Shown one piece after another: positions 1 through 64,000 of a DNA stretch of 64,000 nt (its first letter is position 1; every line of letters starts with the position of its first letter). Under the pieces are notes generated by a model. It searched no databases. It was not told the DNA's origin and worked only from the letters and a program-made list of their open reading frames with translations. A program made the translations under genes and the position numbers. The stretch is taken from the NCBI RefSeq assembly GCF_021065005.1, contig NZ_CP069247.1, positions 310,001-374,000 on the forward strand, read 5' to 3'. The DNA comes from Candidatus Gromoviella agglomerans (GTDB lineage Bacteria > Pseudomonadota > Alphaproteobacteria > CAJXXZ01 > G021065005).

Positions 1-177
1 ACAAGCCCTTTATATACAGTAAACGAGAACCCATACCCTTGGATGGAACAGCTTCAAAATGAATTCGTGAATTTTTTTGAAAATCGCCCTTCAGAATACT
101 CAAAAGCATCAACAAAGGGAAATTGGACAGATGCATTTTCTTATTATGAAAAATATGCAGAAAATAATAAAATCTAA
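1..177 (+). CDS. nrdB: Ribonucleoside-diphosphate reductase beta subunit, C-terminal fragment
   Basis: The first frame is open from the window edge to a TAA at 175-177, giving 58 codons. The peptide contains ENPYPWM followed by FFENRPSEY and ends EKYAENNKI. The NPFPWM...FFETRVTEY pattern is typical of the extreme C-terminus of alphaproteobacterial class I NrdB, the di-iron radical subunit that activates NrdA for dNTP synthesis. The diiron ligands lie upstream of the window. Its partner nrdA is at 12617, about 12 kb away, so the usual nrdAB operon is broken. Partial only because the window starts here. Confidence 0.85.
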   Translation, partial: TSPLYTVNENPYPWMEQLQNEFVNFFENRPSEYSKASTKGNWTDAFSYYEKYAENNKI

Positions 178-188
178 CAATATGAAAT

Positions 189-222
189 CTTTTCAAATAT
201 ATATTCTTTTCAAATATATATT
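189..222. repeat. 17-bp perfect tandem duplication
   Basis: The 17-mer cttttcaaatatatatt occurs at 189-205 and again, directly abutting, at 206-222, in the nrdB-ruvC spacer. It looks like a slippage product in AT-rich DNA; no function is visible. Confidence 0.8.
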
Positions 223-347
223 ATATATAGCAAGTAATAGTAAATTATTAGCAAAAAAATTCATAATTTAAGAGGAAATTTTACAAAATCATTATTTTTT
301 GATATATCTTAATAGAATTTATCATGAAGGGCTATCTTAAATTCAAT

Positions 348-1358
348 ATGAGAATTATCGGAATAGATCCAGGAATAACAAAGACAGGATGGGGAGTGAT
401 ACAACTCCCTTCTCAGGATTTTTCCGACTCACGTTTCATACTTATGAATTTTATACTAATTAAAAATATTTTACTAAATCGCAATTGTATAGATTCAGAA
501 GTAAAAAAATCAATTTTGTTTAATAAAAAAATCAAAAACTCTAAAGAAAAAGAAAAAAATGCTGAAATCATAATTCTCACTCAAAAATTAATAGAACTTT
601 TCAGGGAAAATGATATATACGAAATGTGCATTCAATCATTCATCAGCAAAATTATCGATCTTGACGAGCACTTAATAAAATATTGCTCAATTCTCGACCA
701 AATAGATTCAATAATTTGCAAAAAATTTCAGCAAAATATGTTAATAGATAACAATAATAATGCTAAGGATTCACATAAGATAAACAATTTAATTGATATT
801 TGTCAAAAATATAGCTCACAAATGGATAGGAATGAACAATCCACTGAAGAAAATAGCAATAATAAATACAATGATAACGAACTCAAAAACTCCTCAGCAA
901 ATGACAATAATAAAGCAATCAACAACAAAAGAAATATATTAGTAAAAGATTTTCTACCTCAATACGTCTCTCACGGCATAATAAATACAAAATCAACTAC
1001 ATTGATGCACAAACGACTCGAATTAATATACACAGGCATATCAAAAGCAATTCAAGATTTCAATCCGCAAAGTGCAACTTTAGAGGAAGTATTCGTTAAT
1101 CAATCTAATCCAGCATCAACATTGAAATTAGGAAGCGCAAGAGGAGTTATATCTCTAGCAATTGCTCACAACAATATAGAAATCATGGAAATTCTAGCAG
1201 GAGACATAAAATATGCAATGTGCTTGAAATGGCGTGGAGAGAAGCAAGACATAAAAATGATAGTTTTTTCAATTTTGAACCTGCAAAATACAAGAGTTGC
1301 ACTGGATTCATCAGATAGTCTAGCAAGTGCAATTTGCTCAATTATGAAGATTAACTGA
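348..1358 (+). CDS. ruvC: Holliday junction resolvase RuvC with a large internal insertion
   Basis: RuvC is the endonuclease that resolves Holliday junctions with RuvAB. From the ATG at 348 the protein has 336 residues, about twice the usual 160-180. It starts MRIIGIDPG with the catalytic Asp at 7. The body resumes at about residue 206 (YVSHGIINTKST) and continues with LEEVFVNQSNPAS (Glu246), LGSARGV, and a C-terminal ALDSSDSLA supplying Asp320 and Asp323, so all four metal ligands are present. Residues about 20-205 (405-962) are extra: Lys/Asn/Ile-rich, with an Asn-rich stretch near 130-195, falling in the beta1-beta2 turn. An in-frame ATG at 324 is possible but adds eight residues not seen in the family. 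It follows nrdB on the same strand. Confidence 0.88.
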   Translation: MRIIGIDPGITKTGWGVIQLPSQDFSDSRFILMNFILIKNILLNRNCIDSEVKKSILFNKKIKNSKEKEKNAEIIILTQKLIELFRENDIYEMCIQSFISKIIDLDEHLIKYCSILDQIDSIICKKFQQNMLIDNNNNAKDSHKINNLIDICQKYSSQMDRNEQSTEENSNNKYNDNELKNSSANDNNKAINNKRNILVKDFLPQYVSHGIINTKSTTLMHKRLELIYTGISKAIQDFNPQSATLEEVFVNQSNPASTLKLGSARGVISLAIAHNNIEIMEILAGDIKYAMCLKWRGEKQDIKMIVFSILNLQNTRVALDSSDSLASAICSIMKIN

Positions 1359-1502
1359 AAGTTCAATTTGAGAAAATAAAGCAATATCACAAAAGCACAA
1401 CAGACTAGCTATTTGCTCAACAATCTAAACTACATCAAACACTATTAAAACAGGTCAAAAATTGATTTAATAAAACATTTTAATATCAAGAAATGAAACA
1501 AT

Positions 1503-2747
1503 TCATCGTTCAACTACAATTGGAATTGTATTGCCTTTTATTGATAACATCATTAGCAATTTCGAGGACTTATTATATATCTGATTCAGTTGCTCAATAG
1601 AATTAATAGACATAGAATTTACAGATATAACTCTAGGTATTCCTCCATTTTTGTAACATTTCAACACATTGTATATATTAGAACCAAGCTTCACAACATC
1701 ATACACATGACATAAAAACACTCCATGTTCGTTTTGACCAAAAACCATATCCCCTATTCTCTTAAATATTGCAATAGGCTTTTCTCTTGCATGAATATGA
1801 ACTTTAACATTGTATGATATAGTTTTTCCACTTTCGTTACATCTTAAGAAATGAACATCCACAAGATCTCCAGGTTTTTGAAATAGTATCACTTCAAATA
1901 AATCAGATTTTGACTTCATTTCTCTTTGATTTACCTCTAGAATCACGTCTCCAGGTAAAAAAACATCTGAGAATGAAGAAGAAACTTGAACTCCATGCTT
2001 CAAATTAAAAAATTTAAGAACATCAATGTCTGCTGTATCTACATCAATTTTCATCCAAGGCACGTCGCAATTACCTTCAGCCAAAACATGCTTCATAACA
2101 TACTGTAACAACCATACTGGTATAGAAAGAGTGGCTCCTTGTTCAAAATTTCCAAATACCATTCCAATCACTTCATTATCACGAATCAGAGGAGCCCCAG
2201 AACTTCCTGAAAATATTGGATTTGTACTCTTATATATAGCATAATCAACATCAGCACAGGAGCAAAATTGACTAGAAACAATGCCATCAGTTGTCGTCCA
2301 TTTTTCATCATGACAACTTATAGCATATACTGCATCATTAGGCATTAAGTGCACTTTTGAAAAATTCACAGGATTAAATTTCCGCCCCTTTATTTGAATA
2401 AGAGCAATATCTAAATACAAATCACAAAAAATCACTTCAGCTTTAAAAACACTTCCATCATATGTCTTGATCACTATATTAGGAGAAACAAATCCATCCA
2501 TAGATATAACGTGAGCGCATGTCATGATAATATTATCTTTAACAAAAAAACCAGAACCAAATATATGTAAAGATTTACTATTAAATAACAAATAATCGAG
2601 ATGAGGAAAGTAAACATCAATCCTAACTATTGACTTAATAATATCATTTGCACAACTAATTTCAGATTGACTATCTTGACATACTGTTTCAAAATTTCGA
2701 ACTGTAAAAAAAGTCAAAAAAAATATAAGAAATATGAGAAATCTCAT
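1503..2747 (-). CDS. HtrA/DegP-like periplasmic serine protease
   Basis: A 414-residue exported trypsin-fold protease of the S1C (HtrA/DegP) family, expected to degrade misfolded envelope proteins. It has an N-terminal hydrophobic signal segment (residues 2-15), then a catalytic triad in order: His79 in TCAHVI, Asp113 in DLYLDIALIQ, and Ser183 in FSGSSGAPL (the family form is GNSGGP). The region after about residue 235 has a PDZ-like segment (PGDVILEVNQREM) and a weaker second copy near the C-terminus. The sequence is divergent, so the DegP/DegQ/DegS type cannot be assigned. It converges with ruvC. Confidence 0.8.
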   Translation of the reverse strand: MRFLIFLIFFLTFFTVRNFETVCQDSQSEISCANDIIKSIVRIDVYFPHLDYLLFNSKSLHIFGSGFFVKDNIIMTCAHVISMDGFVSPNIVIKTYDGSVFKAEVIFCDLYLDIALIQIKGRKFNPVNFSKVHLMPNDAVYAISCHDEKWTTTDGIVSSQFCSCADVDYAIYKSTNPIFSGSSGAPLIRDNEVIGMVFGNFEQGATLSIPVWLLQYVMKHVLAEGNCDVPWMKIDVDTADIDVLKFFNLKHGVQVSSSFSDVFLPGDVILEVNQREMKSKSDLFEVILFQKPGDLVDVHFLRCNESGKTISYNVKVHIHAREKPIAIFKRIGDMVFGQNEHGVFLCHVYDVVKLGSNIYNVLKCYKNGGIPRVISVNSMSINSIEQLNQIYNKSSKLLMMLSIKGNTIPIVVER

Positions 2748-2919
2748 TTTTAATGTCAGAAAAACATCAGTAATTATACTCTTGAAGAGTAAATGTATAA
2801 ATATGATAAGACAATAGTTTTGCTAGCAACCCTTAATTACATTTCATCAACCAAAATTATCTTTACATAATTATGTTATCCTGCAATGATATTGCAATAT
2901 TTAATGCTCATATTATAAG

Positions 2920-4662
2920 GTGAATTTTATAAAGAACAAGAAAACAGAGAAAGTATTTGATCCATATCAAAATCCAAATGAATTTTATATGGTCCCTCTT
3001 GGAGGATGCAGCTCTCATGGCATAGGAATGAATTGCACAGTATATTTTTACAAAAATGCATCTATTATCGTCGATTTGGGAGTCACTTTTGAAAACACTC
3101 CAGGAATAGATCTAATAGTTCCAGATCCATCATTTATGGAAAATAAAATGGATAGATGCCTGGGAATTGTATTGACTCATGCGCACGAAGATCACTTAGG
3201 AGCGGTCCCATATTTATGGGAAAAATTAAAAAGACCAGACATATATGCCACTCCTTTTACAGCAGCAATCCTCAAAAATAAGTTCGATGGAATAATAGGA
3301 AAGAGATTTACTTCATCCTCTCTCAAGATAATTCAACACTCTGGTGAGTTTGAATTAGGACCATTTAAAATGCAATATATATCTATTACTCACTCAATTC
3401 CAGACTCAAATGCAATTGCAATTCGAACTGATATCGGGAATATAGTCCATACGGGAGACTGGAAATTAGATGAAACTCCAGTTGTAGGTGAAAAAACTGA
3501 TTACGAATTATTTAAAAAAATTGCAGATGAAGGAATATTAGCAGCAGTATGCGATTCAACAAACGTATTTAAGAATGAAATATCTGGTTCAGAAGAAGGA
3601 GTTGCAAGAGCGCTAGACAGAGAAATTGGATCGTGCAAGACTGGAATGTTAGCAGTTGTCTGCTTTGCATCAAATACTCACAGAATTGCTTCAATCATTC
3701 GTTCTGCAGTAAAATATGACAGAAAACCAGTCTTAGCTGGCAGATCGATAGAAGAAATAACCAGAATCGCAGCAGAGTGTGGATATTTGGAAGGAGAATT
3801 ATCAAATATAGTAGATTATAAAGAATCTACATCAATTCCACGCAACAAAATGCTTTTAATATGCACAGGAAGCCAAGGCGAAATAAGAGCGGCACTCCCA
3901 CGAATGGCACTTGGAACACATCCTAACTTTAGTTTGCAAAAAAATGATACGGTAATTTTTTCATCAAAAACAATACCTGGAAATGAAAAACAAACCGGTT
4001 ATATTCAAAATAAGTTGTGCCTTATGGGAGTAAATGTCATAAGTGCAGATTTCTGCAAAGATCTACATGTATCAGGCCATCCATCAGTTCCAGAATTGGA
4101 AACTTTATATAATCTACTCAAGCCTCAAATATGCATTCCTGTGCATGGAGAAGATCGGCATATCGCAAAACATGCACAAGTTGCTCAGAAATTAGGAATG
4201 AAGACTGTCACTCCACACAACGGAGATGTTATAAGAATCAACGAAAATGGAGCTGAAAAAGTAGCAAAAATCCGCGCTGGATGTTTATTTAAAGATGGTA
4301 GAGATCTAATAAGCAAAGACAGTACAATAATGACTGAGAGACTCAGAATGATGGGTAATGGAGCAATTCATATATCTGCTATCATAAACTCAAACATGAA
4401 TCTTATCGATCTAGCAATATCAACAAGCGGATTAAGAGAAAAATGGCACAGAATAAACGAAGAAATAAGATCATGCGCAAAATACGCAGTATCAGACCTT
4501 TCAGGTAAAATTCAACACCCTCATAAAAGCAATAAAAATGATGTCCCTGTTGAAGAAGCTAGAATAAAAGAAGAGATTTTCGTAAAAGTCAGCAGTTTAA
4601 TCAAGCATAGAATTGATAAATCACCTCTGATATCAATACATGTACATTCAATATCTAGATAA
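2920..4662 (+). CDS. rnj: Ribonuclease J
   Basis: A metallo-beta-lactamase/beta-CASP nuclease of 580 residues, the usual RNase J length, acting as 5'-3' exo- and endoribonuclease in mRNA decay and rRNA maturation. The N-terminal PLGGCSSHGIGMN corresponds to the family PLGGxxEIGxN. The zinc motif THAHEDHLGA is at residues 86-95; a second ligand cluster is HTGDWKLDETP. The beta-CASP part contains ICTGSQGE and VSGHPS, followed by IPVHGE. The start used is GTG at 2920, because the upstream ATG at 2904 runs into a stop; an internal ATG giving MVPLGG is the alternative. Confidence 0.93.
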   Translation: MNFIKNKKTEKVFDPYQNPNEFYMVPLGGCSSHGIGMNCTVYFYKNASIIVDLGVTFENTPGIDLIVPDPSFMENKMDRCLGIVLTHAHEDHLGAVPYLWEKLKRPDIYATPFTAAILKNKFDGIIGKRFTSSSLKIIQHSGEFELGPFKMQYISITHSIPDSNAIAIRTDIGNIVHTGDWKLDETPVVGEKTDYELFKKIADEGILAAVCDSTNVFKNEISGSEEGVARALDREIGSCKTGMLAVVCFASNTHRIASIIRSAVKYDRKPVLAGRSIEEITRIAAECGYLEGELSNIVDYKESTSIPRNKMLLICTGSQGEIRAALPRMALGTHPNFSLQKNDTVIFSSKTIPGNEKQTGYIQNKLCLMGVNVISADFCKDLHVSGHPSVPELETLYNLLKPQICIPVHGEDRHIAKHAQVAQKLGMKTVTPHNGDVIRINENGAEKVAKIRAGCLFKDGRDLISKDSTIMTERLRMMGNGAIHISAIINSNMNLIDLAISTSGLREKWHRINEEIRSCAKYAVSDLSGKIQHPHKSNKNDVPVEEARIKEEIFVKVSSLIKHRIDKSPLISIHVHSISR

Positions 4663-4794
4663 ATAATCTAGTAAAATTTCTGAATTTATCATGACAATAA
4701 CTTGATATAGGTTAATAATCACAAAAAATAACATCTCTTTACTAACATTCAAGAACTAGCTGCATTAGACGACATATCTATTAAATGGACAAAA

Positions 4795-5322
4795 CTATTC
4801 AAAAATCCTTATGGAGGAATTTGCAACAGCAGTAAGAACATTCTTAATACAAGAATAATTCGCAATGTACTTCCATAATCCAAGGATCTCTGACTCTTCA
4901 ATCCAATTTAGCTTAACTGATATAATATCTTGCATTTCTATAAGAACAAGTATTACAAAAATAGCCTTCAATGAAGAAAGGAAGACTCCACTAAATTGAT
5001 TCAGGATCTTCATTAAAGGAAGAGAATTCATAATTAAAGATAAGATCTTACTAATTCTATTAACAGAGATGTAAATAAAAATAAATGCAACTACATAAAA
5101 TGTCTTAACAGAATTATTAAATTTAGCTATTAAAATGTCAGAAAGTCTGTACAATTTTTCAAAAATAGAATGTAACTCACTAACCACAATAACAGGTCTA
5201 ACTACAATCATATAAAAAACTGTATATCCTAAAAGAGAAAAAATTTCTCGAACAAATCCATTAAAATAACCAGAGATTCCACAAAATAGTATGAATATCA
5301 ATGATAAAACATCAAATATCAT
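4795..5322 (-). CDS. cvpA: CvpA family membrane protein
   Basis: A 175-residue protein with four predicted hydrophobic segments. The N-terminus (DVLSLIFILFCGISGYFNGF, then VREIFSLLGY) matches the CvpA family signature of an aspartate followed by a G-x-x-x-G-rich first membrane helix and R-E. In other bacteria CvpA is linked to colicin V export and envelope homeostasis; the molecular activity is unknown. It is divergent from dnaB with a 195-bp spacer to the ATG used for dnaB, which must hold both promoters. Confidence 0.8.
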   Translation of the reverse strand: MIFDVLSLIFILFCGISGYFNGFVREIFSLLGYTVFYMIVVRPVIVVSELHSIFEKLYRLSDILIAKFNNSVKTFYVVAFIFIYISVNRISKILSLIMNSLPLMKILNQFSGVFLSSLKAIFVILVLIEMQDIISVKLNWIEESEILGLWKYIANYSCIKNVLTAVANSSIRIFE

Positions 5323-5517
5323 ACCAATAAATAGAAAATGATTTGAAGATTATCTCATAATCATAAAAAATGCAATATAGACAAGCAATTTATGTTAATA
5401 AGAATTAAGTGAATATACTTAAAATAATAAAATATCCACTTCAAAAGATAAATCAACTTGAATCTGGTAAAAAAGATACAATTTTGCAAGACTATAAGTA
5501 ATGTACAAAACAAAAAT

Positions 5518-6915
5518 ATGAATTCACTAACGAATCACAAACTACCTTCATTTATCGATGCAGAGAAGGCTCTGATAGGAACAATTTTATACGACAATAA
5601 TTGCATAGAAAAAGTATCAGATATACTAAAGGGAATGCATTTTTTTATTCCATTACATGGGAAAATGTACGATTTTTGCTACCAAATAATTCACAGAGGA
5701 CAAGTAGTCGACCCATTCGTATTAATGAGATTTTTCGCAGAAGATGAATCGTTAATTAGCTTCGGAGGTCAAGAATATATCGGAGATATGATCTCCTCTT
5801 TTATATCAATCAGTCAAGCAGAAACATATGCTCAACAAATATACGATGCATATATAAGACGAGAAATAATAAGACTCTTTGACGAAGCAATTCATAGAGC
5901 TTCACATTTGACAATTGAAGATCCATATCAAAAACAAATGGATGATGTTACAGAAAGACTCTTCTTATTAATGGAAGGAAATGATCAGAAAACTCAACCA
6001 ATTCCATTTTATCAACACCTTTCAAGCGCAATCAAAAACGCTGAACTAGCATTTAAAAGAGAAACTCATATAATTGGCACTACAACTGGACTAATCGATT
6101 TAGATAAATTACTTGGAGGATTACATCCTTCTGATCTCATAATTCTAGCAGGAAGACCCTCGATGGGGAAAACTGCACTTGCAACAAATATTGCATTTAA
6201 TGCAGCAATAGATATAAAAAACAACAAAAAATGTGTAGCATTCTTTTCTCTAGAAATGTCATCTGAACAGCTAGCATTAAGAATATTAGGACAAGAATCA
6301 GGCATTTCATCCGATAGAATTCGCAGAGGAGCTATATCGCAAGATAATTTCATCTCATTCATCGATGTATCAAAAAAATTATCAGACTTGCAATTATATG
6401 TAGACGATAGCGCTGTCTTGAGTATTCCAATCCTAAGAGGTAAATTAAGAAAATTAGCACGAAAAACTTCGATAGATCTTATAGTAATAGATTACATTCA
6501 ACTCATGATAACAGATACCAGAAGCGAGAATAGAGTCCAACAATTATCAGAAATAAGCAGAGGACTCAAAGGAATAGCAAAAGAATTCAACACACCAGTA
6601 TTAGGATTATCTCAACTTTCACGGGCTGTTGAGCAAAGAGAAGATAAAAAACCACAATTATCAGATTTAAGAGAGTCAGGATCTATTGAACAAGATGCCG
6701 ATGTCGTGATGTTCATATACAGAGAGGAGTATTACAAGTCTCGCGCAAAGCCAGCAGAGGGATCACACGACTTCTTCGAATGGCAAAAGCAAATGAACGA
6801 AATTTATAACATAGCAGAAATAATTATAGCGAAGCAAAGGCATGGACCAATCGATTCTGTAAAATTACACTTCGATGCTAAGCTCACAAAATTTTCAAAT
6901 TTACTAAAATCATAA
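5518..6915 (+). CDS. dnaB: Replicative DNA helicase DnaB
   Basis: The hexameric fork helicase. The N-terminal domain (LPSFIDAEKALIGTILYD...) is followed by the RecA-like ATPase with Walker A GRPSMGKTALA, SLEMSSEQLALR, Walker B LIVIDYIQLM, and LSQLSRAVEQREDKKPQLSDLRESG, which are near-invariant in DnaB. The frame is also open from a TTG at 5458, but the 20 extra residues are not conserved, so the ATG at 5518 (465 residues) is preferred; neither start has a strong ribosome site. No intein or insertion is seen. Confidence 0.95.
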   Translation: MNSLTNHKLPSFIDAEKALIGTILYDNNCIEKVSDILKGMHFFIPLHGKMYDFCYQIIHRGQVVDPFVLMRFFAEDESLISFGGQEYIGDMISSFISISQAETYAQQIYDAYIRREIIRLFDEAIHRASHLTIEDPYQKQMDDVTERLFLLMEGNDQKTQPIPFYQHLSSAIKNAELAFKRETHIIGTTTGLIDLDKLLGGLHPSDLIILAGRPSMGKTALATNIAFNAAIDIKNNKKCVAFFSLEMSSEQLALRILGQESGISSDRIRRGAISQDNFISFIDVSKKLSDLQLYVDDSAVLSIPILRGKLRKLARKTSIDLIVIDYIQLMITDTRSENRVQQLSEISRGLKGIAKEFNTPVLGLSQLSRAVEQREDKKPQLSDLRESGSIEQDADVVMFIYREEYYKSRAKPAEGSHDFFEWQKQMNEIYNIAEIIIAKQRHGPIDSVKLHFDAKLTKFSNLLKS

Positions 6916-7028
6916 AGATTGTCTTGCTAAAAGAGAAAACAGAAGACACAATTAACAAATGAGCTATGTAGTGAGTGATAATTGAATAACTTGTACAACT
7001 GCAAAGTTGAATCACCACAAAAAAAATC

Positions 7029-7112
7029 CTCGAGATTTCATCGTCTACTGCAATTCTTCAGCATGTCAAAAAAATGCTCGAGATTTCATCGTCTACTGCA
7101 ATTCTTCAGCAT
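7029..7112. repeat. 36-bp direct repeat, two identical copies
   Basis: A 36-bp block starting ctcgagatttcatcgtctac and ending cttcagcat is present identically at 7029-7064 and 7077-7112, separated by 12 bp. The second copy is bounded by aaaatgct and agcatttt, which are inverted repeats and could close a long-loop hairpin spanning 7073-7114. Two copies with one short non-matching gap are too few for a CRISPR array. Confidence 0.85.
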
Positions 7113-7136
7113 TTTGTACAAATATATTCAATAATC

Positions 7137-7211
7137 TGCTAGATTTTCTCAGATCAATTCAGCTTGAATCATAACTTTGCTAGATTTTCTCAGATCGATG
7201 TCAGCTTGAAT
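7137..7211. repeat. Imperfect direct repeat, two copies of about 33 bp
   Basis: The 19-mer tgctagattttctcagatc occurs at 7137-7155 and 7178-7196. Each copy is followed after a few bases by tcagcttgaat, ending at 7169 and 7211. The block lies just after the 36-bp repeats, so the whole spacer appears built by local duplications. Confidence 0.75.
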
Positions 7212-7327
7212 AATCTATTGCAAAATATAAACCAGAGCCTCATTACAATGAAATTTCATACTCAGACATCTTCAAAACCTTTAGCAAAAGATAATAATTC
7301 GTTTTCTTTGTATAATCTCACAAATAA

Positions 7328-8824
7328 TCACTCTCTAATAATTCTGTCCACTACACGCTGATTAATATGCACATTCATATCCGTAATGCCATACTTTTGG
7401 CTTAAATTCTCTAGAAATACTTCGATCGCATATTGCTTAATATAGCTGGAAGCCATATCCAAACAATCACCTAAAACTCTCTCAGACAATGCAAATTCCT
7501 CAGACCTCACAGGCTGAATCACAACTGCACAATCGTTCATAGCAACAACTTTAACTTTCATTAAAGGAGTCTGAAAACACTCAGTTTGTATTAATTTATC
7601 AAAATCATCACTCATGACTTCCACAAACGGAGAATGATATACTTTCTGAATCACAGATTTATCCCCACAATTCAAAGAAGTAATCTCATTAGCAGCCTTT
7701 AATACTGACGCAAATTTCTTAGATTTTACAAAACTATCTTTAACAAATTTCTCACATTTATCATAATCCATAATATTTTCTTGATGAAATTTATCTACTT
7801 GCACTACAATCATTCCATCTTGATACGAAACGAATACTATATCATAACTGTCATCAAATATTCTAGATACTATAGCAGTCAAAATGACATTATTAACATT
7901 TTTTATATCACCTCCGAATATGTCTTTACCACTTCTGGAAATAAAATCAATCGTTTCTGACTTGATATTTAAATCTGATTCAATTTCAGATATATCTGAA
8001 ACAGAATCTTTATACTTCGACAAGAATTGCTCCTTAGTCAAATTTTTAGAATTTAGAAGCTTAGCATCCACAACAAAAAATCTTATCGATCTACCTTCAG
8101 GTGATACAAAATTATGCTTATTTTGCTCGTAATGCAAAAGCAGTTCACTCTCAGTCACATCATCGATCTTAACATCATTCAATTTTATAATCTTGTATAA
8201 GCAAACTCTTGAACGAGATAGACCATCTTTCATGACTTTAACGATCTGATCAGAAGGACAAATTCCATATACAATAGTGAAAAGTAGCTGATTAACAAGT
8301 ATATTCATTTTATACTTTTTTAAAAAATCCTCTTCAGATATAGAGTTTTTCATCAAAAAGCTCTTAAAAAGATTCTTATCAAATTGACCACGAACATTAT
8401 AGAATGCTTGGTCTTTTCTTATCATATCAGCAACATCTTCATCACTAATATCCATTCCCAAAGATTCAACTTCTAACTCCAAAATCTTCAAAAAGATAAA
8501 TTCTCTCAAAATTCTATAAACAAGATCTCTCTTGGACTCTTGAGAAAAACTGTTGATATTTGTAATTGATGACACTCTTGATCTGTAAAAAGAGTAAAAA
8601 TCAACAGTAGTTATATTCAGTTTTCCACTAACAACAAAAGCATCTCCTCGATTAGTAAAAATACCAGACAAACCCCAAGATAATGCCAAAATCACCACAA
8701 AAACACTAATAAAAATATTTCGTAAATTCTTTTTTTTGGGAGATCCTCCCATGCCTCCACTATAACCATCGCGATTTTCCAAAATAGCCTCAGCATTTTG
8801 CTGAGAAGTTTTAAAAATTGACAT
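7328..8824 (-). CDS. ppiD: PpiD/SurA-like periplasmic folding factor
   Basis: A 498-residue membrane-anchored chaperone of the SurA_N/PpiD type that would assist folding of outer-membrane and periplasmic proteins. A short cytosolic N-terminus with a Gly/Lys-rich stretch (GGMGGSPKKKN) is followed by one membrane helix (NIFISVFVVILALSWGLSG) and a long helical periplasmic region with paired DEDVADMIRKDQAFYN and QFDKNLFKSFL motifs typical of PpiD. A parvulin domain is not obvious. The ATG at 8824, with gaggg about 10 bases upstream, is preferred to a TTG at 8854 that overlaps the end of rpmE. The genes form an rpmE-ppiD operon. Confidence 0.8.
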   Translation of the reverse strand: MSIFKTSQQNAEAILENRDGYSGGMGGSPKKKNLRNIFISVFVVILALSWGLSGIFTNRGDAFVVSGKLNITTVDFYSFYRSRVSSITNINSFSQESKRDLVYRILREFIFLKILELEVESLGMDISDEDVADMIRKDQAFYNVRGQFDKNLFKSFLMKNSISEEDFLKKYKMNILVNQLLFTIVYGICPSDQIVKVMKDGLSRSRVCLYKIIKLNDVKIDDVTESELLLHYEQNKHNFVSPEGRSIRFFVVDAKLLNSKNLTKEQFLSKYKDSVSDISEIESDLNIKSETIDFISRSGKDIFGGDIKNVNNVILTAIVSRIFDDSYDIVFVSYQDGMIVVQVDKFHQENIMDYDKCEKFVKDSFVKSKKFASVLKAANEITSLNCGDKSVIQKVYHSPFVEVMSDDFDKLIQTECFQTPLMKVKVVAMNDCAVVIQPVRSEEFALSERVLGDCLDMASSYIKQYAIEVFLENLSQKYGITDMNVHINQRVVDRIIRE

Positions 8825-8850
8825 ATCAATTTCCCTCAAGGGCTCCTTGA

Positions 8851-9075
8851 TCAACCCAAGTCTAAACCAGCAAATTTTTGCTTATATGCAGCCATTCTAC
8901 CAAATTGGGTCTCAACAAACCTACCCTTACCTGTCCAAGCTGGATGATCAAAAGGGTTAATATCCAAAGATATCTCCGCACCATTCTTGGAAAGAGTAGA
9001 TTTTGTATGAATTTTATTTCCATTAGGCAATACTAAATATACGTCGTGTGACTCCGGATGAATACCTTTTTTCAT
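8851..9075 (-). CDS. rpmE: 50S ribosomal protein L31
   Basis: A 74-residue protein beginning MKKGIHPESHDVYLVLPNG and containing HPAWTGKGRFVET, the L31 core of alphaproteobacteria. The CxxC zinc ligands of some L31 proteins are absent, which is usual for this group. It is the first gene of a two-gene unit with ppiD and is divergent from tsaE, with about 60 bp between the starts. Confidence 0.95.
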   Translation of the reverse strand: MKKGIHPESHDVYLVLPNGNKIHTKSTLSKNGAEISLDINPFDHPAWTGKGRFVETQFGRMAAYKQKFAGLDLG

Positions 9076-9134
9076 TTGAATTGCATCAATAAATATGTAA
9101 CATTATATACTTAAATATTTCAATAATCAAACCA

Positions 9135-9638
9135 GTGTTTCTAAACAGTGATTTCATACAACAGACAAGTGAAATGTTGACTTTTTATGGAGATGAAGGC
9201 AAGAATAGATTACTAGATTCTGTTATTCATTTAATTCTTAATGAAACTATAACCGTCGGATCAATTATAAAATTATCTGGAGATTTGGGCTCAGGCAAAA
9301 CTACATTCGCTAGAAATTTAATAAAATTCATCACAAATACAAAAATCGTACCAAGTCCAACATTTTCTATCGCTCAAGTATACGACGTAGAAAAAAAATT
9401 TAATATAAAAGCATCAACCATTTGGCATTTTGACTTTTACAGAGCAACAACAGACATGTCTGATGCAATAAATGAAGGAATATCAATTGTAGAGTGGATA
9501 GAAAATGCAAATTTCTCTGCAAATCCACACTCAGTGAGTATATATTTTCTTCAATATATAAAAGATGATACTATAATTTACAAAGCTCAAACAAAAGACC
9601 AAAATATAATTGATTATGTAATTAGTACATTAGCTTAA
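9135..9638 (+). CDS. tsaE: tRNA threonylcarbamoyladenosine biosynthesis ATPase TsaE
   Basis: TsaE is the ATPase that works with TsaB/TsaD in N6-threonylcarbamoyladenosine synthesis on ANN-decoding tRNAs. Visible motifs are Walker A SGDLGSGKTT (residues 48-57), SPTFSIAQVY, WHFDFYR and IVEWIE, the standard TsaE set in order. Length 167 residues. The start used is GTG at 9135; an ATG at 9174 would remove 13 residues. It precedes priA by 8 bp on the same strand, so the two are probably co-transcribed. Confidence 0.92.
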   Translation: MFLNSDFIQQTSEMLTFYGDEGKNRLLDSVIHLILNETITVGSIIKLSGDLGSGKTTFARNLIKFITNTKIVPSPTFSIAQVYDVEKKFNIKASTIWHFDFYRATTDMSDAINEGISIVEWIENANFSANPHSVSIYFLQYIKDDTIIYKAQTKDQNIIDYVISTLA

Positions 9639-9646
9639 TTCACAAA

Positions 9647-11617
9647 ATGCAGGAATTTTTCGTAAATATCATAGTTTTGAGTTCAAATAAATACTTAAGC
9701 AAACTTTACACATACAAATTTAATGAACATATTCCTCAAGGGACATTAGTTGTAGTACAATTCGGTCGAAAATATACACTGGGCATTGTATTAGGTCACG
9801 AGAGAAACAATTTCATTCGAGATATAAAGTTCGTACAGGAAGTTTTACCCATCAACCTCTCATTTATGTTGAATTTCCTACAAGAAGCTGCAGCAAACAT
9901 AATATGCGAAGTAAATCAAATAGCAAGAATGGTAGTGCCATTTAAATATAATCAAATCAAAAATGCATTAAAACAATACTCCAACACAATCGAGTCAGAT
10001 AATTCATGGTTTGATATTCCAATTGCCTTGTCAGATGAACAAAAAACAGCTGTGAACAAGATGATGAACTCATCATCAAAAGTATTTTTACTACACGGAA
10101 TAACCGGATCTGGCAAAACAGAAGTATATTTTGAAATAGCAAGAGAAATATTAAAAATCGGGAAACAAATTCTTATTCTTGTTCCAGAAATCGCATTAAT
10201 CAACCAGACTCTTAAGAGATTTAAATCTCATTTTAAAATATTGCCAACAATATGGCATTCATCTCAAAAAAAATCAAAAGACTGGCTTGCAGCATATTTT
10301 GGACACGCAAAAGTCATTATAGGAGTAAGATCTGCTGTGTTTTTACCACTTCCAAATGTTGAATTAATCATTATTGATGAGGAACACGATGCATCTTATA
10401 AACAAGATTCTCAAATCATTTATCATGCTAGAGATATTGCAATATTAAGAAGCAAATATTCACAAAATAAGTTAATTTTGGGATCTGCTACGCCATGCAT
10501 CGAAAGTTTAATTCGATCACAATCAAAAATATCAGAGAATTTATATGAATCGTATGAATACATATCATTAAAAACGAAATTTCATTCAACATCTTGCAAC
10601 ATAAGTATTGTAGATATGTCAAAAGAAAAAAGAGGGCTATACTTATCATCAATATTACGCAAAGCAATAAAAGAAAACATACAAAACAATAAACAAGCCC
10701 TATTATTTTTAAATAAAAGAGGATACTCTCCAATAATTTTATGCACATCTTGCAAAACAAAAATCATGTGCGCAAAATGCAAGTCATGGATGGTGTTTTT
10801 CTTGTACGATAGGAAATTAAAATGTACTTATTGCGAATACAACATTGATATGCCAAAATCATGTTCAGTGTGCAATAAAGAGAGTCTGATTCCATGTGGA
10901 CCAGGAATAGAAAGATTAAAAGAGGAAGTATTCTCATTTTTACCAGATGCTCGTGTCGAAATTTTGAGTAGTGATACACAAGAACAACAAACAATCTTAC
11001 AAAAAATGCATAATCAAGAAATCGATATAATAATCGGGACTCAAATATTATCAAAAGGTCATGATTTCAAGAATTTAGCACTAGTCGCAATGATCGACGC
11101 AGATGCAGGCATATATGGAGCAGATATGCGATCAATGGAAAAAACATATCAATTATTGACTCAAGTATGCGGAAGAACTGGGCGTCATATTCACGGAGAA
11201 ATATATGTGCAAACATTCTTTCCAGAAGACAAAAGAATTCAATACATTTTATATGAACCGCAAAAATTCTTAGCAAACGAAATAGAAGCAAGACAGGATG
11301 CTAAACTGCCTCCATTTTCATCATTCATTGCAATAATTTTAAAAAACAAAAACAGTCAAAAAGTATACGAGCATGCTCTAATCATGAGCCAAGTATTGGA
11401 AGAAAAATTTGCAGAATTTGATCAAATCGAAATTCTAGGACCTGTAAAATCTCCATTGCATATAATAAATGAATATTACAGATGGAGATTCTTAATAATT
11501 CAAAAAACTGAAAATAAAAAGCAATATGTCTCACAAATAATTTACGATACAGTTATCAAAATACGACAAAAGGGAACATTTGTACAAATCGACGTAAACC
11601 CCCAATCGTTCTTGTAA
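9647..11617 (+). CDS. priA: Primosomal protein N' (replication restart helicase PriA)
   Basis: PriA reloads DnaB at stalled or recombined forks. The 656-residue protein has a short DNA-binding N-terminal part and a helicase core with Walker A GITGSGKTE and a DEEHD box. Two CxxC zinc clusters follow (CTSCKTKIMCAKC and CTYCEYN...CSVC), then GTQILSKGHDF and QVCGRTGRH (motifs V/VI). It is somewhat shorter than the 730-residue E. coli protein because of a compact N-terminus. It follows tsaE by 8 bp. Confidence 0.95.
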   Translation: MQEFFVNIIVLSSNKYLSKLYTYKFNEHIPQGTLVVVQFGRKYTLGIVLGHERNNFIRDIKFVQEVLPINLSFMLNFLQEAAANIICEVNQIARMVVPFKYNQIKNALKQYSNTIESDNSWFDIPIALSDEQKTAVNKMMNSSSKVFLLHGITGSGKTEVYFEIAREILKIGKQILILVPEIALINQTLKRFKSHFKILPTIWHSSQKKSKDWLAAYFGHAKVIIGVRSAVFLPLPNVELIIIDEEHDASYKQDSQIIYHARDIAILRSKYSQNKLILGSATPCIESLIRSQSKISENLYESYEYISLKTKFHSTSCNISIVDMSKEKRGLYLSSILRKAIKENIQNNKQALLFLNKRGYSPIILCTSCKTKIMCAKCKSWMVFFLYDRKLKCTYCEYNIDMPKSCSVCNKESLIPCGPGIERLKEEVFSFLPDARVEILSSDTQEQQTILQKMHNQEIDIIIGTQILSKGHDFKNLALVAMIDADAGIYGADMRSMEKTYQLLTQVCGRTGRHIHGEIYVQTFFPEDKRIQYILYEPQKFLANEIEARQDAKLPPFSSFIAIILKNKNSQKVYEHALIMSQVLEEKFAEFDQIEILGPVKSPLHIINEYYRWRFLIIQKTENKKQYVSQIIYDTVIKIRQKGTFVQIDVNPQSFL

Positions 11618-11803
11618 TTCTCGTTTGAAAAATTTCACAAAATTGCAGATTTTTGCATCTAACTGATCGCTAAACTTTTAAAAAATATAAATCATCTAAA
11701 CAATAAATCAAATCACCAAAAACAAACATATCAAATAAGTTGCAATCACAGATTGACTAACCCACATTATAACTCAACTAAACTTCTATCAAGAAAAAAA
11801 TAC

Positions 11804-12394
11804 TCAAGCATTATTATCGGAAAAATATTTAACCACTCCCGCATGATTTGGCTTCATTCCAGCCTTATCCTTATTCCAAGTTGCAGGGCAAACTTCACCA
11901 TACTTATCATTAAGATCGATCGCATCAATGAGCCTAATAATTTCACTTATATTTCTGCCTATTCCCAAATCATTTACATGCATATGACGAATAATTGAAT
12001 TCTTATCTATTATAAACGTTCCCCTGAGAGCAATTTCCCCCTCAAATATCACTCCATAAGACCTAGATATACTTTTGCTTAAATCTGATACAAGAGGATA
12101 CTGAATATTCCCAATTCCACCAGCTTCATGAGGAGTATTTTTCCAAGCAAGATGAGAATAAACTGAATCAACACTAACTCCGACAACCTTCACATCTCTT
12201 TTTTCAAATTCTGAAATATTTCTGTCAAATTCAACTATTTCTGTAGGACATACAAAAGTAAAATCAAGAGGATAAAAAAACAACACAACCTTGAATGTTT
12301 CAGCATACTCATTTAAGGAGAATGAATCATTTATCGAGTTATCTGGCATAACAGCTGAAGCTTTGAAGTAAGGAGCTATAGATTTTACGAACAT
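11804..12394 (-). CDS. 2-Cys peroxiredoxin (AhpC/Prx1 type)
   Basis: A thiol peroxidase reducing H2O2 and organic peroxides. From the ATG at 12394 it has 196 residues, with the peroxidatic Cys in DFTFVCPTE (about residue 49) and the resolving Cys in YGEVCPATWNKDKAG (about residue 169), so it is a typical 2-Cys enzyme. VVLFFYPLDFTFVCPTE is the family signature. A GTG at 12412 would add six residues (MECKLC) and is less likely. A thioredoxin gene at 61469 could supply its reductant. It is divergent from nrdA. Confidence 0.95.
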   Translation of the reverse strand: MFVKSIAPYFKASAVMPDNSINDSFSLNEYAETFKVVLFFYPLDFTFVCPTEIVEFDRNISEFEKRDVKVVGVSVDSVYSHLAWKNTPHEAGGIGNIQYPLVSDLSKSISRSYGVIFEGEIALRGTFIIDKNSIIRHMHVNDLGIGRNISEIIRLIDAIDLNDKYGEVCPATWNKDKAGMKPNHAGVVKYFSDNNA

Positions 12395-12561
12395 ACATAA
12401 TTTACATTCCACAAGCTGTATGATACATTTTTTATCTTAAAAAGCATATAGATTAGTCAAAATTTCCTAAAACTCTTAATGAAAAATGAATAATCACATA
12501 ATCAGTTTACAGAAAAATCATACAACTTAACACCAATCGATTTGGTCATTAAAAAATCATC

Positions 12562-12589
12562 TTGAAAATATCTTACAAAAAACTATATC
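12562..12589 (+). promoter_or_regulatory. Probable sigma-70-type promoter of nrdA
   Basis: TTGAAA at 12562-12567 and TATATC at 12584-12589 are separated by 16 bp and end 27 bp before the nrdA ATG. The -35 matches consensus in 5 of 6 positions and the -10 in 4 of 6. In DNA this AT-rich such matches are easy to find, so this is tentative. Confidence 0.35.
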
Positions 12590-12616
12590 ATTCACGATAC
12601 ACTTTTACGCTGTTTA

Positions 12617-14512
12617 ATGAGCTTTTCTAAGTTTGTTGTAAATAAAAGCAGAGACGATCTCCTAACAGATTTTGCAAAAAAAACAATGCGAGATAGGTAT
12701 TTGCTCCCTGATGAGTCTTATCAAGACACATTTGCACGCATATCTATAGCCTACGCGGATGATGCTCAGCACGCAAGCAGAATGTATGAATACATATCCA
12801 AATTGTGGTTTTTACCAGCAACTCCAATAATCAGCAATGGCGGTACTTCTGATTACACCAGATGGAAATTAGAAAATAACTTATCATATAATGTCAACGC
12901 ACTAAAAAAAGAACGTGGATTACCTATATCTTGCTTCTTAAACCAAGCTGATGACAATCTCAAGAGCATATCTAATCTTTGGCAAGAAAACATTTGGCTA
13001 GCATCAAAAGGTGGAGGAATTGGAAGTTATTATGGAGAGATTCGATCTGTTGGAGAAAAAATCTCCACAGGAGGAGTCGCATCCGGAATTATGCCATACA
13101 TAAAAGTTGTCGATAGCATGACACTTGCAGTATCGCAAAGCTCTCTTCGAAGAGGTGCTACAGCTGTATACATACCAGTTGATCATCCAGAAATAGAGGA
13201 ATTCATATCTCTGAGAAAACCAACTGGCGGAGACTACAACCGTAGAGCTTTAAACATTCACCACGGTGTTTGCATTACAGATTCTTTTATGAAAGCTGTC
13301 GAAAATAATGAGAAATGGCAGCTAATTAGCCCAAAAACTCATCAAGTAATTCGAGAAATATCTGCAAGAGATTTAATGATCAGAATAATATCAGCTCGCA
13401 TAGAAACAGGAGAACCATACCTATTATTTACAGATACAGTTAATAGATCAATTCCAGAAATTCAGAAAATCCTTAAATTAAATGTGAAAACATCAAATTT
13501 ATGTAGCGAAATCACTCTCCCTACAGGGATTGACCATCTAGGTAATGAAAGAACAGCAGTTTGTTGCCTCGGATCTGTCAATCTAACTTTTTTTGAAGAT
13601 TGGGTAAATAAAGAGTTATTTATAGAAGATTGTATAAGATACTTGGACAACGTACTTGAAGACTTCATACACTCAGCAACTGACGATATATCAAAAGCAC
13701 GATACTCTGCAATGAGAGAGAGATCAATTGGATTGGGGATAATGGGACTGCATGATTTTTTTCAATCAAAAATGCTTCCTTTTGATAGTGCTTTGGCAAG
13801 AGGCTGGAATAGTAAGATATTTAAGCATATCGGAGAGAAAAGTACTAAAGCATCTCAAAAACTCGCGAAAGAAAAAGGAGTTTGTCCAGACGCAAAAGAC
13901 GCTATAGAGATTGCTAAAAAACAAGGCTTCAGTGAAGAATATATTCAATCCATTAGCATAAGATGTAGTAATGTAACTGCAATTGCTCCAACTGCATCCA
14001 TATCGATAATCGCAAACACATCACCAGGAATAGATCCAATTGTGAGCAATGCTTATACTCATAAAACACTTAGCGGATCATTTATAGTAAAAAATAAAAA
14101 TCTTGAAAATTTGTTGATAGACAAAGGTATAAACAATGAAGAAATATGGAATATGATCATTCGATCAGAAGGATCAGTACAAAATCTTAAACACCTCAGC
14201 GATCACGAAAAAAAAGTTTTCAGAACTGCATTTGAAATAAATCAGATAGCTCTTATAAATCAAGCTGCTGATAGACAGAAATACATATCTCAAGCACAAT
14301 CTCTGAATATTTTCTTTTTAAGTAACGCAAATAAATTAGACTTGTTGATGACTCATATGCTCGCATGGAAATCTGGTATAAAAAGTCTTTATTATCTAAG
14401 ATCCCAATCTATTCAAAGAGTAGAAAATGCAGATACAGCAGAAGCAATTCTGAGGTCTCATTCTCAAATAGATCTTCCACTTCAGTACGAAGAGTGCGAA
14501 TCATGTCAGTAA
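12617..14512 (+). CDS. nrdA: Ribonucleoside-diphosphate reductase alpha subunit
   Basis: The catalytic subunit of class I ribonucleotide reductase, 631 residues. No N-terminal ATP-cone is visible: the sequence goes directly to WFLPATPIISNGGT. Active-site residues are Cys106 in LPISCFL and Cys316 in AVCCLG (redox pair), Asn294/Cys296/Glu298 in SNLCSE (radical Cys), and the Tyr pair in SLYYLRSQ for radical transfer. The C-terminal ECESCQ provides the CxxC that is re-reduced by thioredoxin. Absence of the ATP-cone would mean no dATP activity control at that site. The beta subunit gene lies at the window's left edge, not next door. Confidence 0.95.
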   Translation: MSFSKFVVNKSRDDLLTDFAKKTMRDRYLLPDESYQDTFARISIAYADDAQHASRMYEYISKLWFLPATPIISNGGTSDYTRWKLENNLSYNVNALKKERGLPISCFLNQADDNLKSISNLWQENIWLASKGGGIGSYYGEIRSVGEKISTGGVASGIMPYIKVVDSMTLAVSQSSLRRGATAVYIPVDHPEIEEFISLRKPTGGDYNRRALNIHHGVCITDSFMKAVENNEKWQLISPKTHQVIREISARDLMIRIISARIETGEPYLLFTDTVNRSIPEIQKILKLNVKTSNLCSEITLPTGIDHLGNERTAVCCLGSVNLTFFEDWVNKELFIEDCIRYLDNVLEDFIHSATDDISKARYSAMRERSIGLGIMGLHDFFQSKMLPFDSALARGWNSKIFKHIGEKSTKASQKLAKEKGVCPDAKDAIEIAKKQGFSEEYIQSISIRCSNVTAIAPTASISIIANTSPGIDPIVSNAYTHKTLSGSFIVKNKNLENLLIDKGINNEEIWNMIIRSEGSVQNLKHLSDHEKKVFRTAFEINQIALINQAADRQKYISQAQSLNIFFLSNANKLDLLMTHMLAWKSGIKSLYYLRSQSIQRVENADTAEAILRSHSQIDLPLQYEECESCQ

Positions 14513-14685
14513 TATTGCAAAAATCCTAAAATGCGATGAAATTGTATTCTTTATCAAAAACATATAAGCAATTCATAATCAATAGCAGAAAATGATTTCT
14601 CAAAATTTCACCAATTATCTACTTCATCGAATTGACCTACATTCATTTCAATCGCAATAATATTAGATCTTCTAGCAATTTAATC

Positions 14686-15546
14686 ATGAAAATTCATATC
14701 ATAGATGGATACAGCATGGCATTTCGAGCATTTTACTCGTTTCCTTCAATCATAAACAAACATGCATTTGAGATCGGGGGTCTGATAGGATTCATATCAA
14801 TGATAAGCAATTTTATTAAGAAAATTCAGCCTACTCATATGCTTATTGTTTTTGATAAAGGTAAAAGCTTCAGATCAGAAATATATAAAGATTACAAATC
14901 AACCAGAAAAACTGCTCCCACTAGTGTATACGCACAGCTACCATTCTTACGAAAAATATGCATAGATACAAACATTCCATTTGATGAAGTGCCAGGATTT
15001 GAAGCAGATGATGTAATAGCAAGCTACTGCAAGAGATTTAATGAAAATGGATATCAAGTATGCATAGTATCACCAGATAAAGACCTAATGCAATTGGTAA
15101 ATGCCACAACATTCATACTAAATCCAACAAAGTGGGAAGAATTCAATGAAAAAGATGTTTTTAAAAAGTTTGGTGTAACTCCAAATCAAATAGTCGACAT
15201 GCAAGCTCTCACAGGCGATGTGTCAGATAATATTCCTGGAGCTAAAGGAATAGGACCAAAAATTGCAGTAAAGTTAATCGAAGAATTTGGATCATTAGAA
15301 AATATCTTGAATAGCATTTATCTCATAAAAAACGATAGAATTCGACAAATAATATCAAATGATCAAGAAAATATACTCTTATCAAGGAAATTAGCTCAAT
15401 TAATCACAGATGTAGAAGTAAAATTATCCCCTAAAGACATTGAGATACCATACATCGATGCAATATCAATGAATACATGCGGAATTATGCTGCACGACAT
15501 AAAATGCGACGATAAATTACAAGATCATAAATCACATAATGTATGA
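14686..15546 (+). CDS. Free-standing 5'-3' exonuclease (PolA 5'-nuclease domain only)
   Basis: A FEN-like 5' nuclease of 286 residues matching only the first domain of DNA polymerase I. It starts MKIHIIDGYSMAFRAF and contains FDKGKSFR, PGFEADDVIA, SPDKDLMQL, and the helix-hairpin-helix region TGDVSDNIPGAKGIGPK. Acidic metal ligands are in place. It ends with LSPKDIEIPYIDAI and about 30 unrelated residues, just where the PolA 5'-nuclease domain normally passes into the 3'-5' exonuclease/polymerase part. No such domain is found in any frame of the next 300 bp or elsewhere in the window. A TTG at 14632 in frame is unlikely as start. It should process RNA primers and flaps. Confidence 0.88.
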   Translation: MKIHIIDGYSMAFRAFYSFPSIINKHAFEIGGLIGFISMISNFIKKIQPTHMLIVFDKGKSFRSEIYKDYKSTRKTAPTSVYAQLPFLRKICIDTNIPFDEVPGFEADDVIASYCKRFNENGYQVCIVSPDKDLMQLVNATTFILNPTKWEEFNEKDVFKKFGVTPNQIVDMQALTGDVSDNIPGAKGIGPKIAVKLIEEFGSLENILNSIYLIKNDRIRQIISNDQENILLSRKLAQLITDVEVKLSPKDIEIPYIDAISMNTCGIMLHDIKCDDKLQDHKSHNV

Positions 15547-15660
15547 TAAACATAAAAAGTGAATATAAAAGAAATTTGGCAAAATTCTGGATATTATTAT
15601 AGCTCAATGACTACAACCATGCATATAGGAAATCAGGTATGAATATCATGCCCACTCAAC

Positions 15661-15818
15661 GGCAAGAACACTATGCAACAATAATGGCAAGAACACTATG
15701 CAACAATAATGGCAAGAACACTATGCAACAATAATGGCAAGAACACTATGCAACAATAACGGCAAGAACACTATGCAACAATAATGGCAAGAACACTATG
15801 CAACAATAACGGCAAGAA
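15661..15818. repeat. Minisatellite: six copies of a 25-bp unit plus a partial one
   Basis: The unit ggcaagaacactatgcaaca followed by ataat (25 bp) is repeated at 15661, 15686, 15711, 15736, 15761 and 15786, then an 8-bp start of a seventh at 15811. Copies are identical except that units 4 and 6 end ataac. It lies in the convergent spacer between the 5'-nuclease gene and valS (15547-15894). The rest of the spacer shows nothing recognisable. Confidence 0.95.
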
Positions 15819-15894
15819 TCATTCCAAAATCTTCAGTCAATTGAGCATATTCATTGTGTATGATGCTTTATCACTTCATAATAACATCAATTCA

Positions 15895-18465
15895 TCACTC
15901 CATAACACAACAAGATTGAGATTTATGTATAGATTCCGCAACAAATTTTGTTCTAGCAAAAGACTCTTTTAATCCATTGAGCTGATTCGTCAAATCTTCA
16001 ACTAATCCCTCACTAGCATTAGTGCAAAATTTCGCATTTTCTAATCTATCTTCTAATGACTCAATTTCCCTAGCTAATTTTGTTAATTTTTTCTGCAAAT
16101 TCTCAATTCTATCAGGAGTAATGAGCTTATTATCATAATAAACTGTAGCTGACAAATAATTCAAAGAAATGACAGACAAAGAAACAAAATCATTTGATTT
16201 TTCAGCAAATTCGACCTTAGCCAAGCGTTTAAACGAATCTCCATAAACTGTGAGCATATTCCATAAATCTTGACTCATTTCAATATAAATCTTGCACCAA
16301 CTTTCATTTAATCCTAGTATTCCTTTTATGGACCTTATATTCGAAATAATTTCCATCATAACATTCATTTTTATTACATCATTTTTACGCAATTCATTAT
16401 ATTTTTCACTACTTTGTCTGACATTTACTAGATCGATATTTTGTGAATTTTCACGCAAAGAACTACTTAATTCAAAAATTTTAACAAAAATTGAGCTGTC
16501 AACCTTGCGAATCCATTGCTCATTAACAAATTCAGGAGCAAAGATATACAGTAAACTCATAAAAAATTCCATCATAATACTCACTGTTTGCTTTATTTCG
16601 TCGTTTATTGGAATGTGTTTTATCATCTCTATATACCAATTACACACATCGTTCAAAAAGAAGTCTTTAATAATGCTAAAAGCAAAGTGGATTTGCAGTC
16701 TTTTCATATAAATATCAAAATTTTCTAAGCAATTCATAACTCTTTCTAGAATCCATGTATTAATCTCAAGTTCAAATTGACAAACAGAAACATCACTGCT
16801 CAATCCAACGTTAGAAAAGAATTTCAAAGCATTTTTTACTTTTGTTAGGAAATTTCTTGATAATTCAACATTCTTAACATCAAACTTAATATGTCTTCTA
16901 AACAAAGGAAGAGATACCAGAGAAAGTCGTAATGCGCTTGAAGAATAATTCTCTATTATTTCTACAGGATCGATTACATTACCTTTTGTTTTTGACATCT
17001 TATTCCCGTTAGCATCACATACAATAGGGCATATTAGTACTTTTTCAAAAGGAACACGACCTATAAATTTCTGAGTCATCATAACCATTCTTGCAACCCA
17101 AAAAAAGATTATATCAAAGCCAGTAACTAACACAGATGAGGGACAATAATTTTCTAGTAATGCATCATCATCAGGCCAGCCAAGAGATGAAAAAGCCCAT
17201 AGAGCTGATGAAAACCAAGTATCCAATACATCCTCATCTCGTACAAACCCATCTGGAACTTCCGTCTCTAATTCTGCAACAACAATATTTCCATCTTTAT
17301 CATACCAAGCAGGAATTTGATGTCCCCAAACAAGTTGTCTAGATATACACCAATGCTTTACATCTTGTAACCAATTTTTATAAGTAGACATCCAATGAGA
17401 AGGGAAAAATTCAATTTCATTTGCCGAAGAAATCGCCCTTTCAGCCATGTAGGATACATCAAAAAACCACTGAAGAGTCAATTTTGATTCAATCACAGCA
17501 CCAGATCTATCGCCATGAGGAATAGAATGATTTATCAATTCTTCTCCAAGCAAAAGACTCTGCTCCTTTAACACTTCAATCACCTTTTTTCGAGCATCAG
17601 ATCTATTAAGACCAACGAACTCACTTGGAACATTATTATTTAAATTTGCAGATTCATCAAATATATCAATCTCATTCAACTTATGCCTTATTCCAATCTC
17701 AAAATCGTTTACATCATGTGCTGGAGTTACTTTTAGTACTCCAGTTCCAAATAACATGTCAACATAATCATCAGCAATAACCATTACTGTGCGATTAACG
17801 ATTGGAACAATAAATTTCTTTCCATGAAAACGCTTATACCTCTCATCAAGTGGATTAACTGCAATAGCAGAATCTCCAAATATAGTCTCTGGACGAGTTG
17901 TCGCTATATCAAGATAATCTAATCCGCATTCAGAAATATACTTAATGTGATACAATTTCCCTTTGCATTCCTTATTTATTACTTCTAAGTCGGAAATAGT
18001 CGTGCGAAGCTCTGGATCCCAATTCACCATTTTTTTCGCCTTGTAGATCAAACCTTCTTTATACAGTTGAACAAAGCATTTTGTGACAGCCTTGCTAGCA
18101 GACTCATCCAAAGTAAAACGCTTATTTGACCAATCTATATCCAAATTTAATAAATCAATCTGATGCATAATTTTCGCCATTGAATCATCTTTTCGTTGTG
18201 TAATAAAATTGAGGAATTCCTCTCTAGTCATATCATTCTTCGACTTTCCAACCTTTAATAGCTCTCTCTCAGCTAACATTTGAGTCGCAATTCCAGCATG
18301 ATCAAAGCCAGCTTGCCATCTAACTATTTTTCCACAAAGTTTAGCATACCGAATCAACACATCCTGAATTGTATACGTCAGTGCATGTCCCATATGAAGA
18401 GATCCAGTAACATTTGGAGGAGGCATTATTATGCTAAAATACTTCGATTTGTCTCTATCTTTCAT
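15895..18465 (-). CDS. valS: Valyl-tRNA synthetase
   Basis: A class I aminoacyl-tRNA synthetase that charges tRNA-Val and edits Thr. Signatures are PPPNVTGSLHMGHAL (HIGH motif), GWPDDD, and NKMSKTKGNVIDP (KMSKS motif), with the CP1 editing domain containing TTRPETIFGD. The C-terminus is a Lys/Glu-rich coiled coil that binds tRNA. From the ATG at 18465 it has 856 residues. Only about ten residues precede the first beta strand, where bacterial enzymes usually have 35 or more. The frame closes at a TGA seven codons upstream of the GTG at 18468, so the short N-terminus is real or reflects a frameshift. Confidence 0.95.
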   Translation of the reverse strand: MKDRDKSKYFSIIMPPPNVTGSLHMGHALTYTIQDVLIRYAKLCGKIVRWQAGFDHAGIATQMLAERELLKVGKSKNDMTREEFLNFITQRKDDSMAKIMHQIDLLNLDIDWSNKRFTLDESASKAVTKCFVQLYKEGLIYKAKKMVNWDPELRTTISDLEVINKECKGKLYHIKYISECGLDYLDIATTRPETIFGDSAIAVNPLDERYKRFHGKKFIVPIVNRTVMVIADDYVDMLFGTGVLKVTPAHDVNDFEIGIRHKLNEIDIFDESANLNNNVPSEFVGLNRSDARKKVIEVLKEQSLLLGEELINHSIPHGDRSGAVIESKLTLQWFFDVSYMAERAISSANEIEFFPSHWMSTYKNWLQDVKHWCISRQLVWGHQIPAWYDKDGNIVVAELETEVPDGFVRDEDVLDTWFSSALWAFSSLGWPDDDALLENYCPSSVLVTGFDIIFFWVARMVMMTQKFIGRVPFEKVLICPIVCDANGNKMSKTKGNVIDPVEIIENYSSSALRLSLVSLPLFRRHIKFDVKNVELSRNFLTKVKNALKFFSNVGLSSDVSVCQFELEINTWILERVMNCLENFDIYMKRLQIHFAFSIIKDFFLNDVCNWYIEMIKHIPINDEIKQTVSIMMEFFMSLLYIFAPEFVNEQWIRKVDSSIFVKIFELSSSLRENSQNIDLVNVRQSSEKYNELRKNDVIKMNVMMEIISNIRSIKGILGLNESWCKIYIEMSQDLWNMLTVYGDSFKRLAKVEFAEKSNDFVSLSVISLNYLSATVYYDNKLITPDRIENLQKKLTKLAREIESLEDRLENAKFCTNASEGLVEDLTNQLNGLKESFARTKFVAESIHKSQSCCVME

Positions 18466-18870
18466 CACTGTTTCAAAATTATACCATCAATGATCTCATA
18501 GAAATCACTTATCGTGTATATTGAAAGGAATTTTTTTGAGTAATGAACAACCTATGTTATATTTGATCTTAGCCATGAAGAAAATTTTTAGCATAAGCAT
18601 TTTTACTCAAATATCTAAATGGCTGAGATGTAGCTACTACTCCATAAATAAAATCTATAGCTTATGCAAACAATACATTAAGAACAATCTTCTGTAATAC
18701 TAAATCATCATGTGTTTTTTAATATTTTAAGAATACTTTTTTAATTGAAGAAGTTGACTCATTCTATCAATATATTGTTTTACAACCAGCTTATTTAGAG
18801 ATTGTAAATATACACATAACCTACCAACAGACTCGTAAGAGTACAATGCAAAAAGTCATTATAACAATTA
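18466..18870. other. Spacer between valS and ssrA
   Basis: About 400 bp of AT-rich sequence upstream of valS (both flanking genes on the minus strand). No frame of convincing length or RNA motif was seen. A G/C block starting at about 18874 belongs to the 3' end of ssrA. Confidence 0.5.
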
Positions 18871-19185
18871 ATCCACCCCCCACAAAGGGGGCCATTTTCT
18901 GTTGCTCGGAATGGACTCCGCCGGTTATACACTTAACAGCTAAAAACTAAGCTGCCGCTGCATATGACTCATAATTGACATTATTATTGCCATTTAATTT
19001 TTTTTCTTCTGTAACGTAGAAATACGAATGAAAACATCCTCTTTATTGTGCATGTCGAGCCTATTTCATCCCCAAAATTGGAGATGTCGGGTACCGCCCC
19101 CGAGTCCATCACACCTATTTCAAGACGCATTTATCATTATAGCCTCAAAGGCTATTCACTATAGCCTTTAACTATTATATAGTCA
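18871..19185 (-). ncRNA. ssrA: tmRNA, circularly permuted two-piece form
   Basis: Reading the minus strand, the acceptor piece ends with ctcgggggcggtacccgac followed by atctcca: a 4-bp T-stem (cggg/cccg), then catctcc as the 3' acceptor strand (19080-19086). After a six-base spacer comes ggggatgaaataggctcgac (from 19073), the 5' end of the coding piece. ggggatg pairs with catctcc over seven positions with one G-U. The tag frame from 18991 to 18947 reads GNNNVNYESYAAAA then TAG; with the tRNA-borne Ala the tag is A-GNNNVNYESYAAAA. A strong G/C hairpin at about 18874-18892 closes the coding piece. Gene order acceptor-then-coding is the alphaproteobacterial permutation. A full CCA is not encoded. 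The outer ends are approximate. Confidence 0.88.
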
Positions 19186-19194
19186 ATAAATTGG

Positions 19195-19344
19195 TTAAGA
19201 TTTAAAAAACCTAAAAGATCTGAGCCTGCCAATTGCTCTTTTTATCTGCCTTCTAAACAGAATCAGCCGAGTTTTCCGATTCAGTTCGACATAATCATTT
19301 AAATTCTCAAAAGAATCATCTTGATAATTATTCATAGTTTCCAT
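19195..19344 (-). CDS. Possible small basic protein upstream of ssrA (49 aa)
   Basis: An ATG at 19344 opens a 49-codon frame ending in TAA at 19195. The N-terminal half is acidic and Asn-rich (METMNNYQDDSFENL) and the C-terminal half strongly basic (RRQIKRAIGRLRSFRFFKS). It is on the same strand as ssrA and just upstream of its acceptor piece, so it may instead be an untranslated leader. I recognise no family. The charge pattern is more orderly than random AT-rich sequence, but no clear ribosome site precedes it. Confidence 0.3.
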   Translation of the reverse strand: METMNNYQDDSFENLNDYVELNRKTRLILFRRQIKRAIGRLRSFRFFKS

Positions 19345-19384
19345 ATATATACAATTACAATTAGAATTGTAAATATAAAAATAT

Positions 19385-19412
19385 TAAATAAGTAATAAAA
19401 TTTAAGTATCAA
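19385..19412 (-). promoter_or_regulatory. Possible promoter for ssrA / small ORF
   Basis: On the minus strand TTGATA (19412-19407) and TATTTA (19390-19385) are 16 bp apart, upstream of the small open frame and ssrA. A palindrome acaatt-ag-aattgt at 19357-19370 lies just downstream. Tentative because of base composition. Confidence 0.3.
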
Positions 19413-19452
19413 ATACAATAATCATACTTTTTTATTTATGAGATTATCACGA

Positions 19453-19481
19453 TTGATTGTGTGCTGTTTTTTTGATATATT
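19453..19481 (+). promoter_or_regulatory. Sigma-70-type promoter of rplU
   Basis: TTGATT at 19453-19458 and TATATT at 19476-19481 have an ideal 17-bp spacing and sit 29 bp before the rplU ATG at 19511. This is the best-looking promoter in the window. Confidence 0.55.
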
Positions 19482-19510
19482 GTATCGATTATTTTGTTAA
19501 GTTCTGAGAA

Positions 19511-19828
19511 ATGTTTGCTATTTTAAGATCGGGCAATAAACAGTACAGAGTCTGCGCCAACCATACTTTTAAAGTTGAAAAAATCGACACAATAAAGGAA
19601 GAAGTTGTTTTCGACGACGTTTTGGCTATATTTGATGGAGATAAAATAACTATAGGTCAACCAACAATAAAAAATGCAAAAATAAAATGTCAAGTAATTG
19701 GAACTGCAAAAGAACAAAAAGTTATTATTTTCAAAAAGAAGAGAAGGCAAAATTATAGAAGAAAAAGAGGACATAGACAGATAATGACGACTCTAAAAGT
19801 TAAGGAGATTATTGTTAATGAGAGTTAG
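19511..19828 (+). CDS. rplU: 50S ribosomal protein L21
   Basis: A 105-residue protein starting MFAILRSGNKQYRV, the L21 signature, with the basic KKKRRQNYRRKRGHRQ segment that contacts 23S rRNA. L21 is normally co-transcribed with L27. Here rpmA lies 454 bp downstream on the opposite strand, so the two are convergent and must be expressed separately. Confidence 0.97.
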   Translation: MFAILRSGNKQYRVCANHTFKVEKIDTIKEEVVFDDVLAIFDGDKITIGQPTIKNAKIKCQVIGTAKEQKVIIFKKKRRQNYRRKRGHRQIMTTLKVKEIIVNES

Positions 19829-20129
19829 CCAAAATCTTCATTATAGTATAGGATTTTTTTCAGCAAAAATAATTAAAGTATCAGCTAAAAAATTGTAAAA
19901 CTTTTAATGAAGGTGGTCAAAAAATCTCGAAATAATAACAACAAATACTGGAACTGATCAGTTTGATAATTATCCATTTCCAGAAATAATTTCTTGCCGA
20001 TGTTAATTGCAAATTCTATGAATCATAAACTGAAAATTCCACATAGACTCCATTACACCTATTCAACACATAAAAATATGCTTAATAGGGAGCAATAAGG
20101 CTGATCATTACAAATAAAGAGAGCGCGCC
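19829..20129. other. Spacer between rplU and a small ORF
   Basis: About 300 bp of AT-rich sequence in the gap where rpmA would normally follow rplU. No frame or RNA motif was recognised. Confidence 0.5.
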
Positions 20130-20279
20130 ATGAAAAAATTCAACCAAATTTCACAAACAGACATCTCTCCAAACGAACCTTTGATCATTCAAGAAACACG
20201 CCTGAGAAGAATGACAGAGAAAAACTCAGTTTTTACTAGACTTTTCCGCACTAAAATTCATATAAAAACTTACAAGTAA
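20130..20279 (+). CDS. Possible small basic protein (49 aa), unknown
   Basis: An ATG at 20130 preceded by agagagcgcgcc opens 49 codons to a TAA at 20277-20279. The peptide begins MKKFNQISQTDISPNEPLI and ends with a basic tail VFTRLFRTKIHIKTYK. It ends 3 bp before the rpmA stop codon, converging with it. No family is recognised. A reasonable ribosome site and a compact charge pattern argue for it; length argues against. Confidence 0.35.
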   Translation: MKKFNQISQTDISPNEPLIIQETRLRRMTEKNSVFTRLFRTKIHIKTYK

Positions 20280-20282
20280 TAA

Positions 20283-20549
20283 TTAAATCAATGGAAGAAC
20301 ATCAACAAAAGAAACTACACCTCTCGGTACTCTCTTTGAAACAAAAGACACAACTCCGCTAACAAGAGAAAATATAGTATGATCTTTTCCAAGACCAACA
20401 TTTTTTCCAGGTTTAAACTTTGTTCCACGCTGACGAATAATTATAGAACCAGACTGAACTGCCTCTCCACCAAATTTTTTAACTCCCAGTCGCCGACCGG
20501 CAGAGTCGCGACCATTTTTAGAACTACCACCAGATTTCTTTGTTGCCAT
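20283..20549 (-). CDS. rpmA: 50S ribosomal protein L27
   Basis: An 88-residue L27: [25 protein letters not shown]-type start and [16 protein letters not shown], both diagnostic. The N-terminal tail reaches the peptidyl transferase centre. The gene has a G-rich ribosome site just before the ATG (agggggatatATG on the minus strand). It is convergent with rplU rather than co-directional. Confidence 0.97.
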
Positions 20550-20714
20550 ATATCCCCCTTAAGCCAGCACGCGCTGCCATTACGCATGACACGTATCACG
20601 ACTTCGTTAAAAACCCGTTTGATTTTAGTACAAACCAGTCCAATCATCAATATAAAAAAAATACAACTACAAAAAATTACTGACAAGCTTATGACCTTAC
20701 TTAATCTTTATCAC

Positions 20715-20743
20715 TTGCATTATCATAAAACTTACAGTACGAT
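20715..20743 (+). promoter_or_regulatory. Possible promoter of the MFS gene at 20801
   Basis: TTGCAT (20715-20720) and TACGAT (20738-20743) are separated by 17 bp, about 57 bp before the transporter start. Both hexamers are 4-of-6 matches. A downstream perfect palindrome (20767-20781) would fall in the leader. Confidence 0.3.
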
Positions 20744-20766
20744 TCCATGTTGTTGGTATTATAAAT

Positions 20767-20781
20767 TTCGTTCAGAACGAA
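20767..20781. promoter_or_regulatory. Perfect 15-bp palindrome upstream of MFS gene
   Basis: ttcgttcagaacgaa has seven-base arms around a central A and lies 19 bp before the ATG of the transporter at 20801, just upstream of the aaaaggact ribosome site. It could be an operator for a local repressor or a small hairpin in the leader. No regulator gene is adjacent. Confidence 0.4.
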
Positions 20782-20800
20782 AAGTTATTAAAAAGGACTT

Positions 20801-21967
20801 ATGACAAAATTTGGCTTTATTTTAGCCCTCGCATTCTTAGAATTAATTTTGTATTTATCTGATGATATGTATTTGCCTGCATTAACAATAATTGCAGAAA
20901 ATTTAGGCACTACAGTCGAAATGGCACAATATACTCTGTCCGCTTGGTACATAGGCTCAGGACTATTCCACATATTTGCAGCAGCAATATGTGAATACAC
21001 AGGCAGAAAGAGGTTACTAATCAGTGGAGTAATTATATTCATAATTTCAAGCGCATTTTGCACAATAACCGAAAGCATCTACACAATGATTCTAATGCGA
21101 TTTTTTCAAGGTTCATCAATTTGTTGCATAGATGTAGCTGGATACGGAACAATTCATGAAGAAAACGACGACAAAAACGCAGCAAAAATAATATCTTTTA
21201 TCTCATCAATAAGTATATTTGCTCCAATCGTAGGACCGATGCTTGGTGTAATTTTAATAGAATTTAGCCATTGGAGAATGATTTTCTGTCTTCTGAGCTT
21301 ATGTGGAATAGTAGGATATGTATTAATAAAGCATTTCATGAAAAATGATGGAAATGTGGCAAAATTTTCCGCTACGAAATTTGTAAAAGAGATAAAATCA
21401 CCATTTTTGCTTTTGCACAACAGGAGATTTATATTATTATCTCTTACAAGAACAATGCTCTTAAGTAGCATCATTATATGGATAGTACAATCTCCCATAA
21501 ATATCTTACAGTCTCACACAAAGTGGACATTAGCAATAATACAATCTACGGTTTTTATATCATTTTCTCTAGGAACTGTAGTAATTCGCAAATTAATCGA
21601 TAAGTATAAATTTGAGACTCTCGTGCAATTCACCACATTAGTATTAGTAATACTAAATGGCATCACTTTACTTTTTTGTAAAGATTTGATCTTAACTGTT
21701 GGAGGAGTAAGCATATTATTCTTCTTTGCAGCAATGCCAGGAGCTCCTATATCAAGAATGGTAATAAACTCATCCGAAATGTCGGTCAACAAAAAAACAT
21801 CAATGTTTCACACAATATCTAATGTAGGAATAGGGATTTGCGTTATGATAGTCTCTCTTATCAAGATAAACACCTTATTTCAAACAGTTTTTGCAATGCT
21901 AATATGTTCAATCTTGGCACAGATATTTTATTATTTTTCATGCAAGTTAGGAAAGGGACTCTGTTAA
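20801..21967 (+). CDS. MFS drug/metabolite exporter, Bcr/CflA type
   Basis: A 388-residue protein with about 12 hydrophobic segments. The N-terminal SDDMYLPALTIIAENLG and AEMAQYTLSAW-like stretch, the GRKRLLISG loop 2-3 motif, and MRFFQGSSICC in helix 4 match the DHA1 Bcr/CflA subfamily of proton-driven exporters. The substrate cannot be inferred. A second member of the same subfamily lies at the right edge of the window. Start ATG with a clear aaggac ribosome site 3 bp upstream. Confidence 0.82.
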   Translation: MTKFGFILALAFLELILYLSDDMYLPALTIIAENLGTTVEMAQYTLSAWYIGSGLFHIFAAAICEYTGRKRLLISGVIIFIISSAFCTITESIYTMILMRFFQGSSICCIDVAGYGTIHEENDDKNAAKIISFISSISIFAPIVGPMLGVILIEFSHWRMIFCLLSLCGIVGYVLIKHFMKNDGNVAKFSATKFVKEIKSPFLLLHNRRFILLSLTRTMLLSSIIIWIVQSPINILQSHTKWTLAIIQSTVFISFSLGTVVIRKLIDKYKFETLVQFTTLVLVILNGITLLFCKDLILTVGGVSILFFFAAMPGAPISRMVINSSEMSVNKKTSMFHTISNVGIGICVMIVSLIKINTLFQTVFAMLICSILAQIFYYFSCKLGKGLC

Positions 21968-22036
21968 AAGGAAATTAACACACAGATATTGAATATTCAA
22001 TGCTGAATTTTTGAATGATTTCTCTATAATAAAAAA

Positions 22037-23206
22037 TCATCTAAAGATTTTCAACAATCGTCCAAAAGTCAACATATTACACAGCATGACAAAAATCATC
22101 ACCACTATCGAATAGACATTAGTATAAGAATCATACAAGCTTTGCAAAATAGTAAGCTTTGCCCAAAAACAAGCAAAAGGAGGTAACCCCATAAACGAAA
22201 AGTAGCAAATATATCTCATAAATAAACTTAAACGCAATGCATTCAAAGAGATCATCATGCATAAAGGAGAGAAAAATATATATTGCAATACATAACAATT
22301 CACAGAATTGCCACAAAATCCCAGCATCGCATAAGCAGAATGCTGAGATGCAAGATTTATAAATAACCTCTTAATAGAAGAATTTTCATCACACTCCAAT
22401 TCACTATCATTACAAATATTGTTATTCAAAATAATCGCAATTGTAGATAAAATGATAGTCAGCACAGACAATAAAGACAAAATCGGAAACATTTTGTATG
22501 AATTACATGCGGTCCACAATTTATAAAACACGAATACAGTAATCTTTGATAAAATTCCTACAACAAAAGAAAAAACCTTGTCCCCTATTGAACAATAAAC
22601 ACTTTGTGTCCAAAAAATATAAGGGAAAGCAAACATTTTAATCAAAAATCCTATAGAAATCATCGCTGTAGATAAGTCAATATAAGGAGATTGTTGACAA
22701 CCCATTAAAGTTACTATATGAATGTTCAAAAAACCTAGCACTCTATAAATAATTCCAATTCCAATTAATATAAAAGCTGTAGAGAATAGATTTATTATCA
22801 TATAAGAAGAAATGTCAGAGTCCCGCGACATAAGACCACATGTAGCAAACAAAATCACTTCGAGCCAAACGTATATATTAAAAAAATCATCACTCACGAC
22901 CAGACCATATATAGCAAATGACATAAAAAAGTAAAATACTCTGAGCTTTTCTTCGTAACACAAGTAGATCACAAAACAAGTCATGCCCCAAAGCATTAAT
23001 GCATCATCATTAATAAATAATCTAATTCCATCTGACCATCCGCCCAGGTTGATAAAAAAAGGCAATTCGCAAAGAATCAAACAAGATAGAGCAAATAACG
23101 AGAAAGTGATAAAAAATTGACGATACACTCTATCAAAAATTTTTAAATTCAAACAACCAAATAAACTTATTATGAAAGGCAAAATTCCACAAATTTGACT
23201 AATCAT
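22037..23206 (-). CDS. NuoN/MrpD-like proton-translocating membrane subunit
   Basis: A 389-residue polytopic protein of the proton_antipo_M family (complex I NuoL/M/N and Mrp antiporter subunits). Visible family signatures are NIYVWLEVILFATCGL (the Glu-bearing helix), IGFLIKMFAFPYIFW with its membrane Lys, a second Lys in ILSKITVFVFYKLW, and FMGLPPFACFWAKL. It is about 90 residues shorter than NuoN and the usual PFHFW is FPYIFW. It overlaps the end of lolD by 8 bp and is not with other nuo or mrp genes, so its complex is uncertain. Confidence 0.68.
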   Translation of the reverse strand: MISQICGILPFIISLFGCLNLKIFDRVYRQFFITFSLFALSCLILCELPFFINLGGWSDGIRLFINDDALMLWGMTCFVIYLCYEEKLRVFYFFMSFAIYGLVVSDDFFNIYVWLEVILFATCGLMSRDSDISSYMIINLFSTAFILIGIGIIYRVLGFLNIHIVTLMGCQQSPYIDLSTAMISIGFLIKMFAFPYIFWTQSVYCSIGDKVFSFVVGILSKITVFVFYKLWTACNSYKMFPILSLLSVLTIILSTIAIILNNNICNDSELECDENSSIKRLFINLASQHSAYAMLGFCGNSVNCYVLQYIFFSPLCMMISLNALRLSLFMRYICYFSFMGLPPFACFWAKLTILQSLYDSYTNVYSIVVMIFVMLCNMLTFGRLLKIFR

Positions 23207-23888
23207 TTTTGTTAACCCTAATAATTTTATCTACCTCTTCAATCAAATAAGGACTGTGAGTAACAATTAAAGCCGCCATACCTGTACTAGATGATATTTC
23301 TCGAATTATGGAAAATACATCCTTTTCATTTTGCTCATCTAAATTTCCAGTTGGTTCATCTGCTAACAGAATTTTCGGATCATTTATAAGAGCTCTAGCA
23401 ACAGCAACTCTTTGCCTCTCTCCACCAGATAAAGATGATTGAGAATTGTTTGCCTTATTTGACATATTAAATCTACTTAAAATTTCCATTCCTCGTTTTT
23501 TAGCTGAACATTCACTTTCTCCAGATATCAATGCAGGCATAATCACATTCTCGATCACAGAAAAATCAGACATAAGATAATGAAATTGGTAGACAAATCC
23601 GAAGATTCGATTACGAATTTTCGCTTTATCAACATCAACCAAATTTGCACAATTTATCTGACTAGCATTAAATTTCAGTCCAATGTCGAACATAATTTCT
23701 TGAGAAAGTAATATCTCTCCACTTGAAGGGCGATCTAAAAGACCAGCTATTTGCAATATAGTTGATTTACCAGAGCCAGACTCTCCAACTAATCCACATA
23801 TCTCAGACTTATCGATTGATAGAGAGAAGTCATTTATCACAACTTTATCTCCAAATTTCTTTGAAATATTCAATAGTTTCATCATCAT
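23199..23888 (-). CDS. lolD: Lipoprotein-releasing ABC transporter ATPase LolD
   Basis: A 229-residue ABC ATPase with Walker A GESGSGKST, signature SLSGGERQRVAVARAL, and Walker B ILLADEPTGNLDEQN. The GNLD and adjacent LolCE partner identify it as LolD, which powers release of outer-membrane lipoproteins from the inner membrane to LolA. Three consecutive ATGs at 23888, 23885 and 23882 follow a ggagt site. It starts 10 bp after the lolE stop and overlaps the next gene by 8 bp, forming a three-gene unit. Confidence 0.9.
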   Translation of the reverse strand: MMMKLLNISKKFGDKVVINDFSLSIDKSEICGLVGESGSGKSTILQIAGLLDRPSSGEILLSQEIMFDIGLKFNASQINCANLVDVDKAKIRNRIFGFVYQFHYLMSDFSVIENVIMPALISGESECSAKKRGMEILSRFNMSNKANNSQSSLSGGERQRVAVARALINDPKILLADEPTGNLDEQNEKDVFSIIREISSSTGMAALIVTHSPYLIEEVDKIIRVNKND

Positions 23889-23898
23889 GATACTCCAC

Positions 23899-25158
23899 TC
23901 ATTCAGATCTCAAAATATCAACTGGTTCTATCTTTGCTGCCTTAAAAGCAGTGTATATAGCAGATAAAGCAGTCATAAAAAAAGCAATCATGCATATCAT
24001 GAAGACATCAAATGAATCAACTACACATGGAAGTTTCCCTATTTCCAAATAATCGAGAAATAAAATTTTTTTAGATACAGATTCCAAAATATCAACATTA
24101 AATGATACAAATAATCCAACAAACATCCCAATGATCACTCCAACCATACCCACAACCAAGCCAGCAATAAAAAACAATGTAATAATTCCAAGTCTCGAAT
24201 AACCTATAGTCCTCAAGATTGCAATCTCCTTTTGCTTTGACTGAATGAGATTGACGATACACGCTATACCACTAAATGTCGAAATCAAAATGATTAGACA
24301 AAACACCAACATCATAACTGTTTTTTGCATATTTATGGCAGATAAAAATGTCTCATTTGAGAGCTTCCAATCATTAATTAAAAATCTATCATCCATTCTT
24401 GATAGCATTATCTGAATATCAAATCTGTAGTCCGATACCATATCAGGATCTTTCGTAAAAACATCTAAATCATTTACAGCTCCTTGCATAGAAAACATAT
24501 CTTGAGATTTCTTCAAATGCACGAACACAAAGCTTGAATTATAATCACTCATACCGACATCAAATGTCCCAACAAATTTCATGTAACGAATCTTTGGCAT
24601 CATATTAGCCAAATTAATTTTCTTATCTTGAGGGCAAATTACCATCACAACATCTCCAAGTTTGAGATCTAAAAAAGCCGCTAATTTCGATCCAATAATT
24701 ATTGCGTTCTCATTCTCAATGAAAGCTTTCATGGTATCTGCATCAACGGAATCTTTAATCAATGGACGATTTTGAAGATCTCGAATACTTATGCCATACA
24801 ATATTGCTCCACTAGCTTCTTCAGCTGAAACAATAACCTGCTGCTTCACCACAGGATAAACATCAACTACATTTGAATTTTGCTTAATCTGAGTAAGAAT
24901 ATCTTCATAATTATAAAGTTTATGATTTGCATTTGATAATGATATATGACCATTAAATCCCAAAATTCGCTTTATCATCTCAGTTCTAAAACCATTACTA
25001 ATGGATGTAACGATTATTAAAATGGCTACACTTAATGAGACTGCAAACACAGCAAATCCACTTGAAAACGATAAGATCTTCTTTTGCTGAGATTGAACAG
25101 CAGACTTAAAAAAGAATGGGAAAAGATAACGCAAAACAATCGTTATACTTAAATTCAT
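23899..25158 (-). CDS. lolE: Lipoprotein-releasing ABC transporter permease LolC/LolE
   Basis: A 419-residue permease with a first membrane helix after residue 25, a periplasmic domain of about 200 residues, and three C-terminal membrane helices (MacB/FtsX fold). GFNGHISL and the C-terminal KAAKIEPVDILRSE are typical of LolC/E. There is one permease gene only, so LolD2 probably pairs with a homodimer, as in many alphaproteobacteria. It is the first gene of the lolE-lolD unit and is divergent from rnpB. Confidence 0.9.
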   Translation of the reverse strand: MNLSITIVLRYLFPFFFKSAVQSQQKKILSFSSGFAVFAVSLSVAILIIVTSISNGFRTEMIKRILGFNGHISLSNANHKLYNYEDILTQIKQNSNVVDVYPVVKQQVIVSAEEASGAILYGISIRDLQNRPLIKDSVDADTMKAFIENENAIIIGSKLAAFLDLKLGDVVMVICPQDKKINLANMMPKIRYMKFVGTFDVGMSDYNSSFVFVHLKKSQDMFSMQGAVNDLDVFTKDPDMVSDYRFDIQIMLSRMDDRFLINDWKLSNETFLSAINMQKTVMMLVFCLIILISTFSGIACIVNLIQSKQKEIAILRTIGYSRLGIITLFFIAGLVVGMVGVIIGMFVGLFVSFNVDILESVSKKILFLDYLEIGKLPCVVDSFDVFMICMIAFFMTALSAIYTAFKAAKIEPVDILRSE

Positions 25159-25376
25159 AAAATATACTCAGCAATGTGCATAAAGTATATTATTTGATCT
25201 GTATAAACACAAGAAATCAACAGGAATAGAAATTTATTTTAGAGAACAGCATAAACTTAGCTATTAATCTTGAATGACTGTATTAAAGTGGAATTTTATT
25301 TGATTTGTAATTCAATAATAAACTTATTGTTTCTCATTATGCATTGCAAATTTAACAAAAACATGCGAATCTATAT

Positions 25377-25706
25377 TGCAGTTGAGAGGTTGCTGTATTT
25401 TGTACAGAGGAAAGTCCGGGCTCCATGAAAAGACAGTACTGGATAACGTCCAGCAAATCGCTAGATTTAGGGAAAGTGCAACAGAGAGTAGACTACTCTT
25501 TAAGAGTAAAGGTGAAACGGCGTGGTAAGAGCACACCATGTTCTTGGTAACAAGAATGATCGGCAAACCCTACTGGGAGCAAGACTAAATATGAGCTCAA
25601 AATCATCTCTTTTCAGATGTGAGCTCGGGTAAGTCGCATAAGGAGTCGAGTAATCAACTTCTCAGATGAATGACCTCATAAACAGAACCCGGCTTATAGA
25701 CTGCAC
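25377..25706 (+). ncRNA. rnpB: RNase P RNA
   Basis: The catalytic RNA of RNase P for tRNA 5' maturation. Universal segments are visible in order: gaggaaagtccgggctcc (from 25409), ggtgaaacggcgtggtaag and agcacacc, caaaccctactgggagcaag, and the 3' aacagaacccggcttatag. The outer P1 helix is closed by tgcagt (25377-25382) and actgca (25700-25705). The bacterial type A layout is complete. Ends are set from P1 and could extend a few bases. Confidence 0.96.
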
Positions 25707-25775
25707 TAAAGAATAGTCGTTGCAATTGATAATCTTTGATTGTAAACTTCAGAAGTTAACTTTTTATTGTCTTTC

Positions 25776-26894
25776 ATGAAAATTACATTAAATATCATTT
25801 GCTTAAGTTTAGTATTAGGAATGCTAAATACTAATGGAATGGATCAAAATCCAAAAGACATATACAAATCGATGACCCTCAAACAATTGAACTGCGATAA
25901 TAAGGAAATCGAAAATATTACAAAGAGCCTGATCATACCTCAAAAATCAGTACAAGATGATGTTGAATTGATTTACTTGAATGATACTCAATCTATCTTA
26001 GATAGGATGAACGATCCTCATACAATTGCACCGCAAGAAAAAGAGAAGATAAATGCATTTGTACACAAGAACCATCAAAGGATACAGATCCTCATTAATA
26101 AAATTATTGAGATCAATCAGTTTGATATAGATTTTATATGGAAGAACAAGCATTCAATCAATTATTTAGTGAGATATGGAAAAGATATTCAGTATGTAAT
26201 CGATGCGATGAAAGATAAAGAAAATATTTTCTTAACAAACATTGAAAACATATCTAGGCAAATTATTGATGAAGTCGACAAGGCCAATAAAGAATTGGAT
26301 AAAATCAATAAATGGAGTCAAATGGAAGATAAAGATAAAAACAATACAAAGCAATTACTTGAAAATAATGTAGCCATGAGAGGGTTTGTATGGGACAAAG
26401 CTCAGTATACGACCAAACTTACTATGTTTGATATCTTGAGTATTGCTGATATTGCACCATATCTACAAATGAAAAGAACACCTTTGGACAAAATAATTGA
26501 GTTATTCAATGCATTGGATAAATTTACAGAAAATGTATGTGTAACTCTTCAATATAATTTTCTTATAACCACAGATAAAGAGACTCGACTTGTATTATTT
26601 AGGAATCTTAAAGACGATAAATCACAAAAGAAGACAGAATATGCACAACAATTCTTGAATTATGATTCATGGAAAAATGTGAGTGATCAAGTACATTATA
26701 AAAAACTCAGCGTTGCCTTAGCACTGTTAAAGTCAAAATCTGTAAATAAAAATGCAGAAACAATAAAATTAGACGGTATTGATGATTTGATTAACTCATT
26801 AGATAAAGCAACAAAAATAGCATATGATGCAGAAAAATTTCTTACAGGTCAGGCGATTTCTTTTATTAAAGAAGATCAATGGCCCATTAAATAA
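25776..26894 (+). CDS. Exported protein of unknown function
   Basis: A 372-residue protein I do not recognise. From the ATG at 25776 it starts MKITLNIICLSLVLGMLN, a short positive N-region and a hydrophobic stretch consistent with a Sec signal peptide, with no lipobox. The mature part is hydrophilic, Lys/Asp/Asn-rich and mostly helical, with only two Cys. A likely amphipathic or coiled region is at about 120-180 (ISRQIIDEVDKANKELDKIN). It stands alone between rnpB and a long empty spacer, in a region otherwise of conserved genes, which fits a lineage-specific secreted protein. A TTG at 25767 in frame is less likely as start. Confidence 0.7.
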   Translation: MKITLNIICLSLVLGMLNTNGMDQNPKDIYKSMTLKQLNCDNKEIENITKSLIIPQKSVQDDVELIYLNDTQSILDRMNDPHTIAPQEKEKINAFVHKNHQRIQILINKIIEINQFDIDFIWKNKHSINYLVRYGKDIQYVIDAMKDKENIFLTNIENISRQIIDEVDKANKELDKINKWSQMEDKDKNNTKQLLENNVAMRGFVWDKAQYTTKLTMFDILSIADIAPYLQMKRTPLDKIIELFNALDKFTENVCVTLQYNFLITTDKETRLVLFRNLKDDKSQKKTEYAQQFLNYDSWKNVSDQVHYKKLSVALALLKSKSVNKNAETIKLDGIDDLINSLDKATKIAYDAEKFLTGQAISFIKEDQWPIK

Positions 26895-27582
26895 TACCTC
26901 AGTGATCGACAAGCGAAATACCTCCAGCTGAAGATAAGCAAATTTGTAGATATTTAAAGATATAGTATTACTAGAGAATGTGATATTAGCACTTGTAAGA
27001 ATATATGAAAAATTGCATTTTGAATCAGAATTTAAATCTAGTCTAAATATACAAGCATCAACCAACTTCTGAGGATAATCAGTATAATATGTTATACAAA
27101 ACAATTACTTTACTGCATTCATATATTTTCCATATTAATTTTTCTGTAGATTTGTTTATCAACATAGCTAAATAACAAAAATTTATTACCATCACTTTAC
27201 ATCTTTTGCTAAAAACCTCAAATACGTATGTTCACTGCTGCACTAACAACAATTCATGCTCGTAATAAAAATCCTTCCTCGGAATTTAAACTGTATTAAA
27301 TATTACTCAGAAAAGTACGCTCTATTATTTATCAGAATTTGCAATCATTCACAGATTGAGCAACTCACTTGATTAGACAAACGATGAATAATCATTTGAA
27401 GCTCAATCCATCAATTTTTTAAGTCTATTAGAAGTATTTTAGAGAAATATTGCCTTTATAGATACAGAACCTGTTGTTATTAGAAGATTATGTATTCTGA
27501 GCCAATACAAATACAAACGAATGAACGAAATACTAGAAATAAATAAAAAATCCATATATTAAAAATAAAAAATATCAATATT
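26895..27582. other. Long AT-rich spacer without recognised genes
   Basis: A 688-bp convergent spacer between the orphan exported protein and groEL, followed by the 31-bp minisatellite. Short frames on both strands are broken and none resembles a known protein. A 101-codon minus-strand frame beginning at 27104 runs into the exported-protein gene and looks random. It may be a decayed gene, but nothing recognisable remains. Confidence 0.5.
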
Positions 27583-27880
27583 TTATTGAAAAACTCCACC
27601 AAAACTGAGCAAATTATTGAAAGACTCCACCAAAACTGAGCAAATTATTGAAAAACTCCACCAAAACTGAGCAAATTATTGAAAAACTCCACCAAAACTG
27701 AGCAAATTATTGAAAAACTCCACCAAAACTGAGCAAATTATTGAAAGACTCCACCAAAACTGAGCAAATTATTGAAAGACTCCACCAAAACTGAGCAAGT
27801 TATTGAAAAACTCCACCAAAACTGAGCAAATTATTGAAAAACTCCACCAAAACTGAGCAAATTATCGAAAGACTCCACCA
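27583..27880. repeat. Minisatellite: nine full copies of a 31-bp unit plus a partial copy
   Basis: The unit ttattgaaaaactccaccaa + aactgagcaaa (31 bp) repeats head-to-tail from 27583 to 27861, with a 19-bp tenth copy to 27880. Copies differ only in a few positions (aaaaa/aaaga, one caaat/caagt, one ttg/tcg). It abuts the 3' end of groEL (stop at 27917-27919 on the minus strand). With a 31-bp period and stop codons in each unit it is not protein-coding. There are no spacers between units, so it is not CRISPR. Confidence 0.96.
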
Positions 27881-27916
27881 GCTTCACCAAAAAAACCAAC
27901 AAAATTACAATCAGAA

Positions 27917-29542
27917 TTAATATGGACCCATCGGACTAGTATCTTTTGGAGTCTGTTCTTTATCCTTGGACACAACAACTTCAGTTCCTATTGCAGTAGA
28001 AGCAACCGATATTGCATTCTTTATTGCACTTATCGTGACATTGACAGGATCTATAATGCCGGACTTGATCATATCACAAAATACACCGCGACTTGCATCG
28101 AATCCATAATTTGTATCAGGCGAGCTCATTATCTTATCCACAATCAAATCAGACTTTTCACCAGCATTAAATAAAATTGTCTCTATAGGCAAAGACAGAG
28201 CATCGTAAACTATCTGAACACCCAATTTAATATCAGGAGAATCTTCCAACTTCATCAATTGACTCAAAGCATCTCGACATCTCAAAAGAGCAATTCCTCC
28301 ACCAGGAACAATTCCACCTTCCATCGCCGATTTTGTCGCACGCAATGCATCATCTAATCTATCTTTCTTCTCCTTTACCTCAATTTCAGTTGCGCCTCCA
28401 ACTTTTATCACACCAACTCCACCTGATAATTTAGCAATTCTTTCTTGAAGTTTTTCTCTTTCATATTCGCTAGTCTCATTGTCAAGAAGTGACTTTATCT
28501 GAGCAACTCTAGCATTAACATCAGCCTTATCACCTTTACCTCCAACAATCACTGTACTATCTTTAGTCACTTTTATGCTTTCAGCAGAACCGAGATCGGA
28601 TAATCCTATAGCATCAAGCTTATCTCCAAATTTAGAAGAAAACACCTTACCCTTTGTCATTATCGCAATATCCTGCATTAATTCATCTTTTCTGTTGCCA
28701 AACCCTGGAGATTTCACAGCACAAACCTTCAATGCACCACGTAATTTGTTAACAATAAGCACAGTAAGAGCATCTCCATCAACATCATCAGCAATAATCA
28801 AAAGTGATCTATTTGACTTCAGCACACCTTCCAAAACCGCAACAATAGAAGCAGCAGATGAAATCTTGCCATCAAATATCAATATGTACGGATTTTCCAA
28901 CTCACACACCACTGAATCAGATCCACAAAAATAAGGAGAAATATAACCTTTATCAAACTGCAATCCTTGTACAACCTCTATCTCTGTATTGAGGGATTTT
29001 CCTGACTCAACTGTAACAGCTCCGTCCATTCCTGTTTTAGATATAACAGTAGCTACGAGCTGCCCAAGAGAATCATCTCCATTTGCAGATATAGTCGCAA
29101 CATTTTTGACAGATTCTTCATTTGAGACCTTCACTGCCATAGCTCTCAATTGCTCCAATATTTTATCTCTAGCTTTTTCCATCCCTAGCCTAACTTTAGC
29201 CTGATTGACCTTACGATCTCTGCAAACTGTTGCCATACTCTGCATACAAGCATTAGTCAAAATAGCAACACTAGTAGTACCATCTCCTGCTTCATCAACT
29301 GTTTTTGAACTTGCTGAGCGAATCAATTGCGCTCCAATATTTTCAACAGCATCAGAGAATTCAATAGCTTTAACCACTGTTACTCCGTCTTTTGTAATAT
29401 CAGGCGCACCGTATTCTTTTGCAATAATAACATTTCTACCTTTAGGACCCAAAGTAACCTTTACAGCATCAGTAATCTTATTCGCACCACTCAAAATTCT
29501 ATCAATGCCGACATTTCCACTTACGATTTCAACTCCAGCCAT
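27917..29542 (-). CDS. groEL: Chaperonin GroEL (Hsp60)
   Basis: A 541-residue chaperonin with VTLGPKGRNVIIAKEYGAP, DGVTVVKAIEF, and DEAGDGTTSVAIL (ATP site) and GGVGVIKVGGATEIEVKEKKDR. It folds client proteins with GroES in the cytosol. The C-terminus ends TPKDTSPMGPY rather than in a GGM-repeat tail. A perfect Shine-Dalgarno site (ggaggtgat) precedes the ATG. It is co-transcribed with groES, with 15 bp between the coding regions. Confidence 0.98.
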   Translation of the reverse strand: MAGVEIVSGNVGIDRILSGANKITDAVKVTLGPKGRNVIIAKEYGAPDITKDGVTVVKAIEFSDAVENIGAQLIRSASSKTVDEAGDGTTSVAILTNACMQSMATVCRDRKVNQAKVRLGMEKARDKILEQLRAMAVKVSNEESVKNVATISANGDDSLGQLVATVISKTGMDGAVTVESGKSLNTEIEVVQGLQFDKGYISPYFCGSDSVVCELENPYILIFDGKISSAASIVAVLEGVLKSNRSLLIIADDVDGDALTVLIVNKLRGALKVCAVKSPGFGNRKDELMQDIAIMTKGKVFSSKFGDKLDAIGLSDLGSAESIKVTKDSTVIVGGKGDKADVNARVAQIKSLLDNETSEYEREKLQERIAKLSGGVGVIKVGGATEIEVKEKKDRLDDALRATKSAMEGGIVPGGGIALLRCRDALSQLMKLEDSPDIKLGVQIVYDALSLPIETILFNAGEKSDLIVDKIMSSPDTNYGFDASRGVFCDMIKSGIIDPVNVTISAIKNAISVASTAIGTEVVVSKDKEQTPKDTSPMGPY

Positions 29543-29557
29543 ATATCACCTCCAAAA

Positions 29558-29887
29558 TTAAAACACTAACAACACGTCTGAGTAACGAATAACTGCAACT
29601 CTACTAGAATCAGCAGGAATAGACAAATTCAAACCAAAATCTGATAATTCCTGATAATTAACATCAGTTCCAGCATGTTTTCTAAGAAGAATCATATCCC
29701 CTTTCTTGATGTCAAGAGCGACTCTAGTTTCTCCCTTTCCATCCATTTTCCCTGGCCCAACCTCTAGAACTCTTGCAACTTGAGATTTATCAGATGTATC
29801 TGGGAATATAATTCCGCTTTTGCTTTCTGACTTCAAAATACACACTAACAAACAATCATCTATCAATCTTAAATTCGAAGAAGACAT
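29558..29887 (-). CDS. groES: Co-chaperonin GroES
   Basis: A 109-residue co-chaperonin, divergent but with the family pattern: GIIFPDTSDKSQVARVLEVGPG, the second-half IKKGDMILLRKHAGTDV, and the closing strand VAVIRYSDVLLVF. The GroEL-binding mobile loop (SESKSGIIFP) is shorter on hydrophobicity than usual. It starts with a strong aggaggt site. It is upstream of groEL in the usual groESL order. No CIRCE element was found upstream. Confidence 0.95.
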   Translation of the reverse strand: MSSSNLRLIDDCLLVCILKSESKSGIIFPDTSDKSQVARVLEVGPGKMDGKGETRVALDIKKGDMILLRKHAGTDVNYQELSDFGLNLSIPADSSRVAVIRYSDVLLVF

Positions 29888-30030
29888 CGGTAACCTCCTG
29901 TAAAAGTTATAAAAAACACGACTTTTTGATTTTAATATAGTTTCAACAAGAAGTCATTAACTTCGTCGAAAATTTTTATAAACTTGCAAAGTCTGGAACA
30001 CTCTAAGAGGCTATGGTATAGTTAGCTCAT

Positions 30031-30104
30031 GCGCTTGTAGCTCAGATGGACAGAGCACAGGATTCCTAATCTTGCGGTCGGAGGTTCAAGTCCTCTCAAG
30101 CGTG
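30031..30104 (+). tRNA. tRNA-Arg (anticodon CCT)
   Basis: Cloverleaf: acceptor gcgcttg/caagcgt, D-stem gctc/gagc, anticodon stem cagga/tcttg with loop ttcctaa (anticodon CCT, codon AGG), and T-stem ggagg/cctct with loop ttcaagt. The discriminator is G. CCA is not encoded and must be added. Confidence 0.96.
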
Positions 30105-30158
30105 TTCCATTGTATGATTTATTGTAATATAATTACTCCATAACATGTTCATAAACAG

Positions 30159-30653
30159 ATGGTAGAGATTCTATCTAAAAAAGCGATAGCTATTTGGCTA
30201 ATACAAAATACATCTCTGACTTTTGAGCAAATATCCCAATTTTGCTCTTTGAGCATAATCGAGATACAAAGCATGGCGGATGGTAATCATGATATAAAGG
30301 AAGGTCTAAACCCAATTGAGAACGGGCAACTTACAATTGAAGAAATTCATAGATGCGAAAGAGATGAAGATGCAATATTAATCGCATCAAACGATGAGAA
30401 ATACAAATTTCATTACAAACCAGCAAAAAGCAATCATATAACAACAAATGATAGCATAAGTGCAATAATTTGGCTGCTCAAAAAATATCCATCGCTAGAA
30501 AATGAAGTCATAGCAAAATTGAGTAACTCTTCGATCGATATGGTTAGAACAATCAAAAACAGAGGAGGAAAACTCAAAAGCGTCATCGCTCACAATCCTA
30601 TTAAATTAGGGTTATGCACTCAAAGTGAACTAGAAAAATACGTAAAATCATAG
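30159..30653 (+). CDS. trcR: DUF1013 family protein, TrcR-like transcription factor
   Basis: A 164-residue cytosolic protein of the alphaproteobacteria-specific DUF1013 family. The Caulobacter member, TrcR, associates with RNA polymerase to control cell-cycle genes. Diagnostic stretches are KKAIAIWLIQNTSLTFEQI, the HTH-like FCSLSIIEIQSMADG, NPIENGQLTIEEIHRCE, and in the second half AIIWLLKKYPSLENEVIAKL followed by HNPIKLGLCTQSELE. It contains two helix-turn-helix-like repeats. It lies alone downstream of tRNA-Arg. Confidence 0.88.
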   Translation: MVEILSKKAIAIWLIQNTSLTFEQISQFCSLSIIEIQSMADGNHDIKEGLNPIENGQLTIEEIHRCERDEDAILIASNDEKYKFHYKPAKSNHITTNDSISAIIWLLKKYPSLENEVIAKLSNSSIDMVRTIKNRGGKLKSVIAHNPIKLGLCTQSELEKYVKS

Positions 30654-30882
30654 ATCGGAGCAATAAATTCTATTCACTAAGTAGACTAAAAACACAAAAG
30701 AATACAATCTGCGCAATCTCAGCTTTGTTTTTCAAAAAATATCGGTTCAATCTTCTCGCTCATTCAAAAATTTTAGTTTTTTATACAGATTCTTAATTAA
30801 CAAAAATCTCGTAATATAAGAAACTAAACAAAAATAGTGATCTTTCTTTTCATAAGTTATAAAATTCATTCAAACTCATTTC

Positions 30883-32940
30883 ATGATCACTTTGCAAGTG
30901 TTATTTCAAGACATTTCTCATTGCAAAAATGTTGGGCCAAAAAAATTACCATTGATGAAAAGAATAGGTATTCATACAATATTAGACCTATTATTCTTTC
31001 AGCCAATAAGAATATTCGAATTTCCACTAATGCAAAGTCAAGATTTCAAATTCATAAGCAAATCAAAGGAATGTGCAAGCATTCGAGTGTGCAATATCAA
31101 AATCAACAGAAGTACTAGCGTCAATAAAAAACACTTCATTCTTCGAGGAAAAATTGCTGATGATATTGAGCATGATCATCCATGCCAAACATTAAATCAC
31201 ATAGATATCGAAATGGTATTTTTTCACATAAATTCAGTGCGCTCTATCACATCATCTTTTGGGATTGTGAGCGGAAAGTACGAAAAAACAATCACAAATC
31301 AAAGAGTTTTACTAAAATTCATACATCCAACTTTTTCAAGAGTAGAAACAAATCAAAGAATATCTCAGTACTCTCTTCCTTACGGTTTAACATCAAATGA
31401 CATAGTAAAATTTATAAAATCAATAGACATTCCAGAGATCGATGAATGGATTCCACTCAAAATAGTAGAAAGATTTAATTTTCCAACATGGAAAGAAGCA
31501 ATCTTGAACCTACATTTCTCAAAAAATGATGAACAATACAAATTAGCAATAAATCGTCTTGCTTTTGATGAGCTGTTATTTCACTACCTACACAATCAAA
31601 CAACAACACAAAAGTGCAGAATTTATAGTCCAAATGAATCCATTCGACAGGAATTTTTGCAAAATTACGGAATAAAAGAGCTTACACCTTCACAGCGGAA
31701 TGCACTACATACAATCGACAAAGATTTAGCAAATAATCTAATTACATACAGAGTACTTCACGGAGATGTAGGTAGTGGAAAAACAATAATCGCCTTTCTA
31801 TCAATATTAAGTTTTGCTGAACATGATGTTCAAATTGCATTTATCTGTCCAACTGAAATTTTAGCCAGACAGCACTACGAAAATTTCATAAAAACGATAC
31901 AGAAAATGACTTTAATAAAGATTACAACTACCCTTCTAACAGGATCGATGAAAGAAAAGGAAAAGACAAAAATCAGAGAAGGAATATTTAGCAACCAAAT
32001 TCAAGTAATATTTGGAACTCACTCGCTTTTCTCAAATAAAATTAAATTTCATAATCTTGAATACGTAATCATCGATGAATTGCACAAATTTGGAGTATCT
32101 CAACGAAATGCTATTTACGAAAAAGGCATAAACAAGCAAGTCAACATGCTAATAATGAGCGCGACTCCAATCCCTCGAACTCTCGAGCATACTTTATCTG
32201 GATTTATCAATTTGTCAAAAATCGAACAAAAACTCCCAGATCGATTTGAAATAAAAACATATATCATTCATAAAAACAAAGAGGAGAGTCTCTTAAATCA
32301 CATATTCGACAAAATAAAAAATGAAGAATGCGGTTATTGGGTATGCCCATCAATAAAGGAAAACGAAGAGATGAGCTCAATAGAAAGCAGAATAGAAATA
32401 TTTAAAAGAAGTAAACAAATCGACATATCTTGTATATCAATACTACACAGCGAGATTCCAGAAGATGAAAAAAATTCTATAATGCAAAAATTCAAAGAAG
32501 GCGATAAGAAATTAATTTTATGCACAACAGTAATCGAAACTGGAATCGATATTCCAAATGCAACATTCATAGTTGTAGAAAATGCAGAGAGGTTTGGATT
32601 ATCACAATTGCACCAACTCAGAGGCAGAGTCGGCAGAAATGACAAGCAATCTGTATGTTTTTTACTATGCAACGCTTTTGGTCAAAAAATCAAAGAAAGA
32701 CTGAACATAATGCGAGAAACTAATGATGGATTTGTAATTGCAACTAAAGACCTTGAACTAAGAGGTGCGGGCGAATTTTATGGAACAGCACAAAGTGGAG
32801 AATTCAAAATATTCAATTTTGCTGATTTAGATAGACATTCAGAGTTATCAAGAGAAGCTAAAGAAACAGTAGAATCATATGATGATCAACAATTCATATC
32901 ATTGCAGAAATTTATGAACCAAATAACATATCAAATCTAG
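30883..32940 (+). CDS. recG: ATP-dependent DNA helicase RecG
   Basis: A 685-residue superfamily 2 helicase that remodels stalled forks and branched DNA. The N-terminal wedge/OB domain is followed by Walker A HGDVGSGKT, a DELHKFGVSQR box (family DEQHRFGV), MSATPIPRTL, and LHQLRGRVGRND. The protein is of normal length. The Q of the DEQH box is L here, a minor variation. It stands alone with spacers on both sides. Confidence 0.96.
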   Translation: MITLQVLFQDISHCKNVGPKKLPLMKRIGIHTILDLLFFQPIRIFEFPLMQSQDFKFISKSKECASIRVCNIKINRSTSVNKKHFILRGKIADDIEHDHPCQTLNHIDIEMVFFHINSVRSITSSFGIVSGKYEKTITNQRVLLKFIHPTFSRVETNQRISQYSLPYGLTSNDIVKFIKSIDIPEIDEWIPLKIVERFNFPTWKEAILNLHFSKNDEQYKLAINRLAFDELLFHYLHNQTTTQKCRIYSPNESIRQEFLQNYGIKELTPSQRNALHTIDKDLANNLITYRVLHGDVGSGKTIIAFLSILSFAEHDVQIAFICPTEILARQHYENFIKTIQKMTLIKITTTLLTGSMKEKEKTKIREGIFSNQIQVIFGTHSLFSNKIKFHNLEYVIIDELHKFGVSQRNAIYEKGINKQVNMLIMSATPIPRTLEHTLSGFINLSKIEQKLPDRFEIKTYIIHKNKEESLLNHIFDKIKNEECGYWVCPSIKENEEMSSIESRIEIFKRSKQIDISCISILHSEIPEDEKNSIMQKFKEGDKKLILCTTVIETGIDIPNATFIVVENAERFGLSQLHQLRGRVGRNDKQSVCFLLCNAFGQKIKERLNIMRETNDGFVIATKDLELRGAGEFYGTAQSGEFKIFNFADLDRHSELSREAKETVESYDDQQFISLQKFMNQITYQI

Positions 32941-33128
32941 TGAAAAACACAATCTACATTTATCAAAGAGATGAAAGACAAATTCAAAACAAAGATATAA
33001 TTGAATGCGATGTACATTTATCCACTAAAGCAATTTTTAAAAAAATTAATTAATAACATTCATAAATTCAAAAAATTCACTGAATAAAAATGATGTGATA
33101 ATATGATTCAATCATGACATGCCAATAG

Positions 33129-34232
33129 ATGAAGATCGAAATAAAAGACATACTAAATGAGGTAAAAAAAACACTCAATATGATGAGTAATAGTCTCAAT
33201 ATTAATCAAAAAACAGAAACATTAACGAGCTTACAAGACACACTTTCTGATCCATCTTTATGGGACAATCCATCTCAAGCAATATCTCTGAGTAAAGAAG
33301 TTGACTATCTGCAAAAGACAATTTCAATGTACAACAATTTCAGAAAATCCCTTGAGGACATAGAGCAATTTCTCGAAATGGATGATTCCGATGAATTTAT
33401 TAATAATTTATACTCAGATGCAGAAACTTTGCTTGCGCAAGTAAAAAGAAGCAGCATAATATGCTTTTTATCAAGCGAAGGAGATGACTGTAACTGCTTC
33501 CTTGAAATAAACTCAGGCGCAGGCGGAACAGAGGCTCAAGATTGGACGGAAATGTTATCAAACATGTACATAAAATGGGCGGAAAAATCTGGATATTCTG
33601 TTGAGATTGTTAATCAACTCAAAGGAGAAGAAGCTGGAATAAAAAACATCTGCATAAAGATTATCAATCAATCATCAACTCATGCATATGGGTGGCTGAA
33701 ATTTGAATCAGGTGTGCATAGATTGGTGCGAATATCTCCATTCGACTCATCTTCACGAAGACACACCAGCTTTTCATCAGTTTGGGCATATCCTGAAATT
33801 GACGATTCTATTGAAATTCAAATACAAGAAAAAGACTTACGCATTGACACATTTCGCGCTTCTGGAGCAGGTGGACAGCATGTTAACAAGACTGATTCTG
33901 CAATAAGAATAACTCACATTCCAACAAACATTGTTGTGCAATGTCAAGATGACAGATCGCAACATAAAAATAAAGCTGAAGCTATGAAAATGCTAAAATC
34001 GAGATTGTATCAGATTGAACTAGAAAAAAAAATGAGTGATCTTCAGAAGAAAAATTCCTCCAAGAAAAATATTGAGTGGGGGAATCAAATAAGATCATAT
34101 GTATTACAACCATACCAAATGGTTAAGGATAATAGAACTAACTTAGAACGGTCTGATGCACAAAATATACTCAACGGAGATATATCAGAATTTTTAGAAA
34201 AAGCACTTGAAAATGGACTACAAACAAATTAA
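33129..34232 (+). CDS. prfB: Peptide chain release factor 2
   Basis: RF2 reads UGA and UAA stops. It carries the SPF tripeptide in LVRISPFDSSSRR and the catalytic GGQ in GAGGQHVNKTDSA. Length is 367 residues, the same as full-length RF2. The frame is continuous from ATG at 33129 and shows no internal TGA near codon 25, so the programmed +1 frameshift used by many bacteria to autoregulate RF2 is absent here. Confidence 0.97.
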   Translation: MKIEIKDILNEVKKTLNMMSNSLNINQKTETLTSLQDTLSDPSLWDNPSQAISLSKEVDYLQKTISMYNNFRKSLEDIEQFLEMDDSDEFINNLYSDAETLLAQVKRSSIICFLSSEGDDCNCFLEINSGAGGTEAQDWTEMLSNMYIKWAEKSGYSVEIVNQLKGEEAGIKNICIKIINQSSTHAYGWLKFESGVHRLVRISPFDSSSRRHTSFSSVWAYPEIDDSIEIQIQEKDLRIDTFRASGAGGQHVNKTDSAIRITHIPTNIVVQCQDDRSQHKNKAEAMKMLKSRLYQIELEKKMSDLQKKNSSKKNIEWGNQIRSYVLQPYQMVKDNRTNLERSDAQNILNGDISEFLEKALENGLQTN

Positions 34233-34544
34233 TTCAGTTATACATTATAAAACTATTTAATTAGAATGAGGGAATTTCTCGCAGACAAACAAAAATTTGA
34301 GAGATATATAAATGTGAACTGAAAGTAAAATGAATGGACAAAATAATCAGATAGAAAATTATCACAAAAGACTTTACATTTTGCTATTCACACTTAAATG
34401 CATTTTTACTTTAAGGTAAATAATAGAAGTTGAAACTTTATCAACAATTCATTTTAGATCAAAACATTCATATTCTTCAGAAGAAGCATGACTAACAAAA
34501 GCAGATCAAGCTAATTGAAAATTATAAAGATGCAAATGAAAAAA
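34233..34544. other. Convergent spacer between prfB and ligA
   Basis: A 312-bp AT-rich spacer at two gene ends. No frame, RNA motif or terminator was recognised. Confidence 0.5.
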
Positions 34545-36644
34545 TCACTTTAGCATTTTTGTAATAATTGCAAATTCATTTTCATTCATGATCTGGACAC
34601 CAAATTTCAATGCTTTTTGCAATTTACTGCCATCTCCATCACCTGTAAGCAAAATATCTGTATTCTTGGAGATAGTAGTCGTATAAATCCCACCAAATTT
34701 TGATATAATATTCAAAATATAAGATCTAGATCCAAGCGAAAACTTTCCTGTTATTGCAATTCTTTTGTTATCTAAAGGTAGAGTTTCTGTATTGTAATCT
34801 TCAATAGAAAGAAATTGCAATAGAGCTAACACATCAAAATAGTGTTTGCAAAAAAAAGCAACAATTTCATTTGCCACAACAGATCCGATTCCATGAATTT
34901 CACTTAAGTTTGATGCTATGAATTCTTTTTTAGCTACAAAATCAGATTGGTTTATATGATCAAACATTTTTAAGAAGTCATTTACCGATTTATACTTGTT
35001 TGCAATAATTCTTGCAGTAAATTTTCCGACTCCACGAATACCAATTGCGTATAGAAATCTATCAAAAGTCGTATTTTTCGCATTATCAATTTCTTTTAGC
35101 AAATTATCGATTGACTTATCTTTCCAAAACCTGCTCAATACAGTACGATTCAGTTTAAAGATATCCACAAAAGATTGAAGAGCGCCAGCTTTGTATAGGT
35201 ATTGAACATTTTTGACTCCGAGTCCACTTATGTTCATAGCATCTCGCGAAACAAAATGAAGTATCGATGCAATTTTCTTATCTCTACAATTTGGATTTTC
35301 ACAAAAAAGCAATGGAGATTCGTAACGCAGGGGAGTTTTACAACAAGGACAGAGATTTGGACATCTTATATCTGAATGCTTATTGCTTTCAGTAATATTT
35401 GCTTTTCTCACACCAATAATGTGAGGTATCACATCGCCAGCTCTTTCAACAGTGATGTAATCTCCTATTTTCATTTCCATATTGACGATTTCTTGGTAAT
35501 TATGTAGCGTAACATTTGATATATTCACCCCCCCTAAGTTAATTGTCTCTATATTAGCTACAGGAGTCACCTGTCCAGTCCTTCCAACTTGCCAAGAAAC
35601 ATTAATTAACTTAGACACCCCTATGTTTGCGTCAAATTTATATGCTATAGCATACCGAGGATATGCTCCCGATGAGCCAATAACACTCTGTAAATTCAAA
35701 TCATTAACTTTAAATACTATTCCATCGATATGACAAGGTAAATTATCACGAATTTTTGCAATATGCTCATAAAATTCAACCATTTCAGTGAGATTGGAGC
35801 ATATTCTTCTTGGAACACATTCAATTCCACAATTACTCAACACAGACATAACCTGAGTGTATTTCGTAAATTCATAAAAATCACCAAAAAAACCATGTGC
35901 CATAAAACGTAATTTCTTTTGATCTTCAACAGATGCATTAATTTGCCTAAGCAATCCAGATGCAGCATGTCGCGATGTTGAAAATTTCCCTTTACACAAT
36001 TCATTTATTGCAATATAGTCATTTTTATTTAGATAAACCTCTCCGCGCACCTCAAACACAGAGTTAATATCATGAAAATTCTTAAAATCATGAGAATCAA
36101 AAAATGATTCATTTCGAAAAAAAAGTTCATCAGTATTACTAATGAATTTGCTAAAATCATTCACTTCAACACAATTTTGCATTAAGTTATGACGAATATT
36201 TTGAATATAAATCGCGTTTGCTTTTACATTTTCTCCACAAGAGCCATCTCCTCTCGTCGCAAAAGATATAGCATGATGCTGATCATATTTAATGATCAAA
36301 GTCAATCCATCAACTTTCAATTCTCCAACAAATTCTATGTTCCCATCAGGACATGATTTTTGTATTCTATCAACAAACGCAGCTAACTGATCTCTCGAGT
36401 AGACATTTTTCAATGATAAGACAGGAGCTAAATGACGAATTTTATTATCTGCATCAATGCCACGTCCAATGGTAATATCTTCAAACAAGCTCTCCAATTC
36501 ACATTTAAGCAAGTCATATTCCTTATCAGGAATCACAGAAACATTCTTTCCATAATACATAGCATCATAATATGTAATTTTTTCCTTCAGTTGCTTTATA
36601 CGCTTTAATTTACTTGCAGAAATACTTTCTGAATTATCAAACAT
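34545..36644 (-). CDS. ligA: NAD+-dependent DNA ligase
   Basis: A 699-residue ligase. The adenylated lysine is Lys110 in the GELKVDGL motif, the zinc finger is CPCCKTPLRYESPLLFC plus C, followed by helix-hairpin-helix repeats (GVGKFTARI, IHGIGSVVANEI), and a BRCT domain at about 620-699 (LPLDNKRIAITGKF). It seals nicks in replication and repair. Nearby on the same strand is topA, 116 bp upstream. Confidence 0.97.
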   Translation of the reverse strand: MFDNSESISASKLKRIKQLKEKITYYDAMYYGKNVSVIPDKEYDLLKCELESLFEDITIGRGIDADNKIRHLAPVLSLKNVYSRDQLAAFVDRIQKSCPDGNIEFVGELKVDGLTLIIKYDQHHAISFATRGDGSCGENVKANAIYIQNIRHNLMQNCVEVNDFSKFISNTDELFFRNESFFDSHDFKNFHDINSVFEVRGEVYLNKNDYIAINELCKGKFSTSRHAASGLLRQINASVEDQKKLRFMAHGFFGDFYEFTKYTQVMSVLSNCGIECVPRRICSNLTEMVEFYEHIAKIRDNLPCHIDGIVFKVNDLNLQSVIGSSGAYPRYAIAYKFDANIGVSKLINVSWQVGRTGQVTPVANIETINLGGVNISNVTLHNYQEIVNMEMKIGDYITVERAGDVIPHIIGVRKANITESNKHSDIRCPNLCPCCKTPLRYESPLLFCENPNCRDKKIASILHFVSRDAMNISGLGVKNVQYLYKAGALQSFVDIFKLNRTVLSRFWKDKSIDNLLKEIDNAKNTTFDRFLYAIGIRGVGKFTARIIANKYKSVNDFLKMFDHINQSDFVAKKEFIASNLSEIHGIGSVVANEIVAFFCKHYFDVLALLQFLSIEDYNTETLPLDNKRIAITGKFSLGSRSYILNIISKFGGIYTTTISKNTDILLTGDGDGSKLQKALKFGVQIMNENEFAIITKMLK

Positions 36645-36760
36645 AAATAATAGCTAGAAAAGGAATTTTACAAAACATATGGACAGATCGCAATGTTTCT
36701 AATTTGCAACAAAGCGCTACTTCAAACAAACAATAGCTAGAAAGCATAAATCTCGACACA

Positions 36761-39073
36761 CTACTCTTTTTTCTTGCGAGTAGCAGAATATTTCTTCTTA
36801 GCCACAGCAGTTTTTTTTCGTACAAAATTCTCTGTAACTACCTTGTTTGCCCTTTCATATATAAGATCGACAGCTCTCTCAAATGTAATGTCAAAAACAT
36901 TGTCATTTTTCTTAAGCGAAGCCATAATACTACCATTTTTCACATATGGACCAAACCTTCCTATACATAGATCAAGAGGAGATTCATTATATTCTCCAAG
37001 GTTTGCTGGCAAATTGTACAGAAAAATCGCTTTATCAGGAGTAATTTCATCATTAATTCCTGTTAGCGATATATTTTTCATTTTTCCATCAAAAGACACT
37101 CGTAAATATTTACCGTAAGGTCCAGGTACAATTTCTATATCATATCCATGCTGATTTTTTAAATTACTATTTGATTCTTCTCCATCTAAAGAGCGAACAT
37201 ACGAGCAAGTTCCATTTGCATAAGCCGAACATCCAATAAATGGATTGATTTTACCTAATCGAAGTTCGAGACTAGAATTACATTTCGGACATATTTTACT
37301 TGCATCCCCTTGAGGAAAAAGCAAGAAGCTCAATTCATTTTGCAAAACAGATAGGACTTGAGATATTTGAATCGATGATGAATCCATAACAGTTTTAGAG
37401 AAATCAGTCCAGAAAGTCTTCATCAAATCATTAGCATTTAAGTTACCAGAAGACACTTCATCTAGAGCATTCTCCATCTCTGCAGTGAAATCGTATTCAA
37501 TATACTTCGCAAAAAAATGTATCAAAAACTGAGTAACTATTATGCCACGATAGTGAGGAATCATTGCCTTGCCATCATAAAATGCATATTCTCGATCGAT
37601 CAAAACTTGAAATATTCTAGCATAGGTACTTGGTCGTCCAACTCCAATTTCTTCTAATTTCTTTACCAAACTCGCTTCTGTATAGTTTGGAGATGGCTTA
37701 GTAAAATGCTGGTCTTTTAAAAATTCATTTACATTAAGTTTAGAATGAATTTCTACATCAGGAAGGAATGATTCATTATTCTTATCTCTTGAGATTATAT
37801 AAAATCCATCAAATAATATCTTTGATCCACTGACAGAAAAAGTAGCACCATCTTTACTGCTTGCTTTTATATTTCTTGAAACTAATAGAGCGCTAGCCAT
37901 TTGTGATGCTACAGCTCTTCTCCATATAATATCATAAACACGAAAATGCTCATCAGACAAAAATGCACGTACTTTATCGGGAGTATTTGAAAAATCGGTT
38001 GGACGAATTGCTTCATGAGCTTCTTGCGCATTCTTTGCCTTACTTTTATAAACACGAATGGATTCTGATACATATTTATCACCAAACAAATCAGAGATAT
38101 TTTTTCTGCACTCAACAATCGCTTCATCACTCATAACAATGCTGTCAGTACGCATATAAGTTATTAATCCCTGCATTTCTCCATTAATTTCCATACCTTC
38201 ATATAGGTCTTGCGCTATTCTCATTACGCGCACAGCACGCATATTTAACTCATTCACTGCAGACTGTTGGAGAGTCGCTGTATTAAATGGAGGATTGGGA
38301 TTTTTCTTAATATTTGAATCTTGAATATCACTGATAAAAAAACTCTGTCTTTTGAGCGATTTTTCAATATTCAGGGCCATTTCTTCATTTTTGATATCCA
38401 ATTTATCGAGTTTCTTTCCATCAAACTCAACAAGACGCATCAAAAGATCGTTCACTAAAGGCAGACTGAATTTACCATCAATAGTCCAATATTCTTGTGC
38501 AACAAACTTTGCAATTTCTTGAGCTCTCTCAACTAGCAATCTCAATGCAACAGATTGCACACGACCAGCTGATTTACTACCAGGTAATTTTCGCCATAAA
38601 ACAGGAGAAATATTAAATCCAAACAAATAATCTATTCGCAAACGTGTTTTGTATGCATCAACCAAGCACATATCTACTTCTCTAGGGGAGTGTATTGCAT
38701 TAATCACATCTTTTTTCGTAACAGCATTAAAAGATATTCTTTGCATACTTCTACCATTCACAGTAGATTTTGATTGTTTGATATCTTTTATAACTTCTGA
38801 TATATGCCAAGCAATTCCTTCACCTTCTCGATCAGGATCAGTTGCTAAAATTATATTTGACACATCAGAGAGATACTTCTTCACCTCTTTTACAAACCCT
38901 TTACCACGCTCAGTCAAAATCCAACTCATAGAAAAATCACTCACATCAACAGAACCATTTTTTGATGGCAACTCACGAATATGCCCACCACTAGAAATAA
39001 CCTTGTAATCTTGGCCAATATACTTCCCTATAATTTTTGCTTTTGACGGCGATTCAACTACTAGTAATTTCAA
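36761..39073 (-). CDS. topA: DNA topoisomerase I
   Basis: A type IA topoisomerase of 770 residues that relaxes negative supercoils. It begins MKLLVVESPSKAKII (Toprim), with ATDPDREGEGIAWH, catalytic Tyr in GLITYMRTDS, and GRPSTYARI. The C-terminus has one clear C4 zinc finger (CPKCNSSLELR...C...C) and ends in a Lys/Arg tail (RKKTAVAKKKYSATRKKKE). It follows dprA on the same strand in the widely conserved dprA-topA order. Confidence 0.97.
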   Translation of the reverse strand: MKLLVVESPSKAKIIGKYIGQDYKVISSGGHIRELPSKNGSVDVSDFSMSWILTERGKGFVKEVKKYLSDVSNIILATDPDREGEGIAWHISEVIKDIKQSKSTVNGRSMQRISFNAVTKKDVINAIHSPREVDMCLVDAYKTRLRIDYLFGFNISPVLWRKLPGSKSAGRVQSVALRLLVERAQEIAKFVAQEYWTIDGKFSLPLVNDLLMRLVEFDGKKLDKLDIKNEEMALNIEKSLKRQSFFISDIQDSNIKKNPNPPFNTATLQQSAVNELNMRAVRVMRIAQDLYEGMEINGEMQGLITYMRTDSIVMSDEAIVECRKNISDLFGDKYVSESIRVYKSKAKNAQEAHEAIRPTDFSNTPDKVRAFLSDEHFRVYDIIWRRAVASQMASALLVSRNIKASSKDGATFSVSGSKILFDGFYIISRDKNNESFLPDVEIHSKLNVNEFLKDQHFTKPSPNYTEASLVKKLEEIGVGRPSTYARIFQVLIDREYAFYDGKAMIPHYRGIIVTQFLIHFFAKYIEYDFTAEMENALDEVSSGNLNANDLMKTFWTDFSKTVMDSSSIQISQVLSVLQNELSFLLFPQGDASKICPKCNSSLELRLGKINPFIGCSAYANGTCSYVRSLDGEESNSNLKNQHGYDIEIVPGPYGKYLRVSFDGKMKNISLTGINDEITPDKAIFLYNLPANLGEYNESPLDLCIGRFGPYVKNGSIMASLKKNDNVFDITFERAVDLIYERANKVVTENFVRKKTAVAKKKYSATRKKKE

Positions 39074-39210
39074 AACTTACTTAGATAAACACAATATAGG
39101 ATTTTATAGGAAAATTTTTATGAAAGAGCAATAGTCATAATTGCAAATCATAAAGAATATAATTAAGAACCCAATGAAATTAAACAAATTTTCACTCACT
39201 AAACACTTAA

Positions 39211-40338
39211 TCACTGATATCGCAAAATTACCATTCCACTAGAATCACGCTCAATCAAATCTTCAAGCTCCAATTCGTTTATCACATCAAAAAGCTCTTC
39301 CAAACTCAATCCACTTAAATCGACAAGCTTATCGATTGATGAAGGTACATTACTCAACAACTCTAAAATCTTATCCCTTGATTTTGAGCAACCATCTGTT
39401 GTTAATGATTTTTTTTCGAAATTTTTTATACTCTTTATTGCTAATTTTTCAACTGTATTCATAACAATCGGCTTATTATTCTCTATAAATCGCCTCCCAA
39501 TATGTGAATAAACAGACAAGAAATCGTCCACATCCTCCAAAAGATGAGCACCCTCCTTTATCAGTGCATTTCCTCCTCTTGATCTAATATCAAAAGGATG
39601 ATTTGGCACAACAAACACATCTCGCCCAGCCTCAATTGCATATTTCGCAGTAATGATCGACCCAGAATTTATACTTGCATCAACAACTATAACTCCCCAG
39701 CTTAATCCTGCAATAAGTTGATTCCTCTTCACAAACATTCGTGCGTGAGGCTCTTCTCCAAAAGCAAATCCAGATACAATAAGACCGTTCTGAGAAATAT
39801 CTTTATACAGAGATGTATTCTCTAATGGATATACCTTGTCGATTCCAGAACCAAAAACCGCAATAGTCCCAGTCTTAATAGTACTTGTATGAGCAACTGT
39901 ATCTATTCCTCTTGCCATTCCAGAAACAATAACAAAATTGTGCTTCCCTAATTTATTTGCAAATTGACTTGTCCATTGTTTTCCTGCTACAGATGCATTT
40001 CTTGCACCAACTATTGCAACTTTTTCTTTTTTTAGGAGATCAATATTACCTTTCACTGTCAGAATACAATCCGAATCGTATATATTTTTTAAGAGTTCAG
40101 GATATAAATCATCGTTATAAAAAATTAACTGAGCTCCAAAATTCTCAACAGATTCCATTTCTTTTTCTGCGGCTTGCCTAGAAACGATGTTTTGCACTCC
40201 AAAGACACTACCTTGCTTCATATCTTCTATGGCTTTAGTTGCCGATCCATATTTATCAATAAGCTTACGAAATTTTGTAGGTCCTACATTCTTTGATCTA
40301 TACAATCTAAGCATGTCAATTTTTTCATTTAAACTCAT
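39211..40338 (-). CDS. dprA: DNA processing protein DprA
   Basis: DprA protects incoming single-stranded DNA and loads RecA during natural transformation. It is a 375-residue protein with the Rossmann-fold core VAIVGARNASVAGKQWT, VSGMARGIDTVAH, and FGSGIDKVYP, and a C-terminal winged helix (SIDKLVDLSGLSLEEL). It is in the usual dprA-topA pair. Its ATG is 24-60 bp from the divergent psd start. Confidence 0.96.
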   Translation of the reverse strand: MSLNEKIDMLRLYRSKNVGPTKFRKLIDKYGSATKAIEDMKQGSVFGVQNIVSRQAAEKEMESVENFGAQLIFYNDDLYPELLKNIYDSDCILTVKGNIDLLKKEKVAIVGARNASVAGKQWTSQFANKLGKHNFVIVSGMARGIDTVAHTSTIKTGTIAVFGSGIDKVYPLENTSLYKDISQNGLIVSGFAFGEEPHARMFVKRNQLIAGLSWGVIVVDASINSGSIITAKYAIEAGRDVFVVPNHPFDIRSRGGNALIKEGAHLLEDVDDFLSVYSHIGRRFIENNKPIVMNTVEKLAIKSIKNFEKKSLTTDGCSKSRDKILELLSNVPSSIDKLVDLSGLSLEELFDVINELELEDLIERDSSGMVILRYQ

Positions 40339-40362
40339 GATTTATTGAAAAAACTAAATAAT

Positions 40363-41049
40363 ATGATACATAATATTACAATATTTCATTTATATAAAAT
40401 GTTTAATAGATTTCATAAAGAAGGAATCCCTTTCATAAAATACAGCGCGATGATATCACTTATATCTATAATTTTCATTCAATCGCTATCTCTTATATCA
40501 GTTTTAGCACTAATATTTTTTCTAATATTCTTTCGCAATCCTAATAGAAAAATTCCAGACGAAAATGTAGTGGTTAGCCCTGCTGACGGATTGATTAAGA
40601 GCATTAATGTCACAAATCTACCAATAGGACTTGAAGAGTACGCTAATAATCAAAAATTTCAAAGAATCAGCATATTTCTAAATATATTTGACGTACACGT
40701 AAATAGGTATCCAACTTCAGGAAAAATTATAAGAACTCTATACCAAAAGGGTAAATTTATTAACGCAATGAATAACGCTTCCAGCGAAGTAAATGAGCAA
40801 AATCATATTGTAATTGAAAATGGATTAGAGAAAATAATCTGCACTCAAATTGCAGGGTTACTCGCAAGAAGAATAGTATCATACGCTCAAGAAGGTGAGG
40901 AATGCAAAAAAGGGGAGGAATACGGAATAATTTTATTTGGAAGCCGTGTGGATTTGTATCTCTCAGAGTCAAAATACAAAATATTGGTCAAACCGGGAGA
41001 TAAAATAAAAGGAGGAGAAACTAAAATTGCAGAATTCAATGATTTATAA
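40363..41049 (+). CDS. psd: Phosphatidylserine decarboxylase
   Basis: A membrane-associated enzyme making phosphatidylethanolamine. It has an N-terminal hydrophobic segment, VVVSPADGLIKSI, RISIFLNIFDVHVNRYP, and the self-cleavage site in ILFGSRVDLYLSE, where the Ser becomes the pyruvoyl group (the short PSD type common in alphaproteobacteria). Starts are uncertain: ATG 40363 (used here), TTG 40345, or ATG 40399, the last leaving a more typical N-terminus and more promoter space. The usual neighbour pssA is absent. Confidence 0.93.
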   Translation: MIHNITIFHLYKMFNRFHKEGIPFIKYSAMISLISIIFIQSLSLISVLALIFFLIFFRNPNRKIPDENVVVSPADGLIKSINVTNLPIGLEEYANNQKFQRISIFLNIFDVHVNRYPTSGKIIRTLYQKGKFINAMNNASSEVNEQNHIVIENGLEKIICTQIAGLLARRIVSYAQEGEECKKGEEYGIILFGSRVDLYLSESKYKILVKPGDKIKGGETKIAEFNDL

Positions 41050-41188
41050 AGAGTAACCGGCTAATATCTGAAACAGTCAGAGATATATAATCTATAACCT
41101 AAATCAAAATCGTTCAATTAAAAAAGCAATAAGTTATTCCAAAATAAACACAATTACTTTTTCACAAGTAAAAATCCATTTTCAGTGC

Positions 41189-41875
41189 TCATATCTTCTT
41201 CGTACATATAGAATAGCATTGATTCACAGATTTTTTCATATACTTAGTCTGAGCCAAATCCTCAGAGTAACTTTGAATTGCTGCATCAAAAAAATCACTG
41301 GAATCATTGATAACATGCTGCATCATACAAGCATAATCGAAATTATCTGTCGCAGCATAAACCTCTCCATCTTTCTTAATAACTCTTGTCAAAGCTGATA
41401 AAAATTCATTAGAAAAAATTCTTCTCTTATTATGACGCTTCTTCGGCCATGGATCTGGAAAAAGAACATATACCTTAGTTAATACTTCATTCGGAAGCAT
41501 AGATAGTAAAAACCCCACAGGCTGGCAAACAATTTTCACTCTTTTTAAGTAATCAACTTTAATATATTGACACAATTTAATTGCACCATTAAAAAATGGA
41601 TCACATCCCAATATGCAAGCATCGCTATTCTTGAGCTGATACAGAATATTGTCTCCAACTCCAAAACCAACATCCATATACATTTGGCTTGTCGAATTAA
41701 TAGCCAAAAAATCAAGTAACAATTTGTAAGAAATATCTTCAGATCGATTTTCTACTCCATCATTCAAGTATTTATCAATACATATTTCATTAAACACAGA
41801 TACTATATTCTCTGATGCATGAAATTTTCGACTTCTGTTCGCAAACACTTTTTCAAAACTATAATGAGTGTTCAT
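41189..41875 (-). CDS. trmB: tRNA (guanine-N7-)-methyltransferase
   Basis: TrmB modifies G46 of tRNA using SAM. Motif I is VGFGVGDNI, then the diagnostic VLFPDPWPKKRHNKRRIF, with the substrate-binding Asp in the TDNFDYA region. From the ATG at 41875 it has 228 residues; a GTG at 41908 would add 11 residues without homology. It is the last gene after ybeY-lnt on the minus strand. Confidence 0.95.
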   Translation of the reverse strand: MNTHYSFEKVFANRSRKFHASENIVSVFNEICIDKYLNDGVENRSEDISYKLLLDFLAINSTSQMYMDVGFGVGDNILYQLKNSDACILGCDPFFNGAIKLCQYIKVDYLKRVKIVCQPVGFLLSMLPNEVLTKVYVLFPDPWPKKRHNKRRIFSNEFLSALTRVIKKDGEVYAATDNFDYACMMQHVINDSSDFFDAAIQSYSEDLAQTKYMKKSVNQCYSICTKKI

Positions 41876-41961
41876 TACCACAATAAAGAATTCGCAGAAT
41901 TGTAGCACACATCTTCAAACACAATGCATTTTTTCAAAATGAATATGCAATCATCTTAATA

Positions 41962-43299
41962 TCATTTCATTCCCATTCCAAAAGAGAAAGAATTATAAGA
42001 ATTATCTGCAAATTTTATTAACACTTTCCCAAGTGAGTCTATTAGACCAGATATACCAGAATTGCAGCAAACAATAATCGGCAACCTCAACTGAATCGCT
42101 CTCAATCTAGCATGTTCAAAGTATTTATTTAAAGCTAAAGAACGTCCAAACCAAGCATTATTAGCAATATTAACTATCACTAGTATTTTTTCATAATCAT
42201 TATGTATTTTTTTCTTATAAAGCTGAAAAATAACGTCATAACAAATCATAGGTAAGATAAAGTATCGTTCATCAAATCTTATCAACTTAACATGATCTCC
42301 AGAATCAAAAGAGTCCAAATTCAAGGTATTCTTAAAGAATGATTGAAAGATAGGGATAAACTCTCCAAATGGCACAAGATGCACCTTATCATAATAACTA
42401 ACACTAGAGTTAATAAAAAACATTGAATTGTATAGAAGATCATTATCCATCCTTACTCCGCCAAAAATCAGATCAAAACCTTCGACTGATATGAAATCTC
42501 TCTTTGCATCAATAGGTTCAAAAAAAATACTTTCAGGTAAAATTAAAATATTCCTTTTACTTTGAATAGGAAATGAAGATTCTCTCTCAATAATATTCGA
42601 TAACATAGCAGGATTTGACATGTTTTTATCTGATTGAGTCATATTTGTCTGCACAACTTTAAAGCAATAGTCATTTTCAGATGGATTTTCACAAATTATA
42701 TGAACATTTTCGTGGTTATGCATCAAATAAAGACATACGAGATAGTATAAAAGAAAAAAAACAAATAAATGCAAAAACCACAGCAATTTCTTCTTAGTCA
42801 CAAATAACAAATACGGAATTGTCCAAAAAATTACCGATACAAATGTCAAAACATATACCGAGCCCAAATTGACAATTTGCAGCAGCACCAAATCAAACCT
42901 CATAGCCTGTCCAAGCAACAGCCACGGAATATGTGCCAATTCAAGCAAATGCTCATAAACACTCATAAACAAAGCCAACCCAATAGATTTTGTATAGAAT
43001 GGGTAATCTCTCAGAAGATATAAGGCTAAGGCTATAGGAAATGCAACAATAGACCAAAAAAACACTAGCAGAAACGATAATTCACTTAAGTTAAGTATCA
43101 AGAATGGATAGATCAACCAATATAAACTGAAACTAATATATCCAAAAGCAAATGAGTAATAATACTGAAACCAATAAACCTTATCTTTAAAAATATTCTC
43201 CAACAGAAATAAAGCACTACACACAAATCCTAACGAGAATGAATAAAATGACAAAGCGAACAATATTCCTAACACAAAGGCGACAAATATTTGAATCAT
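41962..43299 (-). CDS. lnt: Apolipoprotein N-acyltransferase
   Basis: Lnt completes lipoprotein maturation by N-acylation of the lipid-modified Cys. About six hydrophobic helices are followed by a nitrilase-like domain with the catalytic Glu in ILPESIF, Lys in YYDKVHLVPFGEF and Cys in LPMICYDV. Length 445 residues. It overlaps the stop of ybeY by 4 bp (translational coupling) and is followed by trmB. Together with lolDE in this window it shows an active lipoprotein pathway. Confidence 0.95.
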   Translation of the reverse strand: MIQIFVAFVLGILFALSFYSFSLGFVCSALFLLENIFKDKVYWFQYYYSFAFGYISFSLYWLIYPFLILNLSELSFLLVFFWSIVAFPIALALYLLRDYPFYTKSIGLALFMSVYEHLLELAHIPWLLLGQAMRFDLVLLQIVNLGSVYVLTFVSVIFWTIPYLLFVTKKKLLWFLHLFVFFLLYYLVCLYLMHNHENVHIICENPSENDYCFKVVQTNMTQSDKNMSNPAMLSNIIERESSFPIQSKRNILILPESIFFEPIDAKRDFISVEGFDLIFGGVRMDNDLLYNSMFFINSSVSYYDKVHLVPFGEFIPIFQSFFKNTLNLDSFDSGDHVKLIRFDERYFILPMICYDVIFQLYKKKIHNDYEKILVIVNIANNAWFGRSLALNKYFEHARLRAIQLRLPIIVCCNSGISGLIDSLGKVLIKFADNSYNSFSFGMGMK

Positions 43300-43787
43300 A
43301 ATTTTTGAAAAATATTCAGAGATTTTGCACCAATCTCATTCATAATCTTCTCATTCTCATCATTATCGTGATCATACTTAAATAAATGCAACATGCCGTG
43401 AATTATAAGATCATTTAAATGATTAGAAAAACCAATTTCATTAGATTCTTCATTAATTTTTTCATAAGAGAGAATTATATCTCCTAGATATAAATCTTCT
43501 TCACATTTTGTCATCAACTCACATATACTTTCATAACCATCAAAAGACAGAACATTAGTTGAATGATCCTTTCCACGATAAAGACTATTGTATTTCATCA
43601 TTTCATCATCATTTGAAAAATAAAAACTCACGTAAAATCTTCTAGATATCTTAAAAGGGAGTGCTTCACAAACTGAAGCAACTATATCACGCAAATACTT
43701 ACTTGAAATACTCCACATACGTAAAGCCTTAAATTCTATCAAAAAATCAACACAATCAATTTCATTTACTACGAAGTCTTGACTCAT
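43296..43787 (-). CDS. ybeY: Endoribonuclease YbeY
   Basis: A 163-residue single-strand endoribonuclease for 16S rRNA 3' maturation. The zinc site is HGMLHLFKYDHDND, the family HGxLHLxGYDH with one substitution. LYRGKDHSTNVLSF is the second signature. It is upstream of lnt, overlapping by 4 bp, an order also seen in other proteobacteria. Confidence 0.95.
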   Translation of the reverse strand: MSQDFVVNEIDCVDFLIEFKALRMWSISSKYLRDIVASVCEALPFKISRRFYVSFYFSNDDEMMKYNSLYRGKDHSTNVLSFDGYESICELMTKCEEDLYLGDIILSYEKINEESNEIGFSNHLNDLIIHGMLHLFKYDHDNDENEKIMNEIGAKSLNIFQKL

Positions 43788-43943
43788 ACAACCATAAAAG
43801 CATTTTCATGATGATATGTCATATAATCCCCATATGGTAGTACTTTATCGCTTCAAAACACATCTATGAGATGCAATTGAGTAAAAATAATTCGCAAATA
43901 ATAATATCAAAACTACTAAACATCAGAATTCACCGATAAACAG

Positions 43944-44016
43944 TGCCGAATGTCGGATTTGAACCAACGACCTAGTGATTACAAATCAATTGCTCTACCA
44001 ACTGAGCTAATTCGGC
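43944..44016 (-). tRNA. tRNA-Thr (anticodon TGT)
   Basis: Minus-strand cloverleaf: acceptor gccgaat/attcggc, D-stem gctc/gagc, anticodon loop tttgtaa (TGT, codon ACA), T-stem gttgg/ccgac, and discriminator A. The anticodon stem attga/tcact has one mismatch (T28/C42). No CCA is encoded. It lies one base from tRNA-Leu, so both are cut from one transcript. Confidence 0.94.
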
Positions 44017-44017
44017 A

Positions 44018-44098
44018 TGCCCTCAACTGGACTCGAACCAGCACGACCGGAGTCCGTGGATTTTAAGTCCACTATGTCTACCATTCCATCACAAGGGC
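44018..44098 (-). tRNA. tRNA-Leu (anticodon TAA)
   Basis: Class II tRNA on the minus strand: acceptor gcccttg/tgagggc, anticodon stem gtgga/tccac with loop cttaaaa (TAA, codon UUA), a long variable arm (ggactccggtcgt region), and T-arm ctggttcgagtccag. The discriminator is A. No CCA is encoded. It is upstream of tRNA-Thr in the same unit. Confidence 0.95.
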
Positions 44099-44222
44099 TT
44101 GGTAGATTGTATAATGCAATAAAAAGAAAAACAATCTTTCAACAAAATCATTTTTTCAAAAAATTTTAAAAAATTTACTAGAAGATGGGGGCATTAGATT
44201 TATAGCAAAATCATCACAATCT

Positions 44223-45530
44223 CTAACGATTGAATAAATTATTCTCCTTCATACGCTGAATCTTTGAGAAAAGATAATACGCAATCATCTGATTAACAAT
44301 AGAAAACAACTCACAATATTCATTTAACATAATATATGTAAATAATCCACTAATAACAGCGCTCCATGCTCCAATAGAAGATCTGGTCAATTTTGAGAAA
44401 TAACTCATCACCACAGGAACAAATATAGTACAAATCATGATGCGATAACTCTCAACAAAAACCATTATCAAATCTTGAAATGAGAAAGCGCACACTATAC
44501 CCAAAACACCTACAAGAACATTTATATACCACATCTTGCGACCTTTAAAGAAATCAAAGCTCACAATCGAACTTATCGATAATAATATCGAATCAGCCGT
44601 TGAAATTATCGCTGTCAAAATAAAAAAACCAATAATTGATGAAACGTATTTAGGACAATATTGAGATATAAAATCTAATAACACACTATTAATCTTACAA
44701 CAATCCACACTCTTAGCAACAAGACCAACAAAAACTGGGACCATTGCAAAAAATAATACAAATATACCTGCAAACAAAGAGCTCATTCTGGCCACAAAGG
44801 GTGATTTTGCAGAAAATAACACCTGTGCAACATCTTGCTCAATAAACAAGAATAGGAACGGAACTAAAACGGCAGAATACCCTATTCCTTCAGGCAAAAT
44901 ACTCTGCGATGACATAACTATAGGTTTTATATCAAACTCTTGCATCAAAAACATCAATATATAAAGCAGAACTCCAAATAAAATCAACACTTGCACTTTA
45001 CTGATAATAGAGATAAATTTCATACCTCCAAATGCAACGTACAATACTATCAACAGCCATATACATGCGAACAAAAAATCTCCATTTACATCCATCGAAT
45101 ACAACAATTTCTTGGAAGCAATAACTTGTCCAAGAAATATACCAAATAACGCGAGAATAGATACGATAGACGCAATGTATCGTAAAACCGAGCTATCATA
45201 GTATTTTTCAAATATTTCAGGGATTGTATGTATATTCATTCCTCGAAGCTGCCCCGCTCCAAAAAATGATAAACATACCAGACCGAGCGATAATCCCAAA
45301 GCATAAAAGATTCCATACAAACCATTACTGTAAGCCATTTCTGCTGTACCAACTATCAGTCCCCCTCCAACCTGAATACCTATAAGAGTAGCAACCGTGG
45401 AGAAAAAACTTAACGATCTAACAACACTCAAAGAAGAATCAATACCTTTTTTGATTACTTTGTGATGAATCATTGTACAAATTACGTATATAAAAAATAC
45501 AGAAATCAATGATAAGAATAGAAAATCCAT
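44223..45530 (-). CDS. Sodium/solute symporter (SSS family)
   Basis: A 435-residue inner-membrane transporter with about 12 hydrophobic helices. IGIQVGGGLIVGTAEMAYSNGL is the characteristic sodium-site region of the SSS family, followed by FGAGQLRG and NIHTIPEIFEKYYDSSVLR. The C-terminal helix set includes TAIISTADSILLSISSIVSFD, with the conserved Ser residues that bind Na+. Members transport proline, pantothenate or other substrates; this one cannot be assigned. A GTG at 45539 precedes the preferred ATG at 45530. Confidence 0.85.
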   Translation of the reverse strand: MDFLFLSLISVFFIYVICTMIHHKVIKKGIDSSLSVVRSLSFFSTVATLIGIQVGGGLIVGTAEMAYSNGLYGIFYALGLSLGLVCLSFFGAGQLRGMNIHTIPEIFEKYYDSSVLRYIASIVSILALFGIFLGQVIASKKLLYSMDVNGDFLFACIWLLIVLYVAFGGMKFISIISKVQVLILFGVLLYILMFLMQEFDIKPIVMSSQSILPEGIGYSAVLVPFLFLFIEQDVAQVLFSAKSPFVARMSSLFAGIFVLFFAMVPVFVGLVAKSVDCCKINSVLLDFISQYCPKYVSSIIGFFILTAIISTADSILLSISSIVSFDFFKGRKMWYINVLVGVLGIVCAFSFQDLIMVFVESYRIMICTIFVPVVMSYFSKLTRSSIGAWSAVISGLFTYIMLNEYCELFSIVNQMIAYYLFSKIQRMKENNLFNR

Positions 45531-45811
45531 AGACACCACAAATTCTATATTTCATCATCGTCCAACAACCCAATTAGAAAGTCAATCGAGCTATCAATAA
45601 TATATGTTAATCATATTACCGTAAATCATTTAGAGATGACAAGAAGTATACAATATTAGTAAATATCACAAGAAAACGAATCAAACAAAGGAAGAAAATA
45701 TTAACATATAAACTCAGTTAAAATAAATTCAAAAATCTACAACATCAATTCAGAATGTAAACTTAAATTAACGAACAGAATCGATCTCAAATACAACTCA
45801 CTAATAGAAAA

Positions 45812-46396
45812 TCAAACAATACGACGCTCATGCCCAGCAACAAGAGCGCGAATATTTTCTTTATGAGAAAAAAATATCAAACTCCACACACACACAGCAA
45901 AAGTGAGACTATCATAAGAAAACGCTCTCACAACATGCATCAGCAAAAATACCGAAACACCTACTAGTGAAGCTAAAGAAGATATCTTATACACCTTAAT
46001 ACAAATAATCCAAAATACAAATGCAATCAAGACGGAAATGTAATCAAGAAACAAACCAACTCCCAGAAGGGTTGAAACACCCTTACCTGCTGACTTAAAT
46101 TTATACAGCGAATATATAGGATAAATATGCCCAAAAATCACGAAAAATCCAAGCAACAACAATTGAGAGAAAGAAAAAACATTCCCCACATATACAACTA
46201 CAAACCCTTTCAACAGATCACATAACATTGTCAACACACCAGCAATCTTGCTCTGTCTAAAGACATTAGTAGCTCCAATGTTTCGAGAGCCAACTTGCCT
46301 TGGATCACTTATTTTCATTAGTTTAGAGATAACAACTCCAAAGGGAAAAGATCCAATACAATAAGCAAAAAGCAACCAAAGAAAAGTAGAAAACAC
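45812..46396 (-). CDS. plsY: Glycerol-3-phosphate acyltransferase PlsY
   Basis: A 194-residue five-helix membrane enzyme using acyl-phosphate to acylate glycerol-3-phosphate, first step of phospholipid synthesis. The three family motifs are visible: GSFPFGVVISKL, VGSRNIGATNVFR, and GHIYPIY plus KSAGKGVSTLLG. In many alphaproteobacteria plsY sits next to dprA; here it lies 5.5 kb away. It is followed on the same strand by the symporter after about 280 bp with nothing recognisable. Confidence 0.95.
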   Translation of the reverse strand: MFSTFLWLLFAYCIGSFPFGVVISKLMKISDPRQVGSRNIGATNVFRQSKIAGVLTMLCDLLKGFVVVYVGNVFSFSQLLLLGFFVIFGHIYPIYSLYKFKSAGKGVSTLLGVGLFLDYISVLIAFVFWIICIKVYKISSLASLVGVSVFLLMHVVRAFSYDSLTFAVCVWSLIFFSHKENIRALVAGHERRIV

Positions 46397-46418
46397 AACA
46401 TCTCCAAAAATTCATATG

Positions 46419-46493
46419 GGCGAGTGACCGGATTCGAACCGGCGACCTTTGGAACCACAACCCAACGCTCTAACCAACTAAGCTACACACGCC
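46419..46493 (-). tRNA. tRNA-His (anticodon GTG)
   Basis: Minus-strand cloverleaf with the His-specific extra G(-1) opposite C73. Acceptor gcgtgtg/cactcgc has one T4/T69 mismatch. D-stem gctt/gagc, anticodon stem ttggg/tccaa with loop ttgtggt (GTG), T-stem gccgg/ccggt with loop ttcgaat. CCA is not encoded. Confidence 0.95.
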
Positions 46494-46665
46494 ATACCAG
46501 TATGATGAGAGTGAATCAAAAAAAAATCAAGCAAAATTTGATTTTGCAAACAATTTAATCATTAATCCAGAATATTTTTCATCAAAACTAGAGCATATAT
46601 ACCAAATATAAAATTTACAGTCATATATATACTCACAATTCAAATTGTATGTTATGATGAGTGGT

Positions 46666-46738
46666 GCGCTCATAGCTCAGTGGATAGAGCGTTGCCCTCC
46701 GGAGGCAAAGGTCGTGAGTTCAAATCTCTCTGAGCGTG
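46666..46738 (+). tRNA. tRNA-Arg (anticodon CCG)
   Basis: Cloverleaf: acceptor gcgctca/tgagcgt, D-stem gctc/gagc, anticodon stem ttgcc/ggcaa with loop ctccgga (CCG, codon CGG), and T-arm gtgagttcaaatctctc. The discriminator is G. No CCA is encoded. A palindrome acaatt-ca-aattgt (46635-46648) lies 17 bp upstream in the presumed promoter. Confidence 0.95.
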
Positions 46739-47067
46739 TAAAAGACTAATATTATGACCATAGAGGAAAGAAATTATACAATAATCTTCTTTGAAAGAAT
46801 TTATTGAATAAATTAGTAAATCTTGAACTTATCACATTTATCAATTGGGAATCTATTGATGCATTTTAATAAAAAAAGAGAAATGATAATCAATTCAGAA
46901 AAAAATTCTGACATATTGCAAAATAGCATTACCAATCAAATGATATAATTTCTTGAGATCAAAACTATCTTTGAAGATCTATGCTCCAATTCATTCAAAC
47001 TATTGGTCAAAGCGAGATTAATTGATCAGCTTTCAGATAAGTAACAAAACATATTGACTAATACGCC
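46739..47067. other. Spacer between tRNA-Arg and the prepilin peptidase gene
   Basis: A 329-bp AT-rich spacer. Only frames of under 30 codons are present; nothing recognised. Confidence 0.5.
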
Positions 47068-47604
47068 TTAGAAATCCATACATATCAACCTTGAAACCAA
47101 TATGCTCGGCGCCATAGGAATAGCTCTTTTACGCTGCAAAATAAATAAGGATATAGAAAAAATCGATATATAAAAAATGAATATATATGCCTGAGAGATA
47201 TATATGAAACTGCCAATAATCAACTTCACATCACCAGCTCCAATGTAGTTAATGCTAAACAATGCAAGCAAAATAATAGCGAATAAAAGACTATCAACAT
47301 TAAAAACACTTGCACTTAGACCAAAAGAGCACAAACCGCTGACAAAATCTATTAATATAGAATCATTTCGAATGCGAAAATTTTCATAATCAATAAAGAA
47401 CATCAATAAAATATTAAAACACCATACAGCTAGCCAAAAATCATTAAAAAAATAGAAATAAATTAACAAAAATTGCAATAAATAATGGTAATTAAACGCA
47501 AATCTCTTCAATTCATATTTGATAATTTCACAAAAATACGCAGCAAATGCAACTACAACGCACTGACTCACAAACCTTGTATAAATATCGTAATGATCTA
47601 TCAT
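47068..47604 (-). CDS. Type IV prepilin peptidase (A24 family), minimal form
   Basis: A 178-residue polytopic protein carrying the two aspartates of the GxGD-type A24 peptidases: one in FFIDYENFRIRNDSIL (family DxxxxxIPN, here degenerate) and one in IGAGDVKLI. The end, AIPMAPSILVSRL, matches the family (A)IPFAP motif. The N-terminal methylase domain of PilD is missing, as in CpaA/TadV-like peptidases. It would process prepilin leaders. It is divergent from the secretin gene with only 6 bp between start codons. Confidence 0.78.
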   Translation of the reverse strand: MIDHYDIYTRFVSQCVVVAFAAYFCEIIKYELKRFAFNYHYLLQFLLIYFYFFNDFWLAVWCFNILLMFFIDYENFRIRNDSILIDFVSGLCSFGLSASVFNVDSLLFAIILLALFSINYIGAGDVKLIIGSFIYISQAYIFIFYISIFSISLFILQRKRAIPMAPSILVSRLICMDF

Positions 47605-47610
47605 ATAGTT

Positions 47611-49296
47611 ATGAAGATGTTAATAAACACATTGAAACTAACATATATTTATCAAAAAATCATATTTACAATTACGATGACAATACTTTTATCTGGCTGT
47701 GAATTAAGAAAAAGACAAGTCATACAACAAAATACCAGCCCATTTGATAAATTTAAATATCAAGAAATTAGGCCTATTTCTGAAAAAAAACCGCATCGTA
47801 AAATCTCAAGTAAACTTCGTCAAGAAGTTACTATCTACATCACCAACCAAGTAAATATCAAAGAATTGTTAGCATCAATCGCATCCAAATACGGAATAAA
47901 TATTGTGATAGATAAGGGGATAACAGAAATTCACGCAATATCTTACAACGCTGAGAAAAAACCACTAAACGAAGTAATCGAAGATTTGTGTGATATAATG
48001 TCCCTTAGATACTACATCAAGAACGACACAATATACATAAGCAGAGACACTCCATATCTTCAGACTTATTCTGTATCATTTTTATTTGCCACGAGAACTA
48101 GCAAAACTGATAGCTCTATATCAACTAACATGGGAACGAAAAATGAAAACTCTGGAATAACAAATGAATCACGTAGTCTTATAGAATCACTAACTGAACT
48201 TGATTTCTGGAACGAGCTAGAACAAAACATACTCTTTATTCTCAATAATAAGGACATATCTTATAGAAGAAATGAAAAGAAAAAAAATGAAGAAGAAAAA
48301 GAGTCACAACCTGATCATAATGAAAAGCCAACTGATAAGAGATGCATGCTACACAAACAAGCTGGACTAATATCAGTTTACGCAACAAGAAGACAACATA
48401 AAAATGTTAAAAGATATATATCAAAACTTAAGAAAATGATCTTCACTCAAATAATCATCGAAGCGAAAATAATAGAAGTCGAATTGAGTGAAAATTTTCA
48501 ACTTGGAATAGATTGGAATATATTTAAACACATTGTTGATTTTCCTGTAAAAATTCTCCTACCATTTGGTAATGGAGATGCAAATAACGAAAATACATCA
48601 TCTAATCAACAAAAATCACTTACTCTTGGAGATCCAGACACACAAGTAGCAATAAAAGCACTGCAAACTTTTGGAAAAATTGATATAGTATCTAACGCAT
48701 TTATGAGGGCACTAAATAATCAACCAGTCTCAATGAAAGTTGTCGAAAATTACCCTTGGTTCAAATTGTCCAGAACATCAACATCAACAATGTATCAAAG
48801 AAATTCTGAAACAACTTTATCAAGTGAAATAAACGTCATTCCGATAGGTGTAATTCTTAAAATTCAAGCTTGTGCAGATGATTCCAAAAAATATATAACT
48901 CTATCAATAAATCCAGTGTTATCAAGAATTACAGATTTCAAAATCGACCCAGCTGTATCTATAGAAGCTGCAAAAAGTGGAAATCAAAAAATTCGCTCTT
49001 CAATTCCAGTTGTTCAGTACCAAGAAATAGACACGTGGATAAAAATCGAAAATGGAGCAATGATCATAATTGGCGGATTAATAGAAAATTCAAAAATACA
49101 AAATTCATCCGGGGTTCCAGGTTTGGCAAACAGAAAAATCCTAAGAAATATCTTTGGTAATGAAACAAAACAAAGAAAGCACCGCGAGCTAGTTATTCTA
49201 CTTTCTGTAAAAATCGACAATTTTGATGAAGATGACGATATTTGCAATAACACTTTAGAACAATTTCCCAACCCTGATACGAGCATCGTTGAATGA
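47611..49296 (+). CDS. Type IV pilus/MshL-type outer-membrane secretin
   Basis: A 561-residue secretin that would form the outer-membrane channel of a type IV pilus or type II-like system. From the ATG at 47611 it has a lipoprotein signal ending in the lipobox LLSGC, an N-domain (VNIKELLASIASKYGINIVI, the STN fold), a linker rich in Lys/Glu, and the C-terminal secretin domain with GAMIIIGGLIENSKIQN, SGVPGLANRKILRNIFG and HRELVILLSVKI. The pairing with a prepilin peptidase supports the pilus role. The frame is open upstream to 47485 but that part overlaps the peptidase gene and has no signal. Confidence 0.85.
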   Translation: MKMLINTLKLTYIYQKIIFTITMTILLSGCELRKRQVIQQNTSPFDKFKYQEIRPISEKKPHRKISSKLRQEVTIYITNQVNIKELLASIASKYGINIVIDKGITEIHAISYNAEKKPLNEVIEDLCDIMSLRYYIKNDTIYISRDTPYLQTYSVSFLFATRTSKTDSSISTNMGTKNENSGITNESRSLIESLTELDFWNELEQNILFILNNKDISYRRNEKKKNEEEKESQPDHNEKPTDKRCMLHKQAGLISVYATRRQHKNVKRYISKLKKMIFTQIIIEAKIIEVELSENFQLGIDWNIFKHIVDFPVKILLPFGNGDANNENTSSNQQKSLTLGDPDTQVAIKALQTFGKIDIVSNAFMRALNNQPVSMKVVENYPWFKLSRTSTSTMYQRNSETTLSSEINVIPIGVILKIQACADDSKKYITLSINPVLSRITDFKIDPAVSIEAAKSGNQKIRSSIPVVQYQEIDTWIKIENGAMIIIGGLIENSKIQNSSGVPGLANRKILRNIFGNETKQRKHRELVILLSVKIDNFDEDDDICNNTLEQFPNPDTSIVE

Positions 49297-49722
49297 ACAA
49301 TAATTCATAAGCAGTGAATAAAAAAATTCCAACTACTGAAGAATCCTATTAGCCATCTAAATGGAGTAATATTCACTCAACAAAACTTCTAAATATTCTG
49401 ATACATCAATATGCAAGTTCATTCCACCCATCATTTAATTGCTTAAACAAATTGTACTAAAATTCATCAACTATGATATCAAATACAATGGAAAGCTCAA
49501 TTAACAAGTATCGTAATGGAGACAATGATTTTTCTACAGGACAAATCAGACAAAATTGGTTATGAATCTATAAAGAGAAAATTATATCGCGCCAACTGCA
49601 TAATATCTAAACATAACCAATAAAGCTAAAACAACAAAACTTGAACCAAAAAAGTAATTTCTCTAAATTTGCTTAAAATTTTATCAAGAACTACATTAAA
49701 GAATCAGATCATCAACAATAAG
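49297..49722. other. Convergent spacer between secretin and rpsD
   Basis: A 426-bp AT-rich spacer. No frame, RNA motif or clear terminator was recognised. Confidence 0.5.
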
Positions 49723-50346
49723 TTACACGCTTCTAGAATACCACTCAACAATCAAGTTCAAATTTATCACCATAGGATATGGAATTTCTTCAAAATCCGG
49801 CACCTTCAATAGCTTAACCTTAAATTGATCTGCTTGAAAATAGGATGGAATAGGCCTATGAGCATTTCCAAAAGAATTCTTTACAAGATCCATCGCTTTT
49901 GCTTTCTCTGATAACTCAACAACATCCCCTTCTTTTATTATATATGACGGAATGTTGACTCTTTTACCATTAACAAGAATGTGATTATGAGAAACTAGCT
50001 GCTTTGCAGAGAAAATAGTAGGAGCAAAGCCAACTCTATACACAACAGCATCCAACCTTCTTTCAAGCATAGCTACAAAGTTACGACCAGTATCACCTTT
50101 AGCAGATTTAGCATTTACAAAGAACCTCTTGAATTGCTTCTCAACTATATTACCATAATGGGCTCTTAATTTTTGCTTTTCCATCAACTGCATTCCATAA
50201 TCTGAGAGTTTTTTCTCCATACCATCATGCCTTTGACCAGGCTTATGAGGCCTTTTATCGAAAGTACTCTTATCTTTATGCAAGTGCCACAAATTAACTC
50301 CAAGTTTACGACTGATCTTATGCTTAGCTAACAAACGGTTCGTCAT
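49723..50346 (-). CDS. rpsD: 30S ribosomal protein S4
   Basis: A 207-residue S4, a primary 16S rRNA binder, with KISRKLGVNLW and the S4 RNA-binding fold FSAKQLVSHNHILVNGKRVNIPSY. It is monocistronic here. Confidence 0.98.
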   Translation of the reverse strand: MTNRLLAKHKISRKLGVNLWHLHKDKSTFDKRPHKPGQRHDGMEKKLSDYGMQLMEKQKLRAHYGNIVEKQFKRFFVNAKSAKGDTGRNFVAMLERRLDAVVYRVGFAPTIFSAKQLVSHNHILVNGKRVNIPSYIIKEGDVVELSEKAKAMDLVKNSFGNAHRPIPSYFQADQFKVKLLKVPDFEEIPYPMVINLNLIVEWYSRSV

Positions 50347-50471
50347 TAAGTAGTATAACTCAAAAAAATACGATCAATGGTACATTGGTAATAATTATTA
50401 TGTCAATGATAAATAACTTGAACACCAAAACTCACCAACTTTTACTCATCTCTATTGAGCATTTAACAAAT

Positions 50472-52772
50472 TCACTTAAGTAAATTAGGATTTAGCTTAG
50501 AGATTTGAAAATACCAGGCGTTATTGGTAGATAAAGGACTATTCCAACCACCAACATATAATCGAGATTTGGCTCTGGTCATAGCAACATAGAGCAATCT
50601 ATAATACTCTTCAATATCAACATCAAGAGGAGGAACAGTTGTATCTGGCATAAAGATCACTTCAGATTCAAGTCCTTTTGCAGCATGCACACTAAAAATT
50701 CTCACTCTATTTTTCAATTTAACTGAATTTATACTAGCTAATTTTGCAGACAACCACTGTAAGATAGATTGCATACAATTTACGCCATCATACTCATACA
50801 AAATGGACAAAAACTGATCAAAAATCTCTAAATCTTTCATCTTCATGATCGCATATGCTTTTGAAAAAAAATCAAAGATATCGTCTTTTCGATCAAAGAC
50901 ATCTCTTACAATATTTGATATATCACGATAAAGTGGATTGGTCATGAGATTGGCCATAATACTCTTATTTTTATCAATTTGCAAAATTTTCAATATAGCT
51001 GAAGTACTCATTCCAATAGATTTTAGTACTTCACTAGCATGAAAGTTACTACTCATATCACAGCATAATCTTGCAAAATTTAATAAATTAATGACTAAAG
51101 GAGTATCAATCAACTTCGCTGAAAATGATGAAGTGAATAAAATTCCACTTGCATCAAACTCTGCAACCAAAGCATTTAACATCTCATTTCTGTTTCTGAG
51201 CAAAATCATAATATCGTTAGCAGTAAATCCTTCACTAAACAAATCTTTTATAGTTATCACAATTTTTTTTGCTAACTTATGTTGAGGAGATGCCTTGTCA
51301 TCTTTCATAATCAATGGCCAGATTTCAACTTTACTCATTTTTCCACAAGTAATATGCCCTTTATAATATCTCTCTATTTTAGTATTAAAAAAGACATTAT
51401 CCACACATTTTAGTATTTCATCTCCACACCTATAGCACTTATTAAGATGCAAGATCTCAAATTTTCTCTTACTATTTTCAAGCAAAAATTTAAATCGCTG
51501 ATAGTATTCATAAAATAAATTTTGATTTGCTCCATGAAATCCATATATAGACTGTTTTGGATCACCAACTACACATAAACTTATCTCTCCCCCAGAACAT
51601 AAAATATCCTCAAATAATTTATAAATTATAGACCACTGTTTTGGATTAATATCTTGTGCTTCATCAATCAAGATGTGATCTATACTTCCATTAATAAATT
51701 CCGAAACAGAGATTTTATTATTTGAAACGAGATCAAACATCTTATCAATCAAATCGTCATAATCAAGCATTCCATACATATTCTTGAGAAGAATATATTC
51801 TCTCTTTACCAAAAGAGCAAAGTAATTTATAGCAAAATCACGTATATTCTTCTTCAGAAGATGAATTTTCTGCGTTAGGTCAAGAACTTCACTCGCTTCA
51901 CTTAGCATAAAATCATTCTTCTGACAGACTTTTCTTATCTCTCCTGTAGTGGTAATGAATAGGCTTTGGTAGTCAAAAAATGTCTCAATGCAAGGATTTT
52001 CAAACCAAGGCAATTTACCGAACTTATTCATCACAAATTGATGTACTTCATCTCGATATTCATAAAAATGAGAAATCATGTTAGAAATTTCACTTATTAC
52101 ATTCACAATATTTGTTATGTTGGCTGTGTATTTATTCCTTGCTTTTTCAAGCACAGAGTCAAAAAAGCTATCCATTTCAAATATCATTCCCAAAATAAGA
52201 TGAGTAATATCAGAACTTAATCTATCAGCAAGTTCAAAGTCTCTTTGCAAGATATCTGCAAAACTTAACGGAGTTAATTCTCCCAAAACGTTATTAGTTG
52301 CTTGTAAAAAAAAATCACTGTAGTCATCAATAACTTCAAACCCTAATGGAATGTTTAATGCAGCTGAAAATTTATTTAAAATATCCTTACAAAAACTGTG
52401 AAAAGTCTGAACTCGAACCCAGGATTTTTTTTGAGATAATTCGTACAAACGCTTTATTATACTGATCTGAAAATTCTCCATCTCATACTGAGTCATTCCT
52501 TTAACGTATTCAAATATCAAGCTATCACCTATCAATTCATCAATAGCAACATCAGCCCAATACTTTATACGCAATAGAATTCGCTCATTCATTTCATTTG
52601 TAGCCATATTTGTGAAGGTAAAGCATAATATACGAGTTGGATCAAAGGAAGGATTGTTAATCAATTCGCTTATCAACAGACTCAAAACTCGATCTGTCAG
52701 GGCTTTAGTTTTTCCACATCCTGCCGATGCTTCTATCCAAACATTAGTGTTCTTATCGAGATGAATTTTCAT
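50472..52772 (-). CDS. addA: AddA-type UvrD helicase lacking the nuclease domain
   Basis: A superfamily 1A helicase of 766 residues, corresponding to the helicase part of alphaproteobacterial AddA (normally about 1150 residues). Motifs are complete: Walker A ASAGCGKTKALTDRVL, VQTFHSFC, LIDEAQDINPKQW (Walker B), GDPKQSIYGFHGA, FSVHAAKGLESEVIF (V) and LLYVAMTRAKSRLYVGGW (VI). The chain stops about 20 residues after motif VI, where AddA should continue into its PD-(D/E)xK nuclease. It overlaps the AddB-like gene by 20 bp, the usual addB-addA order. Confidence 0.85.
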   Translation of the reverse strand: MKIHLDKNTNVWIEASAGCGKTKALTDRVLSLLISELINNPSFDPTRILCFTFTNMATNEMNERILLRIKYWADVAIDELIGDSLIFEYVKGMTQYEMENFQISIIKRLYELSQKKSWVRVQTFHSFCKDILNKFSAALNIPLGFEVIDDYSDFFLQATNNVLGELTPLSFADILQRDFELADRLSSDITHLILGMIFEMDSFFDSVLEKARNKYTANITNIVNVISEISNMISHFYEYRDEVHQFVMNKFGKLPWFENPCIETFFDYQSLFITTTGEIRKVCQKNDFMLSEASEVLDLTQKIHLLKKNIRDFAINYFALLVKREYILLKNMYGMLDYDDLIDKMFDLVSNNKISVSEFINGSIDHILIDEAQDINPKQWSIIYKLFEDILCSGGEISLCVVGDPKQSIYGFHGANQNLFYEYYQRFKFLLENSKRKFEILHLNKCYRCGDEILKCVDNVFFNTKIERYYKGHITCGKMSKVEIWPLIMKDDKASPQHKLAKKIVITIKDLFSEGFTANDIMILLRNRNEMLNALVAEFDASGILFTSSFSAKLIDTPLVINLLNFARLCCDMSSNFHASEVLKSIGMSTSAILKILQIDKNKSIMANLMTNPLYRDISNIVRDVFDRKDDIFDFFSKAYAIMKMKDLEIFDQFLSILYEYDGVNCMQSILQWLSAKLASINSVKLKNRVRIFSVHAAKGLESEVIFMPDTTVPPLDVDIEEYYRLLYVAMTRAKSRLYVGGWNSPLSTNNAWYFQISKLNPNLLK

Positions 52773-54465
52773 TCAATGATCTCTTATAATGCTTGAAATA
52801 CCAATGTAATAAATCAATAATTCTGCTTATACACTTATCATCTATTTTAACTTTGGATAAAAATATCCCTTGTCTAAATTTCATAACATAGACATCAAAA
52901 GCTTTGAATTCATGATGCAAAACATATGGCAACAAAGCGGCAATAAACTTATAATCGTCTTTTTGGTAAAATGAGTACACAACCACTATCAATTTACCAT
53001 CTTTAAGAAAGATCATCTCATTTAGAACAAATTCAACAGTAATTTTACTCAAAAACGAAGAGAATTCATCATCTTGCTCACCAAGAAACTTCAAATTCAA
53101 TTTAAATTTTTGCTCAAATTTATGCCAAATGCAATTTTCAGCAAATTCTCTCAATAATTTCAGATATGTTGGCATCAAAAATTTCATTTTATTTTGAATG
53201 AAAAAATTATTTTCGCTAGCAATATCTCGTAGAACTTTTGCTAAACAAAATTCACATTTTTCCTCAGTGAATGAATTTTTATTCATGAGCTCCACCCATT
53301 TTATAAACAATCTTTTTAGAGAGATTTTATAAGAATCAAAAGCTCTAATACGCATAACGTCTTGAATCAAAAAATTTTCAAAACTATTTTTTTCAAAATC
53401 ATAAGATAACGATCGAACATTCAAACAAACATCCTTATGCTCCCATCTCAGACAATCATCCCCACCTTCAGCATAGACGTACGAATCAGCAGCTTCATTT
53501 TTTACGTAACTTTTATAATCAAATCTCTTAACATAAATAACTGAATGACTACCATCCTCACGTTGATTATCTATCAACATAGTTCCATTACGAAAAGAAG
53601 AATGATTAAAGCACAGATTTACCAAACTTCTCTCAGAGTCAATCTGATTTGCAAAATTCTTATATAAGTTCAAAATATCTTTCAAAAATAATGAGTAGTG
53701 AATCGATAAATTTTTAACTATACAATCTTCTGAATATATTAGCACATTTTGCAAAAAATGCACAAACGGATTGGTAAAATTCAAGCTCACATCCTTACAT
53801 ATATTTAAAATTTTTGAAAAAACCACAATATGCTGATTAAATAAATCTAATAAATTGTTTGACTTAAAATCCAAATTCAAAAAACAGCGTATCTGATCTG
53901 TCAAAACTTTCCTTTCAAATAAGATAGAGTCGTCATCTGAATCGTTTAGCAATTTAGCTCCATACATAGTATCCAGTATAAGTTGTGCGACAATGTGCAA
54001 ATTTTTCTGACTTGCTGATAACAAAAATATTTTTTCTAGCGCCGCATGCACATCTTGAACCCAGAAAGCATCACTTAATTTCGCAAAAAAATCAAAATCG
54101 TAAGTAAAAACACTTAGACTTGCCTTAAGCTCATTTTTCGCAAAGAGATATTTTTCATAGCTGAATGAATAAAAAAATTCTTCAAATTCTGCAATATCTT
54201 CACTTCTTGTTCTGCCTATCATACATGATAATTTATTCAATATTACATCATAAATCATACGCATGTTATTTTCTGTAATACCAAAAGTCTTGGAAAAGTT
54301 CATATGATCCAACTTTCCTTGTAAAATCAAAATTATTGCATGATGTATCACTCGTCTTATTACACTAAAATTCATATTTGAAGTAGTTTCACATTGTAAA
54401 CTTAATACTTTAGTATAAAATTCGATTACATTAGGAATGTCAGACTGACCATTGTTATCAACCAT
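52753..54465 (-). CDS. addB: Degenerate AddB-like protein
   Basis: Identified mainly by its C-terminal third and by position directly before addA. About 570 residues (AddB is near 1000). FLMPTYLKLLREFAENCIW aligns with the stretch before the AddB nuclease core, and FLKDGKLIVVVYSFYQ with the family L-A-D-G-x-L-x-I-I-D-Y-K-T-G. The catalytic Asp and Lys of DYK are Val and Ser here (52945-53037), and no Walker A is present. N-terminal helicase-like motifs are not seen. The start is uncertain: ATG 54465 is used because mltG coding begins on the opposite strand at 54452. Confidence 0.5.
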   Translation of the reverse strand: MVDNNGQSDIPNVIEFYTKVLSLQCETTSNMNFSVIRRVIHHAIILILQGKLDHMNFSKTFGITENNMRMIYDVILNKLSCMIGRTRSEDIAEFEEFFYSFSYEKYLFAKNELKASLSVFTYDFDFFAKLSDAFWVQDVHAALEKIFLLSASQKNLHIVAQLILDTMYGAKLLNDSDDDSILFERKVLTDQIRCFLNLDFKSNNLLDLFNQHIVVFSKILNICKDVSLNFTNPFVHFLQNVLIYSEDCIVKNLSIHYSLFLKDILNLYKNFANQIDSERSLVNLCFNHSSFRNGTMLIDNQREDGSHSVIYVKRFDYKSYVKNEAADSYVYAEGGDDCLRWEHKDVCLNVRSLSYDFEKNSFENFLIQDVMRIRAFDSYKISLKRLFIKWVELMNKNSFTEEKCEFCLAKVLRDIASENNFFIQNKMKFLMPTYLKLLREFAENCIWHKFEQKFKLNLKFLGEQDDEFSSFLSKITVEFVLNEMIFLKDGKLIVVVYSFYQKDDYKFIAALLPYVLHHEFKAFDVYVMKFRQGIFLSKVKIDDKCISRIIDLLHWYFKHYKRSLNENSSR

Positions 54466-55354
54466 ATTCACATGCGTGGTATTTTTTTTAGTATTTATCT
54501 CAGACAAAATCCTTTTCAACATTGGAGATTGCAAAGAGAACATAGTGATATTAGTAGAACCTGATGAAACTATCAACAGCATCGCAACAAAATTAGTACA
54601 ACATGGAATAATCTTCAATAAAAGACTATTCATTATATATATGAATATCTTGCACAAAAATATACAACCTGGAGAATACATAATACAAAAAAACACTCCA
54701 ACATTCTTAGTCGTAGAAAAGATACAGTCAAAAAATAGCTTAGTAAGAAAATTGCGAATACCAGATGGAAGTACATTGTATCAAGTGATATCAATTATCG
54801 AAAATACTCAAGGCCTTTTTGGAGAAATGCCAAAACTGGATGATGGAGATATATTACCAGATACATATTTCTTCATTTATGGGACTAAAAAAACACAACT
54901 TATCTTAAATATGAAAAATGCTATGAATAAATTTGTAAAAAATGCATTTCAAAACTACATTACTCATATTCAGAATAGTAAAAATTTCGAAAAATATATA
55001 AATGTTATAAAGAACGAACGAGATTTGATCATTCTAGCTTCAATCATCGAAAAAGAATGCATACCTATTGAAATGCCTATAGTTGCAGGTGTATTCATCA
55101 ATAGATTAGTCAAGAACATGAGACTTCAAGCCTGTTCAACAACAAAAAATTCATTATATAATACGTACAATTTTCACGGATTGCCGAAAAATCCAATATG
55201 TAACCCTAGCAAAGCAGCGATTGACTCTGTAGCCAATTTCTCATTTCATGATTTTATGTACTTCAGACTAAATTCTGATACACATTTACATATATTCTCA
55301 AGAGATTTCAGGAAACATGTAAAGGCAGGTCATGCTTGTAAATCAAGAACATAA
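54452..55354 (+). CDS. mltG: Endolytic murein transglycosylase MltG (YceG)
   Basis: An inner-membrane lytic transglycosylase that terminates glycan elongation. One N-terminal membrane helix (IFTCVVFFLVFISD) precedes a LysM-like domain (PDETINSIATKLVQHGII) and the YceG catalytic domain with Glu in LASIIEKE and GLPKNPICNPSKAAIDSVAN. It is 300 residues, shorter than the E. coli 340 but complete. No ATG is available; TTG 54452 or GTG 54476 must be used. It is the first of mltG-fabI-sppA-like on the plus strand. Confidence 0.93.
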   Translation: MLSTIFTCVVFFLVFISDKILFNIGDCKENIVILVEPDETINSIATKLVQHGIIFNKRLFIIYMNILHKNIQPGEYIIQKNTPTFLVVEKIQSKNSLVRKLRIPDGSTLYQVISIIENTQGLFGEMPKLDDGDILPDTYFFIYGTKKTQLILNMKNAMNKFVKNAFQNYITHIQNSKNFEKYINVIKNERDLIILASIIEKECIPIEMPIVAGVFINRLVKNMRLQACSTTKNSLYNTYNFHGLPKNPICNPSKAAIDSVANFSFHDFMYFRLNSDTHLHIFSRDFRKHVKAGHACKSRT

Positions 55355-55410
55355 TAGATTCGTATTAAAAATTATGATACATTGTACGAAAGGTTTTTTG
55401 ATTATTAGAA

Positions 55411-56238
55411 ATGAGTCAATCTCAAAAGGTAAATCCTATAATGCAATCAAAAAGAGGTATCGTATTTGGAGTAGCAAATGATATGTCAATAGCTTGGGGA
55501 ATTTCAAAAGCACTCCATGCAGTTGGAGCTGAAATTGCTTTATCGTACTACGGTCAGTCTATACAAAAAAGAGTAAATGAACTAAAAGATCAAATAGACT
55601 GCAACATAGTTTGTGAATGTGATGTATCAAATGATGAAAGTATAGAAAATTTCTTTAAAAATATCTCGCAATATTGGGAATCCATCGACTTTATAGTTCA
55701 CTCTGTTGCATTCTCAGACAAAGACCAACTACGGGGATTGTATATTAACACCACTAGAGAAAATTTCAAAAACACCCTTGATATATCATGCTTTTCATTA
55801 ACTGCAATCACTCAAAAAGCAAGAAAAATGATGAAAGAAGGAACTTCGATTCTGACATTGAGCTTCATAGGCGCAGAAAAAGTCATTCCTCACTACAACG
55901 TTATGGGGGTTGCAAAAGCGGCACTCGAAATGAGCGCAAGATACCTTGCAGCTGATTTAGGACCAAGCGGCATAAGAGTAAACACAATTTCTTCAGGTCC
56001 AATAAGAACACTGGCAGCATCTGGCATAGGAGATTTTCGGTATATTTTTAAATGGAATGAGGAAAATGCTCCTCTAAAAAGAAATGTAACAATTGATGAA
56101 GTCGGTCAATCAGCGGTATATTTGTTGAGTGATATGTCATCTGGAGTTACAGGCCAAACAATATATGTTGATTCTGGATACAACATCACTGGCATGATAA
56201 TGTCGGATCATTACAAAGCTGAAAACGAAACAAATTAA
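55411..56238 (+). CDS. fabI: Enoyl-[acyl-carrier-protein] reductase (NADH)
   Basis: The last reductive step of fatty acid elongation. A 275-residue short-chain dehydrogenase with FGVANDMSIAWGISKAL for NADH binding, VHSVAFSDKDQLRG, Tyr and Lys of the catalytic Y-x6-K in HYNVMGVAKAALE, and GPIRTLAASGI near the substrate site. An ATG at 55441 is an alternative start. It follows mltG by 56 bp. Confidence 0.96.
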   Translation: MSQSQKVNPIMQSKRGIVFGVANDMSIAWGISKALHAVGAEIALSYYGQSIQKRVNELKDQIDCNIVCECDVSNDESIENFFKNISQYWESIDFIVHSVAFSDKDQLRGLYINTTRENFKNTLDISCFSLTAITQKARKMMKEGTSILTLSFIGAEKVIPHYNVMGVAKAALEMSARYLAADLGPSGIRVNTISSGPIRTLAASGIGDFRYIFKWNEENAPLKRNVTIDEVGQSAVYLLSDMSSGVTGQTIYVDSGYNITGMIMSDHYKAENETN

Positions 56239-56325
56239 CATGATTTTACAAATACTAATAAATCTTGCAAATGGATTTATAAAAAAATTATGATACTTTA
56301 CTATCTATAAATCAGAATTAACCTT

Positions 56326-57774
56326 ATGATGTGTGATTTCATAATGGAGATATATAAAAAGCTGATACACAAATCTCTGGTTACAAAATTCAGAAACCAA
56401 GTATTGGCATTAATATTTTCAAGCAGCTTTATAGTAGGAACGATTTTCGTTGGATCATACTTCGTAAAAGAAAGAAATTCCATACCAAGCGGTGATATAT
56501 GCGTACATATAGATATGAAAAAGCATTTACTTATCTCAATATGCGATGACATGCAGGTAACCGACATAAATGAGCAAAATTTCTGCAATTTCTTATCAGA
56601 ACTAGTGTGCATAGCAAAAAACTCAAGCATAAAAGCTATTGTTGTAAATATACAGGAAGGTCTCAATATTTCTATGTCAAGAATCATTGATTTATGCAAA
56701 GTACTAGAATACATAAAAAATAGCAACAAAATAGTTTACATATATATGGATAGTATAGATCATATAGGAATGCTTTTACTTGCAAATGCATGCAACAAAA
56801 TATATATGAACATCGCGGGAAATGTATACATATCTGCTCCAGATTATTTCAGTAATAGCTTTGAAAATTTCATAACCAAAATAGCAGATGAATTATTGGA
56901 TTCTACAGTATGTGAAGAAGGACCTCCCCATGATGATACAGCAAAATATGTGAAAAAAGCCGAAATAATATCTCAAATACAAAACAAAGCACTTTATAAG
57001 TGCATTAACCTTATGGAGAAATATATAGAAACAAGAAAAATAGATAAGAACAGATTTAAATATGAAATGTCTGCAAATGAAGCAAAAAACATTCACTTAG
57101 TAGATGAATTGATATACGACATAGATGAGATATTTAACGATATATCAATAGATTCTAAACCTATAACGATAATATCATTTCAGCAATTCAGTAACTTCTT
57201 AAGAATCAATGCAAAAAAAATGTTCAAAATTGTAGCTATCGATGATAAAAATCATGAAACATCTCTGAAAACAATAAAAAAGATGGTAAAGAAACATGAA
57301 AGTAAAAATAGCAAAAAAACAAATTACATCATAAGGATCAGTACCGCATCAACAAATCCTACAATATCGAGAAAAATTGTATACTTCATATCAAAATTAC
57401 CGAAACCTCAGACTTTTATCTCGTTATCAGACATATGTTCAATAATTGAATTTAATATAGCGTCACACTGTAAGCAGATTGAGATTAATGACTTTAGCTT
57501 GATATATCTATCACCAAATGGATTATCAAATGATCTATACAAAACATTTGTAAAAGAAATAGCATATAACCTAGGTAAAACACCAGAGGTAGTAAAAAAA
57601 TCTCTATTGTACCCAAGATTAGGTTATGAATACTCCAACTTCATTCAAAATCAACAGAGCTCGATACTAGATGTAATGCAAGTCGAGTTTTTAAACGTTT
57701 CTTCATTTCATATATTTAAAAAATATTTAAAATCTATATTCAAATTTATTACAAAAATTAATGAAACTGAATAA
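56326..57774 (+). CDS. SppA-like (S49) membrane protein, probably catalytically dead
   Basis: A 482-residue protein with one N-terminal membrane helix (about residues 24-45) and two S49-like halves. In the first half IKAIVVNIQEGLNIS, NKIVYIYMDSIDHIGMLLLANACNKIYMN match the SppA fold, including the helix with the small-residue ANAC. The region that should give the catalytic Lys (GKYKSAxEP) is replaced by an unrelated CEEGPPHDD stretch. In the second half the nucleophile motif (RxxSPGGS) is IRISTASTNPT, with no Ser at the site. I infer an S49 pseudoenzyme; alternatively a very divergent family. Confidence 0.55.
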   Translation: MMCDFIMEIYKKLIHKSLVTKFRNQVLALIFSSSFIVGTIFVGSYFVKERNSIPSGDICVHIDMKKHLLISICDDMQVTDINEQNFCNFLSELVCIAKNSSIKAIVVNIQEGLNISMSRIIDLCKVLEYIKNSNKIVYIYMDSIDHIGMLLLANACNKIYMNIAGNVYISAPDYFSNSFENFITKIADELLDSTVCEEGPPHDDTAKYVKKAEIISQIQNKALYKCINLMEKYIETRKIDKNRFKYEMSANEAKNIHLVDELIYDIDEIFNDISIDSKPITIISFQQFSNFLRINAKKMFKIVAIDDKNHETSLKTIKKMVKKHESKNSKKTNYIIRISTASTNPTISRKIVYFISKLPKPQTFISLSDICSIIEFNIASHCKQIEINDFSLIYLSPNGLSNDLYKTFVKEIAYNLGKTPEVVKKSLLYPRLGYEYSNFIQNQQSSILDVMQVEFLNVSSFHIFKKYLKSIFKFITKINETE

Positions 57775-58240
57775 AATTTTCCAAAATTCTATTACAATCT
57801 GACGAGTAAAATGACTAGAGATTAGCATTATAAAATAGATGGCATAAAAATAGAAAAAAGCAACAGATGAAACAATCAAAAGCTCAAAAAAAACACTGAT
57901 AGTAAAAAAAATATAGCAATGATAATTAACACAACCACAATAATAAATAAAAGTTGTAAAAGATAAGAAATAAGAATGGTATGATTATTAAAATAAACAA
58001 GATGGTAAGAATACTCTAAGTAATACATCTATCATCATAGGTGGTTGATCTCAAAAATAAATGCAAGAATTATAATTGTCTATGGAAAGCTCCAATATTT
58101 AAAGAATCTTGTTTTATCAATTCTTTATTAATTCTCTTACATTTAGCATTTCTCACAATATTGAGTGATTTACAGTTGAACCCACTATTTCTTAGTGTTG
58201 CAAGGCCATTTTTAATGGATATAACTCTTATGTAAGCTGA
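57775..58240. other. Spacer between the SppA-like gene and xthA
   Basis: A 466-bp convergent spacer. In its right half (58041-58235) both strands are open for more than 50 codons: the plus-strand frame begins GTG and encodes a hydrophobic peptide, the minus-strand frame a Lys/Asn-rich one without a start. Neither is recognised. It may be decayed coding sequence. Confidence 0.4.
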
Positions 58241-59041
58241 CTATACATCAAAAACCGCATATATTGGCGCATGATCACTTGTCTTTTGCAGAGATCGCAC
58301 ATTTTTGGACACACCACCAAATAAGAATTTTTGTTTTGCCTTATCACATACCAAAAAATAATCTATTCTCAAGCCATAGTTCTTAAGAAATGCTTGATGT
58401 CTGTAATCCCACCATGTAAAGTCATTCCTTCGTTCCCCTAATGTAACATTAAAATCAACATTCGTATCATCAAAATTTTTGCATAAAATGTCGTGCATTC
58501 CTGTAGATTGGACCTGACTCAGCCATTCTCTTTCACTTGGAGTACAAGCAACAACACCCTCCCACTGCTTTGGATTCCAAACGTCTCTATCAGTTGGAGC
58601 AACATTATAGTCACCACCAAAAATTAAAATTTCGTTAAATTTTTTCAAATAAATGAGTCTTTCTTTCAATTTTCTAAAAAAAACCTCTTTGTACTTGTAG
58701 TGAGGATCACATACATCACGTCCATTTGGAATATAGACAGATGCAACTCTAATTCCTGCGGTAAAGCAATCAATATAACGAGCTTCTTGCTCAGAATGCA
58801 ATGAATAGCAGACATCATCAATGGAATATTTAGATAAAATCGCCACTCCATTGTAAGATTTTTCTCCTGCACAAACAGAGTTATAACCTAACGATAATAT
58901 ATCTTCGTAAGGGAATTGATGCGACTGCACCTTTGTTTCTTGTAGTAGTATAATATCTGGCTTCTCTTCATTTACGAGGAACTCCAGAATTGGTAGTCGC
59001 ACTCTGATTGAATTGACGTTCCAAGATACGATTTTAATCAT
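58241..59041 (-). CDS. xthA: Exodeoxyribonuclease III
   Basis: An AP endonuclease/3'-5' exonuclease of base-excision repair. It begins MIKIVSWNVNSIR and contains DIILLQETKV (catalytic Glu), FGGDYNVAPTDRDVWNP, FTWWDYRHQAFLKN-GLRIDYFLV, and SDHAPIYAVF (catalytic Asp-His). Start ATG 59041 is preferred to the GTG 15 bp upstream. 266 residues, normal length. Confidence 0.97.
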   Translation of the reverse strand: MIKIVSWNVNSIRVRLPILEFLVNEEKPDIILLQETKVQSHQFPYEDILSLGYNSVCAGEKSYNGVAILSKYSIDDVCYSLHSEQEARYIDCFTAGIRVASVYIPNGRDVCDPHYKYKEVFFRKLKERLIYLKKFNEILIFGGDYNVAPTDRDVWNPKQWEGVVACTPSEREWLSQVQSTGMHDILCKNFDDTNVDFNVTLGERRNDFTWWDYRHQAFLKNYGLRIDYFLVCDKAKQKFLFGGVSKNVRSLQKTSDHAPIYAVFDV

Positions 59042-59056
59042 AATAATCATCACCAA

Positions 59057-59478
59057 TAGAAGAAATTATGCCACAAATAAGAACTCACTCAAAAGAATTT
59101 GCAAAATTTAATTGAGTTAATCGATTTTTATCACCGCAGATAATTTAGAAAAAGAAATTCGCATACAACATCAAAGCAATCAATTGCATATAGTTGAAGT
59201 AATATTAAAATTACTGAAAATCTTGATCATCAAACTTACTCAATATTTATAGTTAATGCAAGGATTTTGCTCATAGACAGAAACTGAATAGCGAACTAGA
59301 TATCAGAGGTTTTCTGAAAAGATGAAATTAACCGAAAGGGAAAGTAGTTTTTAAATATAGTTGCTAGAAATAAGCATCTAATCTAAAATTCCAACACTAG
59401 AAAACATTATTTGAGAATGCTAACAAATGTCCACAAACAAATATTCGTAGAATAAATAACAAAAAGAAATTAGAGCAA
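59057..59478. other. Spacer between xthA and 5S rRNA
   Basis: About 420 bp of AT-rich sequence downstream of the 5S gene (both genes on the minus strand) and upstream of xthA. No frame or RNA motif was seen. Confidence 0.5.
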
Positions 59479-59597
59479 GCCCGGCAGCGACCCACTCTCC
59501 CACTGCCTTAAGACAGAGTACCAAGGGCGATGAATGGTTTTCACTTTCGAGTTCGGAAAGGGATCGAGTGTTGCCCAATCTCTATTACCACCAGAAC
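59479..59597 (-). rRNA. rrf: 5S ribosomal RNA
   Basis: On the minus strand: ttctggtggtaatagagatt, then cactcgatccctttccgaac and tcgaaagtgaa, matching the 5S loop B/C region, then cgcccttggtactctgtctt, and ggcagtgggagagtgggtcg near the 3' end. Length about 119 bases. No 23S gene precedes it: recO is upstream and an empty spacer follows, so this 5S is transcribed on its own. Ends approximate. Confidence 0.94.
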
Positions 59598-59652
59598 TAA
59601 CTCTATAGGAGATAATAATTAATCCCTTTCAAAATTGCAAGTAATTTAGAAA

Positions 59653-60240
59653 TTATTTTTTATTTTTTAAAAAACCTCGCATGTCAAGCAAAATTCTTGT
59701 TCTCAATTCACAATCAATTAGATCAACAAGCATATCAATCAAATGAACAACATCTCCTCGACATAAATTTAATTTTTCTAAATGAGAGTATAATTCCTTT
59801 ATTCTACAATCATCACAATGATGCAAAATTCTTATAAAGAATAAATCTAAATACAAAAAATTTCTGAAAAAATTTATTTCAGCAGTACGAAAATATATTG
59901 CAGAGTCTAGAAATTCTAGAAGAGAGCGATGCAAAATCTGAAAATCACTTAACAAACAAGATGCTTTGCTAATACTATTGCACAAATATTGTACCATATA
60001 GCATAAAAGTGGCATTTCAAAAATGGCAAGCAAATGCAAGTTATCTACATAAAAAACACTCCAAGATCCGATAGATTTCTCAGATTTTCTTTCTAAAATG
60101 CCACGAATAATTGAACTAACCTCAAATTTTTTTCTTGAGATTCCACGTAAAACTCCCACATCTGTCAAAACATCAATAATGAAGTTGTTAGAGAAAGTTT
60201 TTTTGAGTAAAATTACAACTCCTTGGCCGGACCAATACAC
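59653..60240 (-). CDS. recO: DNA repair protein RecO, divergent
   Basis: RecO assists RecA loading in the RecFOR pathway. The N-terminus from the GTG at 60240, MYWSGQGVVILLKKTFSNNF, aligns with the family start W-x-D-x-G-I-V-L. Downstream GVLRGISRK and ILERKSEKSIGSWSVFY follow the OB-fold pattern GLVRGxxS ... LQxGN. At 195 residues it is somewhat short. The frame is open upstream to 60396, but that would overlap tRNA-Cys and add unmatched residues. Family assignment rests on pattern over about 110 residues. Confidence 0.62.
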   Translation of the reverse strand: MYWSGQGVVILLKKTFSNNFIIDVLTDVGVLRGISRKKFEVSSIIRGILERKSEKSIGSWSVFYVDNLHLLAIFEMPLLCYMVQYLCNSISKASCLLSDFQILHRSLLEFLDSAIYFRTAEINFFRNFLYLDLFFIRILHHCDDCRIKELYSHLEKLNLCRGDVVHLIDMLVDLIDCELRTRILLDMRGFLKNKK

Positions 60241-60360
60241 AATATCTAAGATGGGAAACTTAATTTTATCAAAGATACTTAACGAAACAAATACTTTTTT
60301 ATAGAGCCTTTTTTGAATATCACATAGACGAAATTTATTTTTTGCATTAATATATATCGT

Positions 60361-60431
60361 GGCCGAATGGCAGAATGGTGATGCAGAGGACTGCAAATCC
60401 TTGAATGTCGGTTCGATTCCGGCTTCGGCCT
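60361..60431 (+). tRNA. tRNA-Cys (anticodon GCA)
   Basis: Cloverleaf: acceptor ggccgaa/ttcggcc, D-stem gcag/gcag region (short D-arm as in other Cys tRNAs), anticodon stem gagga/tcctt with loop ctgcaaa (GCA), and T-arm tcggttcgattccgg. Discriminator U. No CCA encoded. It is divergent from recO. Confidence 0.94.
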
Positions 60432-60732
60432 TAAAATTTTAACATGAATCATCACACAAAATAAGCTTGATAAGGACTTACACATTCGTAAACTAACCTT
60501 ATATGAATGTTATGATGACAGAAAAAACAACTACAATGAGACAATTACCAATGCAAAAGTTCACATGAATTTAATCACTCTGAATCTTTATCTAGTAAAT
60601 TTATCATAACAAATCTAACTAACAAAATATAATCATCAACTCAATATAAATTGATAATAAAAAAATCAATAAATTTACTTCAAAAAAACATACACTCCTT
60701 TACAATACTAATGATATTTTTATTATCCAACT
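60432..60732. other. Spacer between tRNA-Cys and apaG
   Basis: A 301-bp AT-rich spacer. No frame or RNA motif was recognised; it must contain the apaG promoter. Confidence 0.5.
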
Positions 60733-61128
60733 GTGAAGCCATATATCAAAACAACATCAGAAATAACTATCTCCATCGAGGTATTTTTCCTATCTAAGCA
60801 AAAATCCGAGCACGAACAGTACCTTTGGACATACAGAGTAAATATTCTCAATAACAGTGGGTCAACTATAATGCTAAGATCAAGACACATGCACGCTGTC
60901 GATATACAAAATGAAATAACAGAAATAAAAGGCATAGGAGTAATGGGAGAATGCCCATCAATTCAAAATTGCGAATCATACGAATACATGAGCGGAATTC
61001 CACTACTAAATGCAGCAGGTATAATGTTTGGCCATTACATATTTAGCTCAATAAATCACGGTGAGCTCATAGTAGATATTCCTACACTCCCTCTTATAAG
61101 TCCATTTATGAATGGGAACAAATTATAA
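60733..61128 (+). CDS. apaG: ApaG family protein
   Basis: A 131-residue fibronectin-III-like fold protein of the ApaG family, whose exact role is unresolved (linked to diadenosine polyphosphate and Mg/Co phenotypes). Matching stretches are YLWTYRVNILNNSGST, LRSRHMHAVDIQNEITEIKG-GVMGECPSI, and YEYMSGIPLLNAAGIMFGHY, in family order. The start is GTG at 60733; the upstream ATG is in another frame. Confidence 0.9.
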   Translation: MKPYIKTTSEITISIEVFFLSKQKSEHEQYLWTYRVNILNNSGSTIMLRSRHMHAVDIQNEITEIKGIGVMGECPSIQNCESYEYMSGIPLLNAAGIMFGHYIFSSINHGELIVDIPTLPLISPFMNGNKL

Positions 61129-61233
61129 GCATTGAATGATCCTATGCCAATAGGAATCAACTGTCAGAACAATCAAACTGCATCAAATATCAGGAATTTT
61201 CAAAAAAAACACATCAATTAATTACAATACGAT

Positions 61234-61467
61234 TCAATGTAATGGGAATTTTTTCTCTCTGAAAACAATTCTTCCACGAGTAGTATCGTAAAGGCTAACC
61301 TCGACCTTCACCACATCCCCTTCTTGAACTCTTATATGATTCTGCCGAATCTTTCCAGACAAATATGCATTAATAATTCTATTTTCATCCGTCAGCATTA
61401 CTCGAAATTCAGCATTTGGCAAAATATCTTTCACAATTCCCATTTTCTCTACTATATCTTTTGACAT
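61234..61467 (-). CDS. infA: Translation initiation factor IF-1
   Basis: A 77-residue OB-fold protein (S1 domain) with GIVKDILPNAEFRVML, AYLSGKIRQNHIRV, and GDVVKVEVSLYDTTRGRIVF. It blocks the ribosomal A site at initiation. It starts 1 bp after the trxA stop, so it is the last gene of the atpE-atpF'-atpF-trxA-infA unit. Confidence 0.97.
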   Translation of the reverse strand: MSKDIVEKMGIVKDILPNAEFRVMLTDENRIINAYLSGKIRQNHIRVQEGDVVKVEVSLYDTTRGRIVFREKKFPLH

Positions 61468-61468
61468 A

Positions 61469-61783
61469 TTACCCCTTAAATGACTCTATCCACTTGCTAA
61501 AAACATCAAAAGAATGCACACCAACCTTTCGGTCAACTTCCTTTCCGGCATTAAATAAAATCACTGTTGGAATACTCATGACTCCGAAATCAGTTGCAAC
61601 TTCAGGCATGGAATCTATATTGACTTTATAAACTTTTATTGCATCAATTTCAGACAACTTATCTATAATCGGAGCTAAAGTCCTACAAGGTCCACACCAA
61701 TCAGCAAAAAAATCTACAACAACAACATTGGTAGAATTAAGTACCAAAGCACTAAAATCATCTCTATTCCCTATAGTTACCAT
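61469..61783 (-). CDS. trxA: Thioredoxin
   Basis: A 104-residue thioredoxin with the redox site WCGPC in FFADWCGPCRTLAPI, and the cis-Pro in SIPTVILFNAGKEVDR. It can reduce NrdA and the peroxiredoxin found elsewhere in the window. An ATG at 61792 would add three residues; ATG 61783 gives the usual start. It is embedded in the operon between atpF and infA. Confidence 0.96.
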   Translation of the reverse strand: MVTIGNRDDFSALVLNSTNVVVVDFFADWCGPCRTLAPIIDKLSEIDAIKVYKVNIDSMPEVATDFGVMSIPTVILFNAGKEVDRKVGVHSFDVFSKWIESFKG

Positions 61784-61813
61784 AATAATCAAACTAGCAG
61801 ATAGATGATTATC

Positions 61814-62257
61814 CTATTTTTTCAACGACTTAGCAAACTTAAATACAACATCATCAATCGAAAATTCACGATTCAATAAATTCTCATAAACTGAGTCCAG
61901 TAAACGTTTCTTCATCAACTGCTCTTCAAGCGAGTCAAAATACCTACCAAGAGCGAAAATTCTGTACTTATGATCATTTCTCCAAGAATTCAAAATATCC
62001 TCATAAGATCGAGAAATAAACTCAATTTCCTTAGACAAGATGTCATCACTTTTTTTCGTATATTCTTTCATTTGCTTAAAAACATCAGAAATCTCGTACT
62101 CTAACTGAGAAATTATAATCTCCTTGCCTTTTATACTGAGTTCTATATCATTTTCATACTCATTACAAGCTACTTTGAACTTAGTGAGGACAGACTTAAA
62201 AATAATAGCAATGAAAACAGAAAAAGCTAAAGCACAGACTAAATCGACGACAATCAT
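61814..62257 (-). CDS. atpF: ATP synthase F0 subunit b
   Basis: A 147-residue stator protein: one N-terminal membrane helix (residues 3-21), then a long charged coiled region (KGKEIIISQLEYEISDVFKQM). Its start overlaps the end of the b' gene by 4 bases. It pairs with b' in the peripheral stalk. Divergent in sequence, so the assignment depends on position and architecture. Confidence 0.8.
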   Translation of the reverse strand: MIVVDLVCALAFSVFIAIIFKSVLTKFKVACNEYENDIELSIKGKEIIISQLEYEISDVFKQMKEYTKKSDDILSKEIEFISRSYEDILNSWRNDHKYRIFALGRYFDSLEEQLMKKRLLDSVYENLLNREFSIDDVVFKFAKSLKK

Positions 62258-62670
62258 TTCACATCTCCTTTACAAGACAAAACAATTTTTTCAGAAAACT
62301 CCTCTACAATAAGCTCATGATCACATGAAACAGACTGAATCGAGCGAGAACATAAAAAATCTTTTAGCTCCTGATCCATTTTCAATTTTTCACTTCTCAT
62401 AAAATGTTCCTTCTCACCACGAAGTTTTTGTACAACTTGATCAAGCTCTTTTTTCCTTAAACACATCAATTTCTCATTTTCTTGATAAACCATTTGCAGC
62501 TTCATCTTTAAATCAGATATTTTTGCATCCATAGCTTCAACTTTTTTATCTCTAAACATAAATATCGAATCCATTCTGTGTAACAAAAAGGCTTTCACAT
62601 ACCAAAACATCACAGAGAATGTGACAATAATCCAAAATATCTGAGAAGATATATAATCGAAATATATCAT
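62254..62670 (-). CDS. atpG: ATP synthase F0 subunit b'
   Basis: A 138-residue protein with an N-terminal membrane helix (IFWIIVTFSVMFWYVKAFLL) and a charged coiled-coil tail. FDYISSQIFWIIVTFSVMFW is typical of b' (AtpF'/AtpX). The duplicated b/b' pair is found in alphaproteobacteria, cyanobacteria and a few others. It lies 15 bp after atpE. Confidence 0.88.
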   Translation of the reverse strand: MIYFDYISSQIFWIIVTFSVMFWYVKAFLLHRMDSIFMFRDKKVEAMDAKISDLKMKLQMVYQENEKLMCLRKKELDQVVQKLRGEKEHFMRSEKLKMDQELKDFLCSRSIQSVSCDHELIVEEFSEKIVLSCKGDVK

Positions 62671-62685
62671 ACCACAACCAAAATT

Positions 62686-62910
62686 TTACTTAAATAGTAT
62701 CAAAAACGCTATGAGCATTGCAAATAAAGCTACAGCTTCAGTCAGTGCAAATCCCATAAATCCAATAGGCATAACATTCTTTTTGACATCAGGATTTCTA
62801 GCAATTGCTTGAATAAGTGCTGAGAATATATTTCCTATGCCTATACCAACACCTAACAAACCAAAAACAGCTAAACCTGCACCAATCATACGAGCTGATT
62901 CAAGATCCAT
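62686..62910 (-). CDS. atpE: ATP synthase F0 subunit c
   Basis: A 74-residue two-helix proteolipid of the rotor ring, with GVGIGIGNIFSALIQAIARNP (helix 1 and polar loop) and the proton-binding Glu in FALTEAVALFAMLIAF. The start ATG 62910 is preceded by gagg; an upstream ATG at 62931 would add seven residues. It is the first gene of the operon. The a subunit (atpB), normally just upstream, is missing here. Confidence 0.97.
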   Translation of the reverse strand: MDLESARMIGAGLAVFGLLGVGIGIGNIFSALIQAIARNPDVKKNVMPIGFMGFALTEAVALFAMLIAFLILFK

Positions 62911-62996
62911 TTTAACCTCACATAATAACAATTCGTGCCGATTATATCAGAAAAAATTCATGCAAAAAACATTTATACAAATTTTATTGCAATATA

Positions 62997-64000
62997 CTAG
63001 TCACAATTCTCCTTATGTATTAGCAATTCGTAAGAAACAATCATGCAGATAGCAATAAATACAAAGTACAACGGCATTATATATAATGATCCATTATGAA
63101 TGAATCCCATACACAGAGTGAGAAAAGATATTATTATATAATAACAAAACCCAAATATACTAGAAGCAGTCCCCGTACACCATGTATAGTTTATAAGAGC
63201 TGAAGACAAAGAAGTATGAGATACCATTGAGTGACCAAAAGATAATACAGATTGAGAGATTATCAAACACATAGCCATAGCGTCATTAGGAATTTTATTA
63301 ATAAACAAAGTCGAAGATAATGAGAACAAAGCACTAAAGAGAATCAAAATTAATCCAATCCATATTATGAATTTTCTCGATACTTTATCTGCAATTTGTT
63401 TTGTAAAAATTCCACCAAAGAACGATCCCAACACTATCAGTGTAAAAGTGCTATAGTAAAATCTCTCTTCAATTCTCAAAGTCTCTATCATACAAAATGG
63501 AGCTTCAGCTAAGTAACTGAATCTTATACCATTACAACCTGCAACTAACAGACAAAATCCAATTACTTTTTTGTCTACAATCATAATTTTAAACACACGC
63601 ATTATCTTCACATGATTTCTATTATTATCAAGGTGAGTTTCAGGCATATTTTTACGTATAAAGATCTCCATTAACAATGCAACAAATGCAAGATAAGCAA
63701 ATACTCCAACCAACTTAAAGTTATAGCCAAGCCACAAACCAAATATAGAAGCAATCATCACCAACAACCCAGTATAACTTCCATTCCAAGCATATACTTT
63801 AACTAATTCCTTGCCTGAAAACATATCTCGAATAATCACCTGTCCTAAAACACTACCTATACTCGCACCTACACCCTGAATTGCTCTACAGCACATAAAT
63901 TGTGTGGCGTTTTGGGAAAAAACACATCCCAGACAGCCTAATATAAAACACAATAATCCCCATATGACACAAGCTTTTCTACCAAATGAATCTGACATCT
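62997..64000 (-). CDS. MFS exporter of the Bcr/CflA type, partial
   Basis: The 3' portion (about 333 codons) of a second DHA1/Bcr-CflA transporter, N-terminal part cut by the window edge. The visible part begins in the loop 2-3 motif SDSFGRKACVIWG and continues with the helix 4 motif CRAIQGVGASIGSVLGQVIIRDMF. About ten helices follow. It stands 86 bp upstream of atpE, on the same strand, in the place usually taken by atpB. Confidence 0.85.
   Translation of the reverse strand, partial: MSDSFGRKACVIWGLLCFILGCLGCVFSQNATQFMCCRAIQGVGASIGSVLGQVIIRDMFSGKELVKVYAWNGSYTGLLVMIASIFGLWLGYNFKLVGVFAYLAFVALLMEIFIRKNMPETHLDNNRNHVKIMRVFKIMIVDKKVIGFCLLVAGCNGIRFSYLAEAPFCMIETLRIEERFYYSTFTLIVLGSFFGGIFTKQIADKVSRKFIIWIGLILILFSALFSLSSTLFINKIPNDAMAMCLIISQSVLSFGHSMVSHTSLSSALINYTWCTGTASSIFGFCYYIIISFLTLCMGFIHNGSLYIMPLYFVFIAICMIVSYELLIHKENCD

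Follow-up and report, generated by a model that had tools for sequence, protein, structure and literature searches.

RuvC is generally treated as the nuclease of the RuvABC machine, a dimeric enzyme that makes metal-dependent, symmetric cuts in Holliday junctions. Its architecture comprises a five-stranded sheet and a dimer interface to which helices A and B contribute, and the roles of its DNA-contact residues have been described (PMC3834835). The RuvC of phage bIL67 restores UV resistance to ruvABC-deleted E. coli, and so works without RuvAB; it differs from E. coli RuvC in its loop lengths and shows a relaxed branch specificity (PMC3864405). In Wolbachia, ruvA has been neutralised and recG kept, with both ruvB and ruvC under purifying selection (PMC4224334). 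A survey of 117 genomes found RuvAB to be absent from only two RecA-bearing genomes, both of which have RecG (PMC1193525).

In this study, we analysed a stretch of 64,000 nucleotides, referred to here as the window, from 'Candidatus Gromoviella agglomerans', a Paramecium symbiont with a genome of 590 kbp (PMC11909080). The assembly is a single contig of 589,967 bases. The window encodes a RuvC whose conserved core is interrupted by a long insert, in a genome where neither RuvA nor RuvB was detected.

The ruvC gene and its conserved core

The gene occupies positions 348..1358 of the plus strand and encodes 336 amino acids from the ATG at 348, which stands directly before the usual start of the RuvC family, MRIIGIDPG; an alternative ATG at 324 would give 344 amino acids. 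A frameshift, which the earlier note had listed among the findings that could undo its observation, was looked for, and the reading frame is continuous from 324 to 1358 on the plus strand, with 344 codons free of stops and frameshifts. Upstream, between a ribonucleotide-reductase small-subunit-like gene and ruvC, a 17-base unit (TCTTTTCAAATATATAT) is repeated 2.1 times without mismatch at window positions 188-222.

The core of the protein is encoded in two pieces on the plus strand. The N-terminal part (348..404) comprises strand β1, with the catalytic D7 (codon 366-368), and strand β2 (TGWGVIQ), and the remainder (960..1355) runs from β3 onward and holds E246 (1083-1085), D320 (1305-1307), and D323 (1314-1316). 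The Pfam RuvC model (PF02075) matches the open reading frame in two stretches split at the insert (E 2.1e-29), and its score of 102.7 bits against a curated cut-off of 22.2 places the protein in the family. The NCBIfam RuvC models match it below their stricter equivalog cut-offs, and its family score falls within the range of the scores of its relatives. Likewise, a profile HMM built from five alphaproteobacterial RuvCs aligns with residues 1-22 and 205-331. In an alignment of 46 RuvCs, D7, E246, and D323 stand in invariant columns and D320 in a nearly invariant one, as had been claimed in the earlier note, which described the four catalytic acids and both flanks as intact. In the same alignment R223, F249, K260, K288, and K299 also occupy invariant columns, at positions for which DNA-contact roles are known (PMC3834835). 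The AlphaFold model of the core has pLDDT values mostly of 90-98, and a Foldseek search with the model placed RuvC crystal structures at ranks 1-12 (E 1e-10 to 4e-8), so that the predicted core has the RNase-H-like fold. A whole-protein search of the genome contigs with the window RuvC returned no relative; a second scan of these contigs returned ordinary alphaproteobacterial RuvCs.

Place, composition, and predicted fold of the insert

The insert (405..959, plus strand; residues 20-204), for which no homologue was detected, follows β2 directly. As the strands of the AlphaFold model span residues 2-7, 12-19, and 205-213, it lies in the turn between β2 and β3. The earlier note had described an extra domain of about 175 residues between the first two β strands; the extra stretch is indeed there, but its place is one strand further on and, as described below, structure prediction gives no confident fold that would make it a domain. 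Measured as the number of residues between fixed alignment columns, the hairpin loop is 188 residues long in the window RuvC, compared with 5-9, and nearly always 9, in 117 other alphaproteobacterial RuvCs drawn from a class sample, from the order, and from the genome-contig scan; for the search of 240 genomes, all of one class, the loop lengths are those among the top matches listed. The net gain is about 180 residues. The family profile also skips from residue 22 to 205, and the claim that residues of about 20-205 lack a counterpart in the family holds. In a survey of 60 genomes of one class, the profile match started late only in the window genome and in one member of its order, G001, apart from contig ends, fragments, and second weak matches; the RuvC match of G042, for example, is shortened at a contig end.

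The composition of the insert is far from that of the conserved genes in the window. It has no glycine in 186 residues, no tryptophan, 15% asparagine, and a net charge of 0, and its GC2 is 0.19 compared with 0.33 in those genes. The first part (405..737, plus strand; residues 20-130) is 44% hydrophobic over its 111 residues, which is more than is usual for disordered sequence, and is predicted, with low confidence, to be helical. The second part (738..959, plus strand; residues 131-204) is rich in asparagine, 24% hydrophobic, of low hydropathy, and disorder-like. Sequences drawn from a first-order Markov model with the composition of the insert contain about 14 stops per 186 codons, and none of 2000 trials was free of stops. 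The coding score of the insert's frame (-0.03) is the best of the six and just above that of every intergenic window (maximum -0.04), but low within the range of the window genes (minimum -0.15, mean 0.14). This is a weak sign of coding, and would fit a sequence that is under little constraint although it is translated.

In the full AlphaFold model, the helices of the insert have block-mean pLDDT values of about 35-69, and when the insert is modelled alone, without an alignment, the pLDDT is below 50 throughout. With an orphan sequence, low confidence from AlphaFold is to be expected whether or not the sequence folds. An amphipathic helix was considered and rejected, as the amphipathicity of the insert was no better than that of shuffled sequences (p 0.20 and 0.13). 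A basic DNA-binding tail does not agree with the net charge of 0. Origin by duplication or slippage was also rejected: the best internal repeat was equalled in 15 of 60 shuffles, and the adjacency of asparagines gave p 0.08.

The insert was searched against protein profiles and related symbionts, as the earlier note had proposed, and no match was found in Pfam, NCBIfam, PHROGs, viral contigs, phages, or plasmids, nor in any of its seven relatives in the order; its own genome holds no second copy. Pfam gave nothing up to E 1, Hint and intein models included, Rfam gave no match in window positions 1-3000, and a PDB search with the insert returned matches at chance level (best E 0.061). The idea of a captured module, which the earlier note had offered, thus finds no homologue in any collection searched and no confident fold, and the insert is not supported as a known inserted domain. 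Specifically, phage, plasmid, and viral collections gave no match to a captured module, and an intein or intron is at odds with the lack of Pfam and Rfam matches and with the open frame. A general expansion of proteins was not seen among the conserved window proteins that match full-length NCBIfam models, which gain at most about 36 residues. The largest gain among the other conserved proteins checked is that of the NrdA-like protein (12617-14512), which between its ends exceeds its best NCBIfam model by about 36 residues. Among the papers searched, we found no report of RuvC inserts, or of RuvB, in the Holosporales, and an earlier mention of an enlarged RuvC is possible.

RuvC without RuvAB in the order

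In the window genome RuvA_N and RuvB_C have no match and RuvB_N has only matches below its cut-off; a RuvABC resolvasome, with RuvA and RuvB encoded alongside RuvC, was therefore not found. RuvC and RecA are present in all eight genomes of the order, whereas RuvA and RuvB went undetected in seven of them, with G003 alone having both; several of the eight assemblies are in incomplete draft form, but the window genome, G002, G004, and G007 are single contigs. Outside the order, two of the 47 RuvC-positive genomes in the 60-genome sample lack a RuvB_C match, and both (G050 and G052) are drafts. A small group of symbionts that keeps RuvC and RecA, with RuvAB mostly undetected, allows RuvC without RuvAB to be studied as an evolved state.

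RecG, PriA, AddA, and LigA are all encoded in the window. The RecG helicase (30883..32940, plus strand; 685 amino acids) is matched best by model NF008168 (7.7e-159), below the NCBI equivalog cut-offs, and is likely to be the branch-migration partner of RuvC in place of RuvAB. The erosion of RuvA in Wolbachia with RecG kept, together with the rescue of a ruvABC deletion by a phage RuvC, makes a RuvC that acts without RuvAB plausible. The loss of RuvA and RuvB, which the earlier note did not see, is the more informative context for the insert.

The hairpin loop is of normal length in six of the seven order relatives, with 8-9 residues in G002, G004, G006, and G007 and similarly short loops in G003 and G005. 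The seventh, G001, which belongs to another family, has a loop of 9 by alignment, but its RuvC (ORF L032) carries about 25 extra residues nearby where the profile match breaks (ORF residues of about 66-100, against profile positions 28 to 37), and whether these sit in the same hairpin is ambiguous. A RecA tree of the order did not resolve a grouping of G001 with the window genome. By these sequence comparisons with seven relatives, all from other genera and families than the window genome, the insert is lineage-specific. Normal RuvCs in related genomes, which the earlier note would have counted against its observation, are indeed what most relatives have; the observation itself stands, and the short loops speak instead against a conserved function of the insert.

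Explanations of the insert and known systems

Taken together, sequence and predicted structure make it reasonably probable that the window encodes a catalytically competent RuvC which, in the absence of RuvAB, relies on RecG for branch migration and has tolerated a near-neutral insertion of about 180 residues between β2 and β3. The insertion would have been acquired in the β2-β3 turn within this lineage, the enzyme would still cut junctions as a dimer, and RecG would supply branch migration instead of RuvAB. In the known RuvC/RNase H fold, this turn should lie at the opposite end of the sheet from the active site, clear of the helices that form the dimer. Therefore, a loose extension at the sheet edge, mostly helical or disordered, could be carried there without blocking cutting. 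The loss of RuvAB may have lifted a packing constraint on the outer surface of RuvC, and may thus have been permissive. However, it would not be a sufficient cause, as four relatives without RuvAB (G002, G004, G006, and G007) have a normal loop. The lineage restriction, the lack of homologues, and the lack of a confident fold all favour a tolerated insertion, and of the possibilities named in the earlier note, a tolerated insertion or expanded linker is the one that fits these data best. The insert is probably near-neutral, and neutral growth, non-coding DNA, and host-derived sequence are candidate origins.

A less likely reading is that the insert works as an accessory domain in place of something that RuvAB supplied, for example by binding RecG, SSB, or the junction and recruiting RuvC. 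The apparent absence of RuvA and RuvB, the hydrophobic and helix-predicted first part, and a possible smaller expansion near the same site in G001, which also lacks RuvAB, would agree with such a role. However, RuvAB-less G002, G004, G006, and G007 keep a loop of 8-9 residues, and since most RuvAB-less relatives have a short loop, the insert is not required as a substitute for RuvAB. Moreover, it has neither homology nor a confident fold, and its net charge provides no basic DNA-binding surface overall. The stable presence of the insert in an otherwise compact genome may also seem to point to a function, and the earlier note had reasoned that a reduced genome should keep no useless coding sequence. 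This argument is weak, because any stop or frameshift within the insert would cost RuvC its downstream half. With the later catalytic core lying downstream, the frame is protected even in the case of an insert without function, and persistence in a reduced genome is consequently not evidence of use. That the insert has arisen as a new accessory domain of a RuvAB-free RuvC, docking for instance on RecG or the junction in a RuvC-RecG pathway, seems quite unlikely. If the insert is functional, it would offer a lead on how junctions are resolved without the RuvAB motor.

We regard it as similarly improbable that ruvC is heading for pseudogene status, with the insert as a sign that selection on a redundant resolvase has relaxed. 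RuvAB is already lost, the composition of the insert is unlike that of the window genes, and the neutralised ruvA of Wolbachia is a precedent in an endosymbiont (PMC4224334). However, every catalytic and DNA-contact residue is intact, the 344 codons are uninterrupted, all eight order genomes have a RuvC, and the family score is within the range of the relatives. Finally, removal of the insert after transcription or translation, as an intron or intein, or an assembly error has nothing in its favour beyond the abruptness of the insert, and is very unlikely given the lack of Rfam and of Pfam intein or Hint matches, the stop-free frame where about 14 stops would be expected, the lack of another copy in the genome, and the single-contig assembly.

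In Cas9, Cas12, and TnpB, the RNase-H-like RuvC fold also accommodates large sequences, which separate its early strands from the catalytic residues that come later. However, those insertions follow β3 and form folded recognition lobes, whereas the insert described here lies between β2 and β3 and has no confident fold. The weak Foldseek matches of the window RuvC to Cas12 have rmsd values above 20 Å and give no evidence of kinship. In genome context, there is a resemblance to Wolbachia, likewise an alphaproteobacterial endosymbiont in which RuvAB has eroded and RecG is kept, but there only ruvA is neutralised, while in the window genome RuvA and RuvB are both undetected and RuvC is enlarged. 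The phage bIL67 enzyme belongs to the RuvC family as the window RuvC does, but carries its extra residues in the β1/β2 loop and in the loop at the start of αD instead. With canonical RuvC from E. coli (1HJR), P. aeruginosa (6LW3), and T. thermophilus (4LD0 and 6S16), the window RuvC shares the family, the four catalytic acids, the F/K/R DNA-contact positions, and the predicted core fold, and differs in its roughly 180 additional β2-β3 residues and in a genome without RuvA and RuvB. It also gives a measure of the orphan sequence that a core repair enzyme is able to bear at the edge of its sheet.
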